Shown one piece after another: positions 1-64,000 of a stretch of DNA of 64,000 nucleotides. A program made the translations under genes and the position numbers. Positions within the stretch are counted from its first letter, which is position 1, and each line of letters opens with the position of its first letter. Below the pieces are notes generated by a model that saw nothing but the letters and a program-made list of their open reading frames with translations, was not told the origin of the DNA and ran no database searches. Source of the stretch: an uncultured beta proteobacterium (GTDB taxonomy: Bacteria > Pseudomonadota > Gammaproteobacteria > Burkholderiales > SG8-41); NCBI GenBank assembly GCA_902825845.1, contig CADECM010000012.1, positions 1-64,000 of the forward strand, read 5' to 3'.

Positions 1-29
1 GGAGCGCGCGAGCGGCGCGTCACGCGAGG

Positions 30-35
30 TATAAT
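30..35 (+). promoter_or_regulatory. -10-like hexamer upstream of the TcuA-like gene
   Basis: A perfect TATAAT stands in very GC-rich sequence about 80 nt before the first start codon. No convincing -35 box is visible because the window begins just upstream. It is the only promoter-like signal before the first gene. Confidence 0.4.
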
Positions 36-89
36 TCGGGCACCGCGCAGCAACGCGAGCGCGTCTGCACCTCCTCCCGTAATTCATTG

Positions 90-107
90 TAACTATTTGT
101 TTTTAAA
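90..107 (+). repeat. AT-rich junction motif, copy 1
   Basis: Reads TAACTATTTGTTTTTAAA and ends at the AAAGGA ribosome binding site of the first gene. It is one of eleven related 18-mers in this window (consensus TAAGTWWTTGWTTTTAWW). Confidence 0.6.
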
Positions 108-116
108 GGATATTTT

Positions 117-1634
117 ATGAGTCTCCCGGATTTCGGCAATCCCGATGTGATCGTCGTCGGCGCGGGTAACGCGGCCGCTTGCGCGGCACTGGCCGCGCGC
201 GAACAAGGGGCGAGCGTGATCATGCTTGAAGCGGCCCCGCAGGATGATTGCGGCGGCAACAGCCGCTACACCGGCGGCCTGATGCGCGTGGTGTTCAACG
301 ATGTCAATGAACTGGCCGAGATCATTCCGGAACTCACCGAAGAAGAAAAGAAGACCCACGACTACGGTTCCTATACCGAAGAGGCGTACTTCGACGACAT
401 GGCGCGTATCACGCAGGAACAGACCGATCCCGATCTGTGCGAAATCCTGATCCGCCGCAGCTACGACACCGTGGTGTGGCTGCGCAAGAAGGGCGTGAAG
501 TTTCAGGCGAGCTACGGTCGCCAGTCGTACAAGGTCGACAACGGCGCGCGCTACAAATTCTGGGGTGGTCTCGCGGCCGAAACCTGGGGCGGCGGCGAAG
601 GCCTGGTGCAGAATGAACACAAGGCATGCGAGCGCGAAGGCATCAAAATTTTCTACGAAACGCCGGCGATTGCGCTGATCACCGACAGCGACAACAATGT
701 CCTCGGCGTGCGCGCGCGCCACAAAGGCAAGACCGTGGAAATCCGCGGCAAGTCGGTGGTGCTCGCCTGCGGCGGCTTTGAGTCCAGCGCCGCCATGCGC
801 GCGCAATATCTCGGCCCGGGCTGGGACCTCGCGCATGTGCGCGGCACCCGCTACAACACCGGCCTCGGCATCAAGATGGCGCTCGACATCGGCGCCATGC
901 CGTATGGCCACTGGTCGGGCTGCCACGCCGTGGGCTGGGACCGCAACTCGCCGCCGTTTGGCGACCTCGCGGTGGGCGACCAGTTCCAGAAGCACAGCTA
1001 CCCTTGGGGCATCATGATCAACGCCGACGGCAAGCGCTTTGTCGACGAAGGCGCAGACTTCCGCAACTACACCTACGCCAAATACGGCAAGGTCATTCTC
1101 AACCAGCCCGGCATGTTCGCGTGGCAGGTGTTCGACAAGAAAATCATTCCCAACCTGCGAGACGAGTACCGCATCAAGCGCGTCACCAAGGTGCGTGCCG
1201 ACACGCTGGAAGAGCTGTGCCAGAAAATGGATGGCGTCAACGCCGAAGCGGCACTGCGCGAAATCAAGGAATACAACAAGGCCGTCAAACACGACAAAGA
1301 GTTCAACATGGCCATCAAGGACGGCCGCCGCACCGAAGGCCTCGCCATCAACAAGACCAACTGGGCGAACACCGTCGATGAAGCGCCGTTCGAAGCCTAT
1401 GCCGTGACCTGCGGCGTGACCTTCAGCTTCGGCGGCCTGAGGATCAGCACCGACCCGGCAAACGAAGGCCAGGTGCTCGATACCGGCAACCAGCCGATCC
1501 ACGGCCTCTACGCCGCGGGCGAACTGGTGGGCGGCATTTTCTACCACAACTATCCTGGCGGCACCGGACTCACCTCCGGCTCGGTGTTTGGCCGGCTGTC
1601 GGGCGCCTCGGCCGGCAAAGCGGCGAAGGGGTAG
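117..1634 (+). CDS. tcuA: FAD-dependent tricarballylate dehydrogenase-like flavoprotein (TcuA family)
   Basis: This 505-residue protein belongs to the succinate dehydrogenase/fumarate reductase flavoprotein superfamily. An N-terminal FAD Rossmann motif (VVGAGNAAAC, residues about 13-22) and a C-terminal FAD-contacting segment rich in glycine (YPGGTGLTSG, near residue 480) are visible. TcuA oxidises tricarballylate to cis-aconitate and normally passes electrons to the iron-sulfur membrane protein TcuB, but no tcuB lies next to it. The length matches the family. The ATG follows AAAGGA with 6 nt spacing. A terminator follows, so it is probably monocistronic. The substrate is inferred from family resemblance only; related 3-ketosteroid or fumarate reductase-like enzymes cannot be excluded. 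Confidence 0.8.
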   Translation: MSLPDFGNPDVIVVGAGNAAACAALAAREQGASVIMLEAAPQDDCGGNSRYTGGLMRVVFNDVNELAEIIPELTEEEKKTHDYGSYTEEAYFDDMARITQEQTDPDLCEILIRRSYDTVVWLRKKGVKFQASYGRQSYKVDNGARYKFWGGLAAETWGGGEGLVQNEHKACEREGIKIFYETPAIALITDSDNNVLGVRARHKGKTVEIRGKSVVLACGGFESSAAMRAQYLGPGWDLAHVRGTRYNTGLGIKMALDIGAMPYGHWSGCHAVGWDRNSPPFGDLAVGDQFQKHSYPWGIMINADGKRFVDEGADFRNYTYAKYGKVILNQPGMFAWQVFDKKIIPNLRDEYRIKRVTKVRADTLEELCQKMDGVNAEAALREIKEYNKAVKHDKEFNMAIKDGRRTEGLAINKTNWANTVDEAPFEAYAVTCGVTFSFGGLRISTDPANEGQVLDTGNQPIHGLYAAGELVGGIFYHNYPGGTGLTSGSVFGRLSGASAGKAAKG

Positions 1635-1654
1635 TCCCCAGGCACCAATCGCAC

Positions 1655-1680
1655 AAAAGCGGGCTGCGGCCCGCTTTTTG
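1655..1680 (+). terminator. Rho-independent terminator after the TcuA-like gene
   Basis: A 7-bp GC stem (AGCGGGC/GCCCGCT, loop TGCG) is extended by three A-T pairs and followed by a run of five T. It begins 21 nt after the stop codon. Confidence 0.85.
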
Positions 1681-1706
1681 TTTGCTGTTCACTGAAAGGA
1701 CGAATC

Positions 1707-2168
1707 ATGGAAGTCAAATCCACCCTCAAAGTCGTCAACATCCGTGACATCAACGGCGGCGAAGGCGTGATCCCCGAGCAAAGCATGCGCCGGCTCATCG
1801 GCTGTCCGGAGATCCCCACCGACCGCCTGCGCGTGGGTCACGCCACCTACACGCCGGGATCCATCGAGGAACTGCACTGGCATCCGATCGAGGCGTTTTA
1901 TTACATCGTGTCAGGCCACGCCGTCGTGCGCGACATCGAGGGCAGGGAATATGAGGTGAGCGCCGGGTCGTTCCTGTATTGCCCGCCCGGCATCGCCGGC
2001 GCACACGAATGGGAAGTGAAGGAGTCGCTGGAACTGCTGGCGATCCGCGGCTCGACCGAATCGAACAAGAAGCTGCAGTTCACCGTCGACAAAAAGACCA
2101 AGCGCTCGTATATTGACCTGGAAGAACTCGCCAAACGGGACGCGATCAGCTTTTCATCTCACTACTAG
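1707..2168 (+). CDS. Cupin-domain protein
   Basis: A single-domain cupin of 153 residues. Cupin motif 1 is complete, with metal ligands H57, H59 and E62 and the closing glycine G70. Motif 2 (G87 to H100, with the turn CPPGIAGAH) supplies the fourth ligand. It is probably a small metal-dependent enzyme or a binding protein; the sequence does not reveal a substrate. The ATG is preceded by GAAAGGA at good spacing. It is followed 9 nt later by an SDR gene, so the two probably form an operon for the catabolism of an organic acid or aromatic compound. Confidence 0.85.
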   Translation: MEVKSTLKVVNIRDINGGEGVIPEQSMRRLIGCPEIPTDRLRVGHATYTPGSIEELHWHPIEAFYYIVSGHAVVRDIEGREYEVSAGSFLYCPPGIAGAHEWEVKESLELLAIRGSTESNKKLQFTVDKKTKRSYIDLEELAKRDAISFSSHY

Positions 2169-2177
2169 GAGACTGCC

Positions 2178-3029
2178 ATGGGCAAACTGGACGGACGTGT
2201 CGCCATCGTAACCGGCGCGAGCCGCGGCATCGGCGAGGAAATCGCCAAGCTGTTTGCGGCTGAAGGCGCCAAAATCGTTTGTGCCGCGCGCACGCTGAAC
2301 GAAGGCGATCATCGCATGTTGTCCGGTTCGCTGGCCGGTACGGTAAAGCAGATCAAGGACGCCGGTGGACAGGCAATTGCCGTCGCGGTCGATGTTTCCA
2401 ACGAAGCCGACTGCCAGAAGCTGGTGAGCGCAGCCGCGGATGCGTTCGGCACCGCAGACATACTGGTCAACGATGCCGCACTCACCTATTACAAGCCCAT
2501 CATCGATTACAACGTGAAGAACTGGGTGCGCGCCTTCGCCGTCAACGTGCACGGGCCGTTCATGATGTCGCAACTGGTGCTGCCGGGCATGATCCAGATG
2601 AAGCGCGGCGCCATCGTCAACATTTCATCGGGGTCTGCCATCGGTCCCGGGCGCGCGCCGTTCAAGGATGCGCGTCCCGTCAATGGCGGCACCATGTATG
2701 GTTCCACCAAGGCGGCGCTGGAGCGCTTCACGCAGGGCCTGGCACAGGAGGTGCACGAGCATAATATCGCGGTCACCGCGTTGTCGCCGTCGCAGGTGGT
2801 GGCGACACCGGGGACGATTTACCACAAGATCGCCAGGGGCATGGATGATCCGAATGCCGAGCCGCCGTCCTACATGGCGCGCGCGGCACTGCTGCTGGCG
2901 AGCGAGCCGGCGGAAATAGTCAATGGCCGTGTCACCTACAGCCAGCAGCTATTGAGCGAATACGGCCTGCTGGACAAGCCAACCGGCCGCGGCGTCGTCA
3001 CCAAGGGCTCTGGCTACTCGCAGATCTGA
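2178..3029 (+). CDS. Short-chain dehydrogenase/reductase
   Basis: A classical SDR of 283 residues. The nucleotide-binding motif TGASRGIG is at residues 12-19, NDAA (at about 98-101) stands where most relatives have NNAG, and the catalytic Tyr/Lys are in YGSTK (Y174, K178) with serines at 150-153. Between the serine and the tyrosine there is an insertion of about eight residues compared with most SDRs, probably a substrate lid. It follows the cupin gene by 9 nt with its own GGAGA ribosome binding site. NAD(P)-dependent oxidoreduction of a hydroxy or keto group is expected; the substrate is unknown. Confidence 0.9.
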   Translation: MGKLDGRVAIVTGASRGIGEEIAKLFAAEGAKIVCAARTLNEGDHRMLSGSLAGTVKQIKDAGGQAIAVAVDVSNEADCQKLVSAAADAFGTADILVNDAALTYYKPIIDYNVKNWVRAFAVNVHGPFMMSQLVLPGMIQMKRGAIVNISSGSAIGPGRAPFKDARPVNGGTMYGSTKAALERFTQGLAQEVHEHNIAVTALSPSQVVATPGTIYHKIARGMDDPNAEPPSYMARAALLLASEPAEIVNGRVTYSQQLLSEYGLLDKPTGRGVVTKGSGYSQI

Positions 3030-3052
3030 GCAAACGCCCGGCGTGCAGGCGG

Positions 3053-3091
3053 AAAAAAACGCGCGGCCATGCGGAGGGGTGGCCGCGCGTT
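3053..3091 (-). terminator. Rho-independent terminator of the amidohydrolase gene
   Basis: A perfect 11-bp stem (AACGCGCGGCC/GGCCGCGCGTT) is followed on the minus strand by seven T. It lies 17 nt beyond the stop codon of the leftward amidohydrolase gene and may also stop the converging SDR transcript. Confidence 0.85.
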
Positions 3092-3107
3092 ATTGGGTAC
3101 CCGCTGG

Positions 3108-4820
3108 CTACAAAATACCCGCGGCTGACGAACGCAACAGTTTTCCGGAAAGCGCTCCGGTGTGTTCGCCATGCTTGAACGTCACCTTGCCGCCGATGAT
3201 GGTGGCGGAGATGCCTTTGGACTTCTGCTTGAGCCGCCGCGCGCCTGCCGGCAGGTCGTGCTCGATGGTCGGGATTTCCGGCGCGATGGTCGCGGGGTCG
3301 AACACGTTGATGTCCGCAATGCAGCCCTGGCGCAGCAGGCCGCGGTCGGTAAAGCCCCAGGCCATCGCCGGCGTGAGAGTAATCATTTTCACGCCCTCCT
3401 CCAGCGAAAACGCCTGCTTTTCGCGCACCCAGTAGGCGAGCAGGTGGGTGTGAATCGACGAGTCCATGATCAGGCTGACGTGCGCACCGGAATCCGAAAA
3501 CGTCATCACCGTGCGCGGATGGCGCAAGGCGGCCAGCGCTTCGGCGTCATTTTTGGGCACGGTCGCCACATCAAACTGCATGAACAACTGGTTGAAGTTG
3601 GACTCCAGCGCCAGGTCCATCATCACCTCCACCGGGTCGACGTTGCGTTGGGCCGCGAGCTCCGCCACGGTGGGATTGCGCGACACCGCGCTGTACATCA
3701 CATACATGTTTTCGTAGTTGGGCTTGCGCGGCTCGCCGCCGCCCGTGCGATACACGCCGCTCTTGGTCGCGGCCACCAGTTTCTTGCGTTGTTCGGGATC
3801 GCTGAAGATCTTGCGTTGTTCGGCTTCCGGCAACGCGCGCACGCGCGCCCATTCGGCAAAGTCGTCGAACTGCAGGCGCCCCTTGAACGACAATACGTGG
3901 GAAATGCCGCGGGTGTGCGTCTGGCCAAACATGCGTCCGCCCGCCTCGGCCGTACTGTCCAGCAGTGCCAGCGCATCGGCCGTGCCCGGGCTCCCGGCCG
4001 GAATGCCAAAGGTGATCGGCACGCCGCTTTTCACCGCCAGTTCGCGCAGCCGGTCATTGACCGCCTTGCGCACCGCCGGATCCGCGGAGCGGGCTTCGCG
4101 TTCGCGTGAATATTCGAAGATGCCGCGCCCGGTCTTGCCCATCAGACATACCAGTTGCGAAAGTTCCTCCCACGAAGCGTGGTTGGAAGCAACCGGGCGG
4201 TTATCCGGCTCCGGCAGTTTGTGCCCGGTCGAACGGGAACTGGTGAAGCCGATGGCGCCGGCGTCCAGCGCATCGAGCAGCTTGTGTTCCATGACGCCAA
4301 GATCATCGGCGGTGGCCTGCTGCTCGAACGCGCGCGCACCCATGACGTGCGTGCGCAGCGCGGAATGCCCGATCTGGGCAGCATAATTGATTGCCTTCGG
4401 CTGCTTGTCGACGGCATCCATGTATTCTCGGAACGAGGTCCACTCCCAGCGGATTGCCGCATCCATAGCATCCGCGGAAATATCCTCCGCGCGCGCGATG
4501 TTGCTGATGATCATGTCACGCTGGTCGACAGAACCCGGCGCCAGAGTGAAGCCGCAGTTGCCCATCACCACCGTGGTCACGCCGTGCCAGCAGGAACAAC
4601 TGCCAAGCGGATCCCAGAACACCTGGGCATCCATATGCGTGTGGCCGTCGATGAAGCCCGGCGTTACCACCTGGCCGGTGGCATCGATTTCTTCCTTGCC
4701 ACGTTCGGCGATGCGCCCGATCGCCGCGATTCGATTGCCATTGATGCCAACGTCCGCCCTGTATTTCGGCAGTCCTGTGCCATCGACTACCGTACCGTTA
4801 CGAATCACGAGATCGTACAT
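3108..4820 (-). CDS. N-acyl-D-amino-acid deacylase family amidohydrolase
   Basis: An amidohydrolase-superfamily enzyme of 570 residues. It has the short N-terminal beta domain, the metal motif GHTHMD (H60, H62) and the GNCG loop near residue 88, which is typical of D-aminoacylases and dihydropyrimidinase relatives. The conserved C-terminal aspartate sits in FSDSGAH. It probably hydrolyses an N-acyl-D-amino acid or a similar amide in the cytoplasm. The start is set at the ATG after AGGAGTGAG; an in-frame extension to 4883 has no ribosome binding site and is not homologous. It is monocistronic, with its own terminator. Confidence 0.88.
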   Translation of the reverse strand: MYDLVIRNGTVVDGTGLPKYRADVGINGNRIAAIGRIAERGKEEIDATGQVVTPGFIDGHTHMDAQVFWDPLGSCSCWHGVTTVVMGNCGFTLAPGSVDQRDMIISNIARAEDISADAMDAAIRWEWTSFREYMDAVDKQPKAINYAAQIGHSALRTHVMGARAFEQQATADDLGVMEHKLLDALDAGAIGFTSSRSTGHKLPEPDNRPVASNHASWEELSQLVCLMGKTGRGIFEYSREREARSADPAVRKAVNDRLRELAVKSGVPITFGIPAGSPGTADALALLDSTAEAGGRMFGQTHTRGISHVLSFKGRLQFDDFAEWARVRALPEAEQRKIFSDPEQRKKLVAATKSGVYRTGGGEPRKPNYENMYVMYSAVSRNPTVAELAAQRNVDPVEVMMDLALESNFNQLFMQFDVATVPKNDAEALAALRHPRTVMTFSDSGAHVSLIMDSSIHTHLLAYWVREKQAFSLEEGVKMITLTPAMAWGFTDRGLLRQGCIADINVFDPATIAPEIPTIEHDLPAGARRLKQKSKGISATIIGGKVTFKHGEHTGALSGKLLRSSAAGIL

Positions 4821-5178
4821 ATGGCTCACTCCTGTTTTTGACTGTGGTTGACCGTGGTAGCAATGCGCATTGCGGAAAATCAATTCCCGGACTGGTACTG
4901 TGCGCTATGCCCGCCTGAACAAGCCCGGGTAGCATACGACACCGTCCCGCCATCGACAATCGTAAGCGCGTGCCCTTGGTAAAACGCACATAATTGCCTG
5001 CCGCAAGTCGCTGGACGCGGCGCGGTTGCGATACGTTAAGTTCACTATTTGGCCACGATAAGCGGGCATAAAGATTGTGCGTCGCCAGGTGCGCAATTGG
5101 TCCCATTAAGCGACCTGTTGTAGTATCGATGGGTGGCGCGCATGTAGCGTGCCCCGGTTTCAAATTCAGGTACGGATA

Positions 5179-5352
5179 ATGAAGACATTGTGTGATGGCA
5201 GTCGCCGCCCGGTCCGAGGCCAGCGGCATCAACTCAAAATTTTGCCCTCCAGGCACTCCAAAGCAACCTGTCCCGTGTGCAAGCGGCAGTTGATCGTAGT
5301 ACGTGTGATGGGCATTCTGGAATTTCCGCGTCATCTGGCCAGCGAGAAATAA
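5179..5352 (+). CDS. Possible small zinc-ribbon-like protein
   Basis: An ORF of 57 codons. Its second half contains CPVC followed 17 residues later by RH, a spacing seen in small bacterial zinc-ribbon proteins. The N-terminal half is basic and without recognisable features. An AGG lies 8 nt before the ATG (an in-frame ATG at 5149 also exists), and a 6-bp hairpin (5354-5371) directly follows the stop. I do not recognise a named family. It could be a chance ORF. Confidence 0.35.
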   Translation: MKTLCDGSRRPVRGQRHQLKILPSRHSKATCPVCKRQLIVVRVMGILEFPRHLASEK

Positions 5353-5527
5353 CCGCCGGGCTGGACCGGCGTTGCGCTCGTAAGCGTCGGTAGCCTCAAC
5401 GGCGTGGGAATACCCTCCGGGTGTGTGAGAATCACCGCGGCCATCAAGCCATTTGCGGACATCGGAGTGACACAGGCAATGCCTCGGCGCAGCATCGCGA
5501 CGGATTTCGCCTGTTACCACCTTCCGC

Positions 5528-5533
5528 TACAAT
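5528..5533 (+). promoter_or_regulatory. -10-like hexamer upstream of the YheT-family gene
   Basis: TACAAT lies 28 nt before the chosen ATG. No strong -35 box is visible. Confidence 0.3.
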
Positions 5534-5561
5534 CGTCGGTGGTTACGCAACCCGCATCACG

Positions 5562-6626
5562 ATGCCTGACACAGAAATCGCCGTTGACTTGCCACCGTAT
5601 CAGGCGCCGCGCTGGCTGCGCGGCGGACATGCGCAAACCATCCACGCCGCGACCTGGGCGCCGCGCCCGCCGGTCAACTACTGGCGCGAACGCTGGGATA
5701 CGCCGGATTACGATTTTATCGACCTCGACTGGGTCGACAATCCGGCACGCGAATTAAAGCTCGACCAGTCCGACGACACGCCCTTGATCGTCCTGTTCCA
5801 CGGACTGGAAGGCAGTTCCAACAGCCATTACGCGCGTGCATTCATGCACGCCGTCGATACCCACGGCGGTCGCGGCGTGGTGGTGCACTTTCGCGGCTGC
5901 AGCGGCGAACTGAACCGGCTGCCGCGCGCCTATCACTCCGGCGATACCGCCGAAATCGACTGGATACTGCGCCGCTTTCGCGCCACGCGCAGCAGTCCGA
6001 TCTTTGTCGCGGGAGTGTCGATTGGCGGCAACGTGCTACTCAAATGGCTGGGCGAACAGGGCAAGGCGGCACGCGAGATCGTTACACGCGCGGCCGCCAT
6101 ATCCGTGCCATTTGACCTCGCCGCCACCAGCGACACGCTGGCGCGGGGCTTTAACCGGGTCTACACGCGCCACTTTCTGAACTCGCTGAAAGCCAAGACA
6201 TTACTGAAGCTGAAACGATATCAGGCGCTGTGCGACCCGCAGCGTATGCGCGCCGCACGTACACTGCGCGAATTCGACGATGTCGTCACCGCGCCGCTGC
6301 ACGGCTTTAACGGGGTGGACGACTATTACACGCGCGCCAGTTGCAAACCTTACCTCGCGCACATCGCCGTGCCCACATTGCTGGTCAGTGCGCGCAACGA
6401 CCCGTTCCTGCCGCAGCAATTCCTGCCCAAACCCGAGGAAATGTCGACGCAGGTGCAACTTGAACTGCCCGACACCGGCGGACATGTCGGCTTTGTCAGC
6501 GGGCGCTTTCCGGGTAACATCGAATGGCTCACCCAACGGGTTTTATATTTTTTTGCCGACGCTTTGCGCGAGTCTCGGGACGCGCCACAAGAAACACCCG
6601 GATCAGCAGCGGCAGATCAATCTTAA
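5562..6626 (+). CDS. YheT-family alpha/beta hydrolase
   Basis: A 354-residue hydrolase. Family hallmarks are the N-terminal segment with RGGHAQT, the oxyanion region HGLEGSS near residue 80, RGCSG, the nucleophile elbow GVSIGGN near residue 150, and the C-terminal acid and histidine region (ARNDPF, GGHVGF). Members are predicted esterases or hydrolases of unclear substrate. The start is at the family-typical N-terminus; the ORF stays open upstream to 5421, but that part shows no homology-like features. Its TAA stop is formed by the first bases of an AT-rich junction motif. Confidence 0.88.
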   Translation: MPDTEIAVDLPPYQAPRWLRGGHAQTIHAATWAPRPPVNYWRERWDTPDYDFIDLDWVDNPARELKLDQSDDTPLIVLFHGLEGSSNSHYARAFMHAVDTHGGRGVVVHFRGCSGELNRLPRAYHSGDTAEIDWILRRFRATRSSPIFVAGVSIGGNVLLKWLGEQGKAAREIVTRAAAISVPFDLAATSDTLARGFNRVYTRHFLNSLKAKTLLKLKRYQALCDPQRMRAARTLREFDDVVTAPLHGFNGVDDYYTRASCKPYLAHIAVPTLLVSARNDPFLPQQFLPKPEEMSTQVQLELPDTGGHVGFVSGRFPGNIEWLTQRVLYFFADALRESRDAPQETPGSAAADQS

Positions 6627-6644
6627 GTATATGTTTTTAAACAA
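6624..6644 (+). repeat. AT-rich junction motif, copy 2
   Basis: TAAGTATATGTTTTTAAACA; its first three bases are the stop codon of the YheT-family gene. It lies in the 63-bp gap before the acyl-CoA dehydrogenase pair. Confidence 0.5.
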
Positions 6645-6689
6645 TATTTTATTTTCCTGATTCCCACCCGAAGCATAAGGGAGGTTGCC

Positions 6690-7892
6690 GTGGAGCTACG
6701 TTACACGCCGGATGAAATTCAGTTTCGCGACGAAGTGCGGGCGTTTTTCCGCACGGCGCAACCCGCCCATATCCGCCGCAAGATGGAATTGGGCCAGCGC
6801 CTCGCCAAGGAAGACATCGTCGACTGGCAGCGCATCCTAAACGCCAAGGGCTGGGCGGTGCCGAGCTGGCCCGTCGAGTGGGGCGGCACCGGCTGGGGTC
6901 CGGTGAAAACTTACATCTTCAAGGAAGAAATGCAGTTGGCCCCCGCCCCCGACCCATTGGGCTTTAATGTGAGCATGGTGGGGCCGGTGCTGATCGCGTT
7001 TGGCAGCGAAGCGCAAAAAAAACACTTCCTGCCCAAGGTCGCCAATTGCGATTACTGGTTTTGCCAGGGCTTTTCCGAGCCGGGCGCGGGCTCCGACCTC
7101 GCCTCGCTGCGCACCGCGGCCAAGCGCGATGGCGACCACTACATCGTCAACGGCCAGAAAATCTGGACCTCGCGCGCGCAGCATGCCGACTGGATGTTCT
7201 GCCTGGTGCGTACCAAAACCGAGGGCAAGCCGCAAACCGGCATTTCCTATCTGCTGATCGACGTCAAGACGCCGGGCCTCACTATCCGCCCGATCTACAC
7301 CATCGACGGCGAGCATCACTTCAACGAAGTGTTCTTCGACAACGTCAAAGTACCCGCCGAAAATCTGGTGGGCGAGGAAAACAAGGGCTGGAGTTACGCC
7401 AAGTATCTGCTGGGGAACGAGCGTCTGGGTATTGCGCGCGTGGGCGCGTCAAAATATCGTTTGCAACGCGCCAAGCAACTCGCCGCTGGCGTTTACATCG
7501 GCGACATCCCGCTGTCTGAAACCGAGCGCTTCCGAGAAAAAGTCGCCGCGGTGGAAGTCGAGCTCAAAGCGCTGGAGATCACGCAAATGCGCGTGGTCGC
7601 CAATTCGGTACACCTGCCACCCGGCGCGCCCGATCCCACCTCGTCGATCCTCAAATTGAAGGGCACCGAGCTGCAGCAAGCCACCACCGAAATCCTGATG
7701 GAAGTGGCCGGCCCCGACGCGATGATCCGCGAGCAGGAACACCTGTGGGGCACCGCCACCGAGCCCTCGATCGGCCCAGAATGGACCACCACCGCCGCGG
7801 CGGATTATTTTTACACCCGCGCCTCGTCGATCTACGGCGGCTCCAACGAAATCCAGAAGAACGTCATCGCCAAACGCATCCTCGAACTGTAA
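6690..7892 (+). CDS. Acyl-CoA dehydrogenase, large subunit of a heteromeric (PimC-like) enzyme
   Basis: A 400-residue acyl-CoA dehydrogenase with all three domains; the FAD-contacting segments FSEPGAGSD (128-136) and IWTSRAQHAD are clear. The usual catalytic glutamate of YEGT is a glycine here (IYGGSNEIQ). E244 in GNERLG occupies the alternative position used by isovaleryl-CoA and steroid-type dehydrogenases, so it is the probable base. The arrangement resembles pimeloyl-CoA dehydrogenase PimC/PimD or steroid FadE pairs. It starts with GTG after AAGGGAGG and is followed 12 nt later by the small subunit. Confidence 0.9.
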   Translation: MELRYTPDEIQFRDEVRAFFRTAQPAHIRRKMELGQRLAKEDIVDWQRILNAKGWAVPSWPVEWGGTGWGPVKTYIFKEEMQLAPAPDPLGFNVSMVGPVLIAFGSEAQKKHFLPKVANCDYWFCQGFSEPGAGSDLASLRTAAKRDGDHYIVNGQKIWTSRAQHADWMFCLVRTKTEGKPQTGISYLLIDVKTPGLTIRPIYTIDGEHHFNEVFFDNVKVPAENLVGEENKGWSYAKYLLGNERLGIARVGASKYRLQRAKQLAAGVYIGDIPLSETERFREKVAAVEVELKALEITQMRVVANSVHLPPGAPDPTSSILKLKGTELQQATTEILMEVAGPDAMIREQEHLWGTATEPSIGPEWTTTAAADYFYTRASSIYGGSNEIQKNVIAKRILEL

Positions 7893-7904
7893 AGAGCCAC
7901 CGCC

Positions 7905-9059
7905 ATGGACTTCGATTTCAGCGACGAACAACGCATGCTGAAGGAAAGCGTCGAGCAACTGATCACCGACCGCTACACCTTCGAGCAGCGCAAGCAATAC
8001 ATGAAGGAACCCGCAGGCTACAGCCGCGACATGTGGGAGCGCTACGCCGAGATGGGCCTGCTCGGCCTGCCGTTTGACGAAAAACACGGCGGCGTGGGCG
8101 GCGGTGCAGTGGAAACCATGATTGTGATGGAGGCCTTCGGCCGCGGTCTCACACTCGAACCCTATCTCGCCACAGTGGTGATGGCCGGCGGCCTGATCAA
8201 CCAGGGCGGCAGCGACGCCCAAAAAAATGCGCTGCTGCCGAAGATCGCCGACGGCAGCCTGCTGATGGCCTATGCCCACAGCGAAGCGCAATCGCGCTAT
8301 GACCTCGCGGACGTGGCCACCACCGCCAAACGCGATGCTGACGGCTGGATACTCGACGGCGAAAAAAGTTTCGTCGCCCATGGCAACTGCGCCGACAAGC
8401 TGGTGGTATCGGCACGCATCGCCGGCGAGCGCAAAAGCCCGGAGGGCATCGCGCTGTTTGTGGTGGATACGAAAGCGCCGGGCGTATCGCGCAAGAGCTA
8501 CGAAACCCAGGACGGCCAGCGCGCGGCGCAGATCAAATTGTCCGGCGTCAAAGTCAGCTCCAACGATGCCATTGGCGACCCCGGCAAGGCGCTGTCGCTC
8601 ATCCGCACCATGGCCGATCGCACGCTGGCGGCGGTGGGCGCGGAAGCCGTCGGCGCGATGGGCGCGGCGCATGAAGTAACCATCGAATACCTGCGCACGC
8701 GCAAGCAATTCGGCGTCGCCATCGGCAGCTTTCAGGTGCTGCAGCACCGCGCGGTGGATATTCTGGTGGCGCTGGAGCAGGCGCGCAGCATGGCGCTCTA
8801 CGCCACCATGATGGCAAACGATCCCGATCCCGCCGAGCGCAGCAAGGCAATATCGGCGGCGACCATTCAAATTCGCCGTTCGGGCAAGTTCGTCGGCCAG
8901 CAGGTGGTGCAACTGCACGGCGGCATCGGCATGACCCTCGAATACAAGATCGGCCACTACTTCAAGCGCCTCACCGCGATGGAGTCGCTGCTGGGCGATA
9001 CCGATCATCATCTGGCGGCGCTGGCGCGGGCGGGTGGGCTCATCGCGGCAGGGGCGTGA
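7905..9059 (+). CDS. Acyl-CoA dehydrogenase, small subunit of a heteromeric (PimD-like) enzyme
   Basis: A 384-residue partner of the preceding subunit. The fold is conserved, including RTRKQFG and the FAD-binding helix HGGIGMT, but neither catalytic glutamate position is retained, as expected of the non-catalytic subunit in alpha2beta2 acyl-CoA dehydrogenases. The C-terminus ends in a hydrophobic glycine- and alanine-rich tail. It is 12 nt downstream of the large subunit and 1 nt upstream of a hydrolase, so the three form one operon for oxidation of a dicarboxyl- or ring-carrying acyl-CoA (inference). Confidence 0.9.
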   Translation: MDFDFSDEQRMLKESVEQLITDRYTFEQRKQYMKEPAGYSRDMWERYAEMGLLGLPFDEKHGGVGGGAVETMIVMEAFGRGLTLEPYLATVVMAGGLINQGGSDAQKNALLPKIADGSLLMAYAHSEAQSRYDLADVATTAKRDADGWILDGEKSFVAHGNCADKLVVSARIAGERKSPEGIALFVVDTKAPGVSRKSYETQDGQRAAQIKLSGVKVSSNDAIGDPGKALSLIRTMADRTLAAVGAEAVGAMGAAHEVTIEYLRTRKQFGVAIGSFQVLQHRAVDILVALEQARSMALYATMMANDPDPAERSKAISAATIQIRRSGKFVGQQVVQLHGGIGMTLEYKIGHYFKRLTAMESLLGDTDHHLAALARAGGLIAAGA

Positions 9060-9060
9060 C

Positions 9061-9936
9061 ATGAAGCCGTTCGAATCCCAGTTCATCAAGGTCCGCGGCC
9101 TGAATTACCACTGCCGCACTTGGGGCCACGAGGGCGCACCCAAGCTGTTCATGCTGCACGGCTTTCAGGATGTCTCGGCGTCGTGGCAGTTCACCGTCGA
9201 CGCGTTCGAAAATGACTGGCATGTGATCGCGCCCGACTGGCGCGGCTACGGTCTCACCGACTGGACGGGACAGGACACCTACTGGTTTCCCGATTTCATC
9301 GCCGATCTGGACGCCATCCTCGACCACTTCGAACCCGATCTGCCGGCCAATATCGTGGCACACAGCATGGGCACCAGCATCGTCGGCCTTTACGCAGGCG
9401 CCATACCGGGACGCATCCGCAAGCTGGTGATCGTCGAAGGCTTCAGCGGGCCGCCGCCGGCGGCCGAAGAAGCGCCGCGCCGCTACGCCAAGTGGCTGAG
9501 ACAAATCGTGCAGGGCGAAGAACAGCGGCCGTACGCGGACTACGAAGATTTCGCCGAGCGCATGATGGCCGAGAACCCGCGCCTGACCCAGGAGCGCGCC
9601 GACTTTCTGGTGCAGCACTGGGGCAAGCAGGAAGAAGACGGCAGCGTGGTGCGCCGCGCCGATCCCGCGCATAAGGTGGTGCGTCCCACGCCCAATCGTT
9701 ACGACGAAGCCCTCGCGTGCTGGCGGCAGATCACCGCACCCGTGCTGTTTATCGAAGGCGCGAAATCACGGCTGGTGGCATCCGCCATGCGCAACCCTGA
9801 AGAATACGAAGAACGCATGGCCGCGTTTCAATCGCTGGCCGGTATCGAGCGCATCGAAGATGCCGGTCACAACATTCATCACGATCAACCCGAAGCATTG
9901 GCCAAAGTCATCGAGCCGTTCTTGCTGGCAACGTGA
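9061..9936 (+). CDS. Alpha/beta hydrolase
   Basis: A 291-residue hydrolase of the epoxide hydrolase/haloalkane dehalogenase-like group. The oxyanion motif is HGFQD near residue 33, then the DWRGYG loop, the nucleophile elbow AHSMGTS with serine as nucleophile, and the catalytic histidine in DAGHNIHHD near the C-terminus. A serine nucleophile argues for esterase or C-C hydrolase chemistry rather than epoxide opening. Its ATG starts 1 nt after the TGA of the preceding gene, so the two are tightly coupled. It may hydrolyse a product or thioester of the dehydrogenase pathway. Confidence 0.88.
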   Translation: MKPFESQFIKVRGLNYHCRTWGHEGAPKLFMLHGFQDVSASWQFTVDAFENDWHVIAPDWRGYGLTDWTGQDTYWFPDFIADLDAILDHFEPDLPANIVAHSMGTSIVGLYAGAIPGRIRKLVIVEGFSGPPPAAEEAPRRYAKWLRQIVQGEEQRPYADYEDFAERMMAENPRLTQERADFLVQHWGKQEEDGSVVRRADPAHKVVRPTPNRYDEALACWRQITAPVLFIEGAKSRLVASAMRNPEEYEERMAAFQSLAGIERIEDAGHNIHHDQPEALAKVIEPFLLAT

Positions 9937-9969
9937 ATTTGCCCTACCGCAGACCTCGGCGCTGCGCGG

Positions 9970-9975
9970 TATAAT
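9970..9975 (+). promoter_or_regulatory. -10-like hexamer upstream of the phosphohexomutase gene
   Basis: A perfect TATAAT lies 34 nt before the ATG. A recognisable -35 box at normal spacing is lacking. Confidence 0.45.
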
Positions 9976-9980
9976 TGTCA

Positions 9981-10005
9981 TAACCTATTGATTACAAATA
10001 ATTTT
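9981..10005 (+). repeat. AT-rich junction motif, copy 3 (divergent)
   Basis: TAACCTATTGATTACAAATAA, the most diverged copy. It fills the leader between the -10 hexamer and the ATG at 10010, which has no Shine-Dalgarno sequence. Confidence 0.4.
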
Positions 10006-10009
10006 ATTT

Positions 10010-11401
10010 ATGACGACAAAATTCGCGCCGCCTGAAATTTTCAAAGCCTATGACATCCGCGGCGTGGTCGAGCGCGCGTTGACGCCCGAGGCCGTGGAAA
10101 ACATCGGACACGCCATCGGCTCCGAAGCGATCGCGCGCAAACAAACCGAAGTTGCCATAGGCCGTGACGGCCGCGGCTCCGGCCCGGAACTATCGGCAGC
10201 GCTCGCCCGGGGTTTACGCGCCAGCGGCATCAACGTGGTGGACGTAGGCATGGTGGCCACGCCGATGGTGTACTTCGCAACTTACGAGCTGAATACGCAT
10301 TGCGGCGTGATGGTCACGGGATCGCACAATCCGCCGGAGTACAACGGACTCAAGATGATGCTGGCAGGCGACACCCTCGCCGGCGACGCCATCCAGGCAC
10401 TGCGCACGCGCATCGAGCGCGGCGACCTCACCCACGGCGCCGGCAGCTATCGTACGCACAACATCCGTGAGGCGTATCTCGACCGCATCGTCAAAGCGGC
10501 TGACGGCGTCAAACTTGCGCGCCCGATCAAAATCGCCGTCGATTGCGGCAACGGCGTTGCCGGGGCCTTTGCGCCCGACCTGTATCGCCGTCTGGGCTGT
10601 GAAGTCGTCGAACTCTTTTGCGACGTGGACAGCCGCTTCCCCAATCACCATCCCGATCCCTCGCAGCCGAAGAATCTGCAAGACCTGATTAAGTCACTCA
10701 AGGCCGGCAAAGCCGAACTTGGCCTCGCGTTTGACGGCGACGGCGACCGCCTGGGCGTGGTGACAAAAAGCGGCACCATCATCTATCCTGACCGCCAACT
10801 GATGCTGTTCGCGGCGGACGTGCTATCGCGCAACCCCGGCGCGGAAATCATTTTCGACGTGAAATCCACGCGCAATCTGTTCAAGTGGATACGCGATCGC
10901 GGCGGCAAACCGCTGCTGTGGAAAACCGGCCACTCCTTCGTCAAAAGCAAGTTGAAGGAAACCGGCGCCCCGCTCGCCGGTGAAATGAGCGGCCACATGT
11001 TCTTCAAGGAACGCTGGTATGGTTTCGATGATGCACTGTACGCGGGCGCGCGGCTGCTGGAAATCCTGTCGCGGGTGTCCGATCTTACCGCCACACTGGA
11101 ATCGCTGCCGGATGCGGTGAGCACCCCGGAACTGCATGTGCATACCGCCGAGGGCGAAAACTATGCGCTGATGGACGCGCTCAAAAAGAACGCGAAATTT
11201 GACGGCAATGAGGAAATCATCACCATTGACGGCATGCGCGTGGAGTACGCCGACGGCTTCGGCCTCGCGCGCCCCTCCAATACCACGCCAGTGATTGTGC
11301 TGCGCTTTGAAGCAGAAAACACCGCTGCGCTAAAACGCATTCAGGACAACTTTCGCAGTGCACTGATTCAGGTGAAACCGGGAATCGAGTTACCGTTCTA
11401 G
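10010..11401 (+). CDS. algC: Phosphomannomutase/phosphoglucomutase
   Basis: A 463-residue alpha-D-phosphohexomutase with four intact domains: the phosphoserine loop TGSHNP (S105), the magnesium loop DGDGDR (242-247), the sugar loop GEMSGH, and the phosphate-binding RPSNTTP. It interconverts mannose-1/6- or glucose-1/6-phosphate in the cytoplasm and feeds exopolysaccharide and LPS precursor synthesis. The length equals that of Pseudomonas AlgC. There is no Shine-Dalgarno; the leader is an AT-rich motif, suggesting translation through an A/U-rich leader. The gene symbol rests on family similarity; manB or cpsG would be equally acceptable. Confidence 0.92.
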   Translation: MTTKFAPPEIFKAYDIRGVVERALTPEAVENIGHAIGSEAIARKQTEVAIGRDGRGSGPELSAALARGLRASGINVVDVGMVATPMVYFATYELNTHCGVMVTGSHNPPEYNGLKMMLAGDTLAGDAIQALRTRIERGDLTHGAGSYRTHNIREAYLDRIVKAADGVKLARPIKIAVDCGNGVAGAFAPDLYRRLGCEVVELFCDVDSRFPNHHPDPSQPKNLQDLIKSLKAGKAELGLAFDGDGDRLGVVTKSGTIIYPDRQLMLFAADVLSRNPGAEIIFDVKSTRNLFKWIRDRGGKPLLWKTGHSFVKSKLKETGAPLAGEMSGHMFFKERWYGFDDALYAGARLLEILSRVSDLTATLESLPDAVSTPELHVHTAEGENYALMDALKKNAKFDGNEEIITIDGMRVEYADGFGLARPSNTTPVIVLRFEAENTAALKRIQDNFRSALIQVKPGIELPF

Positions 11402-11424
11402 CGCGCCCGTGAAACCCTATTCGA

Positions 11425-11480
11425 CGCAGATTGACGCGGATTTTTTCCGCCGTTAATCCGCGTTTATCTGCGTGAATCTG
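11425..11480. repeat. Inverted repeat built from ATCTGCG/ATCCGCG units
   Basis: The left arm 11425-11442 (CGCAGATTGACGCGGATT) and the right arm 11455-11472 match as reverse complements at 16 of 18 positions. The right arm is followed by one more GAATCTGCG unit. The arms flank TTTTTCC, so a long stem-loop forms between the converging phosphohexomutase and cupin genes. Similar ATCTGCG-type intergenic repeats occur in many unrelated bacterial genomes. Confidence 0.75.
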
Positions 11481-11507
11481 CGTCCATGGTTTTTCTGCTA
11501 CGCGGCC

Positions 11508-11999
11508 TTACTTGCGATGCCGGTTCACTGCCGTCAGTGACGCCAGATCGAGATACACATTGTCGCCGTTCATGCGGTAGCGGCGTTTTTTGATTCGCGG
11601 GTAGTCGCACACGTCGAGCGCGCAGCGGTTGCCGCCGACAAGATAAACCAGATCGGCCTTGTTCGGGTTGATCATGCCGTGCGGCGGTGAGGGCGCGGTA
11701 AAACCCATGAAATCGCCCGCGCCAATCTTGTGCTTGCGGCCGCCGATTTCGGCGATGCCGCGGCCGCTGAGGATGTAGACCCACTCCTCATCCTGATGGT
11801 GAAAGTGATACTCGGTGCTTTGGTCGCCCTGTTTCAATCGCACCAAATGCACGCCCAGGCTCGTGAGTCCCGCGGCGTCGCCCAGCGAGCGTGTGTAACG
11901 AATCGCGCCGGGATTCAGAAAATGCACGAAGCGCTCTTCCTTCATGCGGCGGATGCTGGCGGCGGTGTGCAGGGGGCGCCGGGCAGTGGGTTTCGGCAT
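11508..11999 (-). CDS. Cupin-domain protein
   Basis: A 163-residue single cupin. Motif 1 is HFHHQDEEWVYILSG with clustered histidines and glutamates as metal ligands; motif 2 is GDFMGFTAPSPPHGM with the final histidine. The ligands are complete, so a metal is probably bound. The C-terminal 40 residues are basic (KKRRYRMNGD). The ATG follows AAAGGA with 6 nt spacing; another ATG 4 nt upstream is out of frame. It lies 17 nt downstream of the metallo-beta-lactamase-fold gene on the same strand. Function unknown. Confidence 0.83.
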   Translation of the reverse strand: MPKPTARRPLHTAASIRRMKEERFVHFLNPGAIRYTRSLGDAAGLTSLGVHLVRLKQGDQSTEYHFHHQDEEWVYILSGRGIAEIGGRKHKIGAGDFMGFTAPSPPHGMINPNKADLVYLVGGNRCALDVCDYPRIKKRRYRMNGDNVYLDLASLTAVNRHRK

Positions 12000-12016
12000 T
12001 CATTGTCCTTTCGCTA

Positions 12017-13645
12017 TCAGTGAGACAGGGCCAGCCCGGCAAGCGGCGCGTATTCCGCGCTGCTGCCGTGGCCGCCAGCAAAACGCAGTGGCGATATGCC
12101 CGCGCGTCGTACCGCGTTGACCAGGGCCTCCAGTGGCGGCGTAATCTGCCGCGGCAGCGGCGCGGCGCCCGGGCTCCAGATATCGGTGACAAAGCCGATA
12201 CGCGCGTCCGCGACGTAACCGATGAGCATGCCATCCGCGTGCGGATTCTCAACGACATGCGCCGAGACCTGGCGCTTGCCGTCGGTCATCACGTAGCGAT
12301 CCTGCACCTCGATGATTCTCACCTGCGACAAGTCAACCGGCGCGAGGTCGGGATTGCGGGTGGCGGGAGCAGCCAGTACGCGGCGGTAGTGTTCCGCGGC
12401 GCCGCGGCCCACCACCAGCGTCGCGCGCCGCGACAGATAGGCGCGCAGTCCACCGGCGTGATCCATGTGATGGTGGGTGAGCACCAGGTAGCGTATCGGC
12501 TTCGCGCCGAAACGCGTCGTGGCCGCACGCAGGGTCCAGTTCGACTGCCCGTCGGAGACGGGCGCATCGAACACGATCAGGTGATCGCGCATTTCCACGA
12601 TCAGACTGTTGTGCGTGCCGCCCACCACCTGCTGCACGCCCGGGGCGAGTTCATGCAGGCGCAAGCCCTTCCCGCCGAGCGTGTCATGGCTCGGATTGTC
12701 GGAATCCAGATAGGTGCCGATGAACTGGCGGCGGATCACCCACTGATAGGGAACATGGCCGGCTGCCGGTTTCGCCGCCGCCGCGCGCGCGGATTCGGGC
12801 ACTGTCATCCCCGCGGGATTGAGCGCGGGATTGGCGGTGAGTTGCGTCAGCTGGATGTGCGCAACAAGACGCCCATTCAGTTCATAGCGCTGGCTCGCTG
12901 CCACGCGCGCGCCACCCAACGCCTTCCAGTCCGACAGTACCAGATCATAGTTGACGTTACCCAACAGGCTGTCGTAGTCGAGCGAACGCACGCGCGCCGG
13001 CAGGCCGCTTTGCGGGTCGAACATGACGATGAAGGCATAGCTGCCCGCGTTATAGGACAGCGCCGGATACGTTACCGTGTCGACCACGACATTCGGCAGG
13101 CGCTGCACGCGGGCCGGATGATTGTGCATCTCCAGCAGCAATGTCGGCGAACTGCGGCGCAGCTCGCGCTGCGCGGCGGCAAGCCGCAGGCCCGACATGG
13201 TATGCGCCGGCGGATGGGCGGCGCGGCTGCGCACAGTGCGGCTGTTGCTATCGACGCCGGCCACATATCCTGCTTCCGGCGTCACCAGTTCGGCATAGTT
13301 GAAGGTTCGCGGCGCGGGGTAAGCAAACCGTTTCACCCAGTCCGTGCGCGCGCGCTGGCCGATAAAATCCAGCGTGAGTTCAAAGCTCGACTCCGCCGCA
13401 AAACGCGCTTCGCCGCCCGGCACCAGCGACTGTTCCGGCTCCCAGTGTTTGGCCGTACCGCGGATTGATGCGCTGCGCAGGGCGCGCAGCGCGTCCACGC
13501 CACCCATCGCCGCCACTGCCCGGCTCACCGGGTCCAGCTCGCGCGAGGGCACGTTCACTCGCGCGGGAACAAGGTTCGTTGTCGGGCCGGGGACCGCGCA
13601 CGATGCAACGGCGGCAACACAAATTAATAACAGCAAACGCTTCAC
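12017..13645 (-). CDS. Metallo-beta-lactamase-fold hydrolase, predicted lipoprotein
   Basis: A 542-residue protein with an N-terminal lipoprotein signal peptide (basic start, leucine-rich core, lipobox VASC), so it is probably anchored in an outer-membrane or periplasmic location. Residues 30-330 form a domain without a family I can name. The C-terminal third is a metallo-beta-lactamase fold with the zinc motif HHHMDH (H391, H393, D395, H396), then H in VENPHADGM and a final GGHG. The GTG start is chosen because AGGAG stands 6 nt upstream and it opens exactly at the signal peptide. It could be a periplasmic hydrolase linked with the adjacent cupin; the substrate is unknown. Confidence 0.85.
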   Translation of the reverse strand: MKRLLLLICVAAVASCAVPGPTTNLVPARVNVPSRELDPVSRAVAAMGGVDALRALRSASIRGTAKHWEPEQSLVPGGEARFAAESSFELTLDFIGQRARTDWVKRFAYPAPRTFNYAELVTPEAGYVAGVDSNSRTVRSRAAHPPAHTMSGLRLAAAQRELRRSSPTLLLEMHNHPARVQRLPNVVVDTVTYPALSYNAGSYAFIVMFDPQSGLPARVRSLDYDSLLGNVNYDLVLSDWKALGGARVAASQRYELNGRLVAHIQLTQLTANPALNPAGMTVPESARAAAAKPAAGHVPYQWVIRRQFIGTYLDSDNPSHDTLGGKGLRLHELAPGVQQVVGGTHNSLIVEMRDHLIVFDAPVSDGQSNWTLRAATTRFGAKPIRYLVLTHHHMDHAGGLRAYLSRRATLVVGRGAAEHYRRVLAAPATRNPDLAPVDLSQVRIIEVQDRYVMTDGKRQVSAHVVENPHADGMLIGYVADARIGFVTDIWSPGAAPLPRQITPPLEALVNAVRRAGISPLRFAGGHGSSAEYAPLAGLALSH

Positions 13646-13719
13646 ACAAGTCTCCTGCTCGAACAGTTGAGATTTTTCCCACGCGCACACAACCTCGCGC
13701 CGGCGCCACGGCATTCCCC

Positions 13720-13735
13720 TAAGTATTTGTTTTTA
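13720..13735 (+). repeat. AT-rich junction motif, copy 4
   Basis: TAAGTATTTGTTTTTA in the 166-bp interval between two leftward genes (13646-13811). Nothing else is recognisable in that interval apart from a GC-alternating stretch near 13818, inside the thioesterase tail. Confidence 0.6.
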
Positions 13736-13811
13736 TGGAAATTTATTGCATCAACATCAATGGGCCATAGCGCTCAAGATTACACCCCGAGCGCGGCGTT
13801 TGCGCAAGTCA

Positions 13812-14234
13812 TCACACGGCGCGCGCGCGCGCCTCACTCTTTTTCTGCATGCGCTGATCGAAGCGGTCAACGCTGATGATCAGGCGCTCGTGGATGCCGC
13901 CACCGATGGCTTCAATCTCGTCCTCGGCGTGCAGCCTGAAGGTGAGCTTGCGGCCTTCCACCTGAATCAGTTCGGCACGCGCATGCACGCGCATGCCCAC
14001 CGGTGTCGCCGCCGTGTGTGATATGTCGAGCCGGGTGCCCACGGTCTGCTGGCCCGGGGGCATCAAACCCTCCACTGCCTGCAACGCCGCCGATTCCAGC
14101 AGCGTTACCAGGATCGGCGTTGCGAGTACGCCGATTTTCCCGCTGCCCACGTGCGCGGCCGTATCGCGCGTGCCCACCACGATTTCCACCGTGGCGGTTA
14201 GTCCGGGCTTCAGATCTTCCAGCGACAGGCTCAT
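13812..14234 (-). CDS. FlK-like hot-dog thioesterase
   Basis: A 140-residue single hot-dog protein resembling fluoroacetyl-CoA thioesterase FlK. The Thr-Glu-His active-site pattern of the family is present (TP in ATPILV, E in LLESAA, H in DISHTAATP). Most relatives in proteobacteria act on unknown acyl-CoA esters and the fluoroacetate specificity should not be transferred. It is transcribed divergently from the NDH-2 gene across 64 bp. The ATG has only a weak ribosome binding site. Confidence 0.85.
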   Translation of the reverse strand: MSLSLEDLKPGLTATVEIVVGTRDTAAHVGSGKIGVLATPILVTLLESAALQAVEGLMPPGQQTVGTRLDISHTAATPVGMRVHARAELIQVEGRKLTFRLHAEDEIEAIGGGIHERLIISVDRFDQRMQKKSEARARAV

Positions 14235-14286
14235 GAGCGATTTCTTTCGGCAGCGTAGACGTCAAACCGCATTATCTCACTTGCGC

Positions 14287-14292
14287 TACACT
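14287..14292 (+). promoter_or_regulatory. -10-like hexamer directly before the NDH-2 start codon
   Basis: TACACT ends 6 nt before the ATG at 14299, the spacing expected when transcription begins at the start codon itself. No Shine-Dalgarno precedes the ATG, in agreement with a leaderless mRNA. Confidence 0.35.
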
Positions 14293-14298
14293 GAATTG

Positions 14299-15579
14299 AT
14301 GAATTCGCGTGCACTGCCCCATGTGGTCATCATCGGCTGCGGCTTCGGCGGACTCCAAGCGGCCAAAGTCTTTGCTGGAAAACCGGTGCAAGTCACCTTG
14401 ATCGACCGCTGCAATCATCATCTGTTTCAGCCGCTGCTGTATCAGGTGGCGACTGCCGGCCTTTCGGCGCCCTCGATCGCCGCGCCGGTGCGGCATATTT
14501 TCTGCAGGCAGAAGAATGTGACGGTACTGATGGGCGAAGTCGTTGCCATTGACAGCGAGCGGCGCCACGTCGAGATCGAGGGCGCGGGCGACATCGGCTA
14601 CGATCATCTGATCGTTGCAACCGGCGCGACACACAGCTATTTCGGCAACGACGCGTGGGCCGTGCACGCGCCCGGACTCAAGACGCTGGAAGACGCCTTC
14701 GATATCCGCCGCCGCGTGCTGCTCGCGTTTGAACATGCCGAGCGCACGGCGGACGAAGATCAGCGCCGGGCATGGCTCACCTTCGCGGTGATCGGCGCGG
14801 GCGCGACCGGGGTTGAGCTGGCGGGCACGCTGGCTGAAATCGCGCGCCACACGCTGGCGGGCGAGTTTCGACGCTTTGATACCCGCGCCGCGCGCGTGCT
14901 ATTGCTCGAAGGCGGCGCGCGCGTGCTGCCGGCATTCCCCGCAGCGCTGTCCGAAAAGGCGCGTCTCCAGCTCAATGCGCTCGGCGTCGAGGTGCACACG
15001 AATACCCGGGTGACCGCGGTTGACAGTGCTGGTGTAACCGTCGTGCACGCGGGAGAAACCGCGTGTTTCGCCGCCAACACACTGATGTGGGCGGCCGGCG
15101 TTGCGGCATCGCCGCTGGGCAGAGCGCTGGAGGCGCCGCTTGACCGCGCGGGACGTGTCCAGGTGAACGCGGATTTATCGCTGCCCGATCATCCGGAAAT
15201 CTCGGTCATCGGCGACTTGGCGTCCATCACATGTGAAGGCAAACCCGTGCCTGGCGTGAGCCCTGCCGCAAAGCAGATGGGCCGCTGCGCGGCGCGCAAT
15301 GTGCTGGCGCGCATTGCAGGCCGCAGCCCTCAAGTGTTCCGCTACATCGACTACGGCTCGCTCGCCACCATCGGCCGCAAATCAGCGGTCGCCGTGCTGG
15401 GCAATGTCAGGCTGTGGGGTATCCCGGCGTGGCTGGTGTGGTTGTTCGCACACCTCTACTTCCTGATCGGATTCCGCAACCGCATCATCGTCATGATCGA
15501 CTGGGCGTGGGCGTATTTTTCGTTCCAGCGCTATGCCCGCATCGTGATCGGGGCGTGGAAAAGCGAACGCCGTTTATAA
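14299..15579 (+). CDS. ndh: Type II NADH:quinone oxidoreductase (NDH-2)
   Basis: A 426-residue flavoprotein with two dinucleotide folds: FAD motif IIGCGFGGLQAA near residue 10 and NADH motif VIGAGATGVELAG near residue 160. The conserved quinone-site region (GVSPAAKQMG) and a hydrophobic C-terminal amphipathic/membrane segment (WLVWLFAHLYFLIGF) complete the architecture. It transfers electrons from NADH to quinone at the inner face of the cytoplasmic membrane without pumping protons. The start is at 14299; the longer frame upstream overlaps the divergent thioesterase gene and is discarded. Confidence 0.93.
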   Translation: MNSRALPHVVIIGCGFGGLQAAKVFAGKPVQVTLIDRCNHHLFQPLLYQVATAGLSAPSIAAPVRHIFCRQKNVTVLMGEVVAIDSERRHVEIEGAGDIGYDHLIVATGATHSYFGNDAWAVHAPGLKTLEDAFDIRRRVLLAFEHAERTADEDQRRAWLTFAVIGAGATGVELAGTLAEIARHTLAGEFRRFDTRAARVLLLEGGARVLPAFPAALSEKARLQLNALGVEVHTNTRVTAVDSAGVTVVHAGETACFAANTLMWAAGVAASPLGRALEAPLDRAGRVQVNADLSLPDHPEISVIGDLASITCEGKPVPGVSPAAKQMGRCAARNVLARIAGRSPQVFRYIDYGSLATIGRKSAVAVLGNVRLWGIPAWLVWLFAHLYFLIGFRNRIIVMIDWAWAYFSFQRYARIVIGAWKSERRL

Positions 15580-15657
15580 CGCCGGATTCTGCTACGACAA
15601 CACGCCCGGATTGTGCGAAGATTGGTGCGGGGATCACATTGCCAAGGAGGGTTAATC

Positions 15658-16893
15658 ATGTCAAACAGTGCAGATTACGATTTTCTAGCGGGTGTTCGCG
15701 TCGTTGACTTTACCCAGTTCGAAGCCGGACCGTCGTGCACCGAAGCCCTAGCCTGGCTCGGCGCGGAAGTGGTGAAAGTTGAGAATCCCAAGACCGGCGA
15801 TCCGGGGCGGAGGCTGCGGCCCGGCCAGCCCGATGACGATCCGTATTATTTTCAGGAATTCAACGCCAACAAAAAGTCGATCACGGTGAATCTGAAGGCG
15901 CCGGAGGGCTTGGCGCTGGTGAAAGACCTGCTGCGCAAGGCCGACATCGCGGTGGAGAACATGGCGCCGGGCACCATCGAGCGTCTCGGCCTGGGCTACG
16001 ACGAAGTAAAGAAAATCAATCCGGGCATCATTTTCTGCCAGGTAAAAGGTTTCGGCGAGGGCAGCCCGTATGAAACCAATCTCGCCTTCGACATGATCGC
16101 GCAGGCGATGGGCGGCACCATCAGCGTCACCGGCGAGCGCGGACGCCAGCCGGTCAAGCCCGGTATTTCGCTCGGCGACACCGGTACCGGCATGACCATG
16201 GCGGTCACCATCCTTGCCGCGCTGCGCAAGCGCGACAAGAGCGGCGAAGGTTGCCGCCTGCAGGTGGCGATGCAGGACGCGATGCTGCACTACATGCGCA
16301 CCAATTTTTCGACACAGGCAAAAAGTGGGAAGGCGGTGGAACGCGATGGCACGCGCTCGGGCGGTGGCTCCAATGCACCCTCCGGACTGTATCCGTGCGC
16401 ACCGGGCGGACCCAACGATTACGTGTGGATCATGACCAGCCGCGGCAATCCCGAACACTGGACGCGGCTGTGCAAGGTGATCGGACGCGAAGACCTGGTT
16501 AACGATCCGCGCTTCGCCACACCCGCCTTGCGCGTGAAAAACGATGCGGAGCTGGACCCTATCATCAGTGCGTGGGCCAAATCGCGCACCAAGTTCGAGG
16601 CGATGAAACTGGTGGGCGGTGCCAGCATTCCGGCGGGCGCGGTGCTGGACACCATGGAACTGCAAAACGACAAAAGCTTTGAAGAACGCGGCATCATGCA
16701 GGTGATGGAGCACAAGGATTATCCCGGCTTCAAAATGTCGTCGTGGCCGGTGCGCATCAACGGCAAGCCGCCGCGCATCAAGGCCTCCCCGCGTCTGGGC
16801 GAACACACCGATGATGTGCTGAGCAACTGGCTGGGCCTGAATGCGGCGGCGATCAGCAAGCTGAAGGCGGATAAAATCGCCGGGGCCGCGTAG
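15658..16893 (+). CDS. CaiB/BaiF class III CoA-transferase
   Basis: A 411-residue family III CoA-transferase. The CoA-binding start VRVVDFTQFEAGP, the NKKSITVNLK strand-loop and the catalytic aspartate in FDMIAQ (D145) are present, as is the glycine-rich lid GSNAPSGLYPC. It probably moves CoA between a dicarboxylate or formyl donor and an acid produced in catabolism. A strong AAGGAGG lies 7 nt before the ATG. It precedes a second CoA-transferase by 92 bp; the two may be co-transcribed and could act as a heteromer or on successive substrates. Confidence 0.92.
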   Translation: MSNSADYDFLAGVRVVDFTQFEAGPSCTEALAWLGAEVVKVENPKTGDPGRRLRPGQPDDDPYYFQEFNANKKSITVNLKAPEGLALVKDLLRKADIAVENMAPGTIERLGLGYDEVKKINPGIIFCQVKGFGEGSPYETNLAFDMIAQAMGGTISVTGERGRQPVKPGISLGDTGTGMTMAVTILAALRKRDKSGEGCRLQVAMQDAMLHYMRTNFSTQAKSGKAVERDGTRSGGGSNAPSGLYPCAPGGPNDYVWIMTSRGNPEHWTRLCKVIGREDLVNDPRFATPALRVKNDAELDPIISAWAKSRTKFEAMKLVGGASIPAGAVLDTMELQNDKSFEERGIMQVMEHKDYPGFKMSSWPVRINGKPPRIKASPRLGEHTDDVLSNWLGLNAAAISKLKADKIAGAA

Positions 16894-16985
16894 CCCTCCC
16901 GTTGCAGCAGGAACCGCGCGCGGATGCCTCGCATTCGCGCGCGGCATGGATTGCGGTCCCGCTCGACACGTCAAGGAGATTCGCC

Positions 16986-18200
16986 ATGACCAGCAGCACA
17001 GGGCCTTTGCACGGTATCCGCGTCATCGATCTGGGCCGCCATCAGGCGGGACCGCGCTGCGCCCAGGTCCTCGCCCGCATGGGCGCGGAAGTGATCAAGA
17101 TCGAGCGTCTTGGCGGCGAGGAAACCCGCTACCACGGGCCGTGGGTGCGCAAGCAAAGCGCATACTGGGTTCAGTACAACAGCGGCAAAAAGAGCGTCAG
17201 CATGGACATGCGCAAGGACGCCGCGAAAGAGGCACTGCGCAAGCTGGTCAAAGTATCCGATGTACTGGTGCAGAATTTTCGTCCCGGCACCATCGACGAG
17301 ATGGGATTCGGCTACGACGTGCTGAAGGCGCTCAACCCGCGCATCATCATGGTCAACATTTCCGCCTACGGCCAGTTCGGCCCCTATCGCGAACAGATCG
17401 GTTACGACCCGATCGGGCAAACCATGTCCGGCATCGCCATGGTTACGGGTGAGGAAGGCATGCCGCCGATACGGGCCGGGGTGCCCATCATCGACCGCAC
17501 CACCGCGCTGCACTCGGCCATCGGCACGCTGGGCGCGTTGTTCGAGCGCAGCGTGTCGGGCGTTGGACAATCTCTCGACATGTGCCTCGCGGATAGCGGC
17601 TACAGCCTCACTGAAATTCCGATCACCGCCTATCACGGCGCCGGCACCGAGCCCAAACGCGGCCAGCGCGATGCCGCGCCCAGTGGCATGTATCCCTGCA
17701 AGGACGGCTGGATACTGGTGTCAGCGGGCGATCAGCACCACTGGCCGCGCGTGTGCGCCGCCATCGACAAACCCGAGTGGAAGGAAGATCCGCGTTTCAG
17801 CACCCGTCGCGAACGCGGCAAGCATGTGGACGTGGTGAACGCCGCGATGCGCGAGCGGTTATCCAGCATGACGATGAAGGATGCCATCGCGCACTTCACC
17901 AAGCATGACGTGGTGGCGGCGCCGGTCAATACCATCGCGCAGGCGGCGAAGGACTCGCATCCGTGGGAACGGCGCACCATGGTGGAAGTGCCGGACTTCC
18001 TTGCAGGCACCATTGCGGTATCCGGCGACTACTGGCACTTCAGCCGCACACCCACGGTCGTCGGCAGCACGCCCAAGGTGGGCGAGCACAACGAGGAAGT
18101 GCTGGGTGGGCTGCTGGGCTACAGCAAAGAAGCGATTGCGCAACTGTATGCCGATGGCGTCATCGGCAATACCGACCACTATGACACGCTGTCTGGTTAG
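16986..18200 (+). CDS. CaiB/BaiF class III CoA-transferase
   Basis: A 404-residue paralogue of the upstream enzyme, clearly diverged. The motif IRVIDLGRHQAGP opens the CoA fold, NSGKKSVSMDM follows, and D141 in GYDPIGQ is the expected acyl-anhydride-forming aspartate. The start is at the ATG with AAGGAGA 7 nt upstream; the in-frame extension to 16902 is not family-like. It is adjacent and parallel to the preceding transferase, and ends convergently with yceH. Confidence 0.92.
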   Translation: MTSSTGPLHGIRVIDLGRHQAGPRCAQVLARMGAEVIKIERLGGEETRYHGPWVRKQSAYWVQYNSGKKSVSMDMRKDAAKEALRKLVKVSDVLVQNFRPGTIDEMGFGYDVLKALNPRIIMVNISAYGQFGPYREQIGYDPIGQTMSGIAMVTGEEGMPPIRAGVPIIDRTTALHSAIGTLGALFERSVSGVGQSLDMCLADSGYSLTEIPITAYHGAGTEPKRGQRDAAPSGMYPCKDGWILVSAGDQHHWPRVCAAIDKPEWKEDPRFSTRRERGKHVDVVNAAMRERLSSMTMKDAIAHFTKHDVVAAPVNTIAQAAKDSHPWERRTMVEVPDFLAGTIAVSGDYWHFSRTPTVVGSTPKVGEHNEEVLGGLLGYSKEAIAQLYADGVIGNTDHYDTLSG

Positions 18201-18242
18201 GCGCGACGCAGGCTCATATGCCGGTTGCTGCCCCGGCAGCGA

Positions 18243-18911
18243 TCAATGCATGCCGGAAATACCCAGCTCGGCACAAACTTTGGCCAATGCCGTCTTGAGC
18301 TGCGCCACCTCGTCTTCCAGCCGCGCGACGTTGGCCTTCAATACGGCGATCTCGCTGACACTGACATCACTGCCAGCCGGTTCTGCCACTGCTGCTGTCG
18401 CTGATTCCGCTGCCGGCACACCGGACAGCAAATGCGCCCAGCGGTTTTCACGTGATCCCGGCCGGCGCGGCAACTCCACCACCAGCGGCGCTGCGGCGCG
18501 CTCACGCAATTCATTCAGAAACACCTCCACCGACGAGATGTCGCTGAACTTGTAGAGTCGCTCGCAATTAATGCGCAGCTCCCCCGGTGTCTGCGGGCCA
18601 CGCAACATCAGCACCGCAAGCAAGGCCACCGACTGGGGCGGCAACTGCAACACGCGATTGGCATTGTGCTCATAGCGCGTGACACGGCTGCCGCTGCCTT
18701 CCATCACCAGCGACAGACCCTTCAACTGATCGATGGCCACCTGCACCTCGGCCTCGCTGGCATTGAGCACGGGGTCGCGGCTGGATTTTTGATTGCACCC
18801 TGAGACAAGGGAATTCAATGACAAGGGGTAGGTGTCGGGTACCGTATGCTGTTTTTCAATCAGCACACCGAGCACACGGGTTTCGAGCAGGGACAGCGCG
18901 GGCAGGGCCAT
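18243..18911 (-). CDS. YceH-family (DUF480) protein
   Basis: A 222-residue UPF0502/YceH protein: tandem winged-helix-like domains with the typical N-terminus LSLLETRVLGVLIEKQ, then TPDTYPLSLN-like and NQKSSRDPV segments. Residues about 190-216 form a short heptad coiled coil (VLKANVARLEDEVAQLK), probably for dimerisation. The molecular function is unknown. It begins 43 bp downstream of alaS on the same strand, with an AT-rich motif in the gap, and could be read through from alaS. Confidence 0.92.
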   Translation of the reverse strand: MALPALSLLETRVLGVLIEKQHTVPDTYPLSLNSLVSGCNQKSSRDPVLNASEAEVQVAIDQLKGLSLVMEGSGSRVTRYEHNANRVLQLPPQSVALLAVLMLRGPQTPGELRINCERLYKFSDISSVEVFLNELRERAAAPLVVELPRRPGSRENRWAHLLSGVPAAESATAAVAEPAGSDVSVSEIAVLKANVARLEDEVAQLKTALAKVCAELGISGMH

Positions 18912-18941
18912 TTACATTGCCTCGGTGCTGATGGAATTACA

Positions 18942-18960
18942 TAACTTATTGATTTTATTG
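18942..18960 (+). repeat. AT-rich junction motif, copy 5
   Basis: TAACTTATTGATTTTATTG. Read on the minus strand, it contains the TAA stop codon of alaS (18955-18957). Confidence 0.6.
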
Positions 18961-21564
18961 AAGTTTTTGTTCTACCCACGCGCGCACCGAAGCCAGCGCC
19001 TGCGGCAACCCCTCCGGTTTGGTGCCGCCGGCCTGAGCCATGTCAGGCCGGCCGCCGCCTTTGCCGCCGACCTGTTGCGCCACGTGATTGACCAGTTCGC
19101 CGGCCTTGAGTTTGCCAGTGAGATCAGCGGTCACGCCCGCGATCAGCGCGACTTTGCCGCCCTCCACCGCCGCCAGAACAATCGCCGCGGACTTCAGTTT
19201 GTCCTTGAGTTTGTCCAGCGATTCGCGCAGACCTTTGCTGTCGGCACCGTCCATGGCCGCGGCGAGAACCTTGACGCCTTTGACCTCCTGCGCCTGATCC
19301 GCCAGTTCGTCGCCCTGCGATGCCGCCAGTTTCGATTTAAGGCGCGCCAGGTCCCTTTCAAGCGTGCGCACATTGTCGAGCACTTGTGTAATCTTTTGCG
19401 CAACTTCGTGCGGCGCGGTCTTCAGCATGGCCGCGGCTTCCTGCAGGCGGTCTTCCTGCGCCTGAACATAACCCAACGCGCCATCCGCGGTCACCGCCTC
19501 CACCCGCCGCACGCCCGCGGCAATGCCGGTTTCCGCGATAACCTTGAAAAAGCCGATGTCACCGGTGCGCCGCACATGCGTGCCGCCGCACAGCTCGGTG
19601 GAAAACTCGCCCATGCCGATGACACGCACTTCATCGCCGTATTTTTCACCAAACAACGCCATCGCGCCGGATTTCACCGCGTCGTCGTACTTCATCACAC
19701 GCGCAGACACCTCGTTATTGTGGCGGATTTCGCGGTTGACCAGCGCTTCAACCTCGCGAATCTGCACTTCGCTCATCGGCTCGTTGTGGGAGAAGTCAAA
19801 GCGTGTGCGCTGTGCGTCGACCAGCGAACCCTTTTGCTGCACGTGGCTGCCGAGCACCTGGCGCAATGCGGCATGCATCAAATGCGTGGCCGAGTGATTC
19901 CACGCCGCGCGCGAGCGCGACTGTGTGTCCACAGCGGCCATCACCTTGTCACCGACTTTGAGATGCCCAGCCTTGAGTGTGCCTTTGTGGCCGAACACTT
20001 CCGGCTGAATCTTCTGCGTGTCGTCAACGGCGAAAGTGCCGTTGACACCCGCCAGTTCACCGCGGTCACCCACCTGCCCGCCGGACTCGGCATAAAACGG
20101 CGTGCGGTCGAGCACCACCACTGCCGCGTCACCGGCGGCGACTTCATCGGTTTGCGTGCCACCATTGTAAAGGGCCACCACTCTGGCTTCCAGGGTGAGG
20201 GTGTCGTAGCCATGAAACTCGGTAGTCGCGCCGCGGTACTCGATATCCGCCGCCATCTGAAATTTGGACGCAGCGCGCGCGCGTTCGCGCTGGCGCTCCA
20301 TCGCCGCTTCAAATCCCGCGTAGTCGACGCGCACATTGCGCTCGCGCGCAATATCGGCGGTGAGGTCGACCGGAAAACCGAAGGTGTCATACAACTGGAA
20401 CACGGTTTCGCCGTCGAGCATTTTGTCCTCGCGCGTGAGCGCGGTTTCGAGGATTTTCATGCCGTTGACCAGTGTTTCCGCAAAGCGCTCTTCCTCCTGC
20501 TTCAACACCTGCTTCACGCGCTCCTGCACCTTGACCAGTTCGGGATACGCGTCGCCCATCGCTTTGGCAAGGTCATCAACGATGCGGTGGAAAAACGGTT
20601 CCTGCTGGCCCAGCTTGTAGCCGTGGCGGATGGCGCGGCGCACGATGCGCCGCAGCACATAGCCGCGGCCTTCGTTGCCGGGAATCACGCCATCGACGAT
20701 CAGGAAGGAACAGGCGCGAATATGATCGGCGATGACTTTCAGCGAATTGCTGGCAAGATCTTTGGTGCGGGTTTCGCGCGCAGCCGCCTTGATCAAGTCC
20801 TGAAACAGATCGATGTCGTAGTTGGAATGCACGTGCTGCAGCACCGCGGCGATACGCTCCAGCCCCATGCCGGTGTCGACCGACGGTTTGGGCAGCGGAT
20901 GCAGCTTGCCCGCATCGTCGCGGTTGAACTGCATGAACACGAGGTTCCAGATTTCGATATAGCGGTCGCCGTCCGCGTCCGCCGATCCGGGTGGACCGCC
21001 TGGAATGTCGGGGCCGTGGTCGTAGAAAATCTCGCTGCACGGACCGCAGGGACCGGTATCGGCCATCTGCCAGAAATTGTCCGATCCGCCGCCGGGCTTG
21101 TCGCCGATACGCACGATGCGATCGGCAGGCACACCGATTTGTCGGGACCAGATGTCGTAAGCTTCATCATCGGTCTGATACACCGTCACCCACAGCTTGT
21201 CTTTCGGCAGCTGGTAAACGCCGGTCAGCAGTTCCCACGCAAAGGTGATCGCGTCCTGTTTGAAATAGTCGCCAAAGCTGAAATTGCCCAGCATCTCGAA
21301 AAACGTGTGGTGCCGCGCGGTGTAGCCAACGTTTTCCAGATCGTTATGCTTGCCGCCGGCGCGTACGCAACGCTGTGAGGTGGTGGCCCGCACATAATTG
21401 CGCCGGTCCTGGCCAAGGAAAACATCCTTGAACTGCACCATACCCGAGTTGGTGAACAGCAGCGTCGGATCGTTTCCAGGCACCAGCGGACTGGAGGCCA
21501 CAACCGCGTGTCCCTTGCCTGCGAAATACGCCAGAAACTTTGTTCGAATTTCGTTGCTATTCAT
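18955..21564 (-). CDS. alaS: Alanine--tRNA ligase
   Basis: An 869-residue AlaRS, near the usual 870-876. In order: the class II catalytic core with TNSGM and the motif-2 region [19 protein letters not shown], the tRNA recognition domain, the editing domain with the zinc/editing ligands HSATH and CGGTH, and the C-terminal oligomerisation domain (C-Ala) with the GGRPD-like [12 protein letters not shown]. It charges tRNA-Ala and hydrolyses mischarged Ser/Gly-tRNA. The start MNSNEIR matches the family N-terminus; an in-frame start at 21585 is eight codons too early and lacks support. Confidence 0.97.
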
Positions 21565-21665
21565 TGCGAATCCAGTGGGCTGCACAGCGGAAAGGTTTGA
21601 ATTTTAACGTATTTCTTCGACAGCAACGCATGGCCAATGCGTGCACGGCAGCGCGCCAGGGCAGC

Positions 21666-21671
21666 TACAAT
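21666..21671 (+). promoter_or_regulatory. -10-like hexamer before the first Bug receptor gene
   Basis: TACAAT sits 34 nt before the ATG at 21706. The -35 region is weak. The divergent alaS promoter must lie in the same 141 bp. Confidence 0.3.
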
Positions 21672-21705
21672 CTGCCATCGGCACTGCAACGGTGCATCAA
21701 CAACC

Positions 21706-22704
21706 ATGGCGACAAATTCCATGCGGACCCGCTTCAAATTAATTGCGCTTTTGGCGCTGACCTGCACATCCAACGCACTGGCACAGGGGGGGCCCGCTTC
21801 CCCTGCCGTAAATTACCCGGCGAAGCCGGTGCGCTGGGTCATCCCGTTCGCGCCGGGCGGCGGCACCGATATGGTGGCACGGCCAATTGCGGCCAAACTT
21901 ACCGAGCGCATTGGCCAGCAGATTCTGTACGACAATCGCGGCGGCGGCGGCGGGGTGATCGCGGGCGAGATCGTCGCCAACGCCAATGCGGATGGTTACA
22001 CCCTGTTGGTGGCCGCGGTGGCGGTGATGACCGTTACTGGCAGTTTGCAAAAAATTCCGTTTGATCCGATCAAGGACTTCGCGCCCATTACCAAATTCGC
22101 CGACGTGCCCAATATGCTCGCGGCGCGCTCGGCGCTGCCGGTCAAGAGGATCGGCGAGGTCGCGCCCTATGCGAGGTCAAACCCGGGAAAATTGCGCTGG
22201 GCGTTGTCGGGAACCGGCTCGGCGGGCACACTGTCGATGGAGTTGTTCCGGCTGATCACCAAAATCGACATCATTCCCATTCCTTACAAGGGCGCGGGTC
22301 CGGCAATGCTGGCGGTGGTGGGCGGCGAAGCGGATCTGATGTTCGCCAATCCGGCGGTATTCATGCCGCACATCAAGGCGGGACGCCTGCGTGCCCTCGG
22401 CGCGGCCAGCCTGCAACGTATCGCGGCCCTGCCCGAGATGCCGACGTTTCATGAATCGGGTTTCCCCAATTTCGAGTCGCAGTCCTGGTACGGCCTCGCC
22501 GCCCCGGCGCGTACACCAGGTGCAGTTATCGACTTCTGGCACAAGGAAGTGGGCAGTGTATTGAAGCAGCCGGACATCGTCGCGCGCATCGTCGCGGACG
22601 GCGGCACGCCGGTGGGCAACACGCCGCAGGCCTTCGCCAAGGGCATACGCGACGAGACCGCCAAATGGGCGAAGGTGATCAAGGACGCCAATATCAAGAT
22701 GTAG
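21706..22704 (+). CDS. Bug-type tripartite tricarboxylate transporter substrate-binding protein
   Basis: A periplasmic receptor of about 332 residues with a cleavable signal peptide (core LIALLALTCTSNALAQ). The Bug family signatures are VIPFAPGGGTDMVAR, a DNRGGGGG-like loop, YTLLV, FDPIKDFAPIT and IPYKGAGPA. These proteins capture carboxylates for TctAB-type carriers or act as orphan sensors. No tctA or tctB is in the window, so it belongs to the orphan class typical of Burkholderiales. The start may be 21706 or 21721; neither has a clear ribosome binding site. Confidence 0.9.
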   Translation: MATNSMRTRFKLIALLALTCTSNALAQGGPASPAVNYPAKPVRWVIPFAPGGGTDMVARPIAAKLTERIGQQILYDNRGGGGGVIAGEIVANANADGYTLLVAAVAVMTVTGSLQKIPFDPIKDFAPITKFADVPNMLAARSALPVKRIGEVAPYARSNPGKLRWALSGTGSAGTLSMELFRLITKIDIIPIPYKGAGPAMLAVVGGEADLMFANPAVFMPHIKAGRLRALGAASLQRIAALPEMPTFHESGFPNFESQSWYGLAAPARTPGAVIDFWHKEVGSVLKQPDIVARIVADGGTPVGNTPQAFAKGIRDETAKWAKVIKDANIKM

Positions 22705-22818
22705 ATCAGGGACTGTTCGTGGACAACAGCGGAGCGATTGAACGACGCCGCCCGGCTTCGCCAACGCCAGCGCGGCACGCACAAGGTTGAAGCAGGCGGT
22801 TATGGCGGAGACACGCTG

Positions 22819-23877
22819 ATGCGAACGGTAGATGTGCTGGTCATTCATGCGGCGTCGGACAGTGAAATGGCGCGTATCGCCGCCCTCGACCCGCGCATTC
22901 GCGTTCATGATGGCCGCGGGATGTTCGAATGCGAATATGTCCAGACCTGGCCGGCATGGGCGGTGCAGCGTTATGTCGCCGGGCGCCCGACCCGGGACAG
23001 CACGCGCGAACAACGCGACCGGCTGCTCGCCAACGCGGAAGTAATACTGGGCGGCTGGCCGTTTCCGCTTGACTTGCACGCACGCGCCGGGCGGCTGAAA
23101 TGGTTTCATCAGCGGCCCGCCGGCGCCAGCAATCTGCTGCTCGGCGATCTGTGGGGCAGCGACGTCCTTGTCAGCACGTCACGCGGCCACGGCAACACGC
23201 TACCCATGGCCGAATACGTGCTCGCCTGTTTTTTTCATTTTGCGCGCGGGCTGCATCTGGCCGGCCGCGACCGGCAGCGCCATCAATTCGACTTTCGCAG
23301 TTACCGCCCGCTGCTGCTCAGTGGCAAGACTGTCTGTGTGGTGGGCGCAGGTGGTATCGGCGAGGATGTCGGCAAGGTATGTGCCGGGGTTGGCATGCGC
23401 GTGGTGGGCACGCGGCGCCACTTGCAGCCCGGCGCGGCGCTGCCCGCAGGATTTTCACAGCTCGCCTCGCCGGATCGTTTGCATGGTTTGCTGGCCGAGA
23501 GCGAATTTGTCGCCGTGTGCTGCCAGTGGACGCCGGAGACAACGGGATTGATCGGCCGCGCCGCATTCGACGCGATGCGGCCAGGAACGATTCTGGTCAA
23601 CGTCGCGCGCGGCGAAATCGTCGACGAGATCGCGCTCATTGCCGCACTCGACGCCGGCAAGTTGCGCGGCGTCGGCCTCGATGTCTACGTCGGGGAATTC
23701 GAGCATGCGCCGGACCGGCGGCTGTGGGATGACGAGCGGGTCCTGATCACCCCGCACATCTCGGGCGGCACGGATGTGCCGCAGCATCAGGTGGTCAATT
23801 TGTTCTGCGACAATTTGCAGGCGTATCTCGCGGGCCAGCCGCTGGCCAATGTGATCGATTGGTCACGGGGATATTGA
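22819..23877 (+). CDS. D-2-hydroxyacid dehydrogenase
   Basis: A 352-residue NAD-dependent 2-hydroxyacid dehydrogenase. The Rossmann motif is VVGAGGIGEDVG, the catalytic arginine sits in NVARGEIVDE, followed by GVGLDVY, and the catalytic histidine in ITPHISGG. Only the N-terminal region is divergent. It reduces a 2-keto acid or oxidises a D-2-hydroxy acid in the cytoplasm. It lies 114 bp after the Bug receptor gene on the same strand, which suggests uptake and oxidation of a hydroxy acid. The ATG at 22819 follows CGGAGA; the open frame extends upstream from a TTG without support. Confidence 0.9.
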   Translation: MRTVDVLVIHAASDSEMARIAALDPRIRVHDGRGMFECEYVQTWPAWAVQRYVAGRPTRDSTREQRDRLLANAEVILGGWPFPLDLHARAGRLKWFHQRPAGASNLLLGDLWGSDVLVSTSRGHGNTLPMAEYVLACFFHFARGLHLAGRDRQRHQFDFRSYRPLLLSGKTVCVVGAGGIGEDVGKVCAGVGMRVVGTRRHLQPGAALPAGFSQLASPDRLHGLLAESEFVAVCCQWTPETTGLIGRAAFDAMRPGTILVNVARGEIVDEIALIAALDAGKLRGVGLDVYVGEFEHAPDRRLWDDERVLITPHISGGTDVPQHQVVNLFCDNLQAYLAGQPLANVIDWSRGY

Positions 23878-23919
23878 ACGGCGCAAAATCCAATACGTTT
23901 TGTACGACGGCTGTGCCGC

Positions 23920-24420
23920 TCAGCAATCGTCCGTATCGCCGGCAGCGCCGCCACTCCGGATGGCGCGCAGGGCAAGGCTGAGCGCGAAACCGCGTGACTG
24001 AAGGAAACGCACTTGCCGCGCGGTTTCCTTCGGGCCTGCGGGCGCGCTGCGGAATTTGCGCTGGCACAAGGCGCGCGCGGCGGCGAGCTCCTCCGCGGGA
24101 TCGACCGGGGTCAACGCGCTATCGCTGATTTCCGGCGCTACGCCGGCGCGCTTGAGTTCCTGCGCGATGGCGCGGCGCGCAAACTGGCCGCTGCGCCTGC
24201 GCACCAGCGCATCGGCATAACGCGCATCCGACAACCAGCCGCGCGCGGTGAGATCGTCGAGCAAAGTCTCCAGCTCGGCTGGCGATGCGGCATGGGCACG
24301 CAGCCGCTGGGTGATCTCCTGCCGCGAAAATTCGCGCCGCGCCAGCAGCCGCAGCGCCCGCCCGCGCAACGTCGGTTGCGGACTACTCGTCTTCGTCTTC
24401 GGCAGTTGCTGCGGCCGCAA
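23920..24420 (-). CDS. recX: RecX regulatory protein
   Basis: A 166-residue RecX, a repressor of RecA filament growth. The three-helix repeat is visible: [43 protein letters not shown] and the C-terminal [18 protein letters not shown] place the start at a TTG at 24418-24420, inside the last codons of recA and in another frame, because GGAGG lies just 5 nt before it. It therefore overlaps recA by 38 nt, suggesting translational coupling. No ATG exists in the usable stretch. Alternative: a second TTG about 48 nt later. Confidence 0.88.
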
Positions 24421-25426
24421 CGACGCCTCCGCTGCTGCTGACACCCAGTTCCGCACGCACCTTGCCCTCGATTTCTTCCGCCATCGCGGGGTGCTCGCGC
24501 AGATATTCGCGCGTGTTGTCCTTGCCCTGACCAATGCGATCCTTACCGTAGCTGTACCAGGCGCCCGATTTCTCGATGAATTTGTGCACCACGCCGAGTT
24601 CAATGATTTCGCCCTCGCGTGAAATGCCTTCACCATACAGAATGTCAAATTCCGCCTGACGGAACGGTGGCGCCACCTTGTTCTTCACCACCTTGGCGCG
24701 GGTTTCCGAACCGATGACCTCGTCGCCCTTCTTGATCGCGCCAATGCGGCGGATATCGATGCGCACCGAGGCGTAGAACTTCAGCGCGTTGCCGCCGGTG
24801 GTGGTTTCCGGATTGCCGAACATGACGCCGATTTTCATGCGGATCTGGTTGATGAAAATCACCAGCGTATTGGAGCGCTTGATGTTCGCTGTCAGCTTGC
24901 GCAACGCCTGCGACATCAGGCGCGCCTGCAGCCCCATCTGCGGCTCGCCCATTTCGCCTTCGATTTCGGCGCGCGGCACCAGCGCCGCAACGGAGTCCAC
25001 CACCACCACGTCCACCGAGCCCGACCGCACCAGCATATCGGCAATTTCCAGTGCCTGTTCGCCGTTGTCGGGTTGGGAAATCAGCAGGTCTTCGACCTTG
25101 ACCCCGAGTTTCGCGGCATATTGCGGGTCCAGCGCGTGTTCGGCGTCGATAAATGCGGCGGTACCGCCCAGCTTTTGCATCTGCGCGATCACCGACAGCG
25201 TGAGGGTGGTCTTGCCGGAAGACTCCGGCCCGTAGATTTCAACCACGCGTCCGCGCGGCAGCCCGCCGATGCCAAGCGCGATGTCCAGCCCGAGCGAGCC
25301 GGTGGACACTACTTGAATGTCTTTGGCAATGTCGGATTCGCCAAGACGCATGATGGAACCCTTGCCGAACTGCTTTTCAATTTGCGACAGCGCCGCCGAC
25401 AGCGCCTTGGATTTGTTGTCGTCCAT
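24383..25426 (-). CDS. recA: Recombinase RecA
   Basis: A 347-residue RecA with Walker [10 protein letters not shown] (66-74), Walker [11 protein letters not shown], loop L1 [10 protein letters not shown], loop L2 with [26 protein letters not shown] in part, and an acidic C-terminus rich in E and D. It catalyses strand exchange and LexA self-cleavage. The start at 25426 has AGGAG 7 nt upstream and matches the family N-terminus. A second in-frame ATG at 25474 also has a GGAGG 7 nt upstream and would add 16 residues. A LexA box lies about 95 nt upstream and recX follows, so the operon is SOS-controlled. Confidence 0.97.
24426..24430 (-). promoter_or_regulatory. Ribosome binding site deciding the TTG start of recX
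   Basis: GGAGG on the minus strand, encoded by the Gly-Gly codons of the RecA tail, 5 nt before the TTG. It is the only strong site in the overlap and fixes the recX start. Confidence 0.6.
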
Positions 25427-25510
25427 TTTGCTACTCCTGGTTTCCAGCATGACTGGCCGCGTGTTCTGATCCATGATTGTGCCTCCGTTGAGTGGTCAAT
25501 GGACACAGTA

Positions 25511-25544
25511 TCGCATATAACTGTATAAAAATACAGCTATGCGA
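25511..25544 (-). promoter_or_regulatory. LexA box (SOS operator) of recA-recX
   Basis: The core CTGTATAAAAATACAG (25521-25536) is a full CTGT-N8-ACAG LexA site. It is nested in a wider inverted repeat TCGCATA (25511-25517) and TATGCGA (25538-25544). Its position between the kinase gene and recA and its strength argue that recA is its target. Confidence 0.9.
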
Positions 25545-25573
25545 TATTCACGAGGTTGTAATAAAATAATCAT

Positions 25574-25590
25574 TTAAAAACAAATACTTA
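25574..25590 (-). repeat. AT-rich junction motif, copy 6
   Basis: On the minus strand TAAGTATTTGTTTTTAA, 57 bp downstream of the kinase stop codon and upstream of the LexA box. Confidence 0.6.
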
Positions 25591-25646
25591 CAAAAATGCG
25601 CTGCCGACCGCGGCGGCAATCGGGCAACTGCGGAATGCCGGCAAGC

Positions 25647-27002
25647 TCATTGCGCCGCCATGCGCAGGCGCGCATTGAACCAGAATCGCGCGCCCTCGCC
25701 GTGGTCGCTGGTGACGCCGATATCGCCGCCCATGCGTTTGGCCAGATCGGTTGCGATACCCAGTCCCGCGCCGGCATTTGACGGCATGTCCGATACATTG
25801 TTAAGCCGGGTCAGGCGCTGGAATAACCGGCTGCGTTCCTCGGGCATAAGGCCGATGCCGGTGTCTTTGACCTCGGTGCGCAACGCGCAAACACCGTCCT
25901 GCACGCGCGCTTCGATCGCCACCGAAACCGAGCCGCTGTCGGTAAATTTCAAGGCATTGTCCACCAGTACGCCGAGCACCTGGCGCCACCGTACCGGGTC
26001 GCCCAGCAGCGCGTGCGGCACGTCGGGCGCAATCGCCACGGTGAACGCGATATTTTTTCGTTGTGCCGCCGGCTGGTACATGCGTTCAAGGCGCGCAACG
26101 ACGACGTGCGGGTCAAACCGCTCCTCGAACACATCCAGCGGCCCGGCCTGGATGCGGCTCATGTCGAGCGCGGCATCGATGGTATCCAGCAGCGACAGCG
26201 ACGCCTGCTGCGCCGTTTGCAGGCGCTCGCGCAGTTTGGTGTTCATGGGCATCATCAGCAATTGTTCATTCATGTCGCGCATCGCGTTCAGCGGCCCGCG
26301 CACTTGCCGGTTCATATTGGCGAGGAAACCCGATTTGGCGCGGTCGGCGGATTCGGCGCTGTCGCGCGCCTGCGCCAGACCCTGCGCCATGCGCTGCAGT
26401 GCCAGGCGCTGCGTAATATTGTCGCGCAGCGTTTTCTCCGTCCATAGCGCCACCCGGGTCAAGTAGGAAATGTACACCACCGATGCGAACAGCAGCCAGC
26501 CCGCGGTTTCGCCGCCGCGCAGATAAAGACTGACGGCAAACGGCACAATGGAAAACACCAGGTAGCAAACGTACGACTTTGCATAAGGCCCGAACGACGC
26601 CACCGCGCCCGCCGGCATGCCCACCAGCATGATTGCCGCGATCAACTGCATTTGCGGGTGTTCGAACGGAAACAGCGCAGTGCCGGCGTATGCCCACAGC
26701 AAGCCGGTGAGGGACGCCAGCGCAATGAGCCCCCCCGCCCATGCGCGTGTGCGGCCCTCCGGGGTATGGCGCTTTCTGATGGCGGCCAGCCCGACGCGCA
26801 CCAGGCTCACCAGCGAAATGGCACACACCCATCCCAGCAGTTCGCGTTGCGGCGCCACGGTCCATAACGCCAGCGTATAGAGCCAGGCAACCGCAATCAC
26901 CGCCAGCGCGCCCACGAAACCCAACTGGTAAACCAGCCTCACCTGCTCCGCGAAAACCATCTGGCGATCGATGATTCGCGGATCGTCCTCCTCCCTGGTC
27001 AT
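25647..27002 (-). CDS. Membrane histidine-kinase homologue lacking the phospho-acceptor histidine
   Basis: A 451-residue protein with an N-terminal domain of about six or seven membrane helices (residues 25-190) and a short coiled linker, then a HisKA/HATPase pair. The H-box reads FLANMNRQVRGPLNAM, so the position of the catalytic histidine (canonical SHE) is arginine R232 and the next glutamate is glutamine. The ATP-binding domain is intact: N-box LVDNALKFT, G1 DTGIGL, G2 GAGLGIA. It cannot autophosphorylate on the usual site, so it may bind ATP, heterodimerise, or regulate another kinase. No response regulator is adjacent. The ATG has AAGAAG upstream. Confidence 0.87.
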   Translation of the reverse strand: MTREEDDPRIIDRQMVFAEQVRLVYQLGFVGALAVIAVAWLYTLALWTVAPQRELLGWVCAISLVSLVRVGLAAIRKRHTPEGRTRAWAGGLIALASLTGLLWAYAGTALFPFEHPQMQLIAAIMLVGMPAGAVASFGPYAKSYVCYLVFSIVPFAVSLYLRGGETAGWLLFASVVYISYLTRVALWTEKTLRDNITQRLALQRMAQGLAQARDSAESADRAKSGFLANMNRQVRGPLNAMRDMNEQLLMMPMNTKLRERLQTAQQASLSLLDTIDAALDMSRIQAGPLDVFEERFDPHVVVARLERMYQPAAQRKNIAFTVAIAPDVPHALLGDPVRWRQVLGVLVDNALKFTDSGSVSVAIEARVQDGVCALRTEVKDTGIGLMPEERSRLFQRLTRLNNVSDMPSNAGAGLGIATDLAKRMGGDIGVTSDHGEGARFWFNARLRMAAQ

Positions 27003-27172
27003 AAGCTTCTTCTTATATCAGTGCGGTGCGGCGGCTGAATTCCCGCCGCATCACAAAATGCCACGCGAACACGCCACGGCGCCACCGCGCACATAGTCAA
27101 ACCCGTGTCAAATTTCGGGCATAAAAGACAAATAGGCAATAGGTATTTCAGCCTAGGTTGCGGGGCCTGGCA

Positions 27173-27682
27173 TTACGGACGTCGCTCGGACGCCGCGGCC
27201 GCCAGCGCCAGTATCCGTTCCAACGCATACGCCACCGCCTGCCGCCGCACGGCTTCGCGGTCACCATTAAAACGGATGACTGACGTCTGCGCCGGGGATC
27301 CCTTGGCACCCCATCCGAAAAACACGGTACCCACCGGCTTTTGCGGCGTGCCGCCCGACGGACCTACCGTGCCGCTGACCGATACCGCGACCTGCGCGTG
27401 GCTGCGCGCCAGTGCGCCTTCCGTCATTTCCAGCACCGTTTGCGCTGACACAGCGCCGTGTTGCTCCAGCGTTTCCGGCTTCACGCCCAGCATTTCGCGT
27501 TTTGAAATATAGGTATAGGTCACAAATCCGCGCTCGAACCATTCCGAACTGCCAGGCACCGCGGTAACCGCCTGGGCAATCCAGCCGCCGGTGCAGGATT
27601 CTGCCGTGGCCATCATGATGCCTTTGGCTTCGAGCGCCTGCCCGACGCGCACGGCGAGTTCATACAGCTGTGTATCGTTCAC
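27173..27682 (-). CDS. pncC: Nicotinamide-nucleotide amidase (CinA C-terminal domain protein)
   Basis: A 169-residue stand-alone CinA-C/PncC protein, without the N-terminal molybdopterin-like domain of long CinA. Signature segments are ATAESCTGG (serine nucleophile, about 25-33), GFVTYT, and SVSGTVGPSGGT with KPVGTVFF. It deamidates NMN to NaMN in pyridine nucleotide recycling. The start is GTG, 4 nt after the pgpA stop codon, so it is the last gene of the thiL-pgpA-pncC operon. Confidence 0.95.
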   Translation of the reverse strand: MNDTQLYELAVRVGQALEAKGIMMATAESCTGGWIAQAVTAVPGSSEWFERGFVTYTYISKREMLGVKPETLEQHGAVSAQTVLEMTEGALARSHAQVAVSVSGTVGPSGGTPQKPVGTVFFGWGAKGSPAQTSVIRFNGDREAVRRQAVAYALERILALAAAASERRP

Positions 27683-27686
27683 GGAT

Positions 27687-28202
27687 TCAGTCGATCAGGG
27701 TTTTCACCAGCGCCAGCACCAGCAGCGTGTAGCCGGCAGCAAGCAGGTCATCAAACATGACGCCAAAACCGTTCTTCAGCGTGCGGTCAAAATGGCGTAT
27801 CGGTGCCGGCTTGACGATATCAAAAAAGCGAAACAGCAGGAAAGCGCCGCACTGCCACGCCCATCCGGCCGGCGTGAACAGCAATACCAGCAGAAACGCC
27901 ACGGTTTCATCCCACACCATGCCACTGTGGTCGGACATCCCGAGCGCTCGTCCGGTGGCGTGGCAGGCCCACGTGCCAGTAATAAAAAGTACAATAAAAA
28001 CAAATAGTTGCATTACGGCAGCCGTGTGTGCCGCGAGCAGTGCATAGAGCGGAAACGCCAGCAGCGTACCGAATGTGCCCGGCGCAAATGGCGCCAACCC
28101 GATGCCGCCGGCAAACGCGATGCCATGCGCGGGATGCGCATAGACAAAACGCAGCGTGGGGTGCGCGCCGCGCAGCGGCGAGGGATCAGCCAAAGTGATC
28201 AA
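27687..28202 (-). CDS. pgpA: Phosphatidylglycerophosphatase A
   Basis: A 171-residue inner-membrane phosphatase that dephosphorylates PGP to phosphatidylglycerol. Conserved segments are GIGLAPFAPGTFGT, WDE in GMVWDETVAF, and FDIVKPAPI followed by GFGVMFDDLLAG. Three or four membrane helices are present. The start is a TTG overlapping the thiL 3' end (28202, or 28193). One membrane helix is encoded by a copy of the AT-rich junction motif (27993-28010), an unusual AT island in GC-rich coding sequence. Confidence 0.93.
   Translation of the reverse strand: MITLADPSPLRGAHPTLRFVYAHPAHGIAFAGGIGLAPFAPGTFGTLLAFPLYALLAAHTAAVMQLFVFIVLFITGTWACHATGRALGMSDHSGMVWDETVAFLLVLLFTPAGWAWQCGAFLLFRFFDIVKPAPIRHFDRTLKNGFGVMFDDLLAAGYTLLVLALVKTLID
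27993..28010 (-). repeat. AT-rich junction motif, copy 7, inside pgpA
   Basis: On the minus strand CAACTATTTGTTTTTATT, encoding Q-L-F-V-F-I of a membrane helix. It is the only copy inside a coding region and matches copy 1 at nearly every position. Confidence 0.45.
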
Positions 28203-29160
28203 AACCGGTTACGCCATCGAGCCTGACGCCTTCCCCCCGCGCGCTGACCACCCGAACCGGCGCCCCGCGGTACCCGCGCCGCCGTTTGAAAATGCTGCCG
28301 ACGCAGGTCACCGCCACGCCTGCGCGCGCGCCCGCGCGCAACACGGCGGCCCGCCGCGCGGCCGGCGCGGTAAAACACAGTTCGTAATCATCGCCGCCGG
28401 CGAGCGCCAAACGCCGGCCCACGCGCGTGGCGCGCATGGCCCGCAGCACGCGGGATACCGGCAGCGCGTCGACGTCGATTTGCGCGCACATGCCGGAGCG
28501 CTCGCAAACATGGCCGAGATCGGCAAGCAGGCCATCGGAAATATCGATCGCACTGTGCGCGATGCCGCGCAGCGCAGCACCCAACGCCACGCGCGGCACC
28601 GGGCGATCCAGACGCCGCGCGGCCGCGCGCAGTTGCGCCGCGGCGATGCGCACCTCACGCTTGCGCGCGGCCACGGCCAGCGCTGCATCGCCCAGCGTGC
28701 CCGACACCCACACCTCATCGCCCGCGCGTGCGCCGTCGCGGCGCAGCGCCTGGGCGGCAGGCACTTCCCCCATGATCTGCACGCACAGGTTCAGCGGCCC
28801 GCGCGTAGTATCGCCGCCGATCAAATCCACGCCATGCGCACGCGCCAGGCGCATGAACCCGCCCGTAAATGCCGCCAGCCAGCGCGTGTCCGCGCCGGGC
28901 AAGGCCAGCGCCAGCGTTGCCCAGCGCGGCGTCGCGCCCATTGCCGCCAGATCGGACAGGTTCACCGCCAGTGCCTTGTGGCCCAGCGCCGCGGGATCGG
29001 CACCTTTGAAAAAATGCCGCCCTTCAACCAGCATGTCCACGGATATCGCCAGTGTGTGGCCCCGCCGCACACGAATCAGCGCTGCATCGTCGCCCACGCC
29101 CAACAGCGTATGCCGCGTGCGATGCGTGAAGTACTTTTCGATCAGCGCAAATTCATTCAT
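28186..29160 (-). CDS. thiL: Thiamine-monophosphate kinase
   Basis: A 324-residue ThiL of the PurM/AIR synthase fold. It has the N-terminal FALIEKYF, the metal/ATP loops GVGDDAALI, SVDMLVEGRHF, NLSDLAAMGATP, GGDTTRG, and the C-terminal DISDGLLADLGH and GGDDYELCF. It phosphorylates thiamine monophosphate to the diphosphate. It overlaps pgpA by 17 nt and its ATG follows the stop of the upstream small membrane protein gene by one base. Confidence 0.96.
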   Translation of the reverse strand: MNEFALIEKYFTHRTRHTLLGVGDDAALIRVRRGHTLAISVDMLVEGRHFFKGADPAALGHKALAVNLSDLAAMGATPRWATLALALPGADTRWLAAFTGGFMRLARAHGVDLIGGDTTRGPLNLCVQIMGEVPAAQALRRDGARAGDEVWVSGTLGDAALAVAARKREVRIAAAQLRAAARRLDRPVPRVALGAALRGIAHSAIDISDGLLADLGHVCERSGMCAQIDVDALPVSRVLRAMRATRVGRRLALAGGDDYELCFTAPAARRAAVLRAGARAGVAVTCVGSIFKRRRGYRGAPVRVVSARGEGVRLDGVTGFDHFG

Positions 29161-29161
29161 C

Positions 29162-29419
29162 TCAGGTTTGCGGCGGCGATGCACCGGTGGCGCTGCCTTG
29201 CTGTTCGAGTTTCTGCTGCTCCTGCACCCATTTCTTCTTCAGCATGGACGGCATCCAGAAATCCACCGCTGCGAAGCCGAAAAAAAACAGAATCAGCATG
29301 GTGACCTTGTCCTCCGGCAGGAAGCTGCGGCCTGCCAGCAGGATGTAGCCGCCAATCACCAGATTCAACACGCCGGCGGCGTAAAAAAGGAAAATGCGTT
29401 TTCTCAGTTTGTCAGGCAT
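29162..29419 (-). CDS. Small membrane protein with two transmembrane helices
   Basis: An 85-residue protein. After a basic N-terminus (MPDKLRKR) come two hydrophobic helices (about residues 10-30 and 39-60) and a charged, glutamine-rich cytoplasmic tail. The start is taken at 29419, where GGAG stands 6 nt upstream; the frame is open a further 15 codons. It sits between nusB and thiL in the housekeeping operon, but I do not recognise a named family. Confidence 0.8.
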   Translation of the reverse strand: MPDKLRKRIFLFYAAGVLNLVIGGYILLAGRSFLPEDKVTMLILFFFGFAAVDFWMPSMLKKKWVQEQQKLEQQGSATGASPPQT

Positions 29420-29514
29420 GGTTGCTCCATCAAAAGCCGGGTCGGGAATCTGAATTTTATCCAAGCGCCGTGTTCGTGCACGGCCTGCCGCGCCACACGC
29501 CGCCCAACAACCGT

Positions 29515-29991
29515 TCAGCCTGCGGCGCGTGCCGGCCGCGCCGAGCGCACTTCGGGCCCACGCAGTGTCGCGGCGAGTTTATCCAGAACCCCATTCACAT
29601 ATTTGTGGCCATCGCTGCCGCCAAACACCTTGGCCAGCTCCACCGCTTCATTGATGATCACGCGGTACGGCACGTCCGGATGGTGCAGGAATTCGCATGC
29701 GGCAATCATCAATATGGCGCGTTCGATGGGCGACAATTGATCGATTGGCCGGTCGAGGCAAGGCGCGATACAGCCCTCTATCCCCGTGACATCCTGGATC
29801 GCGCCGTCCAGTAAGGCGCGAAAATACAGCGGGTCGCATTTGTCGTAGCCGCGGAACAATGCGATGTCGGCAGCAATGTCCTCGACCGCGGGCCGCGCCA
29901 GCAGCCACTGATACAAGCCTTGCAATGCAAATTCCCGCGAGCGCCGGCGCGCTGACTTCACAGCCTCGGGACGGCGCACGCTGTTTTGCAT
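29515..29991 (-). CDS. nusB: Transcription antitermination protein NusB
   Basis: A 158-residue all-helical NusB. Typical features are SRRRSREFALQGLYQWLL, LDRPIDQLSPIERAIL, and VIINEAVELAKVFGG followed by KYVNGVLDKLA. It binds boxA RNA with NusE for rRNA antitermination. The ATG comes directly out of an AT-rich junction motif, with no Shine-Dalgarno, 16 nt after the ribH stop codon. Confidence 0.96.
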   Translation of the reverse strand: MQNSVRRPEAVKSARRRSREFALQGLYQWLLARPAVEDIAADIALFRGYDKCDPLYFRALLDGAIQDVTGIEGCIAPCLDRPIDQLSPIERAILMIAACEFLHHPDVPYRVIINEAVELAKVFGGSDGHKYVNGVLDKLAATLRGPEVRSARPARAAG

Positions 29992-30008
29992 AAGTATTTG
30001 TTTTTATT
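29991..30008 (+). repeat. AT-rich junction motif, copy 8
   Basis: TAAGTATTTGTTTTTATT fills the entire gap between ribH and nusB. On the coding (minus) strand the last T and the preceding A contribute to the nusB ATG. Confidence 0.65.
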
Positions 30009-30478
30009 CACTTTATTTTGCGAAGTAAATTCACCATCTCGACCGCCGCCAAGGCGCAGTCGGCACCTTTTTGCGCCATCCGTGCCAGCGCCTGATCGTC
30101 GTCTTCGGTGGTCAATATGCCGTTGGCGACGGGAACGCCGGTATCGAGCTGCACGCGCGTAATCCCGGCACACGACTCGTTGGATACAATTTCAAAATGA
30201 TACGTCTCGCCGCGAATCACCGCACCCAGCGCGATCAACGCGTCGTAGTTGCCGCTCTGCGCCATGGTCTGTAAAACCAGCGGAATTTCCAGTGCGCCGG
30301 GCACCGTGGCGATGCGCATATCCCTGGGACTGACACCGAACTTGGCCAGTTCCGCAGTACAACTCGACAGCAGGCCTTCGCCGATATCCGAGTTAAATCG
30401 CCCTACCACGATGCCGATGCGCAATCCCGCGCCGCGGTGGTCGGGCTCAAATTCTTCGATATTGTCGTAGCGGGACAT
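30008..30478 (-). CDS. ribH: 6,7-dimethyl-8-ribityllumazine synthase
   Basis: A 156-residue lumazine synthase with the expected segments [42 protein letters not shown] and [12 protein letters not shown]; the catalytic histidine is in the TYHFE motif. It condenses the RibA/RibD product with dihydroxybutanone phosphate. The start at MSRYDN is 30478; the frame is open upstream, but that part is only the octamer repeat element translated (a run of HPFTRSPVH-like units). It follows ribB across that element. Confidence 0.96.
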
Positions 30479-30486
30479 GGTTAAGG

Positions 30487-30692
30487 TATGAACGGGTGAC
30501 GGGGTTGACCGGTGAACGAGTGAACGAGTTGACCGGTGAACGGGTGAACGGGTGAACGGGTGAACCCCTGCAGCCGCGGTTTGGCAACGGCATCGCACGG
30601 GGCGGCAACCCACCCACGTACCCAATCGTTCACTCGTTCACTCGTTAACTCGTTCACCTGTTCACTGCCTTTTAACCCGTTCACTCGGTCAC
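30487..30692. repeat. Octanucleotide inverted-repeat element 1 (ribB-ribH gap)
   Basis: The left arm (about 30491-30565) consists of 8-bp units near GGGTGAAC, the right arm (about 30627-30692) of units near CGTTCACT, with a spacer of about 60 bp between them. The arms are reverse complements. On the minus strand the element begins with GTGACCGAGTGA, which supplies the last codons and stop of ribB. The core AACCCCT-CAGC and the CAACCCACCCA of the spacer recur in element 2. Confidence 0.85.
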
Positions 30693-31811
30693 TTTCTTTT
30701 GCGGCGGTTGCGCATACCCCACCACCTCAAGATCGAATCCGGCCATGCTCGGCATGCGCCGCGGCACCGCCATCAGGCGCATTTTCTTGACCCCCAGATC
30801 GCGCAAAATCTGCGCGCCGATGCCATAGTTGCGCAATTCCATCTTGGGCGGCACGCGCTTGTCGGCGGCCGGGCGCGCGCGCGACAGCAACTCCTCCGCA
30901 CTCTCCTGCCGATGCAGCAGCAACAACACACCACAGCCCGACTTCGCGATCGATGCCAGCGCATCATGGAAATTCCACGAGTGGGTGGTGCTCCCCTTGT
31001 CGAGCAGATCGATCAGCGATACCGGCTCATGCACGCGCACCAGGACTTCCTTCGCCTCGGTGATGTTACCCTTGACCAGCGCCAGATGCGTGGCGCGGCC
31101 GATGCGGTCGCTGTAGGCGTACAGCTTGAATGCGCCCTGCACCGTGTCCAGCGTGCGCTCCGAAGCCCGTTCGACCAGTGACTCGGTACGCCCGCGGTGC
31201 TGGATCAAATCGGTGATGGTGCCGATCTTCAGACCATGCTGCGCGGCAAACGGAATCAGGTCCGGCAAGCGTGCCATCTCACCGTCATCCTTCAGAATTT
31301 CGCAGATTACCGCCGCCGGTTGCAAACCGGCCAACCGCGCCAGATCGCAGCCTGCCTCGGTGTGTCCCGCGCGCACCAGCACGCCGCCGTCCTGCGCCAT
31401 CAACGGAAAAATATGGCCGGGTTGCACCAGATCATGCGCGGATGCATCGGCGCGGATAGCCGCGCGCACGGTGGTGGCGCGGTCAGCCGCGGAAATACCG
31501 GTGGTCACGCCCTCTGCCGCCTCGATCGACACCGTGAAATTGGTGCCCAGCGGCGAACGGTTGTTTGACACCATCAGCGGCAAATTCAGCTGACGGCAGC
31601 GCTCCCCGGTGAGCGTCAGGCAGATCAGCCCGCGTCCGAAGCGCGCCATGAAATTGATCGCTTCGGCCGTGGCATGCTCGGCCGCGATCAGCAAATCACC
31701 TTCATTTTCGCGGTCTTCCTCATCCACCAGCACCACCATGCGGCCAGCGCGGATCTCGGCGATGATCTCCGCGGGCGAACTGATCGACACCGCTGCGGCG
31801 GGCGAATTCAT
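30681..31811 (-). CDS. ribB: 3,4-dihydroxy-2-butanone-4-phosphate synthase with degenerate GTP cyclohydrolase II domain (RibBX type)
   Basis: 376 residues. The N-terminal 200 residues are a complete DHBP synthase: [45 protein letters not shown] and [12 protein letters not shown]. The C-terminal half is GTP cyclohydrolase II-like but has lost the zinc cysteines: the CxxxG..RCDC region is replaced by [14 protein letters not shown] near residue 255. It therefore makes the four-carbon unit only, and the true ribA must lie elsewhere. Such RibBX fusions are known in proteobacteria. It overlaps ribE by 4 nt (ATGA); its stop codon lies in the octamer element. Confidence 0.93.
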
Positions 31812-32404
31812 AGCGAACGTCCGAACTGGTTCAAACGCTCGACATAGCGCGCCACCGTATCGGCCTCCAGATTGACGCGCGAACCCGCGGCCAGCGCGCC
31901 CAGATTGGTCGCCGCCAGCGTATGAGGAATGATGTTTACCGAAAATCGCATGCCGTCCACTTCGTTCACTGTGAGACTCGCTCCGTTAATTGCAATTGAA
32001 CCCTTGACCGCCGTATAGCGCGCGACCGCGGCCGGCGCTTCAAACCAGAACACACGGTTATCGCCCGCGGCCTCCACGCTGACCACCACACCCGTGCCAT
32101 CGACATGGCCGCTGACCAGATGCCCGCCCAGACGATCCGACAGGCGCAGCGCACGCTCCAGATTCACCGTCTCACCCGCCTCGAAACCTGTGCTGCAGCG
32201 CAGGGTTTCAAGCGACACATCGGCATCGAATCCCCCGGCAGCGATCGCGACCGCCGTGAGGCATACGCCATTGACCGCAATGCTCTCGCCGATTTGCCCG
32301 TCCGCCAGCCCGAGACCCGCCGCGGCGACCACGATGCGCCTGCCGCCGGCAGTGGGTTTCACCGACGCAATGCGGCCAACCGCGGTGACGATGCCGGTGA
32401 ACAT
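31808..32404 (-). CDS. ribE: Riboflavin synthase alpha chain
   Basis: A 198-residue riboflavin synthase with two internally similar lumazine-binding barrels; each half has its own [16 protein letters not shown]- and [12 protein letters not shown]-like copy, including the N-terminal catalytic MFTGI. It dismutates two lumazines to riboflavin. It overlaps the ribD stop by 1 nt (TAATG) and the ribB start by 4 nt, so the three are translationally coupled. I saw no FMN riboswitch upstream of this operon. Confidence 0.96.
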
Positions 32405-33504
32405 TATACCGGCGCTACCCGCGCAAGAATGCGGATATCCGGCCCGATCTGGCGCACGTCGACAAAATCCAGCCTGCGCTGCTGCGATAACGCCTGCAAT
32501 TCCGGCAGATTGAACATGCCGCGCGCGCGCTCGCCGATCAGGCTGGGCGCAAGGTAAACCAGCAGTTCGTCCACCAGACCCTCGTTCAGCAATGAGCCGT
32601 TGAGTTTGTAACCGGCTTCGACATGCAATTCGTTGATGCCCCGCCGCCCCAGTTCAAGCATCAAGTCCGGCAGTTCCACTTTGCCGCCGGCGTTGGGCAG
32701 CACCACGATGTCCGCGCCACGCGCGCGCAATGGCCCGGCGCGCGCCGCATCGTGCGCCGCCGCTGCAATCAAGGCCCCCGCGCCCATGACCCGCGCATCC
32801 GGCGGCGTCTCCAGGCGGCTGTCAACCACCACCCGCAATGGCTGACGCGTGGTCTGCACATCGCGCACCGTCAATTGCGGATTGTCGTCTTTGACCGTGC
32901 CGATGCCGGTCAGCACCGCACACGCCTGCGCGCGCCAGGCATGCCCATCGCGGCGCGCCTGTGGCCCGGTGATCCACTGGCTCTGCCCGTTCGCCAACGC
33001 CGTCTTGCCGTCCAGGCTTGCCGCCACCTTCAAACGCACCCACGGCCGCTGCCGCGTCATGCGCGACACGAATCCGATATTGAGTTCGCGCGCCTCATGC
33101 GCCATTGGACCGGTCTCGACGGCGATATTCGCCGCGCGCAACACGGCAAACCCCCTGCCGGCGACCAGCGGATTGGGATCCTCCATCGCGGCGATCACCC
33201 GCGACACGCCGGCAGATGCCAGCGCCTCGCAGCACGGCGGCGTGCGGCCGTGATGCGCGCACGGTTCGAGCGTCACATAAGCGGTCGCGCCGCGCGCGCG
33301 CCCGGCCGCCTCGCGCAACGCCAACACCTCCGCATGCGCTTCGCCCGCGCGCGCGTGCCAACCCTCGCCCACGACCGCGCCGTCGCGCACAATGACGCAG
33401 CCCACGCGCGGATTGGGCGTGGTGGTGTACAAACCGTGCCGCGCCAATTCCAGCGCGCGCGCCATGTACGGCTGGTGGCGCTGATGGTGTTCGCTGATCG
33501 TCAT
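32404..33504 (-). CDS. ribD: Bifunctional diaminohydroxyphosphoribosylaminopyrimidine deaminase/reductase
   Basis: A 366-residue RibD. The deaminase half has zinc ligands in HAE (H57, E59) and PCAHHGRTPPC (C82, C91). The reductase half has RPWVRLKVAASLDGK, NPQLTVR and the NADPH-binding PNAGGKVEL followed by GINELHVEAG. It carries out steps two and three of the pathway. The start at 33504 (MTISEHH) has only a weak ribosome binding site; the frame continues upstream by ten codons towards nrdR. Confidence 0.95.
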   Translation of the reverse strand: MTISEHHQRHQPYMARALELARHGLYTTTPNPRVGCVIVRDGAVVGEGWHARAGEAHAEVLALREAAGRARGATAYVTLEPCAHHGRTPPCCEALASAGVSRVIAAMEDPNPLVAGRGFAVLRAANIAVETGPMAHEARELNIGFVSRMTRQRPWVRLKVAASLDGKTALANGQSQWITGPQARRDGHAWRAQACAVLTGIGTVKDDNPQLTVRDVQTTRQPLRVVVDSRLETPPDARVMGAGALIAAAAHDAARAGPLRARGADIVVLPNAGGKVELPDLMLELGRRGINELHVEAGYKLNGSLLNEGLVDELLVYLAPSLIGERARGMFNLPELQALSQQRRLDFVDVRQIGPDIRILARVAPV

Positions 33505-33533
33505 ATTGGTCCGTGCGCGCACTCCGGCGCGCA

Positions 33534-34001
33534 CTATTTCCTGCCGGGACCCGGCTTCTGCACTTCCTTGATGGCGTCCTGAAAGTCATCGACACCCTGA
33601 AAACTGCGATAGACCGAGGCAAAGCGGATATAGGCGACCTGATCAAGCCGGTGCAGTTCGCGCATGACCATTTCACCGATGCGGCGCGCCTGCACCTCGC
33701 GCTCGCCCAGCGCCAGGATGTTCTGCGTGATGGTGGCAATCGCCTCGTCCACCAACTGCGTGGGCACCGGGCGTTTGTGCAGCGCGCGCATGAATCCGGT
33801 GCGCAGCTTCTCCAGATCGAATTCGGTGCGGCTGCCGTCCTGCTTGGCCACCTGCGGCATGCGCAGTTCCACCGTTTCATAGGTGGTAAAGCGTTTGCTG
33901 CACGCTTCGCAGCGGCGGCGGCGGCGGATGCTGTCGCCGGCATCACTCACGCGCGAGTCGATCACCTGCGTGGAATCGTGCTTGCAGAAGGGGCACTTCA
34001 T
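33534..34001 (-). CDS. nrdR: Transcriptional repressor NrdR
   Basis: A 155-residue NrdR: a zinc ribbon with C3, C6, C31 and C34, the DSR motif near residue 15, and an ATP-cone (residues 45-140) that senses ATP/dATP. It represses ribonucleotide reductase genes through NrdR boxes. The length and motifs are canonical. It is 6 nt downstream of glyA and 29 nt upstream of ribD. Confidence 0.97.
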
Positions 34002-34007
34002 TCGCGG

Positions 34008-35261
34008 TCAGGCGCCGTAAACCGGAAACCTGTCGCACAGCGCCTTCACCTCGCCCGCCACGCGCCGCAGGACGGCCTCGTCGTTCGGCGCATCCAGCAC
34101 ATCGGCCATCAAGTGGGCAACCTTCTCGGCTTCGTGTTCGCGAAAGCCGCGCGTGGTCAGCGCCGGAGAACCGACGCGGATGCCGCTGGTGACCATGGGG
34201 CGCTGCGGATCTCTGGGAATGGCGTTCTTGTTGATCGTCATGCAGGCCTTGCCCAGCGCGGTCTCGGCGTCGAGTCCGGTAACATGCTTGCTGCGCAGGT
34301 CGACCAGAAACATATGACATTCCGTGCGGCCCGACACGATGCGCAGCCCGCGGTCCTGCAACACCTTGGCCAGCACCCGCGCATTGTCGAGCACCTGCTG
34401 CTGATAGGCGCGAAACTCGCGCGTCAGCGCCTCCTGAAACGCCACAGCCTTGGCCGCGATGACATGCATCAACGGCCCGCCTTGCGTGCCGGGGAACACC
34501 GCGCTGTTGAGGATTTTTTCGTGTTTGGCGTCGGACAGGATCAGGCCGCCGCGCGGCCCGCGCAGCGTCTTGTGCGTGGTGCTGGTGACGAAGTCGGCAA
34601 TGCCCACCGGACTCGGATAAAGCCCCGCCGCGATCAAACCCGCATAATGAGCCACGTCGGCCATCAGCAATGCGCCGCACTTGTCCGCGATCGCGCGAAA
34701 CCGCTTCCAGTCGAAGCGCAACGAATACGCGGAGGCGCCGGCGACGATCATCTTGGGTTTGCGCACCAGCGCGAGCTCTTCGACTTCGTCGTAATCGATT
34801 TCCTCGGTATCCGCATTCAAACCATAGGTCACGGCGTCGAAATACCGTCCACTGACATTCGCCGGCGAGCCATGGGTCAGGTGCCCGCCGCTGTCGAGCG
34901 CCATGCCCAGAATGACATCGCCCGGGTGCAGCACCGCCTTGAACACCGCGAAGTTTGCCTGGGCGCCGGAATGCGGCTGCACATTGGCAAAACCCGCGTG
35001 AAACAATTTTTTTGCGCGGTCGATGGCCAACTGTTCGGCCACATCCACGAATTCACAGCCGCCGTAATAGCGCTTGCCCGGATACCCTTCGGCGTACTTG
35101 TTGGTGAGCGCCGAACCCTGCGCCGCCAGCACGCGCGGGCTGGCGTAATTTTCCGACGCGATCAGTTCGATATGGTCGTGCTGTCGCTGGCGCTCATGTT
35201 CGAGCGCCTGCCACAGTTCCGGATCGATGCCGGCAATCGTGTCTTTAGAGGTGGAAAACAT
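34008..35261 (-). CDS. glyA: Serine hydroxymethyltransferase
   Basis: A 417-residue SHMT. The N-terminal [31 protein letters not shown], the PLP lysine in [15 protein letters not shown], and the C-terminal [10 protein letters not shown]-like [14 protein letters not shown] are all present. It converts serine and tetrahydrofolate to glycine and methylene-THF. The gene heads the nrdR-rib segment and follows the OmpH/Skp-like gene by 27 nt. Confidence 0.97.
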
Positions 35262-35288
35262 GGGCCATCCCGCATGTGGTGAATGGAA

Positions 35289-35801
35289 TTACTTGGCGGC
35301 CGGCTTGGGCGCGGGACCGCCCAGCGCCTTGACGACCTGTTCGGTGAGATCGATGGACTGACCCGCGTATACCGCCTCCTGCAGCACCAGATCGAGTTTG
35401 CGTGCCTCGGCGATCTTGTGCACGATGGCCGTCACTTCCACGAAATACTTGCGGCGCTCCTCGGACTTGCGCCGCTCAACATCGTCGACAAACGCTCGCC
35501 CCACCTGTTCCAGCCGCTGCGCCTGCGTCTGAAATTCACGTTCCTTCAATTCGCGCTCCCGTCCTGTCAGGCCCGACAACTGTCCCTGCAGACCCTTGAC
35601 GCGCTTTTCCATGCCGCGCAGCTCCTGCTCGCGCGTGCTGAACTCCTTGCGCAGGCTTTCGCTGATGTCATGGGCACGCCGCGTGTCGTTTTCTATGCGC
35701 GCACCGTTGATATAGCCGATCTGGATGGGTTGCGCCGACAACGGCTGCATCGCCATACCCAATCCGGCCAGCAGTGCCATGAATCCAAAAAACCGTTTCA
35801 T
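35289..35801 (-). CDS. OmpH/Skp-family periplasmic chaperone-like protein
   Basis: 170 residues, with a signal peptide (basic start, FGFMALLAGLGMA core, cleavage near LSAQP). The mature protein opens with the family strand IQIGYINGARI, followed by a long charged coiled coil (35-125) and the C-terminal AEARKLDLVLQEAVYAG-like strand-helix. Skp-like proteins trimerise and hold outer-membrane proteins in the periplasm. The usual Skp gene sits by bamA-lpxD; this copy, in front of glyA, is in a different setting, so it may be a paralogue. Confidence 0.88.
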   Translation of the reverse strand: MKRFFGFMALLAGLGMAMQPLSAQPIQIGYINGARIENDTRRAHDISESLRKEFSTREQELRGMEKRVKGLQGQLSGLTGRERELKEREFQTQAQRLEQVGRAFVDDVERRKSEERRKYFVEVTAIVHKIAEARKLDLVLQEAVYAGQSIDLTEQVVKALGGPAPKPAAK

Positions 35802-35813
35802 TGATCGATCCGT

Positions 35814-36359
35814 TTACGTGGTGCGCGACGGCGCGGAAAACACCGCCACTGAAGGCGGGTACGGTATCACATCCGCCGGCTGCACAGAACAGCGCGCCTC
35901 GGCGGCGCGCGCTTCGCATTCAAGCGCGCCGTCAGGATAGCCGGGCCACACACACTCGCGCAGATACTGCCGCAAAAACCCGGTGATGCCGCCCAGGCGC
36001 TCATACTGGCTGACATGTGCCAGCTCGTGCGCCAGCAGGCGCATATCGCCGATATAGTCCTCGCGTATTACGATGCCATAGCCAAGGGCCATGCCCGCGA
36101 TGTGCCGCGAGATCCAGCCTGCGCGCAGCGCGAGATCGCGACTCCATCGTGGCAGCAGTGTCGGCACCACGGCGGCGCGTACCACGCGCACCCGCCCGAC
36201 CTGGGCGATGCCCAACGCCACGGCCAGTGCCTGCTGCGCGGAATCCAGCGGCACGCCCTCGCGCAAAATACTCGCCTGCCGCTGACGCACCCACAGCACC
36301 GCACACAGCAACACAGGGGTCAACGCCAGATCCAGCAGGGCGGTCGCCGGCCAGGGCAT
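35814..36359 (-). CDS. Membrane protein with an HELAH metalloprotease-like motif
   Basis: 181 residues from the ATG at 36359; the frame continues to a TTG at 36446 that overlaps the pmbA stop by 4 nt, an alternative coupled start. A hydrophobic N-terminal helix is followed by LLAHELAHVSQYERLGG, an HExxH zinc motif with Q and Y as in the DUF4157/ImmA-like group. Three cysteines lie near the C-terminus. It may be a small membrane peptidase or a degenerate one; I recognise no named family. It sits between pmbA and the Skp-like gene. Confidence 0.75.
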   Translation of the reverse strand: MPWPATALLDLALTPVLLCAVLWVRQRQASILREGVPLDSAQQALAVALGIAQVGRVRVVRAAVVPTLLPRWSRDLALRAGWISRHIAGMALGYGIVIREDYIGDMRLLAHELAHVSQYERLGGITGFLRQYLRECVWPGYPDGALECEARAAEARCSVQPADVIPYPPSVAVFSAPSRTT

Positions 36360-36442
36360 GGGACGGTCCCCGGCTCCGCCTTCAGCTTGCCGCCGGAACC
36401 TGATCATGAACATTCGCGAAACGCCATGCCCGGAAAACGGAC

Positions 36443-37785
36443 TCAATCGCCGGCGATGGTCATCTTTTCAACCAGTACCGAACCGCACTGGCGTGACCCG
36501 CGCCTCAGCACGTCATTGCCTATCGCCACGATATCCCGGAACATTTGCTTGAGGTTGCCGGCGATCGTGATCTCCTGCACCGGATACGTGATTTCGCCAT
36601 TTTCCACCCAATAGCCCGCGGCACCACGCGAGTAATCACCCGTGACGGGATTAACGCCCTGCCCCATCAGTTCCGTCACCAGCAGCCCTCGCTTCATTTT
36701 TCGCAGCAAGGCGGAAAAGTCATCGCCGGTATCGCGCAAAATCAGGTTGTGATTGCCGCCGGCATTGCCGGTGGAACGCAGGCCCAGTTTGCGCGCGGAG
36801 TAGGTGGAGAGAAAATAGCCTTGTACCCGGCCGGCCTCGACCACCTCGCGCGAGCGCGTTGCCACGCCTTCGGCGTCAAACGCGCCGCTCCCCAGCCCGC
36901 GCGGCACGTGCGGCAAATCGCTGACATGCACCAGCGGGGCAAACACCTGCGTGCCCAGCGAATCCAGCAGGAAGGATGATTTCCGATACAGGCTGCCGCC
37001 GCTCACCGCCGACACAAAATGCCCCAACAGGCTGGACGCCACCGGCGCTTCGAACAGCACCGGCACCTGAGTGGTCGCGATCTTGCGCGCGTTGAGCCGG
37101 CGCACCGCGCGCTCGGCGGCGCGCTGCCCCACGGATGCCGGCGTCGCCAGATCTTCTGCCGCGCGCGCGACATCATGCCAATCGTCGCGCTGCATGCCGT
37201 CATTCTCGCCCGCGATCAGCGAACAGCCAATGCTGTGGCGCGACGTGGGGTAGCCCGCCAGGAAGCCGAGCGAGTTGCCGTAAACAAATTGCGATTCCTG
37301 TGTTGACACCGAGGCGCCTTCCGAATTGCTGATGCGCTTGTCGGCGGCAAATCCCGCGTCTTCGCAGATCGTGGCGATTTCGATGGCGCGTTCCACCGGC
37401 AGCGGCCAGCTATGCCAAAGCTGCAAATCCGGAAATTCTCGCGCCAACAGGTCGGGATCCGCCAGCCCGGCGCAATCGTCGGCAGCAGTGAAGCGCGCAA
37501 TGGACAATGCCGCGTCCACAGCGTCACGCAGTGCCTTGGGCGAGAAATCCGAGGTACTCGCATGACCACGCTGCTGGCCGATATAGACCGATACGCCCAT
37601 GCCCTTGTCGCGGTTATATTCGATGGTTTCCACGTCACCGCGCCGCACCACAACCGTTTGACCATAACCTTCACTGACCTCCACCTCCGCCGCGGTGGCG
37701 CCGCGCTTGCGCGCATAGTCAAGCGCATCGCGCGTCAGTGTCTGCAATGTGCTGCCATCGTAGGTAAATCCGCTTGTGGGCATGG
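36443..37785 (-). CDS. pmbA: Metalloprotease PmbA (TldE)
   Basis: A 447-residue PmbA of the TldD/PmbA family, the partner of TldD in degrading unfolded peptides and CcdA and in microcin/modified peptide maturation. Recognisable are VVVRRGDVETIEYNRDKGMGVSVY, STSDFS, the C-terminal RSTGNAGGNHNL and the final metal region GYWVENGEITYPVQEITIAGNL. PmbA itself lacks the HExxxH of TldD. I choose the ATG at 37785 (MPTSG); the frame is open to 37945, but that covers darP. Divergent darP is the conserved neighbour. Confidence 0.94.
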
Positions 37786-37843
37786 TGAGCGTCAATGCAA
37801 GCGCGTCGCGCGCCTGTGATTTCGGGTAAAGGGCGATATCATA

Positions 37844-37862
37844 GCAGGTTGACTCAACCTGC
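37844..37862. promoter_or_regulatory. Perfect 19-bp palindrome between pmbA and darP (putative operator)
   Basis: GCAGGTTGA-C-TCAACCTGC: nine complementary bases around one central base. Next to it on the minus strand is TATGAT (37838-37843), a fair -10 for pmbA; with a TTAGGG-like -35 beyond the palindrome, the palindrome fills the spacer. There is no T run, so it is not a terminator. It also lies only 9 nt before the darP ATG. Confidence 0.65.
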
Positions 37863-37871
37863 CCTAACCGC

Positions 37872-38393
37872 ATGATCGACGACGAAACGCCTTCACCCGA
37901 AGCATCCGGCAGCGACGAACAAAGCCCGAGCAAGTCCCGCCGCAAGGCCGATGCCCATGCGCTGCAGGCGCTCGGAGCTCAACTGGTCACGTTAAACCGC
38001 AATCAGTTGGCACAGATTGGCATGCCCGAGCCGCTGCTCGACGCAGTGCAAGCCGCGCAACGCATCCATGCGCGAGAAGGCAGGCGCCGCCAGTTGCAGT
38101 ACATCGGCCGCTTGATGCGCAATGTTGACGCGGCGCCGATCCGTGCCAAGATCGAAAGCTGGAAATCGGTCTCTGTCGAAGAAACCGCAAGACTGCATGC
38201 GATCGAGCGCTGGCGAGACCGGCTGGTGGACGATCCGGCCGCGGTGCAGGCGCTGGCCGAAGCGCATCCGCAGGCCGATTTGCAGCAACTGCGGGTGTTG
38301 ATACGCAATACACGGCGCGAACGCGAGCACGGCAAGCCGCCCAAAAGCTATCGCGCTCTGTTTCAGCTGTTGCGCGATATAATTCCGGCATGA
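37872..38393 (+). CDS. darP: Ribosome biogenesis factor DarP (YjgA, DUF615)
   Basis: 173 residues. It matches DarP/YjgA: the basic helical domain SKSRRKADAHALQALGAQLVTL, LLDAVQAAQRI, GRRRQLQYIGRLMRNVD and the C-terminal REHGKPPKSYRALFQLLRD. It aids assembly of the 50S subunit. There is no Shine-Dalgarno before the ATG. It is divergent to pmbA, as in many proteobacteria, and overlaps mog by 4 nt. Confidence 0.95.
   Translation: MIDDETPSPEASGSDEQSPSKSRRKADAHALQALGAQLVTLNRNQLAQIGMPEPLLDAVQAAQRIHAREGRRRQLQYIGRLMRNVDAAPIRAKIESWKSVSVEETARLHAIERWRDRLVDDPAAVQALAEAHPQADLQQLRVLIRNTRREREHGKPPKSYRALFQLLRDIIPA
38378..38383 (+). promoter_or_regulatory. -10-like hexamer directly before mog
   Basis: TATAAT lies inside the end of darP and ends 6 nt before the mog ATG, which lacks a Shine-Dalgarno. 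This is the leaderless-promoter spacing; without it, mog would depend only on the ATGA overlap with darP. Confidence 0.35.
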
Positions 38394-39001
38394 ATGATGA
38401 ACTTTTGATCGGACTGGTTTCCATCAGTGACCGTGCCTCGCAAGGCGTGTATGAGGATCAGGGCATTCCTTCCCTGAAGGCGTGGTTCGGCGAGGCGCTC
38501 ACCTCGCCGTGGCGCATGGAGACGCGGCTGATCCCGGACGAACAGCCCCTGATCGAGTCCACGCTCAAGGCCCTGGTCGACGAAGCAGGCTGTCATCTGG
38601 TACTCACCACCGGCGGCACCGGCCCGGCACGGCGCGACGTCACGCCCGAAGCAACGCTGGCGGTGGGTGACAAGGAAATGCCGGGCTTCGGCGAGCAAAT
38701 GCGTCAGGTCAGCCTGAAGTTTGTGCCAACGGCGATTTTGTCGCGGCAGGTGGCGGTGATCCGCTTTCGCGGGGACGGCCGCGGCCCGCAAAGTGGCGCA
38801 CTGATCATCAATCTGCCGGGCCAACCCAAGGCCATCAAGGAAACGCTGGAAGGCCTGAAGGACGAGACCGGAAAATCCATCGTCAACGGCATCTTTGCCG
38901 CGGTGCCGTACTGTATCGATCTCATCGGCGGGCCATACATCGAAACCAACGACGCCGTGGTCAAGGCGTTTCGGCCGAAGTCGGCCGTCAGAAAAACGTG
39001 A
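38390..39001 (+). CDS. mog: Molybdopterin adenylyltransferase (MoaB/Mog family)
   Basis: 203 residues. The MoCF-domain motifs are IGLVSISDRASQG, VLTTGGTGPARRDVTPEAT and the final GSALIINLPGQPKA-like strand. It adenylylates molybdopterin before molybdenum insertion. Its TGA stop is at 38999-39001 and lies in the first unit of octamer element 2, like the stop of ribB in element 1. Its start overlaps darP (ATGA). Confidence 0.95.
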   Translation: MNDELLIGLVSISDRASQGVYEDQGIPSLKAWFGEALTSPWRMETRLIPDEQPLIESTLKALVDEAGCHLVLTTGGTGPARRDVTPEATLAVGDKEMPGFGEQMRQVSLKFVPTAILSRQVAVIRFRGDGRGPQSGALIINLPGQPKAIKETLEGLKDETGKSIVNGIFAAVPYCIDLIGGPYIETNDAVVKAFRPKSAVRKT

Positions 39002-39136
39002 ATGGGTGAATGGGTGAACGGGTGAACGGGTAAACCCCTCAGCTCGCTTGCGCTTGTTTACTCATCGCTTCTTACTGGCTGATTCGTCCCCCAACCACCC
39101 ACTCATTCACCCCTTCACTCATTCACCCGTTCACAC
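39000..39136. repeat. Octanucleotide inverted-repeat element 2 (mog-esterase gap)
   Basis: The left arm (39000-39035) has units GTGAATGG/GTGAACGG; the right arm (39098-39136) CACTCATT/CACCCGTT. The spacer is about 62 bp. It shares the core AACCCCT-CAGC and a CCAACCACCCA in the spacer with element 1. It begins at the mog stop codon and ends just before the esterase start. Confidence 0.85.
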
Positions 39137-39146
39137 CCTCAAAAAA

Positions 39147-39818
39147 ATGTTGGAAACCATCGAACTCGAAACCGCCCGGAACCCCACTGCCGCGGTGATC
39201 TGGATGCACGGCCTGGGCGCCGACGGAAACGACTTCGTCCCCATCGTCAATGAACTCGATCTGACGCAGGCGCCGGCAATACGTTTTGTGTTTCCGCACG
39301 CGCCGATGATGCCGGTGACCATCAATAATGGCCATGTCATGCGCGCCTGGTACGATGTTTCGTTCGGAGACCTCGAAGGCAATTCAAGGCGCGCCGATGA
39401 GCAGGGCGTGCGCCAGTCGCAGGCGCACATCGGGGAACTGATCGCGCGTGAAGTTGAACGAAAAATACCTTTTAAAAACATAGTGTTAGCAGGATTCTCC
39501 CAAGGCGGCGCCATTGCACTCCAAACCGGGCTGCGTTACCCGCAGACGCTGGCGGGCGTGATGGCCCTGTCGTGTTATATGCCTTGTGGCGACAGCTTTG
39601 CGGCAGAAGCCAGTGCCGCCAACGCAAAAACCCCGCTGCTGATCGCGCACGGCACCGACGACCCGGTGGTGGCCTACAGGATGGGGAAGAACACCAGCGA
39701 TCTGTTGGTGAAGTCCGGCTATCCGGTGGAGTGGCACGAATACCCGATGCAGCATTCGGTGTGCCTGGAGGAAGTGCGCGACATCGGCGCCTGGCTCACG
39801 CGCGTGCTGCGCGCTTGA
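39147..39818 (+). CDS. Carboxylesterase / acyl-protein thioesterase-like hydrolase
   Basis: 223 residues of the phospholipase/carboxylesterase (EstB, ApT1-like) family. The oxyanion region is MHGLGADGNDF, the nucleophile elbow GFSQGGA (serine), the acid in GTDDPVV and the histidine in MQHSVC. It hydrolyses short-chain esters, possibly thioesters. The start is at the ATG after the octamer element (the in-frame codons upstream only translate repeat units). No strong ribosome binding site is present. Confidence 0.92.
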   Translation: MLETIELETARNPTAAVIWMHGLGADGNDFVPIVNELDLTQAPAIRFVFPHAPMMPVTINNGHVMRAWYDVSFGDLEGNSRRADEQGVRQSQAHIGELIAREVERKIPFKNIVLAGFSQGGAIALQTGLRYPQTLAGVMALSCYMPCGDSFAAEASAANAKTPLLIAHGTDDPVVAYRMGKNTSDLLVKSGYPVEWHEYPMQHSVCLEEVRDIGAWLTRVLRA

Positions 39819-39854
39819 CGCGCAATTTTTATCTGGCCGTCGGGCTGTAACACA

Positions 39855-41378
39855 TTACGACTCGCCACCCGCGATTTTGAATCGCACACGGTCAAAATCC
39901 GGTCCCGATTCGACCAGACCGGACGGTGCCAGATCAAACGACTTGCCGTCAGAAATTCGCGTTGCTTCCAGTACGCCGCGCAGGGCAAAAGATTCGGGAC
40001 GCAGCAGCACCTGCACGTAACCGCTGGTCGAGGGGTCCGCGCTGAGCAGCACCACATTGTGCGGCGTGCCACGCTCGCCGTCCGCGCGCCGGATGCACAT
40101 CGTCCCCGGCACCACCGCGCGACTGAGCACCTGCACCCCCACCCTGCGCTGGCCTCGCGCGTCGGTCTCGACGCGCCGCACCACGCCGGCACCCCAGTTC
40201 GCCCCGTCGACTTCCGGCAGCAAACCGATCAGCACACCGACCTGCAGCCACTCGCCACGGCGCTCCGGCACGATAATGCCATAGCCCTCGGCGCTCGCAT
40301 TCTCCACCACCCAGGTTTCCTGAAGGGTATTCTTGCCTTGCGCCAGCACCCCTTCAAACCCCTGAACAATCTGCAATGTCGTCGCCACCTTGCGCCGCAC
40401 CGAATCGCGCGCCGGCAATTCCTTTTCCCAGTTGAACGCCAGGTGCAACAGCGTGTCGGCGGCCTGATCCACATTGTCCACAACACCCAAATTCAGCTCC
40501 GGCGGCAACACCCCGCTCTCATTGACCGCGTCTACTGCGCTTTGTGCGGCATCCAGCGCGGCGCCCGCGCCGAAATAGAACAATCGCGCGCTGCGCGGCG
40601 CCTCCGCCAGCACGCGCGCCGGCGACATGCCGCCATGCAAATCGAAGAAAAAGTTACACCCTGGCGCAGGTTGCGTGGACGACAGGAATGATGCGGAAAA
40701 ATGTGCGATCGCCCGCTCCGCGATGTTCTGTTTCACCGGCGACAAGCCGCCCGTCGACGATACGCCCAGCATCATGGCGCGCAGAAACTCCGCACGCAGG
40801 GTGGAACGGCCGTCTGCTCCCGGGTAGATTTCCAGACTGTCATTCAGAATTGCACCGGCCTCCGCATAGCCATACAGCCTTGCGACCGTGCTCCAGTACG
40901 CATCACCCACGAACCCGTAGCGCATCAGAATCCACTTGATCTGCCTGACCTGCGCGCGCATCGCGCGTCCGACCAGTTGCGCAAACCGCGCACCGAATGT
41001 CTCCGCCGCGCCCCGGTCCGACATCACGTGCGAAACGCATTCCATGTAGCTGTTGCTGAGCGCTTTCCAGTAGCCCATGGCGGCTCGCCACAGCAGGCCC
41101 TCCTGGAACTTCGCCTGCGGTTTCAGCGCCAGATATTGATCGAGCAGGCGCTCGCCGTCGCCGGCCAGTGCGACATCGATACGGTCGATCACGTCATAGC
41201 GGTAGTTCATTGAAAATTCGACCGCGCCATGCAGCGACTCCAGCCACTGTACGCCCTCGTGCGCCGCGCGCACCGGGTCGTCGGCAGGCAGACCGGCGAT
41301 GACGCGCTGCACGCCGGCCATCGTCGCCAACGGATGTTCAGCGCCGCCATCCGCGCTTGCTACCTGAGTGTCGGCCAT
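39855..41378 (-). CDS. Large PilZ-like protein, paralogue A of three
   Basis: 507 residues. The N-terminal 330 residues are mainly helical and shared with B and C: HPLA, DP near residue 35, RYDVIDRID, LLWRAAMGYWKAL, RQIKWILMRYG, LRAMM, LSPVKQNIAER. The C-terminus carries the PilZ second motif N-x-S-x-x-G (N360, S362, G365) followed by YGIIVPERRGEWL and the beta-barrel-like VVRRVETDARGQ. The RxxxR half is not preserved (KVATT at the aligned place), so c-di-GMP binding is doubtful. GGAGA stands before the ATG. Function unknown. Confidence 0.82.
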   Translation of the reverse strand: MADTQVASADGGAEHPLATMAGVQRVIAGLPADDPVRAAHEGVQWLESLHGAVEFSMNYRYDVIDRIDVALAGDGERLLDQYLALKPQAKFQEGLLWRAAMGYWKALSNSYMECVSHVMSDRGAAETFGARFAQLVGRAMRAQVRQIKWILMRYGFVGDAYWSTVARLYGYAEAGAILNDSLEIYPGADGRSTLRAEFLRAMMLGVSSTGGLSPVKQNIAERAIAHFSASFLSSTQPAPGCNFFFDLHGGMSPARVLAEAPRSARLFYFGAGAALDAAQSAVDAVNESGVLPPELNLGVVDNVDQAADTLLHLAFNWEKELPARDSVRRKVATTLQIVQGFEGVLAQGKNTLQETWVVENASAEGYGIIVPERRGEWLQVGVLIGLLPEVDGANWGAGVVRRVETDARGQRRVGVQVLSRAVVPGTMCIRRADGERGTPHNVVLLSADPSTSGYVQVLLRPESFALRGVLEATRISDGKSFDLAPSGLVESGPDFDRVRFKIAGGES

Positions 41379-41441
41379 TCGCTTTCTCCGCACGGCATTC
41401 GCGCACATGCCTCCATCAATTGAAAATCCGGCGGGATCCGT

Positions 41442-42977
41442 CTACCCGGCGGACCCAGGTGCCCTGAAATACAGCCAGTCAAAATCGTGACCACTCTCCA
41501 GCACCCCGCCCGCCCGCAGGATCATCGGCGTATCCGCATCGCCAAACGTGGCTTCCACCGGCTCGCGGCCGCTGAAATGATCGCGTCGCATGACGACATA
41601 CAGATTGCCGGAAGGGGACGCTTGCGCGCTCAGCATGATGCCGCACTCCTGCGTACGCCCCTGCCGCGCCCCCGTCTGGGTACGCAGGAACACCGGCAGC
41701 GCGGCTCGGGACAAGACCTGTATGCCGAGCTGGTGCTGCCGGTATTGGAGTTCGTTCACACGGCGGATAATGCCGATGCTCCACGAAGACGCCGTCTGCG
41801 TTCGCGTTGCCACCAGCATTCCCACGCGCAATCCTTCGCCTTTTCCCTGCGGCACGATCACCCCGCAGCCGCCGCTGCTGACGTCCTCCGCGATCCATGA
41901 ATCATTGAGCAACGCGCCCGCGGCGGCAAGCCCTCCCGCGGCCTCGGGCGCGATCAGTTCCAGCACATGTTGAAAGCCTTGCACCGAGTTCAGGCGTTCG
42001 TCCGTCTTTTGGCGGGCCGCTGCGCGCGGCGGCAATTCCTTTGCCCAGTGAGTGCGCAGGTGCCTCAGCACGCGCACCACAATATTGTCTTCCGCGCCCA
42101 AACCCAGGTCCAGTCCCGCGGGCAGGCGCCCGGAACCACGCACGATGGACTGCATCGCGCGCAGTGTGTCGCGGGCCTCGCCGACATCAAAAAAGCGCGT
42201 CGCCGGACTGACTGGGGCGGATGGAACGAGACGCAGCGGCGGGCGCGATCCATCCAGATCGAAAAAGTAATCGTAATCATCCTTCAGGCTGGCGCTGCAG
42301 CGCAATTTCGGCGTCATATAAACGACCAGCCGCTCGGCGATATCCTGCTCGATGGGCGACAACGCGCTGGGCGAAGCCGCCCAATACATCATCAGCCGCA
42401 ATAACTCATCGTTGGGGGACGCCTGTATGCCACTGAAAAGATCGATGGTCCGGGCCGCGCCATCCACGGTTTCCGCCAGCATGACAAAGCGCCCGCACTC
42501 ACCCCAGAATTCCGAGCGCACTGCGCCGTAGCGCAGCAGCACCCATTTCAACTGGTAACGCAAGGCACGCAGTCCGCGGGCCGCCAACAATGGCAACTGC
42601 GCCGTCATGCCGTTGGGCGTGCCGTCGGCCAGACTGCATTGCCGGGCGCAGGCAAGATAGCCGTCGCCAAGCAACTTCCAGAAATCGCTTGCGGCCTTCC
42701 ACAAACGCCGGCCTTGCGGATCGTCGTCCGGCAACCTGACGTAGCTGTCCACCAGGCGCTCATGCGACTTGCGCACCGCCTCGTCGATCAGATCGAGCAA
42801 TTCGAAGCGACGCCGCAGCCTGAAGCCGGCAGTCTCGTTAATGGACACCAGCCATGGATTGGCTTCTTCCAGCGTCCTGCACGGGTCCCTGTGGGAAAAC
42901 GCGCCGACAATCTTTCTGGCCGCCTTGTCGTTTGCCAGCGGATGATCTACTTTGTCGCGCTTAAGCCAGGCCAGCAT
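41442..42977 (-). CDS. Large PilZ-like protein, paralogue B of three
   Basis: 511 residues with the same plan as A and C: an N-terminal WLKRDKVDHPLAN start, ELLDLIDEAVR, LWKAASDFWKLL, RYQLKWVLLRYG, LSPIEQDIAERLV and a YDYFFDLDGSRPPLRL segment. The C-terminal part has D-x-S-x-x-G (D365, S367, G370) with a KxxxR (K324-R328) instead of RxxxR at the usual distance before it. GGAGG lies 4 nt before the ATG. 63 bp separate it from A. I do not recognise a named family; c-di-GMP reception is a hypothesis. Confidence 0.82.
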   Translation of the reverse strand: MLAWLKRDKVDHPLANDKAARKIVGAFSHRDPCRTLEEANPWLVSINETAGFRLRRRFELLDLIDEAVRKSHERLVDSYVRLPDDDPQGRRLWKAASDFWKLLGDGYLACARQCSLADGTPNGMTAQLPLLAARGLRALRYQLKWVLLRYGAVRSEFWGECGRFVMLAETVDGAARTIDLFSGIQASPNDELLRLMMYWAASPSALSPIEQDIAERLVVYMTPKLRCSASLKDDYDYFFDLDGSRPPLRLVPSAPVSPATRFFDVGEARDTLRAMQSIVRGSGRLPAGLDLGLGAEDNIVVRVLRHLRTHWAKELPPRAAARQKTDERLNSVQGFQHVLELIAPEAAGGLAAAGALLNDSWIAEDVSSGGCGVIVPQGKGEGLRVGMLVATRTQTASSWSIGIIRRVNELQYRQHQLGIQVLSRAALPVFLRTQTGARQGRTQECGIMLSAQASPSGNLYVVMRRDHFSGREPVEATFGDADTPMILRAGGVLESGHDFDWLYFRAPGSAG

Positions 42978-43170
42978 GCGGCCTCCGGCTATGCGCGCCT
43001 GTAACAACGTGAGTAGGGGCTATGACTGACAACACGGTTCCATGCAGGATTGAAGGCGCGAGGATTATGACACTTCGCGACACGCCAGACCAATAACGCG
43101 TTCGCCGTTCGCGCCATCCATCACGCGTCGCAGACCCTCGCGTCACCCGGATTCATCCACGTCGCGGCGC

Positions 43171-44712
43171 TCACAACACGGTATCCAGCAACTTATACCG
43201 CAGCCAGTCGAAATCCTGCCCGGTTTCCACCACGCCACCCGGATCAAGCGTCACGGTGGCGGCAGGCGCGCCATAGCTTGCCTCCAGCGATTCCCGTCCG
43301 TCAAAAAGGTCACGGCGCGCCACGATATGCAGACTGCCCGTGCGCGACGGCCGCGCCGCCAGCAACAGTGCCGTCTGACGTCTGCCACCCTGGCTGGCGC
43401 CACTCTTGCGCAGGTAAATCAAAATCGCCGACTTTGAAATCAACTGTATGCCAACACGGTGCTGGCGGTGCTCGTCGCTCTTCACGCGCCGAATGATGCC
43501 GACTTCCCACACTGACGCCGTCTCCGTGCGCAAGGCCAGCAGGGTTCCCACGCGCAACCACTCACCCTTGCCGGCCGGGACGATCACGCCATAACCGCCC
43601 GGGCTCACATCCTCGGCGATCCATGCGTCGTGCGACAGCGTCGCGGAAAAATCCAGTCCCTCGCTCACCCCAGGCTCGATGACAGCCAGCACATTTTGAT
43701 AGCCGTGCGTCACCAGCAGACGCATCGCAGTGCGCCGCCGCACGGCGGATCGCGCCGGCATCTCCTTCGCCCAGTTCAACCCGAGATGCCGCAGCACACG
43801 CGTAACCGACGGCAAATCCGCCGTGGATCCCCAATCGACACTCCGCGGCAGCGTGTCTGCAACGCCGACTTCGGCGGCCTGCGCCTGTAGCGACTGCCAC
43901 ACGCCGCCGCCGTCGAAATAGCGGGTGGCGGCGCCCACCGGCACGGCGGACGAGAAGCGCAGCGGCGGCCGGGCGGCGTCCAGGTCAAAACAATAGTCAC
44001 AGCCGGGCCACGGCTGCGTTCCCAGACGATATCCGGGCGCGTGATGTCCCACTACGCGTTCGGCGATATCCTGCTCCAGTGGCGACAAGCCGCTCGGCGA
44101 AGCCGCCCAGAACATCATGGCGCGCAAAAACTCCAGTGCGTGGGAACTGGCCGCGCCGCCGTCCGCATACATGTCCAGAGGCTTGTCGACGGCACCCGCG
44201 GATTCAGCCAGACGGGCGCAAAGCGCCATGTCTGACCAGAACTCCGGGCGCAGCACGCCGTAGCGCATCAGCACCCAATGCATCTGCTGGCGTAGTGCAT
44301 GCGTTGCCCGCGCGGCCAGCAAGGACAGCCGCGGCTTGAATGTCTGGGGTACATCGCCGTTGTCCTGTGCCTGCCGCACGCAGGCGAGATACGCCGAACC
44401 AAGACTGTTCCAGAAATCGGTTACCACTTTCCAAATGCGCTTTTCCTGAACCAGTTCGTCCTGTGTGCGGGCGTGGTATGCGTGGCGAACCCGTTCCTGC
44501 GCCTTGCGCGTCGCCGCATCAATCTGGTCTATCACTTCGAAACGCCGATCGACCTTGTATGCGTCTGCCTCATTGACCGAATCCAGCCAGTAACAGGCAT
44601 CCTCCAGTGTCTTCAGCGGATCCCTGGCCGGAAAACCATCGATGATCCGCTTTAGCTCCCGGGCATTGGCCAGCGGATGGTCGACCTTGTCGCCTTTAAA
44701 CCAGTTCAGCAT
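43171..44712 (-). CDS. Large PilZ-like protein, paralogue C of three
   Basis: 513 residues, closest to B (same N-terminus, WFKGDKVDHPLAN). It is the best conserved as a PilZ protein: RTAMR (R327-R331) 37 residues before D-x-S-x-x-G (D368, S370, G373), followed by VIVPAGKGEWLRVGTL. The middle region is helical with RQQMHWVLMRYG and LSPLEQDIAERVV. It is the first of the three PilZ-like genes in the transcribed direction and lies 101 bp after the CBS gene. The start is set by homology with B; there is no good ribosome binding site and the frame is open to 44793. Confidence 0.82.
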   Translation of the reverse strand: MLNWFKGDKVDHPLANARELKRIIDGFPARDPLKTLEDACYWLDSVNEADAYKVDRRFEVIDQIDAATRKAQERVRHAYHARTQDELVQEKRIWKVVTDFWNSLGSAYLACVRQAQDNGDVPQTFKPRLSLLAARATHALRQQMHWVLMRYGVLRPEFWSDMALCARLAESAGAVDKPLDMYADGGAASSHALEFLRAMMFWAASPSGLSPLEQDIAERVVGHHAPGYRLGTQPWPGCDYCFDLDAARPPLRFSSAVPVGAATRYFDGGGVWQSLQAQAAEVGVADTLPRSVDWGSTADLPSVTRVLRHLGLNWAKEMPARSAVRRRTAMRLLVTHGYQNVLAVIEPGVSEGLDFSATLSHDAWIAEDVSPGGYGVIVPAGKGEWLRVGTLLALRTETASVWEVGIIRRVKSDEHRQHRVGIQLISKSAILIYLRKSGASQGGRRQTALLLAARPSRTGSLHIVARRDLFDGRESLEASYGAPAATVTLDPGGVVETGQDFDWLRYKLLDTVL

Positions 44713-44812
44713 GGGATGGGAAAATTCGACTCGCGGCAAGATTGGCGATGCCCGCGCATCCGGCTTGTGCACAACCGCGGCAGCGGCCGGCAAAGCGCCC
44801 GTGTCAGCCGGA

Positions 44813-45259
44813 TCAAACGTCTTCCTCCGGCCAGTGCTTGATGTAACGCTTGAGCAGGCGATTTTCGAAGCTTGCTTCCTTGATTACCGCCTTGGCAATA
44901 TCGTGGAATGAAATCACCCCCAGCAGTTTGCCATCCTCCCGCACCGGGACGTAGCGCACATGTTGCTGTGTCATGCGTTCGCGCAGGCTGTCGGCACTGT
45001 CCTCCAGCACGCATACCAGCGGCTCGCGCACCATGACCTCGCGCACCGGGAGATCGCCGAGGTTGCCGTGGCGCGCATCCAGTGCGCGCAGCACCTCGCG
45101 AAACGTCAGCATGCCCTGCATTTCGCCATCCGCCATAACCACCAGCGAGCCGATATCGTTCTTCACCATGGTGGCGACCGCATCCGACACCAGGCCGTCC
45201 GGCGCGATGCTGAAAATCGTATTGCCTTTGAGGCTGAGAATGTCGCGGATAATCATCAT
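44813..45259 (-). CDS. CBS-pair domain protein
   Basis: 148 residues: two CBS domains (about 8-60 and 72-130; VSDAVATMVKNDIGSLVVM and LRERMTQQHVRYVPVRE) and a short charged tail. CBS pairs bind adenosine nucleotides and regulate attached or partner proteins. It is upstream of the three PilZ-like genes and parallel to them. An ATGATG pair marks the start at 45259. Confidence 0.88.
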   Translation of the reverse strand: MMIIRDILSLKGNTIFSIAPDGLVSDAVATMVKNDIGSLVVMADGEMQGMLTFREVLRALDARHGNLGDLPVREVMVREPLVCVLEDSADSLRERMTQQHVRYVPVREDGKLLGVISFHDIAKAVIKEASFENRLLKRYIKHWPEEDV

Positions 45260-45331
45260 GCACCGCCCGGGTTGCGTTCGATTCGGGCTGATCTTAGCGC
45301 ACCCGACATACGCTGGAAAGGGCGAAAACGC

Positions 45332-45337
45332 TATAAT
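45332..45337 (+). promoter_or_regulatory. -10-like hexamer before the selenoprotein candidate
   Basis: A perfect TATAAT 24 nt before the ATG at 45362, in the 102-bp divergent region shared with the CBS gene. Confidence 0.45.
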
Positions 45338-45361
45338 CGGGCGACATCCAGCCACGAAAGC

Positions 45362-46006
45362 ATGCGCATGTCCCAACGTATACGCGGCATCACCGACACG
45401 GAAGCCACCGGGCCCACCAAAGATCTGTTCGATGCCAGCAATATTATGCTGGGCCGCACCGCCAATTTGCAGCGTATTTTGTCACACAGTCCAATGCTGG
45501 CACGCTGGTTTTTGCCGCTGGTGGCTGCGGTGCGCCAGCCCACTGCAGGCGCGGTATCCGACGTGCGCCTGCGCAACCTGTCGTGCCTGAAAACATCCAC
45601 CGTAAACAACTGCAACTACTGAACGCAGCATAATCGGGTGCTTGGTCAAGCACTGGGACTCACCGACGCGGAATTCGACGCGTTGCAATCTCCGGATTAT
45701 CTGTCCAGTCCGTTGTTCACTGACAAGGAAAAGTCGGTTATGGCGTGGTCGGAGGCCATGACGCTCAACACGGCCAAGCACGACGACAGCGTATGGAATG
45801 ATTTGCGCAAACATTGCAGCGACGCGGAAATCGTTGAAGTGTCGATGATGTGCGGCCTGTTCAACATGATCAACCGTCTTAACGACTCCTTCCGCACCGA
45901 GCTCGAATCGGAGGAATACAACAAGCGCCAGCACGGCGCGGTGGGCGTCACCGCAAAAGCGCTTGAAGACTACGCCTGCCGCATCTGTCAGCAGCGAAAT
46001 CCGTAG
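45362..46006 (+). CDS. AhpD-like/carboxymuconolactone decarboxylase family selenoprotein (in-frame TGA as Sec87)
   Basis: One reading frame of 215 codons interrupted by a single TGA at 45620-45622. Up to it: LRNLSCLKTSTVNNCNY; after it, without frameshift: TQHNRVLGQALGLT and a full CMD-type C-terminal half (DAEIVEVSMMCGLFNMINRL). Relatives have CxYCxxH here, so the TGA replaces the second cysteine (C84, Sec87, H90). A SECIS-like hairpin follows. A CxxC/CxxU pair would reduce peroxide or act as a thiol oxidoreductase. Alternative readings: a recent nonsense mutation or sequencing error, or two separate ORFs with the second starting at GTG 45638. selA/B/C/D are not in the window, so genome context must decide. 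Confidence 0.75.
45636..45656 (+). promoter_or_regulatory. SECIS-like hairpin downstream of the in-frame TGA
   Basis: A 6-bp stem GTGCTT/AAGCAC (45638-45643 and 45648-45653) closes a GGTC tetraloop (45644-45647). The loop starts 21 nt after the TGA, in the range that SelB needs. The E. coli fdhF SECIS likewise presents GGUC between two GC pairs about 18 nt after UGA. It also encodes protein here, so its pairing is noteworthy. Confidence 0.65.
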
Positions 46007-46025
46007 GTCATCTAAAATAAAACAT

Positions 46026-46043
46026 AATAAAAACAATAACTTA
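46026..46043 (-). repeat. AT-rich junction motif, copy 9
   Basis: On the minus strand TAAGTTATTGTTTTTATT, filling most of the 43-bp gap between the selenoprotein candidate and the converging CoA-transferase. Confidence 0.6.
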
Positions 46044-46049
46044 TATAGC

Positions 46050-47252
46050 TCAAATCACACCACTCTCACGCAACCGCTGCTGTTGTGCCGCGCCGTAGCC
46101 CAACTCACTCAGCACGTCGCCGGTATGTTCGCCGAGTCGCGGCCCGAGCCAGCGCGTGCCGCCGGGTGTCTCGGTCAATTTCGGCGTAACCGCCGGGATG
46201 CGCATGGGTCTGCCGTCGGGCAGTTTCCACTGCTCGATCATCTTGCGCGCCTTGTAGTGCATGTCGTTGACGATATCTTCGGGATCGTAGACGCGGCCTG
46301 AGGGAATTTCCGCAGCTTCGAGCGCCTTCAGCACATCAGCCATGTCGTGCCGGCGCGTCCATGTTTCGATGGCCTGATCCAGTTCCTGAGTGCGCGGCAC
46401 GCGTCCGTTGTTGGTGGCCAGCGCCGGGTCGTCGGCGAGATCGGGCCGGCCTGCGCAGTGCATCATGCGCTTGAAGATGGCGTCGTTGTTGGCGCCGATG
46501 ATCACGTATTTGCCGTCGCGCGTGGCGTAGGTATTGGACGGCGTAATACCCGGCAGCGCGTTGCCGGCGCGCTCACGCTTGAATCCCAGCACATCAAATT
46601 CCGGGATGAAGCTCTCCATCATGTTGAAGACCGATTCATAGAGCGCGACATCGACGATTTGCCCCTTGCCGCCATTCGCGGTGCGGTGATGCAACGCCAT
46701 CATGGCGCCGATCACCCCGTGCAGCGCGGCAATGCCGTCGCCGATTGAAATGCCCATGCGCACCGGCGGCTGCTCGGGATAGCCCGTCACGTACCGCATG
46801 CCGCTCATCGCCTCCGCCACGACGCCAAATCCAGGCCGGTCGCGATAGGGCCCGTCCTGGCCGTAGCCGGACAACCGCACCATGATCAGTCCGGGATTGA
46901 TCTCGGAAAGTTGCTGCCAGCCGATGTTCCATTTTTCCAGCGCGCCTGGGCGGAAATTTTCCACTACGATATCGGCATCGCGGACGAGTTGCCGCACGAT
47001 CTCCTGCCCCTCGGGCGCGCGCAGATTCACCGTCACGGATTTCTTGTTGCGCGCCTGCACGTACCACCACAGCGAGGTGCCTTCGTACATTTTTCGCCAC
47101 TGCCGCAACTGATCGCCGCCATCGGGCGACTCGATCTTGATCACCTCGGCGCCGAACTCGGCCAGCATGCGCGCGCAAAAAGGGCCTGCGATCAGCGTCC
47201 CCAGTTCAATTACTTTGATGCCGGCCAGCGGCCCCATGTTTGTTTCAGTCAT
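46050..47252 (-). CDS. CaiB/BaiF class III CoA-transferase
   Basis: A 400-residue class III transferase with IKVIELGTLIAGPF, NKKSVTVNLRAP, VENFRPGALE and the lid segment ALPGITPSNTYAT. The usual catalytic aspartate position is glycine (G143 in PGFGVVAEAMSG, with E147 in the Q position), a variant shared by many succinyl/itaconyl-type members. It probably transfers CoA to a dicarboxylic acid. An AGGAGG is placed before the ATG. It is convergent with the selenoprotein gene. Confidence 0.92.
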   Translation of the reverse strand: MTETNMGPLAGIKVIELGTLIAGPFCARMLAEFGAEVIKIESPDGGDQLRQWRKMYEGTSLWWYVQARNKKSVTVNLRAPEGQEIVRQLVRDADIVVENFRPGALEKWNIGWQQLSEINPGLIMVRLSGYGQDGPYRDRPGFGVVAEAMSGMRYVTGYPEQPPVRMGISIGDGIAALHGVIGAMMALHHRTANGGKGQIVDVALYESVFNMMESFIPEFDVLGFKRERAGNALPGITPSNTYATRDGKYVIIGANNDAIFKRMMHCAGRPDLADDPALATNNGRVPRTQELDQAIETWTRRHDMADVLKALEAAEIPSGRVYDPEDIVNDMHYKARKMIEQWKLPDGRPMRIPAVTPKLTETPGGTRWLGPRLGEHTGDVLSELGYGAAQQQRLRESGVI

Positions 47253-47313
47253 CCCATCCTCCTCATGCCTCGTGGAGTTTAAGCGACCGCTTACGCCAGG
47301 GGAAGCAAGGCAC

Positions 47314-47319
47314 TACAAT
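47314..47319 (+). promoter_or_regulatory. -10-like hexamer directly before the Mrr-like gene
   Basis: TACAAT ends 9 nt before the ATG at 47329. No ribosome binding site intervenes. Confidence 0.3.
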
Positions 47320-47328
47320 GTCGCCCTC

Positions 47329-47880
47329 ATGGCCGAATCCCGCACTCTTTTTTCCATTCTGCTCCGGCAACCGTGGTGGGTCGCGGCGCTGGCCGGTCTC
47401 GCCCTGTTTGGCATCGCGCAGCTGGCGTTTCCGCCGGTCGCGCCGTTCGTGGCGTTGCCGTTCCTGGTAATCGCGCTCTATGTGGGCTACCGTCAAATGC
47501 GCACGGTATCGCGCGGCCAGATTGAACAACGCCTTGAGGCGGTACGCGAATTGTCTTGGGATCGCTTCAGCAGCGTCGTATCCGAAGCCTACGTGCGCCA
47601 GGGCTACCAGGTGGCGCTCGCCGACAATCCCGCCTGTGATTTCACGCTTACCCGGAATGGCCGCATCACCCTGCTGCAGTGCCGCCGCTGGAAAGCCAGT
47701 CAATACGGCGTCGCCCCGCTGCAGGCATTGGCGGGCGCGGTCGCGGCAAAGGACGCCTATAACGCCATCTGTATCACCGCGGGAAACTTCTCGCCGCAGG
47801 CGCTGGCGTTCGCCGCTGGCAAGCCCATCACGCTGGTCAGCGGCAGTGAACTTGCGATACTGGTGGGCAAACTCCGTTAG
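47329..47880 (+). CDS. Mrr-like endonuclease-fold membrane protein
   Basis: 183 residues. Two N-terminal membrane helices (about 12-60) are followed by a restriction-endonuclease-like Mrr_cat domain: SWDRFSSVVSEAYVRQGYQV, then D in ACDFTL, and QCRRWKA where the canonical Q/E-x-K would be QCKRW. The lysine is arginine, so nuclease activity is uncertain. It is not next to a methylase, and therefore is not an ordinary restriction system. It is divergent to the CoA-transferase across 76 bp. Confidence 0.82.
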   Translation: MAESRTLFSILLRQPWWVAALAGLALFGIAQLAFPPVAPFVALPFLVIALYVGYRQMRTVSRGQIEQRLEAVRELSWDRFSSVVSEAYVRQGYQVALADNPACDFTLTRNGRITLLQCRRWKASQYGVAPLQALAGAVAAKDAYNAICITAGNFSPQALAFAAGKPITLVSGSELAILVGKLR

Positions 47881-47906
47881 CGTCCGCTACACCGGCACCC
47901 GGAGAA

Positions 47907-49118
47907 TCAGGTGTTTCCCAGAAATGGCGTGACCTTGCGTTTGTAGCCGGTGAGCGCCTCGGTAATGCGGTAGCGCGTCGGAAACGGAAACGAAATGTGT
48001 TTCTGTACCAGCGCATCGCGCACGTATTTTTCGATCGGCATGCCCTGCACCACGCCCATGCCACCGAATAGCTCCATGCCCTGCTCGGTAAGCCGCTGCA
48101 CCGCCGATCCCGCAAAAGCCGTCGCCATCCACTCATACGGTTGCCACTCGGCGCTGCCGTCGGCAAACGCTTGCGGATGGTCTTTCGCCCACGCTGCGGT
48201 CCAGATCAGCCGTCGCGCCGCCTCCAGATTGGTCGCCATGTCGGCGATGTACAGGCCCACCGCCTGGTGCTGAATGATGGGCTTGCCGCCCGACACGCGC
48301 TGTTGCGTGTATTGAATCGTCTCTTCCAGCGCCGCGCGGCCGAGACCCAAGGTCAGCGCGGCAATGGTGACATGGGTACCGATATCCGTGCGTCCCGGCG
48401 GATTGGGCGGCAAAATGCGGCCCTTGGGCACGCGCACGCCATCAAAGAAAATTTCCGCATTGTCGCCAACGCGGCGCCCGATTTTCGACATCGGGTGGCG
48501 CACCAGACCCGGCGAATCGCCTTCGACCAGGAACGGCTTGGGTCCGGCCTCCGTCTGCGCCATCACGACCAGCAGCTTGGCCAGATAACCCACGGTCTGA
48601 AAATTCTTGGCGCCGTTGATAATCCAGGAACCGTCGGGCTGTTCCACCGCGCGCGTCTTGAAGCGCACGTTGGGCGGCGTCTCAGTGTAGTAGTCGAAAC
48701 CCAGATCCGTATCGGGCTCGTGAATGGCGACGGTGGTGAAATACAGATCGTCGCTGACAAATTTCGGCAGGAAGTAATCGCGCTGCGCCTGCGTCATGCG
48801 TGCTTCAAACCAGTCGCGCGCGCGGCGCGCGGTCAGCATGAAATAGTAGGCCGTGCCGATGTCGGCGGCGGCCAGCTCCTCCGCGATCAGGCACGCCGTA
48901 AGATGATCGGATGCGCCGGCGCCGCCATTTTCCTCTTTCAGCGCAAAGGTGCGGAATCCCAACTTGGATCCCTTTTTCAACACCTCCCACGGAATACGTT
49001 CTTCCCAGTTCGGTTTCTTGTCGAGCTCCAGCGCGATGGGTTTGATCTCGTTCTGTGCAAACTCCCGCGCCAGTTGTTGATACGCCCGCTGTTCATCGTT
49101 CAGTCGTATGTCGAACAT
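47907..49118 (-). CDS. Acyl-CoA dehydrogenase family protein
   Basis: 403 residues. It starts with the family helix NDEQRAYQQLAREFAQNEI; the FAD and substrate segments are AIHEPDTDLGFD, INGAKNFQTVGYLA and RVGDNAEIFFDGVRVP. The C-terminal GGMGVVQGMPIEKYVRDA lacks the usual YEGT, so the catalytic base is not evident, as in caffeyl- or bile acid-type enzymes. It is not paired with a second subunit. The ATG has GAGG upstream. Probably oxidation of an unusual acyl-CoA. Confidence 0.9.
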   Translation of the reverse strand: MFDIRLNDEQRAYQQLAREFAQNEIKPIALELDKKPNWEERIPWEVLKKGSKLGFRTFALKEENGGAGASDHLTACLIAEELAAADIGTAYYFMLTARRARDWFEARMTQAQRDYFLPKFVSDDLYFTTVAIHEPDTDLGFDYYTETPPNVRFKTRAVEQPDGSWIINGAKNFQTVGYLAKLLVVMAQTEAGPKPFLVEGDSPGLVRHPMSKIGRRVGDNAEIFFDGVRVPKGRILPPNPPGRTDIGTHVTIAALTLGLGRAALEETIQYTQQRVSGGKPIIQHQAVGLYIADMATNLEAARRLIWTAAWAKDHPQAFADGSAEWQPYEWMATAFAGSAVQRLTEQGMELFGGMGVVQGMPIEKYVRDALVQKHISFPFPTRYRITEALTGYKRKVTPFLGNT

Positions 49119-49154
49119 GTTTGCCTCGCGTGGTGTTGCCGGTGGTGCGCCCTG

Positions 49155-50261
49155 TCAGATGAACAGCGTCAGCACCCCCGTGTAGCCGTATAGACGGTTG
49201 TGCGAGATTTCGCCATTGCAGAAAAAGCCCACCAGCGGAATGTCGCCAAACACATCCTTGATCATCTTCAGTTCGCCCTTGCCCTTGCCGAACAGCGCTT
49301 CGCCGCGACCCAGGCACGAGTAATACACGCCGGCCTTGGGGCGGCTGTACAAGCCCTGCTGGATACTTTCCAGCATGCGCGCCATGTCGTCGCGCGCGGT
49401 CCTCGCATCGCGGCGGCAGAACATCAGGCTGTCGCCTTTTTTCAGATAGTCGCCGATGGCGATGAGTTTGCTCTGCGTGTCGATGCCAACCAGGTTTCGC
49501 GCAAGGTAGTCACCGGTGTCACTGCCGGGAACGGAGATGCCGGCGAAGATATGTCCGCCAACGCGGTTCAGGTCGCCGGCGAGTTTTTCGCCGATGTCTT
49601 CAAGGAAAACATCAAACGCCGGCTTGCCATCGAGGCTGATCAGCACATTGCGCTGGCAACCGGTCACCGCGCGCGTGGGGCCGATGGGCGAACACCCCTG
49701 CGTGAGGCGCGTGGCGATGATCACGTTGTCCGAAAATGCCACGCCTGAAATGCCTTCTTCGGCCACGCTGTCGGCCAGTTGCCGGTTGCGATTGCGCGCA
49801 CTCACCAGACCGCCAACCAGAAAACCGCTTTCCACGCGTTTGGCGAGCGCCGCGACCACCTTGTCGATCTTCTCGGTTCCCGGGTCGGCGTGCACGATGG
49901 CAAAGTTCGGCGCGGCACCGCCGCATTCCAGCGCAATCTTTGCCGCGTCCTTGTCGGTGGCGACACCGGAAAAAACCCGAAAACTGTCCGCGTCAAAATC
50001 TCCGATCATGGCGGCGATTGCGGGCTGGTCGATATATTCCGTGCCGCTGGCACAAACACCGATGCCCGTCGACCCCACCCAATGTTCGATGCCGGTACGC
50101 TCGCGAAACAACTGCACGATGGCTTCATAGTGATCGCCAATCAGGTCGGTCACATACAAAAACCCCAGCGTTCCGGCGCCACTGCCCAATTGGCGCAGAC
50201 AATCCTCGGCGGCTGCCCGCCAATCCGCCGCAGCTGCCTGTCCCGCACGAAAGTCACTCAT
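49155..50261 (-). CDS. FIST-domain signal transduction protein
   Basis: 368 residues with FIST_N (residues 1-200) and FIST_C (210-350) domains: VGSTGIGVCASGTEY, VGGLVSARN, GCSPIGPTRAVT and the final VGFFCNGEISHNRLYGYTGVL are characteristic. FIST domains are thought to bind small ligands such as amino acids; the protein is soluble. It is followed in the same direction by the acyl-CoA dehydrogenase gene 36 nt later. The ATG at 50261 has GAGG 6 nt upstream. Confidence 0.9.
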   Translation of the reverse strand: MSDFRAGQAAAADWRAAAEDCLRQLGSGAGTLGFLYVTDLIGDHYEAIVQLFRERTGIEHWVGSTGIGVCASGTEYIDQPAIAAMIGDFDADSFRVFSGVATDKDAAKIALECGGAAPNFAIVHADPGTEKIDKVVAALAKRVESGFLVGGLVSARNRNRQLADSVAEEGISGVAFSDNVIIATRLTQGCSPIGPTRAVTGCQRNVLISLDGKPAFDVFLEDIGEKLAGDLNRVGGHIFAGISVPGSDTGDYLARNLVGIDTQSKLIAIGDYLKKGDSLMFCRRDARTARDDMARMLESIQQGLYSRPKAGVYYSCLGRGEALFGKGKGELKMIKDVFGDIPLVGFFCNGEISHNRLYGYTGVLTLFI

Positions 50262-50584
50262 CATTGGCCTCAATTTGCATCTGCTTCACGCGCCGCAGAT
50301 TATTCATAATTTATTGATTTTAAACAACTTTTTTAAGGATCGACCGAACGTCGTGCCACGCCAATGCGTTGCGCATTCGCCACAACCGTGAATTGGTGCA
50401 CGGATTGCCCGCAGTCACCATGGTTTTTTTCATTTAGAATCAACAACACGACCCAGGCAACCTAAAGTTTTTTGTGAGGAATCCGCTCAGCGCGGATTCT
50501 CGATAATCCGGAGCGCCTTGCCTTTATGCGCCTTCCGAATTCCGGCAAAAGATACCACCTTATCATCCAACGAGTGGTGCAACT
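50262..50584. other. 323-bp divergent intergenic region
   Basis: Holds AT-rich motif copy 10 (50306-50330) and a hairpin GAATCCGC/GCGGATTC (50479-50499). I see no small ORF of quality. Promoters for the leftward FIST gene and the rightward PilG-like gene must lie here, but I cannot assign them. Confidence 0.6.
50306..50330 (+). repeat. AT-rich junction motif, copy 10
   Basis: Reads ATAATTTATTGATTTTAAAC; 45 bp upstream of the FIST gene start. Confidence 0.5.
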
Positions 50585-50998
50585 TTGACTGATCCCGTGC
50601 CCCGTCCTGCCGGCCCCGCGCCCAAGCGCGTGCTGGTGGTCGACGACAGTGAAACCATACGCCGCAGCGCCGAGATATTCTTGCGCCTGACCGGACTCGA
50701 GGTCATCCTCTCGCCCGACGGATTCGATGCCCTGTCGAAGATGGTCGACTTCAGCCCCAATCTGGTGCTGGTGGACGTGATGATGCCCAAGCTCGACGGC
50801 TACCAGTTCTGCCAGATCGTCAAGCAGCATCCGGCGTTTGAGCATATTCCGGTGATCATGCTGTCGAGCAAGGATGGCGTATTCGACCGCGCGCGCGGGC
50901 GTATTGCCGGTTCCGACGAGTATTTGACAAAACCGTTCACCCGCGATGGACTGCTTGGCGCGGTCAATGCGCACCTGAAACCGGCGGGCGCCGCATGA
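50585..50998 (+). CDS. PilG-like CheY-type response regulator
   Basis: 137 residues, a receiver domain with acidic pocket D20/D21, phospho-acceptor D64 in LVLVDVMMPKLDGYQFC, and K in YLTKPF. Very close to PilG of twitching motility, including IPVIMLSSKDGVFDRARGRIAGSDEYLTKPF-like parts. It starts with TTG. The stop overlaps the next gene by 4 nt (ATGA), so they are coupled. Confidence 0.9.
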   Translation: MTDPVPRPAGPAPKRVLVVDDSETIRRSAEIFLRLTGLEVILSPDGFDALSKMVDFSPNLVLVDVMMPKLDGYQFCQIVKQHPAFEHIPVIMLSSKDGVFDRARGRIAGSDEYLTKPFTRDGLLGAVNAHLKPAGAA

Positions 50999-53634
50999 GC
51001 GAGCGTAACGACCTTCTGATGCTGGTGCGCCAGCAGATCGAAAACAGTCTCAACCAGATTGCCGGGATTGCAACCCGGCACCTGACCACCCCCAATAATG
51101 CCGCACTGGCGCCCTGCGTGATGCTCGCACACCAGGTCTGCGGCGCGCTGCGCATGGTGCAACTGCCGGGGGCCGGGCGCTTTGCCGCCGAAATCGAAAC
51201 CGCGCTCAAGACCTCGCTGCGCGGCACGCCGGCTGACGCCGGCGAAGTGCGCGTTGTCGAACGTGCCGCTGTCGTGCTGCGCGACTTCGTTAACGATGTG
51301 GCCGGCGGCGGGCACTATGTTCCGTTACGGCTGTTTCCGGAATACCGCGACCTGGCGCGGGTCGGTGGCAATGCCACAGCCTCCGAAAAGGATCTGTTTT
51401 TTCCCCAGGTACGCGATGCCGCACCGGCACATGACAATCCGCGGCCGATTTCGGCCGCGGTACTGCCCGTGCTGGTCAAGGATTTGCGCTCGCGCTTTCA
51501 GCGCGGACTGCTGGCCTGGCTCAAGGACGGCACCAAAGCGGACGGCCCCGCGCAGATGCGCACCGTGCTTGAACATCTGCACCAGATCGCCGCGCAGATC
51601 CCCGAACCGCGCGGCCTCTGGTGGGCCGCCACCCTGTTGATGGATGGCGTCATTGAACTCATGCCCGATGCGCGGGCCGCCGAATGGATTACCCGCGTCA
51701 AGCCGGTGTGCAGCCGCGTGGACTTCCTGCTGCGCGATCTGGCGGCCAATGCGAAGATCGATGCGGCGCCCGCGCAACGCGACGTGTATTACGCCATCGC
51801 CAGTTGCCGGGTACCGACGCCGCGGCTGCGTGAGGTACAACGTCTGCTGCAACTCGAGGACCTGATTCCCCAAGCCGCGGCCATCTCCGCGGGTGGCGAG
51901 ACCCGGGCGCAGCAGCCGCTGCTCGATGAGGCGCGCGCACGGCTCGAAAATATCAAGGACGTGTGGACCGAATACAGCGCCGGCGAACCCAATCGCCTCG
52001 CGCGGTTTCGCGAACTGCTGGCGCCGCTGACGCAAAAGGCGCGCGAACTCGGCAACCTGCCGCTGCTGCACTTATTGCTCGCCGTCAATCAGTCGACCGC
52101 GACGTTACCCGACCCCTACCCGCTCGACGGACAGGTCATGTCGCTGGAAATGGCTGCGGCGCTGCTGATGGCAGAGAGCATTCTCACGCACTACAACGAC
52201 CTGCCCGGCGATCTCGAACAACAGGTCGAATTGATGAAGGGCTGGCTCGCGGATGCCGTGGCGGGCAAGATTGGCACGGCATCGCCGCCGGGGCTGCGCG
52301 CCGACATCGTGCAAAAAGCCAACGATGAAAAACTGCGCATTGCCACCGCGCGCGAGATTCTGAAGAACCTGCAGCAGGTCGAACGCGCTGTCGACGCCTA
52401 CGCCAGCGATCCGTCGCAACGCGACACGCTGGCGCCGCTGGTTCCCCTGCTGCGTCAGGTGCAGGGCGTGTTCGAAGTGTCAGACCAGAAGCGTGCCGCC
52501 CGGGTTGCGCTCGCCTGCCAGCGCCTGGTCGAACGTTGCGCCAGGGCAGCACCCGGCGAGTCGGCGCGCGACATCGAATGGCTCGCCGAGGCGCTGGGCA
52601 GCCTCGGTTTTTATCTGGATCCCTGCCTGCACGGCAAGGCGCCGGCCGAACGCGCGATCAATCTCTATTTTGCGCGCCATGAACATGAGGCGGATCTGGA
52701 AGCGTTGCTCGGTGTAACACAACCCATCAGCGCGCCCAGTGTCGACGACGCCGTCACACCGCCACCGCCCACCGCGGCCGGGCAACCCGGTGCCGACCGT
52801 GAAATGCTTGAAGTCTTCCTCCAGGAAGCCAACGACGTGCTGGCGACCATGGAATCCAACATCGCGCAGGCGCGCAAGGGCGAGTCCGATCACGACACAC
52901 TGATCAACGTGCGGCGCGGTTTTCACACCCTCAAAGGCAGTTCACGCATGGTCGGGCTGGGCGCCTACGGCGAATGCGCGTGGGAACTGGAACAGGTGAT
53001 GAACCACTGGCTCGCCCAGGCGCGCGGCAGCACCGCGCAACTGCTGGATCTGGCGAGTGATGCGCGCGCGCTGCTTGCAGAATGGGCGCATGCCCTGCAG
53101 GGCGAAGCCGCGCCGGCGATCGATACGTCCGACATCGTCCAGCGCTGCAAGGCATTGCGCAGTGCGGCGCCGGTGGCCGCACCACCGCAATCCACGGCGA
53201 CGCCGGCACAACCCAAGTCCCAGGCCGACGCCGTGACTGCGACAGCGACCGCCATGTCCGCGGCCGCGCGCACGCAAGTCAACATTCATGATTTGGACAC
53301 ACAAATTGTGCCTGCCACGGGCGACGCACACGGCGCCACGCCAGCAACACCGCCTTTGACAACCAGCGACAGTGGACCGATATCGCCAATATCGATGGAT
53401 ACCATACCGATGCCGGCGGCGCCGCGCGCGGCGCCCGGTTTCGAGCAGACGCTGGCGGATCTGGGCGACCGGTTATCCTGGATCGTCGGCTTGGTTGAGG
53501 AAATTCAGCAACAACCCCACAGTGCAGCCAATCCGCGCTTCACCGAGCTTGCCGGAACGATGGCCGAGAGCGTGAACGAAGCGCGTGATCTGCACCGCAC
53601 GCTGTGCGAGCAGCTTGCCGCCCGCAAGTCCTAG
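50995..53634 (+). CDS. Large Hpt-domain protein resembling the ChpA/PilL N-terminal part, without a CheA kinase
   Basis: 879 residues. The first 570 are helical and resemble the tetratricopeptide-like N-terminus of ChpA/PilL. A histidine phosphotransfer domain follows (about 590-700) with H644 in FHTLKGSSRMVGL. After it come an Ala/Pro/Thr linker and a final helical stretch. No P3/P4/P5 CheA domains and no receiver are present; the next gene is on the other strand. Full-length ChpA proteins are much longer, so this is either a natural stand-alone Hpt or a C-terminal loss. The PilG-like protein is its likely partner. Confidence 0.85.
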   Translation: MSERNDLLMLVRQQIENSLNQIAGIATRHLTTPNNAALAPCVMLAHQVCGALRMVQLPGAGRFAAEIETALKTSLRGTPADAGEVRVVERAAVVLRDFVNDVAGGGHYVPLRLFPEYRDLARVGGNATASEKDLFFPQVRDAAPAHDNPRPISAAVLPVLVKDLRSRFQRGLLAWLKDGTKADGPAQMRTVLEHLHQIAAQIPEPRGLWWAATLLMDGVIELMPDARAAEWITRVKPVCSRVDFLLRDLAANAKIDAAPAQRDVYYAIASCRVPTPRLREVQRLLQLEDLIPQAAAISAGGETRAQQPLLDEARARLENIKDVWTEYSAGEPNRLARFRELLAPLTQKARELGNLPLLHLLLAVNQSTATLPDPYPLDGQVMSLEMAAALLMAESILTHYNDLPGDLEQQVELMKGWLADAVAGKIGTASPPGLRADIVQKANDEKLRIATAREILKNLQQVERAVDAYASDPSQRDTLAPLVPLLRQVQGVFEVSDQKRAARVALACQRLVERCARAAPGESARDIEWLAEALGSLGFYLDPCLHGKAPAERAINLYFARHEHEADLEALLGVTQPISAPSVDDAVTPPPPTAAGQPGADREMLEVFLQEANDVLATMESNIAQARKGESDHDTLINVRRGFHTLKGSSRMVGLGAYGECAWELEQVMNHWLAQARGSTAQLLDLASDARALLAEWAHALQGEAAPAIDTSDIVQRCKALRSAAPVAAPPQSTATPAQPKSQADAVTATATAMSAAARTQVNIHDLDTQIVPATGDAHGATPATPPLTTSDSGPISPISMDTIPMPAAPRAAPGFEQTLADLGDRLSWIVGLVEEIQQQPHSAANPRFTELAGTMAESVNEARDLHRTLCEQLAARKS

Positions 53635-53676
53635 CAGCAACCGCGGCAGGTGTCGCGGCGGCGATTCACCAACCAG

Positions 53677-54243
53677 TTAGTGCCCCTTGCCCACCGGCGG
53701 ATGCGTCAACCGTTCGGTATACGCAATGGCCACGGCGGACAGTACAAACGTCAGGTGAATAACCGTCTGTGCGGTCAGGGTTTTCACGTCATACTGCGCC
53801 GCATTGATGAAAGTCTTCAGCAGGTGAATCGACGAAATGCCGATGATCGCCGTTGCCAGCTTGACCTTGAGCACGCCGGCATTGACGTGCGACAGCCATT
53901 CCGGCTGATCGGGATGATCCTGCAGATCGAGCCGCGACACGAAAGTCTCCCAACCGCCGACGATCACCATCACCAGCAGATTGGAAATCATCACCACATC
54001 GATCAAACCCAGCACAATCAGCATGATGTCGTTCTCGGAGATGTTGCTAACCGACATCTTTTGCACCAGACCGACCAACTCGTGCCAGAACTGCCATACA
54101 TACAGCGCCTGCGCAACCACCAGGCCGATATACAGCGGCGCCTGCAGCCAGCGGCTCATGAATATCCAGCGCGGCAGAGGACGCAGCAGATCGCCTTTTC
54201 GTCGTCCGACTGCCTTGTTTGACAGAATTATTTTTTCGCTCAT
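53677..54243 (-). CDS. YqhA-family (UPF0114) membrane protein
   Basis: 188 residues with four membrane helices: an N-terminal [21 protein letters not shown], then [22 protein letters not shown], a conserved soluble [25 protein letters not shown] and a C-terminal helix. It matches UPF0114/YqhA; function unknown. The ATG at 54243 (MSEKI) is chosen; the open frame reaches 54285. Confidence 0.9.
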
Positions 54244-54330
54244 TCCATTCGCCGCTGGTAATTTCCCGTACGCCCGGGCAGGCAAAACGCGCTATTCTCT
54301 ACACTTTCAAAAATATTGCAAGTGAATACG

Positions 54331-55320
54331 ATGTCCCTGCGCGCCCTGTTGTTTTTGTTGCCGATTTTCGCGTCCGCTACCGGGGCAGCCGCGCAAACGG
54401 CCACACCGTCAACACCGTCAACACCGTCATGGCCGGTCAAGCCGCTGCGCATCGTCTCGCCGTTTTCACCTGGCGGCGGCAACGATACGCTGTCGCGCAT
54501 TCTGGCGGCCGCGCTCACGCCACGGCTGGGACAGCAAGTGATGGTGGAGAACCGCCCCGGCGCCAATACCATTGTCGGCACCGAAGCCGTTGTCAAATCG
54601 CCGCCCGACGGTTACACACTGATCTTGCTGCCGAACGCCATTACCATCAACCCCCATCTGTATCGCAAGCTGCCGTTCGATGTCGTGCGCGACTTGTCGC
54701 CCGTAACACGCATCGGCACCAGTTCGCCGATACTCACGATTCATCCGACATTGCCGGTGCGCACGGTCAAAGAATTGCTGACGCTGGCGCGCGCAAAGCC
54801 CAATGAACTCACCAACGGCTCATCGGGCAATGGGTCGATCGGCCACCTTGCCGGCGCGTTGTTGGGCTCGATGACCGGCATATCGCTGAACCATGTGCCG
54901 TACAAGGGTACTGCCCTGGCCATCACCGACCTGATCGGCGGACAGATCGTCATGTCGTTCGCCTCATCGCTCACCGTGGTACCGCACATCCGCGTCGGAC
55001 GCTTGCGCGCGGTGGCGGTCACCGGTTCGCAGCGTTCGCCGGCATTGCCCCAGGTGCCGACGATTGCGGAAACCGTACCTGGATTTTCTGCTGAATTGTG
55101 GTACGCGTTATTCGCGCCAGCGCACACACCTGCCGGCATCATTAACCGGATAAATCGCGAGGTCAGTGCGATACTTGCCCAGCCCGACATCAAGGCAAAA
55201 CTCACCGATCAGGGCGTCGACGCAAAAACCAATACGCCCGAGGAACTGGCGAAACTGGTCGCGGCGGAGCTGGACAAATGGGGCAAGGTCGTGATCATGA
55301 CCGGCGCAAAAATAAACTAA
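54331..55320 (+). CDS. Bug-type tripartite tricarboxylate transporter substrate-binding protein
   Basis: 329 residues. A signal peptide (ALLFLLPIFASATGAAAQT) is followed by a Thr/Pro/Ser stretch with a TPSTPST repeat, then WPVKPLRIVSPFSPGGGNDTL, VENRPGAN, DGYTLIL and SFASSLTVVPHI. Periplasmic receptor for a carboxylate. No carrier genes follow; instead a second Bug gene follows after 23 nt, an arrangement of two orphan receptors. Confidence 0.92.
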   Translation: MSLRALLFLLPIFASATGAAAQTATPSTPSTPSWPVKPLRIVSPFSPGGGNDTLSRILAAALTPRLGQQVMVENRPGANTIVGTEAVVKSPPDGYTLILLPNAITINPHLYRKLPFDVVRDLSPVTRIGTSSPILTIHPTLPVRTVKELLTLARAKPNELTNGSSGNGSIGHLAGALLGSMTGISLNHVPYKGTALAITDLIGGQIVMSFASSLTVVPHIRVGRLRAVAVTGSQRSPALPQVPTIAETVPGFSAELWYALFAPAHTPAGIINRINREVSAILAQPDIKAKLTDQGVDAKTNTPEELAKLVAAELDKWGKVVIMTGAKIN

Positions 55321-55327
55321 TAATTAT

Positions 55328-55346
55328 TTAAAATCAATAACTTATG
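55328..55346 (-). repeat. AT-rich junction motif, copy 11
   Basis: On the minus strand CATAAGTTATTGATTTTAA: it fills the gap between two Bug genes and contributes the ATG of the second (55344). Confidence 0.65.
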
Positions 55347-56300
55347 AAGTTTCCCGCACTACTCCTGATGGCAGCGGCCTGCGCCTCGCCGCCATGCACT
55401 GCCGACACCTTCCCCACACGCCCGATACGCCTTATCGTGCCCTACGGCGCAGGCGGCAACGCAGACATACTCGCCCGCATCGTTGGTGGACGCCTGGCGC
55501 TGGTGCTGGGCCAACCGGTGATTATCGACAATCGCCCCGGTGCAAGTGGCATGCTCGGCTCCGAACTGGCTGCACGATCAGCGCCGGACGGACACACGCT
55601 TTTGTGGGTCGCCAATGGCCACGCCACCAACCCGGTCTTCATGGCGAAAATGGCGTTTGATCCGTTGCAAGATCTGGCTCCGGTAACCCTCACCAGTTCA
55701 ACGCCGATGCTGCTGGTGGTATCCAACAGTCTGCCAGCGGACAACATGAAAGCACTGATTGCCTACGCCAAATCGCGACCCGGTCAGATCAATTATGCGA
55801 CTTCAGGTAATGGCTCGCCCAACAATCTCGCCGGCGAACTGCTGAACATGATGGCCGGCATTTCGCTGACCCACGTCGCCTACAAGACCACGCCGCAAGC
55901 CACCACCGACGTCATCGCCGGCCACATGCACTCGGCGATGGCGAGCCTTACTTCCGTGTTGCCGCACGTGCGCGCGGGCAAACTCAAAGCGCTAGGCACC
56001 AGCGGGCCGCAGCGATCCAGGCTTGCGCCCGACGTTCCCGCCATCAGCGAAACCGTGACAGGCTATCAGGCCCACATCTGGAACGGCCTGATCGTTCCGG
56101 GGGCAACGCCACGCCCGCTGATCGGGCGTCTGAATCAGGTCGTGGTTCAGCAGCTCACGCTGCCGGAAACACAAAACCGTTTCACCACCCTGGGTGCCGA
56201 GGTGATGACCAGCACGCCACAGGCATTCGACGCATTCATCCGCGCCGAAATGGCCAAGTGGGCGAAAGTGATCAAAGCCGCCGGCTTGCGAACGAATTAG
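55344..56300 (+). CDS. Bug-type tripartite tricarboxylate transporter substrate-binding protein
   Basis: 318 residues, a receptor diverged from its neighbour. A short signal peptide (LLLMAAACASPPCTA) precedes FPTRPIRLIVPYGAGGNADILAR, DNRPGASGMLGSE, DGHTLLW and AYKTTPQA. There is no Shine-Dalgarno; the ATG ends in an AT-rich motif. Its stop overlaps the convergent tag stop (56297-56300), so the genes share an end. Confidence 0.9.
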   Translation: MKFPALLLMAAACASPPCTADTFPTRPIRLIVPYGAGGNADILARIVGGRLALVLGQPVIIDNRPGASGMLGSELAARSAPDGHTLLWVANGHATNPVFMAKMAFDPLQDLAPVTLTSSTPMLLVVSNSLPADNMKALIAYAKSRPGQINYATSGNGSPNNLAGELLNMMAGISLTHVAYKTTPQATTDVIAGHMHSAMASLTSVLPHVRAGKLKALGTSGPQRSRLAPDVPAISETVTGYQAHIWNGLIVPGATPRPLIGRLNQVVVQQLTLPETQNRFTTLGAEVMTSTPQAFDAFIRAEMAKWAKVIKAAGLRTN

Positions 56301-56869
56301 GCGGCGCCTGCAGTGGCCTTGTGCCTGAAGCAGGACACCAGGTGATCGTTCACCATCCCCGTCGCCTGCATGTAGGCATAGCAAATCGTGGTGCCGACAA
56401 ACTTGAAGCCGCGCGCCTTGAGGTCCTTGCTCATGGCATCCGATTGCGCGGTTGAGGACGGAACCTCGGCCGCGCTGCGCCATTTATTTCGCACGGATTT
56501 GCCGCCGGTAAACTGCCAGATATACGCGTCGAAGCTGCCATGCCGGGCCTGCAGCGCCAGAAAACACCTGGCGTTGACGACCGTCGACTCGATCTTCAGC
56601 CGGTTGCGCACAATGCCGGCATTGTTCATGAGCGAACCAATCTTCCTGCCATCAAAGCGGGCAATGCTTTCGGCATCAAAGTCAGCAAACGCGGCACGAT
56701 AGTTTTCGCGCTTCTTCAGCACGGTGTCCCAGCTCAGGCCTGCCTGCGCGCCCTCCAGAATCAGAAACTCGAACAACTTGCGATCGTCGTGCAGCGGCAC
56801 ACCCCATTCCGTGTCATGGTAATTCATTTGTTGCGTATTGGATTCGCTCCAGGGACAACGTTTGGTCAT
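56297..56869 (-). CDS. tag: DNA-3-methyladenine glycosylase I
   Basis: 190 residues, matching Tag: MTKRCPWSES, NYHDTEWGVPLHDDRKLFEFLILEG, AGLSWDTVLKKRENYR, FDGRKIGSLMNNAGIVRNRLKI, and GFKFVGTTICYAYMQATGMVNDH. The zinc-binding Cys/His of the N- and C-termini are present (C5, H in NDH and C in SCFRH). It excises 3-methyladenine. The ATG at 56869 follows GAGGTG. Confidence 0.95.
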   Translation of the reverse strand: MTKRCPWSESNTQQMNYHDTEWGVPLHDDRKLFEFLILEGAQAGLSWDTVLKKRENYRAAFADFDAESIARFDGRKIGSLMNNAGIVRNRLKIESTVVNARCFLALQARHGSFDAYIWQFTGGKSVRNKWRSAAEVPSSTAQSDAMSKDLKARGFKFVGTTICYAYMQATGMVNDHLVSCFRHKATAGAA

Positions 56870-56937
56870 CGGGACACCTCTGCCGCATTGCGGTAATCGC
56901 ACCGGCGCATAGTGTGCCATAGCCCCAACGCCGGGCG

Positions 56938-56943
56938 TAGAAT
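56938..56943 (+). promoter_or_regulatory. -10-like hexamer before the CapA-like gene
   Basis: TAGAAT 53 nt before the ATG at 56997, in the divergent region between tag and the CapA-like gene. Confidence 0.25.
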
Positions 56944-56996
56944 AGCCATTCGGCCAGTTGCAACAGGCATCACCCCACTTTCTCCCGAGTGAACCC

Positions 56997-58049
56997 ATGC
57001 CCACCACCCGCATCATTCTCGCCGGCGACATTAACCTGATTGGCGTCGACGACCCTGCTGTGCCGTTTCGAAAAATTGCGCCGGCGCTCAAGGAGGCCGA
57101 CGCCGTGTTTGCCAACCTCGAATGCTGCCTGTTCGACCCTGCCGAACAGCGCGAGATGATGCGCGACGATCTATCGGGCTTCGAAGGACTTTACGCGCCA
57201 CCGGCGAGCGGCGAAGCCTTGCGGCTGGCAGGCGTACAGGTGGTCGGCAACGCCAACAATCAGAATTATGGCGCCGAGGCGATCCTCGCCTCCAACCGGC
57301 GGCTGGACGATCTTGGCATCGCGCATGCCGGTACCGGGCCTAATTCAGCGGCCGCGCGCGCGCCGGTAATCATCGAGCGCAATGGTCTGAAACTAGGCTT
57401 CCTTCAGCGTACCTCGCAGTACTGGCCGAACAACCACGAAGCGGGAGCGCGTTCGGCCGGCGTCGCAGCAATGAAGGCATACACGGCCTATCAGCCGCCC
57501 TACTACAAGGACAACAAAATTCCGCCGAATCGCCCTGGCGCGCCCGCCCGGGTGATTACCTGGACCGACCCGGCCTATCTGGCAGAAATGAGGGCTGACG
57601 TTGCCGCGCTCAAAGCCAAGGCGGACATCGTGATCGCATCCCATCACTGGGGCTACGCCGAGGACATCCTGCACTACCAGCGCGAACTGGCCCACGCGGA
57701 CGTCGATGCTGGCGCGGATATCGTCATGGGCCATGGCCCGCATTTCCCGCTGGCCATCGAGATCTACAAGGGCAAACCGGTTTACTACGGGCTCGGCATG
57801 TTCTGCTTTATCCGCAGCAACAAACGGGTGCATCGTGGCTGGACTGGCATGGCGGCCCACCTCACGTTCGAGCACCGGACACTTGCCGAGGCGGCGTTTT
57901 CCATCGTGCGCCAAAGCGATGCCACCGAGGTGCACTTCAGCGTTCCGGCGCGGGAAAGCGAAGCGATCGCCCGCCTCGAAAACCTGTGCCAGCCGTTCGG
58001 CACGCGCTTGCGCGCAACAGACACGCGGATTGTGGTATCCACGGCATAG
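56997..58049 (+). CDS. CapA-family (poly-gamma-glutamate synthesis-like) metallophosphatase
   Basis: 350 residues. CapA signatures: ILAGDINLIG, VFANLECCLF, VVGNANNQNYGAEAI (usual ANNH), IVIASHHWG and MGHGPHFPLAIEIYKGKPVYYGLG. In Bacillus, CapA is part of poly-glutamate export, but in proteobacteria homologues are usually stand-alone and of unknown function. No other capsule genes accompany it. It has no signal peptide, so it should be cytoplasmic. The start at MPTTR is typical. Confidence 0.88.
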   Translation: MPTTRIILAGDINLIGVDDPAVPFRKIAPALKEADAVFANLECCLFDPAEQREMMRDDLSGFEGLYAPPASGEALRLAGVQVVGNANNQNYGAEAILASNRRLDDLGIAHAGTGPNSAAARAPVIIERNGLKLGFLQRTSQYWPNNHEAGARSAGVAAMKAYTAYQPPYYKDNKIPPNRPGAPARVITWTDPAYLAEMRADVAALKAKADIVIASHHWGYAEDILHYQRELAHADVDAGADIVMGHGPHFPLAIEIYKGKPVYYGLGMFCFIRSNKRVHRGWTGMAAHLTFEHRTLAEAAFSIVRQSDATEVHFSVPARESEAIARLENLCQPFGTRLRATDTRIVVSTA

Positions 58050-58108
58050 TTCCGGCTCGAATACCGGAAGCCGGGCGCGGCACGGGACGCTCCGCGCCAG
58101 ACGGGTTT
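58050..58108. terminator. Hairpins between the CapA-like gene and kup
   Basis: TTCCGG/CCGGAA (58050-58069) and GGCGCGG/CCGCGCC (58074-58098), the latter followed by a short GTTTT on the plus strand. They could terminate both converging transcripts. Confidence 0.35.
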
Positions 58109-60000
58109 TACAGTCTGAGTTGCGTGCCCAACTCGACCACGCGGTCCGGTGGCAGCCGAAAATACTCCACCGCCGAGGGCGCATTGCGCTGCATCCAGCG
58201 AAACACTTCGCGGCGCCATGTAAACAAGCCTCGTTTCTCCGCGCGCGCGATGGTCGATTTGCCGAGAAAAAAAGTGGTTTCCGCAAGATCAAGACGCAAT
58301 CCGCGCTGACCCAGCAGCTTGAGCACGTGCATGGAATCGGGATCTTCCATGAAGCCGTAATGCACCACCACCTGGTATACGCTTTGCGGCACCAGCATCT
58401 CGATCTCGATACGCTCATCGTCATCGACCTTCGGCACCTCTTCCGTGGTCATGGTGAGCAATACCACCCGTTCATGCAGCACCTTGTTGTGTTTCAGATT
58501 GTGCAGCAGCGTGGTGGGCACCACATCCGGATTGGCGGCAAAAAATACCGCCGTACCCGGCACCCGCGTCACTGCGCTCAAATGTTCGCAGAATCCCTTG
58601 AGGGGCACATGCTTGCGGGCTGCATCCGCCGCCAGCACTTCGGTGCCGCGTTTCCACGACGTCAGCAGCGTGAAAATGGTCAGGCCACATAGAAGCGGAA
58701 ACCAGCCCCCCGCCGCAATCTTGGTGGCGTTGGCGGCGAAAAACGTCAGTTCCACCAGAAACACAAGCAGCAGCACGCCCAGCACCAGTGTACGCAGACG
58801 GCCGCGCATGGTGATTACCACCAATGCCACCAGTGCGGTTTCCAGTGCCATGGTGGCGGAAACGGCGATGCCGTACGCCGCGGCAAGCCGCGAGGAAGAA
58901 CCAAATCCCAGCACCAGCAGCACCACGATGATGAGCATCAACCAGTTCAGGCGGCCGATATAAATCTGCCCGCGCTCGGTTTCGGAGGTATGGGTCACCG
59001 GCACGCGCGGGAGATAACCCAGGCGCGAGGCCTGTTGCGTTACCGAAAAAGCACCGGAGATGGTCGCCTGCGAGGCAATCACGGTGGCGATGGTCGCGAG
59101 TGCCACCAGCGGAAGCAGCAACTCCGGCGGCGCCAGCAGATAAAACGGATTTTTCACTGCCGCGGGATTGCGCAACACCAGCGCGCCCTGTCCGAGATAG
59201 TTCAGCATCAGCGCCGGCAGCACCAGCCCGAACCACGCGATGCGGATCGGCTTTGCGCCAAAATGCCCCATGTCGGCATACAATGCCTCGCCGCCGGTCA
59301 GCGCGAGAAATACTGATCCCAGCGCAATGAAGGTCAGCCCGGGTGAATGTGCCGCAAAGCTCAGGGCGTACGCCGGATTCAGTGCGTTCAGGATCGCCGG
59401 CGTTGCCACGATGCTCATGACTCCCAGCGTGCCGATCGTAAAAAACCAGATCATGGTCAGCGTGCCGAAGAACCGGCCGATTCTGCCGGTGCCGTGCGGC
59501 TGGATAGCGAACAATCCAACGATGATGGCCAGCGTCGCCGGTATGACCCAATGTTCCAGTGCCGGCGTTGCCACTGAAATACCCTCCACGGCGGACAGTA
59601 CCGAAATAGCCGGTGTGATCACTGCATCGCCATAAAACAGCGACGCGGCAAACACCGCGATGACCGTCGCGGCCGCGGACAGTCTGCGATTCTTTCGAAA
59701 CAGGTTGGACGCCAGCGCCAGCAGCGCCAGCACGCCGCCCTCTCCCTTGTTATCAAAGCGCAGCACAAACGACACATACTTGACGGAAACAATCAACATC
59801 ACGCCCCAGAAGATGAGCGACAGCACGCCGAAGACATTGGCTTCGCTCAGCGGCAATGCATGCTCGCCGCCGAACGCTTCCTTGAAGGCGTACAAGGGGC
59901 TGGTGCCGATGTCGCCAAACACCACGCCCAGCGCGCCCAGCGACAGCGCGGCCAGCTTGCGGTCGTGGCGGGTGTCCATGGGGCGGTCTGATTGGTTCAC
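58108..60000 (-). CDS. kup: Kup low-affinity potassium uptake protein
   Basis: 630 residues with twelve membrane helices and a cytoplasmic C-terminus. The N-terminal signature GVVFGDIGTSPLYAFKE is canonical; SVKYVSFVLRFDNKGEGGVLAL, LFYGDAVITPAISVLSAVEG and FGTLTMIWF follow. It is an H+/K+ symporter active at low pH or hyperosmotic conditions. The start is GTG at 60000; an ATG at 59979 is nearly as good and gives a typical N-terminus. Confidence 0.95.
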   Translation of the reverse strand: MNQSDRPMDTRHDRKLAALSLGALGVVFGDIGTSPLYAFKEAFGGEHALPLSEANVFGVLSLIFWGVMLIVSVKYVSFVLRFDNKGEGGVLALLALASNLFRKNRRLSAAATVIAVFAASLFYGDAVITPAISVLSAVEGISVATPALEHWVIPATLAIIVGLFAIQPHGTGRIGRFFGTLTMIWFFTIGTLGVMSIVATPAILNALNPAYALSFAAHSPGLTFIALGSVFLALTGGEALYADMGHFGAKPIRIAWFGLVLPALMLNYLGQGALVLRNPAAVKNPFYLLAPPELLLPLVALATIATVIASQATISGAFSVTQQASRLGYLPRVPVTHTSETERGQIYIGRLNWLMLIIVVLLVLGFGSSSRLAAAYGIAVSATMALETALVALVVITMRGRLRTLVLGVLLLVFLVELTFFAANATKIAAGGWFPLLCGLTIFTLLTSWKRGTEVLAADAARKHVPLKGFCEHLSAVTRVPGTAVFFAANPDVVPTTLLHNLKHNKVLHERVVLLTMTTEEVPKVDDDERIEIEMLVPQSVYQVVVHYGFMEDPDSMHVLKLLGQRGLRLDLAETTFFLGKSTIARAEKRGLFTWRREVFRWMQRNAPSAVEYFRLPPDRVVELGTQLRL

Positions 60001-60039
60001 GAAGCATTACTCTGGTTGTTGTCGCGGGGCGCAAACATA

Positions 60040-61482
60040 CTACGCCGCGCGCATGTTCGCCAATGTCTGTACGGAATGCTCCGAACGCGGCAGCACCAAT
60101 TCGGCAATCAGTCCTTTGCCGCCGAGGGCGTTGCTGAGGCAGATATCGCCGCCGTGCCAGCGCGCAATATTGCGCGCAATGGCAAGGCCCAGGCCGGTGC
60201 CTCCGCTATCGCGATTGCGCGACTGCTCCAGACGGTAGTACGGTTCGAACACGCGCTCCAAATCCTGCGCGGGAATGCCCGGCCCGTCGTCGCAAACGGC
60301 AATACGCAGCATCACGGCGTCGTCCTTGATGACAATGCGCGCGCGGCTGCCGTAGCGCAGGGCGTTTTCGATCAGATTGTCCAGGCAGCGCCGCAGCGCC
60401 CTGGGGTGGGCGTTATAGGGGCGCAGCGACTGCCCGGTCACGGACACCTCGTGGCCGGTATCGGACCAGTCTTCGCGCAGGCTTTCCACAAGCGCGCCGA
60501 CGTCGAGCGCCTGGCGTTGCGGTTCATTCCCCAGACTCTTGAAAAACTCGAGCGACGAGCTGGCCGTCGCCTCCATTTCATCGAGGTCATTCAGGAACTT
60601 CGCGCGCAAGCCCGCGTCCTCGATCAGTTCCGCCCGCAGCCGCATGCGGGTGATCGGCGTCTTCAGGTCATGCGAAATGGCGCCCAGCATTTGCGCGCGC
60701 TCCTGCATATAGCCGCGCAGACGCTCGCGCATGTGGTTGAACGCCTGAATAACGCCGAGCACCTCGCTCGGCCCCTGCTCATGCAGCGGCGCCCCCTCGA
60801 GATTGTCACCCACCTGCCGGGCCGCCTGCGCCAGCAGCTTGAAAGACTGGGTGATGGTGCGTACCGCCAACGCACCCAGCACGGTAAATATCGCGAGTAT
60901 CAGTAATAGTTTCAGCAACAACGGTTCGAGGCGGCTCAGTGGTTCCTGCGGAATCCGCGCGTAGAACACCGCGGTATTGGCATCATCCAGTTTGATTTGC
61001 GCCACCACCGAGTTCGTGCCGGGCAGCAGAAAGTAGAAATGGCGCGCGAGCCGTTGCTCCAATGCGGTGGTATCGATGGCCTCATAGTTGCGCGGGCGCC
61101 GCGCCTGGCCCAGGCGCGTAATCTCAACGGAAACATTCCTTTCGGAGCGCAAGTAATACTTGATCAGGCTGTTCAGCGCCTGTTCGTAGCGGTCGTGCTC
61201 CGCGAGTCCCGATCCCACTTCAACCGGCGTCACACTCAAACCCACGTTAAAGCTCGGCCCGTTCATTTCCTCGATCACCGCGTGGCGCTGGGTGGGCGGC
61301 AGGCGATTGAGTATTCTCGTCGCCTGCGCGATCCTGAGGGCGGTCTGCTGGGCACCGAGGCGGTAGACACCGCCGCCACGGTCGAAAATATTGACCACCT
61401 GGCTGGCGATCTCGGCCAGTATCAGTGCCGCGACCAGAACCAGCAATGTGCGGCCGAACAGGGAGCGCGGCAGGAGGCTCAT
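60040..61482 (-). CDS. Sensor histidine kinase (EnvZ/OmpR-type partner)
   Basis: 480 residues: an N-terminal helix (10-30), a periplasmic domain of 160 residues, a second helix (about 190-210), HAMP (to about 262), HisKA with H271 in AISHDLKTPITRMRLRAE, and an HATPase with N-box NLIENALRYG, DDGPGI and GGTGLGLAIARNIA. All catalytic residues are intact, unlike the kinase next to recA. The start overlaps the regulator stop (ATGA). Confidence 0.93.
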   Translation of the reverse strand: MSLLPRSLFGRTLLVLVAALILAEIASQVVNIFDRGGGVYRLGAQQTALRIAQATRILNRLPPTQRHAVIEEMNGPSFNVGLSVTPVEVGSGLAEHDRYEQALNSLIKYYLRSERNVSVEITRLGQARRPRNYEAIDTTALEQRLARHFYFLLPGTNSVVAQIKLDDANTAVFYARIPQEPLSRLEPLLLKLLLILAIFTVLGALAVRTITQSFKLLAQAARQVGDNLEGAPLHEQGPSEVLGVIQAFNHMRERLRGYMQERAQMLGAISHDLKTPITRMRLRAELIEDAGLRAKFLNDLDEMEATASSSLEFFKSLGNEPQRQALDVGALVESLREDWSDTGHEVSVTGQSLRPYNAHPRALRRCLDNLIENALRYGSRARIVIKDDAVMLRIAVCDDGPGIPAQDLERVFEPYYRLEQSRNRDSGGTGLGLAIARNIARWHGGDICLSNALGGKGLIAELVLPRSEHSVQTLANMRAA

Positions 61483-62198
61483 CCCGCGAGACGTTCAACC
61501 GCGGCAGCCAGCACGTAGCCCCCGTTGCGAACCGTCTTGATGATGGCGGGTTCGCGCCCATTGTCGCGCAACAACTGGCGCAAGCGGCTGATCTGCACAT
61601 CGATACTGCGGTCGAAGGGCGTCGCCTCGCGGCCCAGCGTCAGGTCCACCAGCTTGTCGCGGTCGAGCACGCGCTCGGGATGGTTGAGAAACACCATCAG
61701 CAAGCGGTACTGGGCGCCGCTCAAAGGCACGATCAGCCCCTGCGCGTCGATCAGGTGTCTGGCCGTGCAATCCACGGTCCAGCCGGCAAAACGCAGCCGC
61801 CTTGCGTCACCCGCCACCACGGGCGCCACGCGGACACGCCGCAGCACGCTTTTGATGCGCGCCAGCAATTCGCGCGGATTGAACGGCTTGCCCAGATAGT
61901 CGTCGGCGCCCATCTCGATGCCGATAATGCGGTCGATCTCGTCACCGCGCGCCGTCAGCATGATCACCGGCAGATTCGACTTCGCGCGCAGGTCACGGCA
62001 CAGCGACAGTCCGTCTTCGCCGGGCAGCATCAGGTCGAGGACGACCAGATCGGGCCGGTCATTGTCCAGCGCCCGGCGCATCTCCACGCCATCGCGCGCC
62101 TCGCTCGCGCGATAGCCGTGGCGCTGCAGGTAATCGGCAACGAGCTTGCGTATCTCGTTGTCGTCATCCACCACCAGAATGTGTCCTTGGCTGTCCAT
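61479..62198 (-). CDS. OmpR-family response regulator
   Basis: 239 residues. Receiver with D11/D12, phospho-acceptor D55 in VVLDLMLPGEDGL, K in GKPF, and an OmpR/PhoB winged helix in the C-terminal half with the DNA-binding helix RSIDVQISRLRQLL. It works with the downstream kinase. The ATG at 62198 is chosen; a TTG at 62213 is in frame. Confidence 0.93.
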   Translation of the reverse strand: MDSQGHILVVDDDNEIRKLVADYLQRHGYRASEARDGVEMRRALDNDRPDLVVLDLMLPGEDGLSLCRDLRAKSNLPVIMLTARGDEIDRIIGIEMGADDYLGKPFNPRELLARIKSVLRRVRVAPVVAGDARRLRFAGWTVDCTARHLIDAQGLIVPLSGAQYRLLMVFLNHPERVLDRDKLVDLTLGREATPFDRSIDVQISRLRQLLRDNGREPAIIKTVRNGGYVLAAAVERLAG

Positions 62199-62438
62199 GG
62201 GTTTCTGATTCAATCTAACACCCGGCGCGGCGCGCGGGGACCGCCATTATGTATCGTAATGTAACAATGCCGCCGCGACGCAATAGTACGCAATATTTCC
62301 GCCCATTGGCGATACCAAGTCGCAGGAAATTGCAATCTCCCATTTACATGAGCGGGTTCTAATGGCCTCAACACGACGCGGCCCGATGTTTCCGCGGCGT
62401 GCATCCAGTAGCCCCCAACCCACCACCAGGAGATAGCC

Positions 62439-62732
62439 ATGAATGTGAAACTGATTGCCGTAGCGTTTGCCGCCATGGGACTGGCCGCCTGCGGCCCCGA
62501 TATCAAGCCCACCAGCAGTGCGGAGTCGGGCAGCCCTGCCGTAACCGCCTCACCGGCCGCCAGCCCAGCCGCCCCGGAAGAGAAGCAAGTCGCGCAATCC
62601 GAACCGGACGCGGCAGTGGCAGCCGACGTAGAGAAGAAGGCGGAAGGCGCCGCGGCAACCGCAGCCACGGCGGACGCCGCCACCCCGGTGGCAGCAGCTA
62701 AACCCGCGGAAGGTGCAAAGCAGGCGGACTAG
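62439..62732 (+). CDS. Small alanine-rich lipoprotein
   Basis: 97 residues. A signal peptide with lipobox LAAC ends at residue 18; the mature part is Ala/Glu/Pro/Lys-rich with low complexity and no domain. Outer-membrane or periplasmic anchoring is expected. A good GGAG site is 7 nt before the ATG, and the GT gene follows about 100 bp downstream after a hairpin. Confidence 0.8.
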   Translation: MNVKLIAVAFAAMGLAACGPDIKPTSSAESGSPAVTASPAASPAAPEEKQVAQSEPDAAVAADVEKKAEGAAATAATADAATPVAAAKPAEGAKQAD

Positions 62733-62749
62733 TCGTGTGATTGGTTCGG

Positions 62750-62793
62750 CAAGCCCCGCCGCGGCACGGCGTTAACCGCCGCAGCGGGGCTTG
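62750..62793 (+). terminator. Strong GC hairpin after the lipoprotein gene
   Basis: CAAGCCCCGC (62750-62759) pairs with GCGGGGCTTG (62784-62793), extended inward by GCGGC/GCCGC. A T run is absent (it is followed by AATAAAA), so it may be a weak terminator or RNA-stability element. Confidence 0.45.
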
Positions 62794-62832
62794 AATAAAA
62801 ACCTGAACTGCCATTTTTTCCCAGGAGCGACC

Positions 62833-64000
62833 ATGCCCCCCATTGATTCGGCCGTACTCTCTACATCCCTGCCCCTGACGGCGCGTGACGCAACACCAGG
62901 ACGGGGCCACCGCATTCTGGTTGGCGCGGCCATTGTGCTCGGCCTTGGCGCCATGCTCTACGCCATGTTGCACGGCGACCTGTTCCGCCCCATCAAGCAG
63001 GCTATCGATGCCGGCGACGTGAGCGCATTGGTATGGAAACCGAGTCTGATCCTGGCTTCCATGGGACTGCTGATGCTGACGCTGCGTACACTGCTATGGT
63101 TTATCTACCGTCCATTTGAACCCGCCCGCTATGGCGCCGCGCCGACGATGACCGTGGTGATTCCCGCCTACAACGAAGGCGCCATGGTGGAACAGTCGAT
63201 CGAGTCGGTCGCCGCCGCACGCTACCCGCGGGGCCGGCTTGAAATTCTGGTGGTGGACGACGGCAGCACCGATGACACCTGGCAATACATTCAAACCGCG
63301 GCGGCGCGCCATCCCGGGCTGGTTACCGCCATTCAGCTCGAACGCAATCAGGGCAAGCGTGTCGCGCTCGCCACCGGCTTTCGCGCGGCGCGCGGCTCGA
63401 TTCTGGTCACGATCGATTCGGACAGCATCATCGAAAGCGGTGCATTGCTCGCCATGGCGGGCGCGTTCCGCGACCCGCGCGTGGGCGCGGTCGCGGGCAA
63501 GGTCGCCGCGTTAAACCGGGACGAAGGTATCATTTCACGCATGCTGCACGTGCGCTACGTGCTGTCGTTCGATTTCCAGCGCAGCGTTCAGTCCACGTAC
63601 GGCACTGTGTATTGCTGTCCGGGCGCGCTCGCAGGGTATCGGGCCAGTGTGGTGCGCGAAGTGCTGGAGCCCTGGCTCGAACAACGTTTTCTCGGTGCAC
63701 GCTGCACGTACGGCGAAGATCGCGCGATGACCAACGCCATTCTCGAACGCGGATACGACACGGTGTATCAGGGCAATGCCGTGGTGCATACGGTGGTGCC
63801 GAACACGTATGCCAAGCTGTGCAAAATGTATCTGCGCTGGGACCGCAGCTATGTGCGCGAGGAACTGCGTTTCGCGCGCATCGTGTGGAAACGGCCGCTG
63901 GTGCCCATGGTCATGGCCGTGCTCGAAAAGGTGATCACCAATCTGCGATTCCCCGTGGCGTGGACCGCCACCGCCATGCTTGCCGTGCTTGCATTTTCCG
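62833..64000 (+). CDS. Processive family 2 glycosyltransferase (NodC/hyaluronan synthase-like), partial at the window end
   Basis: 389 codons to the end of the window, still open. N-terminal helices (29-50 and 70-94) are followed by a GT2 domain: VVIPAYNEG, VVDDGSTDD, TIDSDS, GEDRA and KMYLRWDRSY in place of QxxRW. The missing C-terminus should hold more membrane helices. It polymerises a beta-linked polysaccharide, possibly with the phosphohexomutase product as a precursor. The start is ATG at 62833 after AGGAGCG. Confidence 0.9.
   Translation, partial: MPPIDSAVLSTSLPLTARDATPGRGHRILVGAAIVLGLGAMLYAMLHGDLFRPIKQAIDAGDVSALVWKPSLILASMGLLMLTLRTLLWFIYRPFEPARYGAAPTMTVVIPAYNEGAMVEQSIESVAAARYPRGRLEILVVDDGSTDDTWQYIQTAAARHPGLVTAIQLERNQGKRVALATGFRAARGSILVTIDSDSIIESGALLAMAGAFRDPRVGAVAGKVAALNRDEGIISRMLHVRYVLSFDFQRSVQSTYGTVYCCPGALAGYRASVVREVLEPWLEQRFLGARCTYGEDRAMTNAILERGYDTVYQGNAVVHTVVPNTYAKLCKMYLRWDRSYVREELRFARIVWKRPLVPMVMAVLEKVITNLRFPVAWTATAMLAVLAFS

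Follow-up and report, generated by a model that had tools for sequence, protein, structure and literature searches.

Layout of the gene group

The window analysed here, a stretch of 64,000 nucleotides from an uncultured beta proteobacterium (GCA_902825845.1, CADECM010000012.1:1-64000), holds a group of four genes within positions 39855-45259, all of them on the minus strand (Table 1). The group is led by a CBS-pair gene and continues with three large genes, referred to here as C, B and A in the order of transcription, and the gaps between CBS, C, B and A measure about 100, 193 and 63 bp. An earlier note on this DNA had described three tandem paralogues behind a co-directional CBS-pair gene, and this arrangement is real. 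The three are consecutive genes of 507-513 residues on the same strand with ATG starts at 44712 (C), 42977 (B) and 41378 (A), and C shares 47% identity with B (E 5.4e-148) and 35% identity with A (E 4.8e-96). The leading gene runs in the same direction and its product matches Pfam CBS at E 1.8e-19 in two domains. Terminator-like matches across the region number 7, about what chance would give (5.6 expected), and a promoter scan of the region likewise stayed at chance level.

Table 1. Genes, domains and motifs of the four-gene group (positions of the window; residues of C in the 540-residue numbering that starts from an upstream TTG).
Feature	Position	Strand	Remarks
CBS-pair gene, first of the group	44813..45259	-	148 aa, two CBS domains
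Gene C	43171..44712	-	513 aa; helical domain, PilZ barrel and C-terminal beta domain in the model
N-terminal domain of C, all-helical and solenoid-like in the model	43759..44703	-	about 310 residues
Predicted PilZ barrel of C	43426..43758	-	residues 346-456
RxxxR of C	43738..43752	-	RSAVR, R348/R352
DxSxxG of C	43594..43611	-	DVSPGG
Gene B	41442..42977	-	511 aa, paralogue of C, youngest duplicate
RxxxR of B	42012..42026	-	RAAAR, intact
DxSxxG of B	41868..41885	-	DVSSGG, intact
Gene A	39855..41378	-	507 aa, paralogue in the second genus-wide clade
RxxxR of A	40395..40409	-	RDSVR, intact
NxSxxG of A	40284..40301	-	NASAEG, intact

The relatives of the CBS protein in the PDB (3fhm, 2rc3 and 4fry, with E values down to 3.7e-18) are stand-alone CBS-pair proteins that have two CBS domains as well, and the ligand-site motifs LTFRE and SFxDxA are kept in 20 CBS orthologues. 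Unlike these stand-alone proteins, the CBS gene of the window is linked to putative PilZ receptors; its product carries neither an enzyme nor a channel domain. The genes adjacent to the three paralogues in the window are those for the CBS protein, a carboxylesterase and Mog, and a GGDEF/EAL gene stands next to none of A, B or C. Upstream of the CBS gene lies a divergent neighbour (44960-46006, plus strand) that appears by eye to be of the carboxymuconolactone-decarboxylase type. This gene is spread over two frames (44960-45622 and 45638-46006) and may be broken, the second piece being without a Pfam match.

Modelled fold of the large proteins

Structure predictions cover C and its N-terminal domain. 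The AlphaFold2 model of C, made with 66 aligned homologues, has a mean pLDDT of 90.5 and a pTM of 0.88, and consists mostly of helices between residues 44 and 340, a beta barrel at about 346-456 and another beta domain that extends to the C-terminus. In VIA-align, residues 347-455 of the model pair with solved PilZ domains at Z scores of about 10, several of these structures being bound to c-di-GMP; the match to 5vx6_A reaches Z 10.9 (rmsd 1.9 over 85 residues), followed by 8u0i (Z 10.4), 3kyg (Z 10.3) and 1yln (Z 9.9). Sequence profiles point to the same fold, as PF07238 is matched by 6 of the 66 homologues at E <1 (best 1.1e-5), and a profile-profile comparison of the family with Pfam-visible PilZ domains gave E 2.4e-4 at a moderate probability of 43%, with both DxSxxG motifs in register and two control profiles at 0.2%. 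Pfam and NCBIfam searches of A, B and C themselves returned chance-level matches at most, below the gathering cut-off, and a PDB sequence-profile search with the family returned no PilZ match. The PilZ-like character claimed in the earlier note is thus upheld by the barrel in the C model, the PF07238 matches among the homologues and the profile-profile match. By the modelled fold of C and by the motifs of all three, A, B and C are PilZ proteins, though they are missed by the Pfam cut-off.

The N-terminal domain is helical in the full-length model and also when folded alone (pLDDT 93.5), which agrees with the helical domain described earlier, apart from a length of about 310 rather than 330 residues. 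A PDB fold that clearly matches it was not found by Foldseek, which gave nothing below E 0.28, or by VIA-align, where the best scores went to designed helical repeats (Z 9.7) and 14-3-3 (about 8) and may reflect a common arrangement. We therefore call the modelled domain solenoid-like and make no family claim for it. Y135, R162, Y178 and W186 of this domain are conserved class-wide, and this conservation suggests a functional groove.

Like YcgR, PlzD (VCA0042) and MotI-DgrA, the family has a C-terminal PilZ barrel with RxxxR and D/NxSxxG, and PilZ structures of this group are the best structural matches of the C model. YcgR-type proteins carry a beta YcgR/PilZN domain at the N-terminus, whereas the family has the predicted helical solenoid in that place and, unlike them, a further beta domain after the PilZ barrel. 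Membership in the YcgR flagellar brakes was considered and rejected, as the N-terminal beta domain is absent and the region is helical in both models.

Distribution, duplication and conserved neighbours

The family is present in 161 of the 370 sampled genomes of the class (Gammaproteobacteria), that is in more than 40%; among 299 genomes sampled across the phylum every match belonged to the same class and no members outside it were seen. A homologue search in 60 related genomes gave matches in 48, and no relatives were found in a plasmid collection. Ten distant members, Pseudomonas-type proteins included, were sub-threshold at best for Pfam PilZ and gave no NCBIfam PilZ match, and a limited literature search did not find a published description of the family or of its architecture. 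We regard it as a PilZ family with a new architecture within a known kind of receptor, widespread and overlooked.

At this locus, a single copy is found in most other genera. In the tree, A groups with the second-position copies of the genus and C with the first-position copies, while B groups with one copy from another genome (L010; 100/100) inside the C clade; a B-type gene was found in the window genome and in that one other. These groupings indicate that C and A arose in a first duplication and that B was later copied from C. Distant families of the class have tandem pairs of family members as well (L083, L084, L085 and L102), so tandem duplication is recurrent. A fourth family member is encoded in the same genome on contig C36 (L043 8818-10350). 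It lies near thiS-thiG-trmB-like genes and about 2 kb from a PAS-PAS-GGDEF-EAL gene, and these neighbours recur in congeners. In related metagenome assemblies, some first-position copies (in L007, L010, L011 and L028) are split by frameshifts and may be pseudogenes or assembly errors. The title of one public record, Bordetella parapertussis (L008), looks wrong, as the sequence matches contig C92 from a genome of the window's genus (G007).

In the genus of the window, and in some further families, the family gene has a CBS orthologue ahead of it. Such an orthologue, at 53% identity or more, is present in 25 genomes and adjoins the family gene in 24 of them, always upstream and on the same strand; in the one exception (G031) the two genes are on different contigs. 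The neighbourhood of CBS and PilZ genes that the earlier note had pointed to is thus a conserved one. This linkage is weaker evidence than it appears, because the convergent carboxylesterase, Mog and PmbA genes, which are unrelated, are equally conserved neighbours at the locus. It could be that simple synteny accounts for much of the CBS adjacency, and an explanation by chromosomal order only, with the receptors acting alone, falls a little short of even odds in our judgement. It does not conflict with the receptor part of our preferred reading, and it can draw on genomes in which an ATG22-like MFS transporter gene lies between the CBS and PilZ genes (L053, L068 and L075 among them), as well as on some that have the locus and lack the CBS gene (such as G019, G020 and G030). 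Against it stands the regularity of the arrangement in the 24 genomes, which hints at some coupling of the receptors to the CBS protein.

c-di-GMP motifs and a candidate function

Residue 348 of the C model pairs with residue 136 of VCA0042 (1yln, 2rde), and residue 347 with residue 135 (3kyg). In V. cholerae PlzD (VCA0042), R136 and R140 form the RxxxR motif and make guanine contacts, and the R140A substitution in V. vulnificus PlzD abolishes c-di-GMP binding (PMC10653909). The corresponding arginines of the family, R348 and R352, are kept in 63 and 64 of the 66 homologues; S397 is present in 63 and G400 in 65, D/N395 is likewise kept, and all five positions are complete in 59, at least one residue being missing in the other 7. 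Each of 24 members from across the class has the full architecture, with R348 in 20, R352 in 24, S397 in 20 and G400 in 24. Both arginines are therefore near-invariant across the class, which argues for ligand contact.

The D/NxSxxG module that had been described at the C-terminus is present in all three proteins. The graded loss of RxxxR that had been read alongside it (intact in C, KxxxR in B, lost in A) was a register error. The pair on which it was based, 354/358, lies six residues downstream of the conserved arginines and reads RTAMR in C, KTDER in B and KVATT in A; it is R/R in 6 of the 66 homologues and varies even among C orthologues. There is no graded loss, because the family RxxxR is intact in all three proteins, and the scheme of one binding and two derived subunits falls with it, since A, B and C and their orthologues retain the canonical contact motifs. 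As judged from these motifs, A, B and C alike are likely to bind c-di-GMP. The same genome has 39 GGDEF matches.

Our preferred reading, with a probability of about 0.7, is that A, B and C are c-di-GMP receptor adaptors with a helical interaction domain, that the family has a likely pilus or surface role, and that it has been duplicated behind a CBS gene here. The helical solenoid-like N-terminal domain would probably hold a partner protein, and RxxxR and D/NxSxxG of the PilZ barrel would clamp c-di-GMP; binding would most likely alter the barrel's angle to the solenoid, thereby switching the partner contact. Such an adaptor, in which the barrel would switch what the helical domain holds, is moderately well supported. 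An ancestral receptor gene behind a CBS-pair gene would have split into C and A at the root of the genus, and C would later have given B in a sublineage. All paralogues would be c-di-GMP-competent; their helical domains differ, so perhaps their partners differ as well. Hetero-oligomers of A, B and C are conceivable, and a role in pili or surface behaviour may tentatively be extended to the window's organism.

It is also possible, and in our view unlikely, that these PilZ folds have moved past c-di-GMP binding and are protein-protein scaffolds only, like the PilZ proteins of type IV pili. The precedent is the T4P PilZ of the FimX system, which, for all its PilZ fold, does not bind c-di-GMP in vitro (PMC5595344), and the 7 homologues with an incomplete motif would suit this explanation; the 59 with all five positions and the near-invariance of both arginines across the class speak against it. 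Even less likely is that only C binds c-di-GMP while A and B are degenerate members of a hetero-oligomer for which the CBS protein is the nucleotide sensor: three co-directional paralogues stand behind a conserved CBS gene and both B-type proteins have lost W412 (present in 60 of the 66 homologues) and R353, but A, B, C and all clade members examined retain both RxxxR and D/NxSxxG, and the RxxxR that this explanation invokes is the inconstant pair 354/358.

The surface role in the receptor-adaptor reading derives from the linkage of the family to fimX elsewhere in the class. Orthologues of fimX (E 1e-110 or better) are present in 115 of the 370 class genomes, and 85 of these also hold the family. 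Of these 85 genomes, 61 have the family gene as the immediate upstream neighbour of fimX in the same orientation, with up to 1.75 kb separating the two matches; the pairs were transcribed from the match listings. Because the family gene takes this position in most genomes that have both, surface behaviour or type IV pilus control is the likely process. In three loci assigned to Pseudomonas by gene order and near-identical FimX (L103, L104 and L107), 65-66 bp separate the end of the family gene from a gene of the REC-PAS-GGDEF-EAL type, whose product in L103 is a match to the FimX structure 4j40 (E 3.7e-200). From the gene order psd, unnamed gene, fimX, serB, the family gene would presumably be PA4958 of P. 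aeruginosa PAO1. PA4958 is unmentioned in the FimX literature examined, PMC5595344 among it. Members linked to fimX (L103, L105 and L107) have a conserved tail, EEDFDSLWKSL or similar, after a variable linker; this tail may be a docking peptide.

The adjacency to fimX is the point that the family shares with the FimX-PilZ-PilB system of Pseudomonas and Xanthomonas. The T4P PilZ of that system is a different PilZ-fold protein (PMC5595344), whereas the family is large and keeps the predicted binding motifs. P. aeruginosa FimX acts on pili without binding PilZ (PMC5595344). The adjacency is found in other families of the class; the copies in the window are not beside fimX, and FimX at orthologue level was not found in the window genome, where the best matches (1.8e-36) were generic GGDEF-EAL proteins. 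We offer as a speculation, and a rather doubtful one, that the family is an overlooked receptor class that works with FimX and supplies the c-di-GMP link that the small PilZ lacks in P. aeruginosa, and that a CBS nucleotide sensor has taken over from FimX beside a tripled receptor in the window's lineage.

Tallies of c-di-GMP receptors are usually based on Pfam PilZ matches. Such counts are likely too low, because Pfam misses a family that is found in more than 40% of the class genomes; in the genome of the window alone, the family would add four receptors to three Pfam-visible PilZ proteins. The gene upstream of fimX in Pseudomonas, which can easily be deleted, may serve as an entry point to how FimX acts on pili there without binding PilZ.

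Follow-up and report, generated by a model that had tools for sequence, protein, structure and literature searches.

Within a window of 64,000 nucleotides (the whole stretch of DNA analyzed here), we find a gene that almost certainly encodes a selenoprotein, with selenocysteine (Sec) predicted at an in-frame UGA codon. The overall explanation, namely that of a Sec-containing AhpD-like redox protein whose UGA is decoded via SelB, tRNA-Sec, and a GGUC hairpin, is very likely in our estimation. An earlier note on this DNA, made from the sequence alone, had proposed a selenoprotein at this position and a betaproteobacterial host. The former proposal is borne out by the presence of the sel genes, the conservation of the TGA, the Cys in distant relatives, and a SECIS hairpin, and the latter fits most of the nearest sequence records. 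The features of the gene and its surroundings in the window are as follows.

45368..46006 (+): putative Sec-containing AhpD-like gene; open frame with the TGA read as Sec, start from orthologue comparison, dN/dS about 0.15 on either side
45611..45622 (+): codons of the AhpD redox motif C-N-Y-U; C84, Y86, U87, and H90 invariant in the orthologue alignment, TGA in 33/33
45620..45622 (+): in-frame UGA, predicted Sec codon
45637..45654 (+): predicted SECIS hairpin; GGUC loop at 45644-45647, closed by a stem of 45637-45643 paired to 45648-45654
45977..45988 (+): codons of the C-terminal C-R-I-C (C206 and C209); both Cys invariant in the orthologue alignments
44813..45259 (-): CBS-domain protein (Pfam CBS, 71.5 bits), divergent upstream neighbor outside the system, its adjacency conserved only within the genus
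46050..47252 (-): CoA-transferase family III (Pfam, 426 bits), convergent downstream neighbor outside the system, kept in part of the genus

A conserved reading frame across the TGA

The gene comprises 212 codons, with Sec as codon 85 and TAG (46004-46006) as the stop. Residue numbers follow the P0001 translation, which starts at 45362 and in which Sec is residue 87. As the earlier note had described, one frame runs through TGA 45620-45622 and its motif C-N-Y-(TGA)-T-Q-H, and the wider surroundings read N-N-C-N-Y-U-T-Q-H-N, placing the TGA at the second redox position. The single frame proposed for 45362-46006 thus stands, but its start shifts: the most likely start is ATG 45368 (M-S-Q-R), two codons past ATG 45362, because the orthologues begin with M-[ST]-Q-R. 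We also agree that standard gene calling would split the gene, as automatic annotation breaks such genes in two.

Among 149 genomes near the source genome, close homologues were found at 45 places in 44 genomes, all from the same bacterial family and 66-90% identical (the window itself being 100%). Each of the 45 places holds one TGA inside the match, and the Sec column is TGA in all 33 distinct orthologous sequences of the codon alignment; chance is excluded because the TGA recurs in all close places and in the same codon column. A Cys form was not found among these close orthologues (45 places, 44 genomes). Across the 33 orthologues, pairwise dN/dS has a median of 0.153 upstream of the TGA and 0.141 downstream, and by this measure purifying selection is equal on both sides. 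Four metagenome assemblies with genes 84-88% identical to that of the window are labeled Bordetella parapertussis (L006, L007, L008, and L012); the label looks wrong because they group with uncultured betaproteobacteria.

The earlier note had placed the TGA within an AhpD/carboxymuconolactone decarboxylase (CMD) domain. Profiles do align across the TGA, but the protein is a divergent member as judged from its profile matches, all of which lie below their cut-offs. Pfam CMD gives 16.5 bits against a cut-off of 23 on the window protein and matches all 11 sampled orthologues at E 0.01 or better, while the curated models spanning the TGA reach 50.4 of 81.8 bits (TIGR01926), 61.7 of 310 (NF053654), and 36.4 of 175 (NF041238). 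Even alone, each half gives a weak TIGR01926 match, located at the end of the profile where it should fall. Searched against the PDB, the family profile finds AhpD-like chains at E 1e-14, and such chains are also the first fold matches of the predicted structure. The latter has a mean pLDDT of 58, with parts of the core above 90, on a shallow alignment, and does not place the C-terminal CxxC tail.

Outside the family of the window, a profile search of 369 genomes of the class yields five distant relatives at E <1e-20, and all five carry Cys in the Sec column (CVYC, CRYC in three, and CQYC). The same column is Cys in the solved AhpD-like chains 2gmy, 2ijc, 2o4d, and 7xw1. That the TGA replaces the second redox Cys, as first proposed, is upheld by this alignment; the two checks suggested at the time, namely the residue in homologues and conservation downstream of the stop, give TGA in all near homologues, Cys in the distant ones, and a conserved downstream part (dN/dS 0.14). 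In 398 genomes of the phylum, the profile found no relative at that level except the window's own, and the viral contigs searched hold no relative of the gene. Within the genome samples searched, the protein family thus looks restricted to one bacterial family of uncultured betaproteobacteria.

Conserved gene context extends little beyond the genus. The gene is isolated and only some members of the genus retain the CoA-transferase, so the neighbors say little. Farther upstream, two adjacent related long ORFs (521 and 540 aa; 41442-44793, - strand) look like a tandem duplication, and further genomes of the genus show such a pair next to the gene as well.

Hairpin, decoding machinery, and further candidate Sec genes

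Directly after the UGA, the hairpin GGUGCUU-GGUC-AAGCACU combines a 7-bp stem with a 4-nt loop, and it is the loop that lies 21 nt past the UGA. The published SECIS model for bacteria (PMC13188914) calls for a loop of 3-9 nt with a G in its first two positions, a stem of 4-16 bp, a spacing of 16-37 nt, and a minimum free energy (MFE) of at most -7.5, and the hairpin agrees with it on every point. Its MFE is -10.4 kcal/mol, a value that on its own is ordinary (z = -0.85). The stronger signal lies in its codons. Of the 94 alignment columns whose residue is invariant and could be written with alternative codons, just four show a single codon, and these are the four consecutive hairpin codons GTG CTT GGT CAA; CTT is frozen here even though these genes seldom choose it for Leu. 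When the Sec paralogues are included in the alignment, pairing is kept in 98.3% of the hairpin cells, and two base pairs show double changes (U-A to C-G and U-A to A-U). None of 500 shuffles and none of the slid versions reaches the covariation score of the hairpin itself. A covariance-model scan of the genome returns the window site (E 4e-14) and that of the C56 paralogue (3e-13), with the next match at 0.03; the scan speaks for specificity rather than discovery, because these two sites helped build the model. A third site, on C11, was discarded, as it lies in no convincing gene. Frozen at the codon level throughout the family, the hairpin is a clear-cut case from nature of selection acting on a SECIS element within coding sequence.

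The source genome (6.0 Mb in 207 contigs, given as 100% complete) encodes the entire Sec machinery.

C6:24303-25670: selA
C6:25725-27608: selB
L069:5764-6669 (G000:C6), between selB and selC: thioredoxin-reductase (TrxR)-like flavoprotein gene with a C-A-D-C site (TIGR01292, 214 bits, below cut-off)
C6:28747-28837: selC (tRNA-Sec, anticodon TCA)
C64:14863-15789 (L059 from 1465, +): selD

The absence of sel genes had been named as the first ground on which the selenoprotein reading would fall. All four are found, and that ground is therefore removed. The selD gene is itself a candidate Sec gene, with an in-frame TGA and the reading GGGUGCK. A weak selD-like match within the window (28186-29184, -) proved to be thiamine-phosphate kinase (ThiL). 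The order selA - selB - TrxR-like - selC is shared by the source genome and all six further genomes of the family with a long enough stretch (L103, L105-L109). No selA was seen in two of the 44 gene-bearing genomes (G058 and G065), both of which are fragmented and 84-88% complete. Comparing selA with the gene (42/44 against 25/30 genomes) gives a Fisher p of 0.11, with little variation among genomes.

At least six candidate Sec genes are present in the source genome: four AhpD-like genes, SelD, and one UGSC-like gene. The three AhpD-like paralogues of the window gene all carry their TGA in C-x-Y-U.

L062 2210-3607 (-), C56:34486: AhpD-like Sec paralogue; two-domain fusion, the second domain without both redox residues
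L063 2217-2840 (+), C13:14228: AhpD-like Sec paralogue
L064 1918-2514 (-), C4:90483: AhpD-like Sec paralogue

The C4-type paralogue clusters with relatives from the class that carry Cys, and also with one in G053 (L073 1711-2304, +) that has Ser (TCG) at the Sec column; the redox residue is therefore lost in the G053 copy. In another genome (G052:C6, L067 1650-7165), a stretch of about 6 kb holds three Sec AhpD-like paralogues; genes for a TctC-type receptor and an acyl-CoA dehydrogenase-like protein accompany them, and this clustering suggests a shared pathway. The UGSC-family-like gene (L069 347-2107, -) is situated beside selA and has an in-frame TGA (U-G-A-C); it scores 51.9 bits against the NF041046 cut-off of 125 and was not found in seven other selA regions. 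In the two FdhA-type genes whose active site could be read, the residue is Cys (RLCHASS and RICHSTT). A survey from 2006 assigned one selenoprotein family to the betaproteobacteria and named no selenoprotein other than FdhA for them (PMC1794560). With Cys in the readable FdhA-type genes and at least six Sec candidates, the present lineage therefore departs from the FdhA-only picture.

Alternative readings and proposed role

Two rival explanations do without selenium. The TGA could have arisen from a Cys codon (TGC/TGT) by pseudogenization or sequencing error, with the protein stopping at residue 84. Decay does occur in this family, as G016 holds a copy with an internal deletion and one orthologue (L017, L007) contains an additional in-frame TAG. 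However, separate assemblies have the same TGA in all close places and selection is equally strong before and after it; the conserved TGA and the conserved downstream frame rule this reading out, and we give it next to no weight. Scarcely more credible is that UGA stands for an ordinary amino acid (Trp or Cys), be it lineage-wide or just in this gene, through a suppressor tRNA or a reassigned codon. Such decoding would agree with a frame open on both sides, but general reassignment is rejected because UGA also serves as the final stop codon in several orthologues (L006, L009, L012, L021, and L025), and the presence of tRNA-Sec and SelB and of a SECIS element after the TGA likewise argues against it.

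A third alternative accepts the selenoprotein and assigns its CxxU to a specialized reaction on an organic substrate, comparable to the CMD-family debrominase Bmp8. We deem this possible but rather unlikely. Bmp8 turns up among the relatives by both sequence and fold, genes for a CoA-transferase III and an acyl-CoA dehydrogenase are neighbors in the window, and the Sec AhpD cluster of G052 also lies beside an acyl-CoA dehydrogenase-like gene. The proton relay known from AhpD is incomplete as well. On the other hand, the gene stands alone between opposite-strand genes, the downstream CoA-transferase is retained only in part of the genus, and its motif is the one found in AhpD proteins of the thiol-redox type.

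By analogy with AhpD, we moderately favor a role as Sec-dependent peroxidase or disulfide adaptor. In AhpD of Mycobacterium tuberculosis and PA0269 of Pseudomonas aeruginosa, the redox site consists of a CxxC and a His with a five-residue proton relay (PMC3141380). The relay of the window protein (Glu at -12 and His at +4 in AhpD) is incomplete, as an invariant Asn72 replaces the Glu and the His is found at +3. With these residues out of place, classical peroxidase activity may be weak; with C84, Y86, and U87 in place, the protein should work like an AhpD thiol-redox site equipped with a selenolate.

Considering its sequence, predicted structure, and conservation, we propose that UGA 45620-45622 would be decoded as Sec by SelB and tRNA-Sec with the aid of the GGUC hairpin. 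On the model of AhpD, the selenolate taking the place of the second Cys of C-x-x-C would then form a selenenylsulfide with C84 upon reducing a peroxide or disulfide. More speculatively, an enzyme of the thioredoxin-reductase type may re-reduce it, perhaps by way of the C-terminal CxxC. C206-x-x-C209 is kept in all orthologues and has no counterpart in the other AhpD paralogues of the genome, and we infer that it may resolve the selenenylsulfide. The TrxR-like enzyme encoded between selB and selC is, judged by gene order, a candidate electron donor, and the order selB - TrxR-like - selC makes this proposal testable. Taken furthest, these elements would describe a distinct subfamily with a two-stage redox relay within a single chain, in which C84-x-x-U87 is resolved by C206-x-x-C209 with electrons from the selB/selC-adjacent enzyme, and the betaproteobacterial family would retain its Sec machinery in large part for such AhpD types, not for formate dehydrogenase; this wider scheme is tentative and more doubtful than probable.

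Relation to known AhpD-like selenoproteins

AhpD-like selenoproteins as such were already known, as the earlier note had stated. CxxU forms were reported in the Sargasso Sea survey of 2005 (PMC1088965), AhpD-like 1 and 2 selenoproteins in the GOS data (PMC2398784), and a 2026 review lists AhpD-like selenoproteins under TIGR01926 (PMC13188914). The window protein shares with them the AhpD/CMD-type domain, the predicted Sec in place of the second redox Cys, and a SECIS element directly after the UGA. It differs in that its branch lies below the TIGR01926 cut-off, has an invariant C-terminal CxxC, and has no Cys close orthologue among those found. The best family matches are two NCBIfam "(seleno)protein" models, NF053654 (GroundWater_YciW) and NF041238 (AhpD_rel_CFYUT), both named for AhpD relatives with Sec and both extending across the TGA; being far below both cut-offs, the window protein is a member of neither.

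With AhpD of M. tuberculosis and PA0269 (2o4d, 2ijc, and 7xw1), the protein has the core helical fold and the CxxC site in common, its predicted Sec aligning with Cys51 of PA0269. It departs from them by Sec for Cys, Asn72 for Glu, His at +3 instead of +4, a longer N-terminus, and the C-terminal CxxC. The Sec AhpD paralogues of the same genome (C56, C13, and C4) have the same C-x-Y-U with an in-frame TGA, but are only 26-37% identical to the window protein and are devoid of the C-terminal CxxC. The C56 hairpin has the same register and the same GGUC loop as that of the window, whereas the C4 hairpin presents a GGUC loop on a different stem.

In short, sequence comparison sets the window protein and its orthologues apart as a separate branch of predicted AhpD selenoproteins, with scores under the thresholds of all the curated AhpD-related models matched. 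Less expected than an AhpD-like selenoprotein itself are a branch with predicted Sec in every copy found and an invariant C-terminal CxxC, the three further Sec AhpD paralogues, and a betaproteobacterial selenoproteome whose readable FdhA genes carry Cys.

Follow-up and report, generated by a model that had tools for sequence, protein, structure and literature searches.

SECIS elements of the E. coli type carry a bulged U, and in the fdhF gene of E. coli K-12 the GGTC loop follows the TGA after 18 nt, in the context GC-A-GGTC-T-GC. A model of bacterial SECIS elements calls for an apical loop of 3–9 nt whose first two positions include a G, an upper stem of 4–16 bp, a UGA-to-apical-loop spacing of 16–37 nt and a minimum free energy (MFE) of –7.5 kcal/mol or lower (PMC13188914). 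Selenoproteins of the AhpD-like 1 (COG2128/YciW) and CMD-like (PF02627) types with a CxxU motif, in which U is selenocysteine (Sec), have been described in marine metagenomes (PMC1088965, PMC2398784, PMC9312934). The bacterial SECIS is a known mechanism and AhpD/CMD-like CxxU a known selenoprotein type; what is new here is the family and the lineage. For Betaproteobacteria, a 2006 survey listed a single selenoprotein family, FdhA (PMC1794560), and our literature search, of partial coverage, found no paper on selenoproteins of the betaproteobacterial lineage considered here.

The DNA analysed (the window, 64,000 nt from an uncultured betaproteobacterium) contains on its forward strand, at 45362..46006, a predicted AhpD/CMD-like selenoprotein gene that would encode 214 aa, counting TGA codon 87 as Sec, with its start codon at 45362, or at 45368 as aligned in most relatives. 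The codons TGC AAC TAC TGA (45611..45622, forward strand) would give C-N-Y-U, a CxxC redox motif with Sec in second place, followed by T-Q-H, so that the motif layout is C84-x-x-U87-x-x-H90. A phmmer search of solved structures matched Atu0492 (2gmy, E 3.7e-11), PA0269 (2ijc/7xw1), D. radiodurans AhpD (6k40) and others. Atu0492, PA0269 (2ijc), D. radiodurans AhpD and the debrominase Bmp8 (6ohi) resemble the gene product in both sequence and predicted fold. In the printed alignments of 2gmy and 2ijc, U87 falls on a Cys, the second one of CAFC in Atu0492 and of CAYC in PA0269. An AlphaFold model of low confidence (pLDDT 58, shallow alignment), which we count as weak support only, retrieved 2gmy and AhpD by fold in Foldseek (E 2e-5). 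The features that define the AhpD/CMD superfamily, an all-helical AhpD fold, CxxC(U) and a following His, were found in the sequence together with this low-confidence model.

Curated models matched the gene only below their cut-offs, which places it in the AhpD/CMD superfamily and in no curated family. The best-scoring was NF053654 (GroundWater_YciW, 'YciW-related (seleno)protein'), likewise a selenoprotein family of this superfamily, at 61.7 bits against a cut-off of 310, a score so far under the cut-off that the gene is not a member. It was followed by TIGR01926 (peroxidase-related enzyme; 50.4 bits, cut-off 81.8), NF041238 (36.4 bits, cut-off 175) and Pfam CMD (PF02627; 16.5 bits, cut-off 23), and nothing was found at the default Pfam threshold. 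Like the marine-metagenome AhpD-like 1 and CMD-like selenoproteins, the predicted protein has the AhpD/CMD fold, C-x-x-U with Sec second and a putative SECIS just 3' of it; unlike them, it is betaproteobacterial, scores under the curated cut-offs and has an extra conserved C-terminal tail. This tail, YACxxC (C206 and C209; window positions 45970–46000), is conserved in orthologues and missing from the TGA paralogues, and might supply the Sec site with a second redox pair.

The hairpin downstream of the in-frame TGA

The in-frame TGA, the predicted selenocysteine codon, lies at 45620–45622 of the forward strand and is retained in all orthologues. After 15 nt there follows, on the same strand and inside the coding region, a predicted bacterial SECIS hairpin at 45638–45653, with 5' arm GTGCTT (45638–45643), loop GGTC (45644–45647) and 3' arm AAGCAC (45648–45653) forming six perfect pairs; a seventh, G-U between 45637 and 45654, is optional. 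The spacing from TGA to loop is 21 nt, the first loop base being the 22nd after the TGA. Direct reading thus confirmed the TGA, the six pairs, the GGTC loop and the distance proposed in a sequence-only reading of this DNA; the range given there, 45620–45656, spans the TGA plus the element, whereas the element itself is confined to 45638–45653. The likeness to fdhF drawn in that reading also held against the E. coli K-12 sequence. Both elements lie in frame 3' of the UGA, with a small GGUC apical loop, flanking GC pairs and a spacing within 16–37 nt. They differ in that the hairpin here reads GC-TT-GGTC-AA-GC at 21 nt and consists of six to seven uninterrupted pairs without a bulged U.

All structural terms of the bacterial SECIS model are present (21 nt spacing, GGTC loop, stem of 6–7 bp). 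The MFE varied with the boundaries chosen, from –5.4 kcal/mol for the 16-nt core through –7.0 for an 18-nt stem-loop to –10.4 for 41 nt from the UGA, and the model asks for –7.5 or lower. The core alone had a z-score of –2.6, with 4 of 200 shuffles equally good. When the TGA plus 38 nt was folded, the SECIS-like hairpin was both the MFE and the centroid structure; the total folding energy of this stretch was ordinary (z –1.0), and z-scores of longer stretches are uninformative. An Rfam scan of the region returned no SECIS family match, and isrG as a chance match only.

GC-rich sequence forms hairpins easily, and this one could in principle be a chance structure beside a genuine Sec codon, with the true SECIS elsewhere downstream. 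The window has 1,784 TGA triplets, counting both strands; 4% of them are followed at 16–37 nt by some Watson–Crick stem of at least six pairs with a G-bearing loop of 3–9 nt, and 0.56% by such a stem with a 4-nt loop. A GGTC-closed stem of at least six pairs in the same range, on the other hand, follows one of them (0.056%), the TGA at 45620. For the peptide VLGQAL at local codon usage, the chance probability was ~0.029 for six pairs, ~0.005 for six pairs with the GGTC loop and ~2e-4 for the exact codons GTG CTT GGT CAA GCA; the earlier idea that a stretch coding for a conserved helix would seldom pair by chance therefore holds only mildly (P ~0.03 for six pairs). The argument from the single sequence is suggestive and not decisive; what decides is the comparison between genomes.

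Selection across the TGA and frozen codons among orthologues

A search of 100 genomes, comprising the organism's own and those of relatives, found a TGA orthologue in 37 genomes of the same genus or family, its own included, at 66–90% protein identity. The TGA stood at the same codon, that of the second Cys of the motif, in every orthologue read out, and the frame through it is conserved in all intact orthologues. Named betaproteobacterial MAG contigs, which overlap partly with the searched genomes, gave the same TGA pattern; a plasmid search returned only distant relatives with less than 60% identity.

These data bear on the rival view of the TGA as a normal stop or a disabling mutation. A short AhpD fragment would then end at Tyr86, and what follows would be a pseudogene or a separate ORF starting anew at the GTG at 45638 within the hairpin. 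An ORF of 122 aa that begins with GTG is indeed present after the TGA. The TGA is nevertheless fixed in 37 genomes, and the protein is under strong selection on both sides of it, with a median dN/dS of 0.17 before it and 0.12 after it. Conservation of the frame extends to the stretch between TGA and GTG (T-x-H-N), and a restart would separate the catalytic motif from its helix. Termination followed by reinitiation was rejected on the further ground that a Shine-Dalgarno-like tetramer precedes the GTG in just 8 of 49 orthologues, and we regard a stop or restart here as highly improbable.

Among intact orthologues the hairpin 16-mer varied only by a single GCA-to-GCG substitution, which retains a G-U pair, and the TGA-to-GGTC spacing of 21 nt held in all 49 sequences. 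Across 38 distinct orthologues, four of the 100 conserved degenerate codons were synonymously invariant, and these were the consecutive hairpin codons GTG, CTT, GGT and CAA; random placement of four frozen codons as seen has a probability of 1 in C(100,4), or ~3e-7. The fifth hairpin codon, GCA, had one synonymous exception in the same set. The codons just past the hairpin (Gly GGN, Leu) varied freely. Close orthologues can hardly covary within VLGQAL, since each wobble base has as its partner a first or second codon position that is fixed; synonymous freezing is therefore the right test at this distance and the expected signature. It reveals constraint at the RNA level, and since the frozen codons are those of the hairpin and no other frozen block occurs in the gene, a chance hairpin with the true SECIS elsewhere is barely credible, the least probable of the alternatives.

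Two orthologues depart from the intact form. One with the TGA (L075; G016 C63:25000-26600) has an in-frame loss of ~62 codons including the SECIS, and may be a natural SECIS deletion, a decaying gene or an assembly error. Another (L021/L052, 88% identical) has an in-frame TAG 43 codons past the Sec codon; it may be a pseudogene, or the TAG a sequencing error.

Pairing in TGA paralogues and in Cys homologues

The TGA paralogues (30–39% identity) encode ALGQAS, ALGLAS and SLGQAA in place of the orthologous peptide, yet the pairs are restored, as GCGCTT-GGTC-AAGCGT, GCGCTA-GGTC-TAGCGT and TCGCTT-GGTC-AAGCGG. In an alignment of 26 TGA sequences, with 25 distinct rows, pairing was seen in 96% of cells, and both sides had changed in four of seven pairs (15 cells), mainly between paralogue groups, with compensatory changes U-A to C-G, U-A to A-U, G-C to U-G and G-C to A-U. 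The covariation score was 0.333 compared to 0.189 for shuffled alignments, none of 500 shuffles reached the observed value and slid registers gave 0.025–0.161, although the kinship of the rows inflates covariation counts. The replacements of U-A by A-U at the loop-closing pair and of U-A by C-G are genuine double changes. Further TGA genes can form such hairpins too: a third paralogue group CGCCU-GGUC/GGUU-GGGCG at 17 nt, a distant paralogue group GCUGGAG-GGUCU-CUCCAGC at 19 nt, and TGA genes of two class-level genomes (L108, L111) GAUGCUC-GGUCU-GAGUGUC at 21 nt.

The hairpin is missing from the Cys homologues, which have TGC or TGT at the position of U87: they form on average 1.96 of 6 pairs (n = 24, 21–34% identity), compared to 5.9 on the TGA side. 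A bacterial SECIS-type hairpin of –5 kcal/mol or lower was found in 27 of 30 TGA paralogues and in 3 of 24 Cys homologues of about the same distance, none of the three with a GGUC loop; the Fisher P of 6e-9 is nominal because the rows are related. The hairpin thus goes with TGA and not with Cys codons. A close Cys-codon orthologue, keeping or losing GTGCTTGGTCAAGCAC, or a recent Sec-to-Cys switch was not found in this comparison, and since the Cys homologues are all distant, loss of the hairpin was not seen on an otherwise identical background.

The codons CTT, GGT, CAA and GCA are locally minority codons and could in principle be selected themselves, so that the hairpin would be frozen for another reason (codon speed, or a DNA or RNA regulatory site) and the UGA read by a near-cognate tRNA or under a reassigned code. 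The paralogues, however, alter both codons and peptide while the pairing and the GGUC loop return, with the spacing shifting from 21 to 17–20 nt, and the Cys homologues do not show this. Many orthologues moreover terminate in TGA; because many of the same genes end in it, TGA is not generally reassigned, and code reassignment was rejected. With the full Sec machinery also present, this account has a very slim chance of being right. The reading we favour is that the hairpin at 45638–45653 is very probably the SECIS of an mRNA that encodes a selenoprotein. It would direct the ribosome to insert selenocysteine at UGA codon 87 instead of stopping; SelB binding, the actual insertion of Sec and the enzymatic activity of the peroxidase-like protein are what we infer from these sequence comparisons. 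The support for Sec decoding that the sequence-only reading had seen in the hairpin is upheld by codon freezing, by covariation, by the absence from Cys homologues and by the Sec machinery. Of the two outcomes that it had named as refutations, hairpins retained equally well by Cys-codon homologues and a lack of compensatory changes among TGA homologues, neither was observed.

A covariance model of the hairpin (R1), searched in the organism's own genome, had strong matches only at the gene's own locus and at the paralogue on C56, both of the kind from which R1 was built. The next match (C11, L137) adjoins a retron-like reverse transcriptase and was rejected as a SECIS, being a chance match of the model. 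This locus (G000 C11, ~61.4 kb) has a reverse transcriptase-like ORF with a YADD motif, preceded by an inverted-repeat stretch, and looks like a retron.

Sec machinery and AhpD/CMD-like genes of the lineage

The organism's own genome carries a selA-selB-selC cluster on C6. There selB scored 455 bits against a cut-off of 242, the tRNA-Sec just downstream of it scored 77 bits, above the Rfam threshold, and selA, directly upstream of selB, was recognised by reading the ORF and not by profile. The selD gene (420 bits; L128, G000 C64:14863-15789) itself has an in-frame TGA, in a GG-U-GC context. By gene content, SelA, SelB, tRNA-Sec and SelD, the set expected of a Sec-decoding host, are all present. 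Of the 37 genomes with an orthologue, 35 had a SelB match, the other two (G013 and G029) being draft assemblies without one at the strict cut used; as SelB occurs in 55 of 60 genomes of the family, this co-occurrence is consistent and not discriminating.

Besides SelD, the genome has at least four AhpD-superfamily TGA genes (on C12, C56, C13 and C4). Those further to the gene studied here lie at C56:33829-35073 (L067), C13:14228-14827 (L077) and C4:90483-90965 (L096) of G000, with the in-frame TGA at the same motif position; one of the three seems to encode two domains, the second of them without the cysteines. In another genome (L065, G052 C6:90800-97000), three superfamily TGA genes and a copy without the motif cysteines lie within ~6 kb, which suggests a tandem expansion.

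Standard ORF reading cuts the gene at the TGA, so that annotation can easily overlook the enzyme or break it in two. The gene extends selenoproteins other than formate dehydrogenase into an uncultured betaproteobacterial family. We lean towards a lineage-specific radiation of AhpD/CMD-like selenoproteins missing from curated models, with at least four TGA paralogue groups and GGUC-type SECIS registers of 17, 19–20 and 21 nt. Paralogues with differing loops, registers and peptides around a GGUC-type loop are a natural data set on what SelB needs of a SECIS. The radiation, if true, would replace the FdhA-only picture of betaproteobacteria (PMC1794560) and provide a natural series for SelB-SECIS co-evolution.
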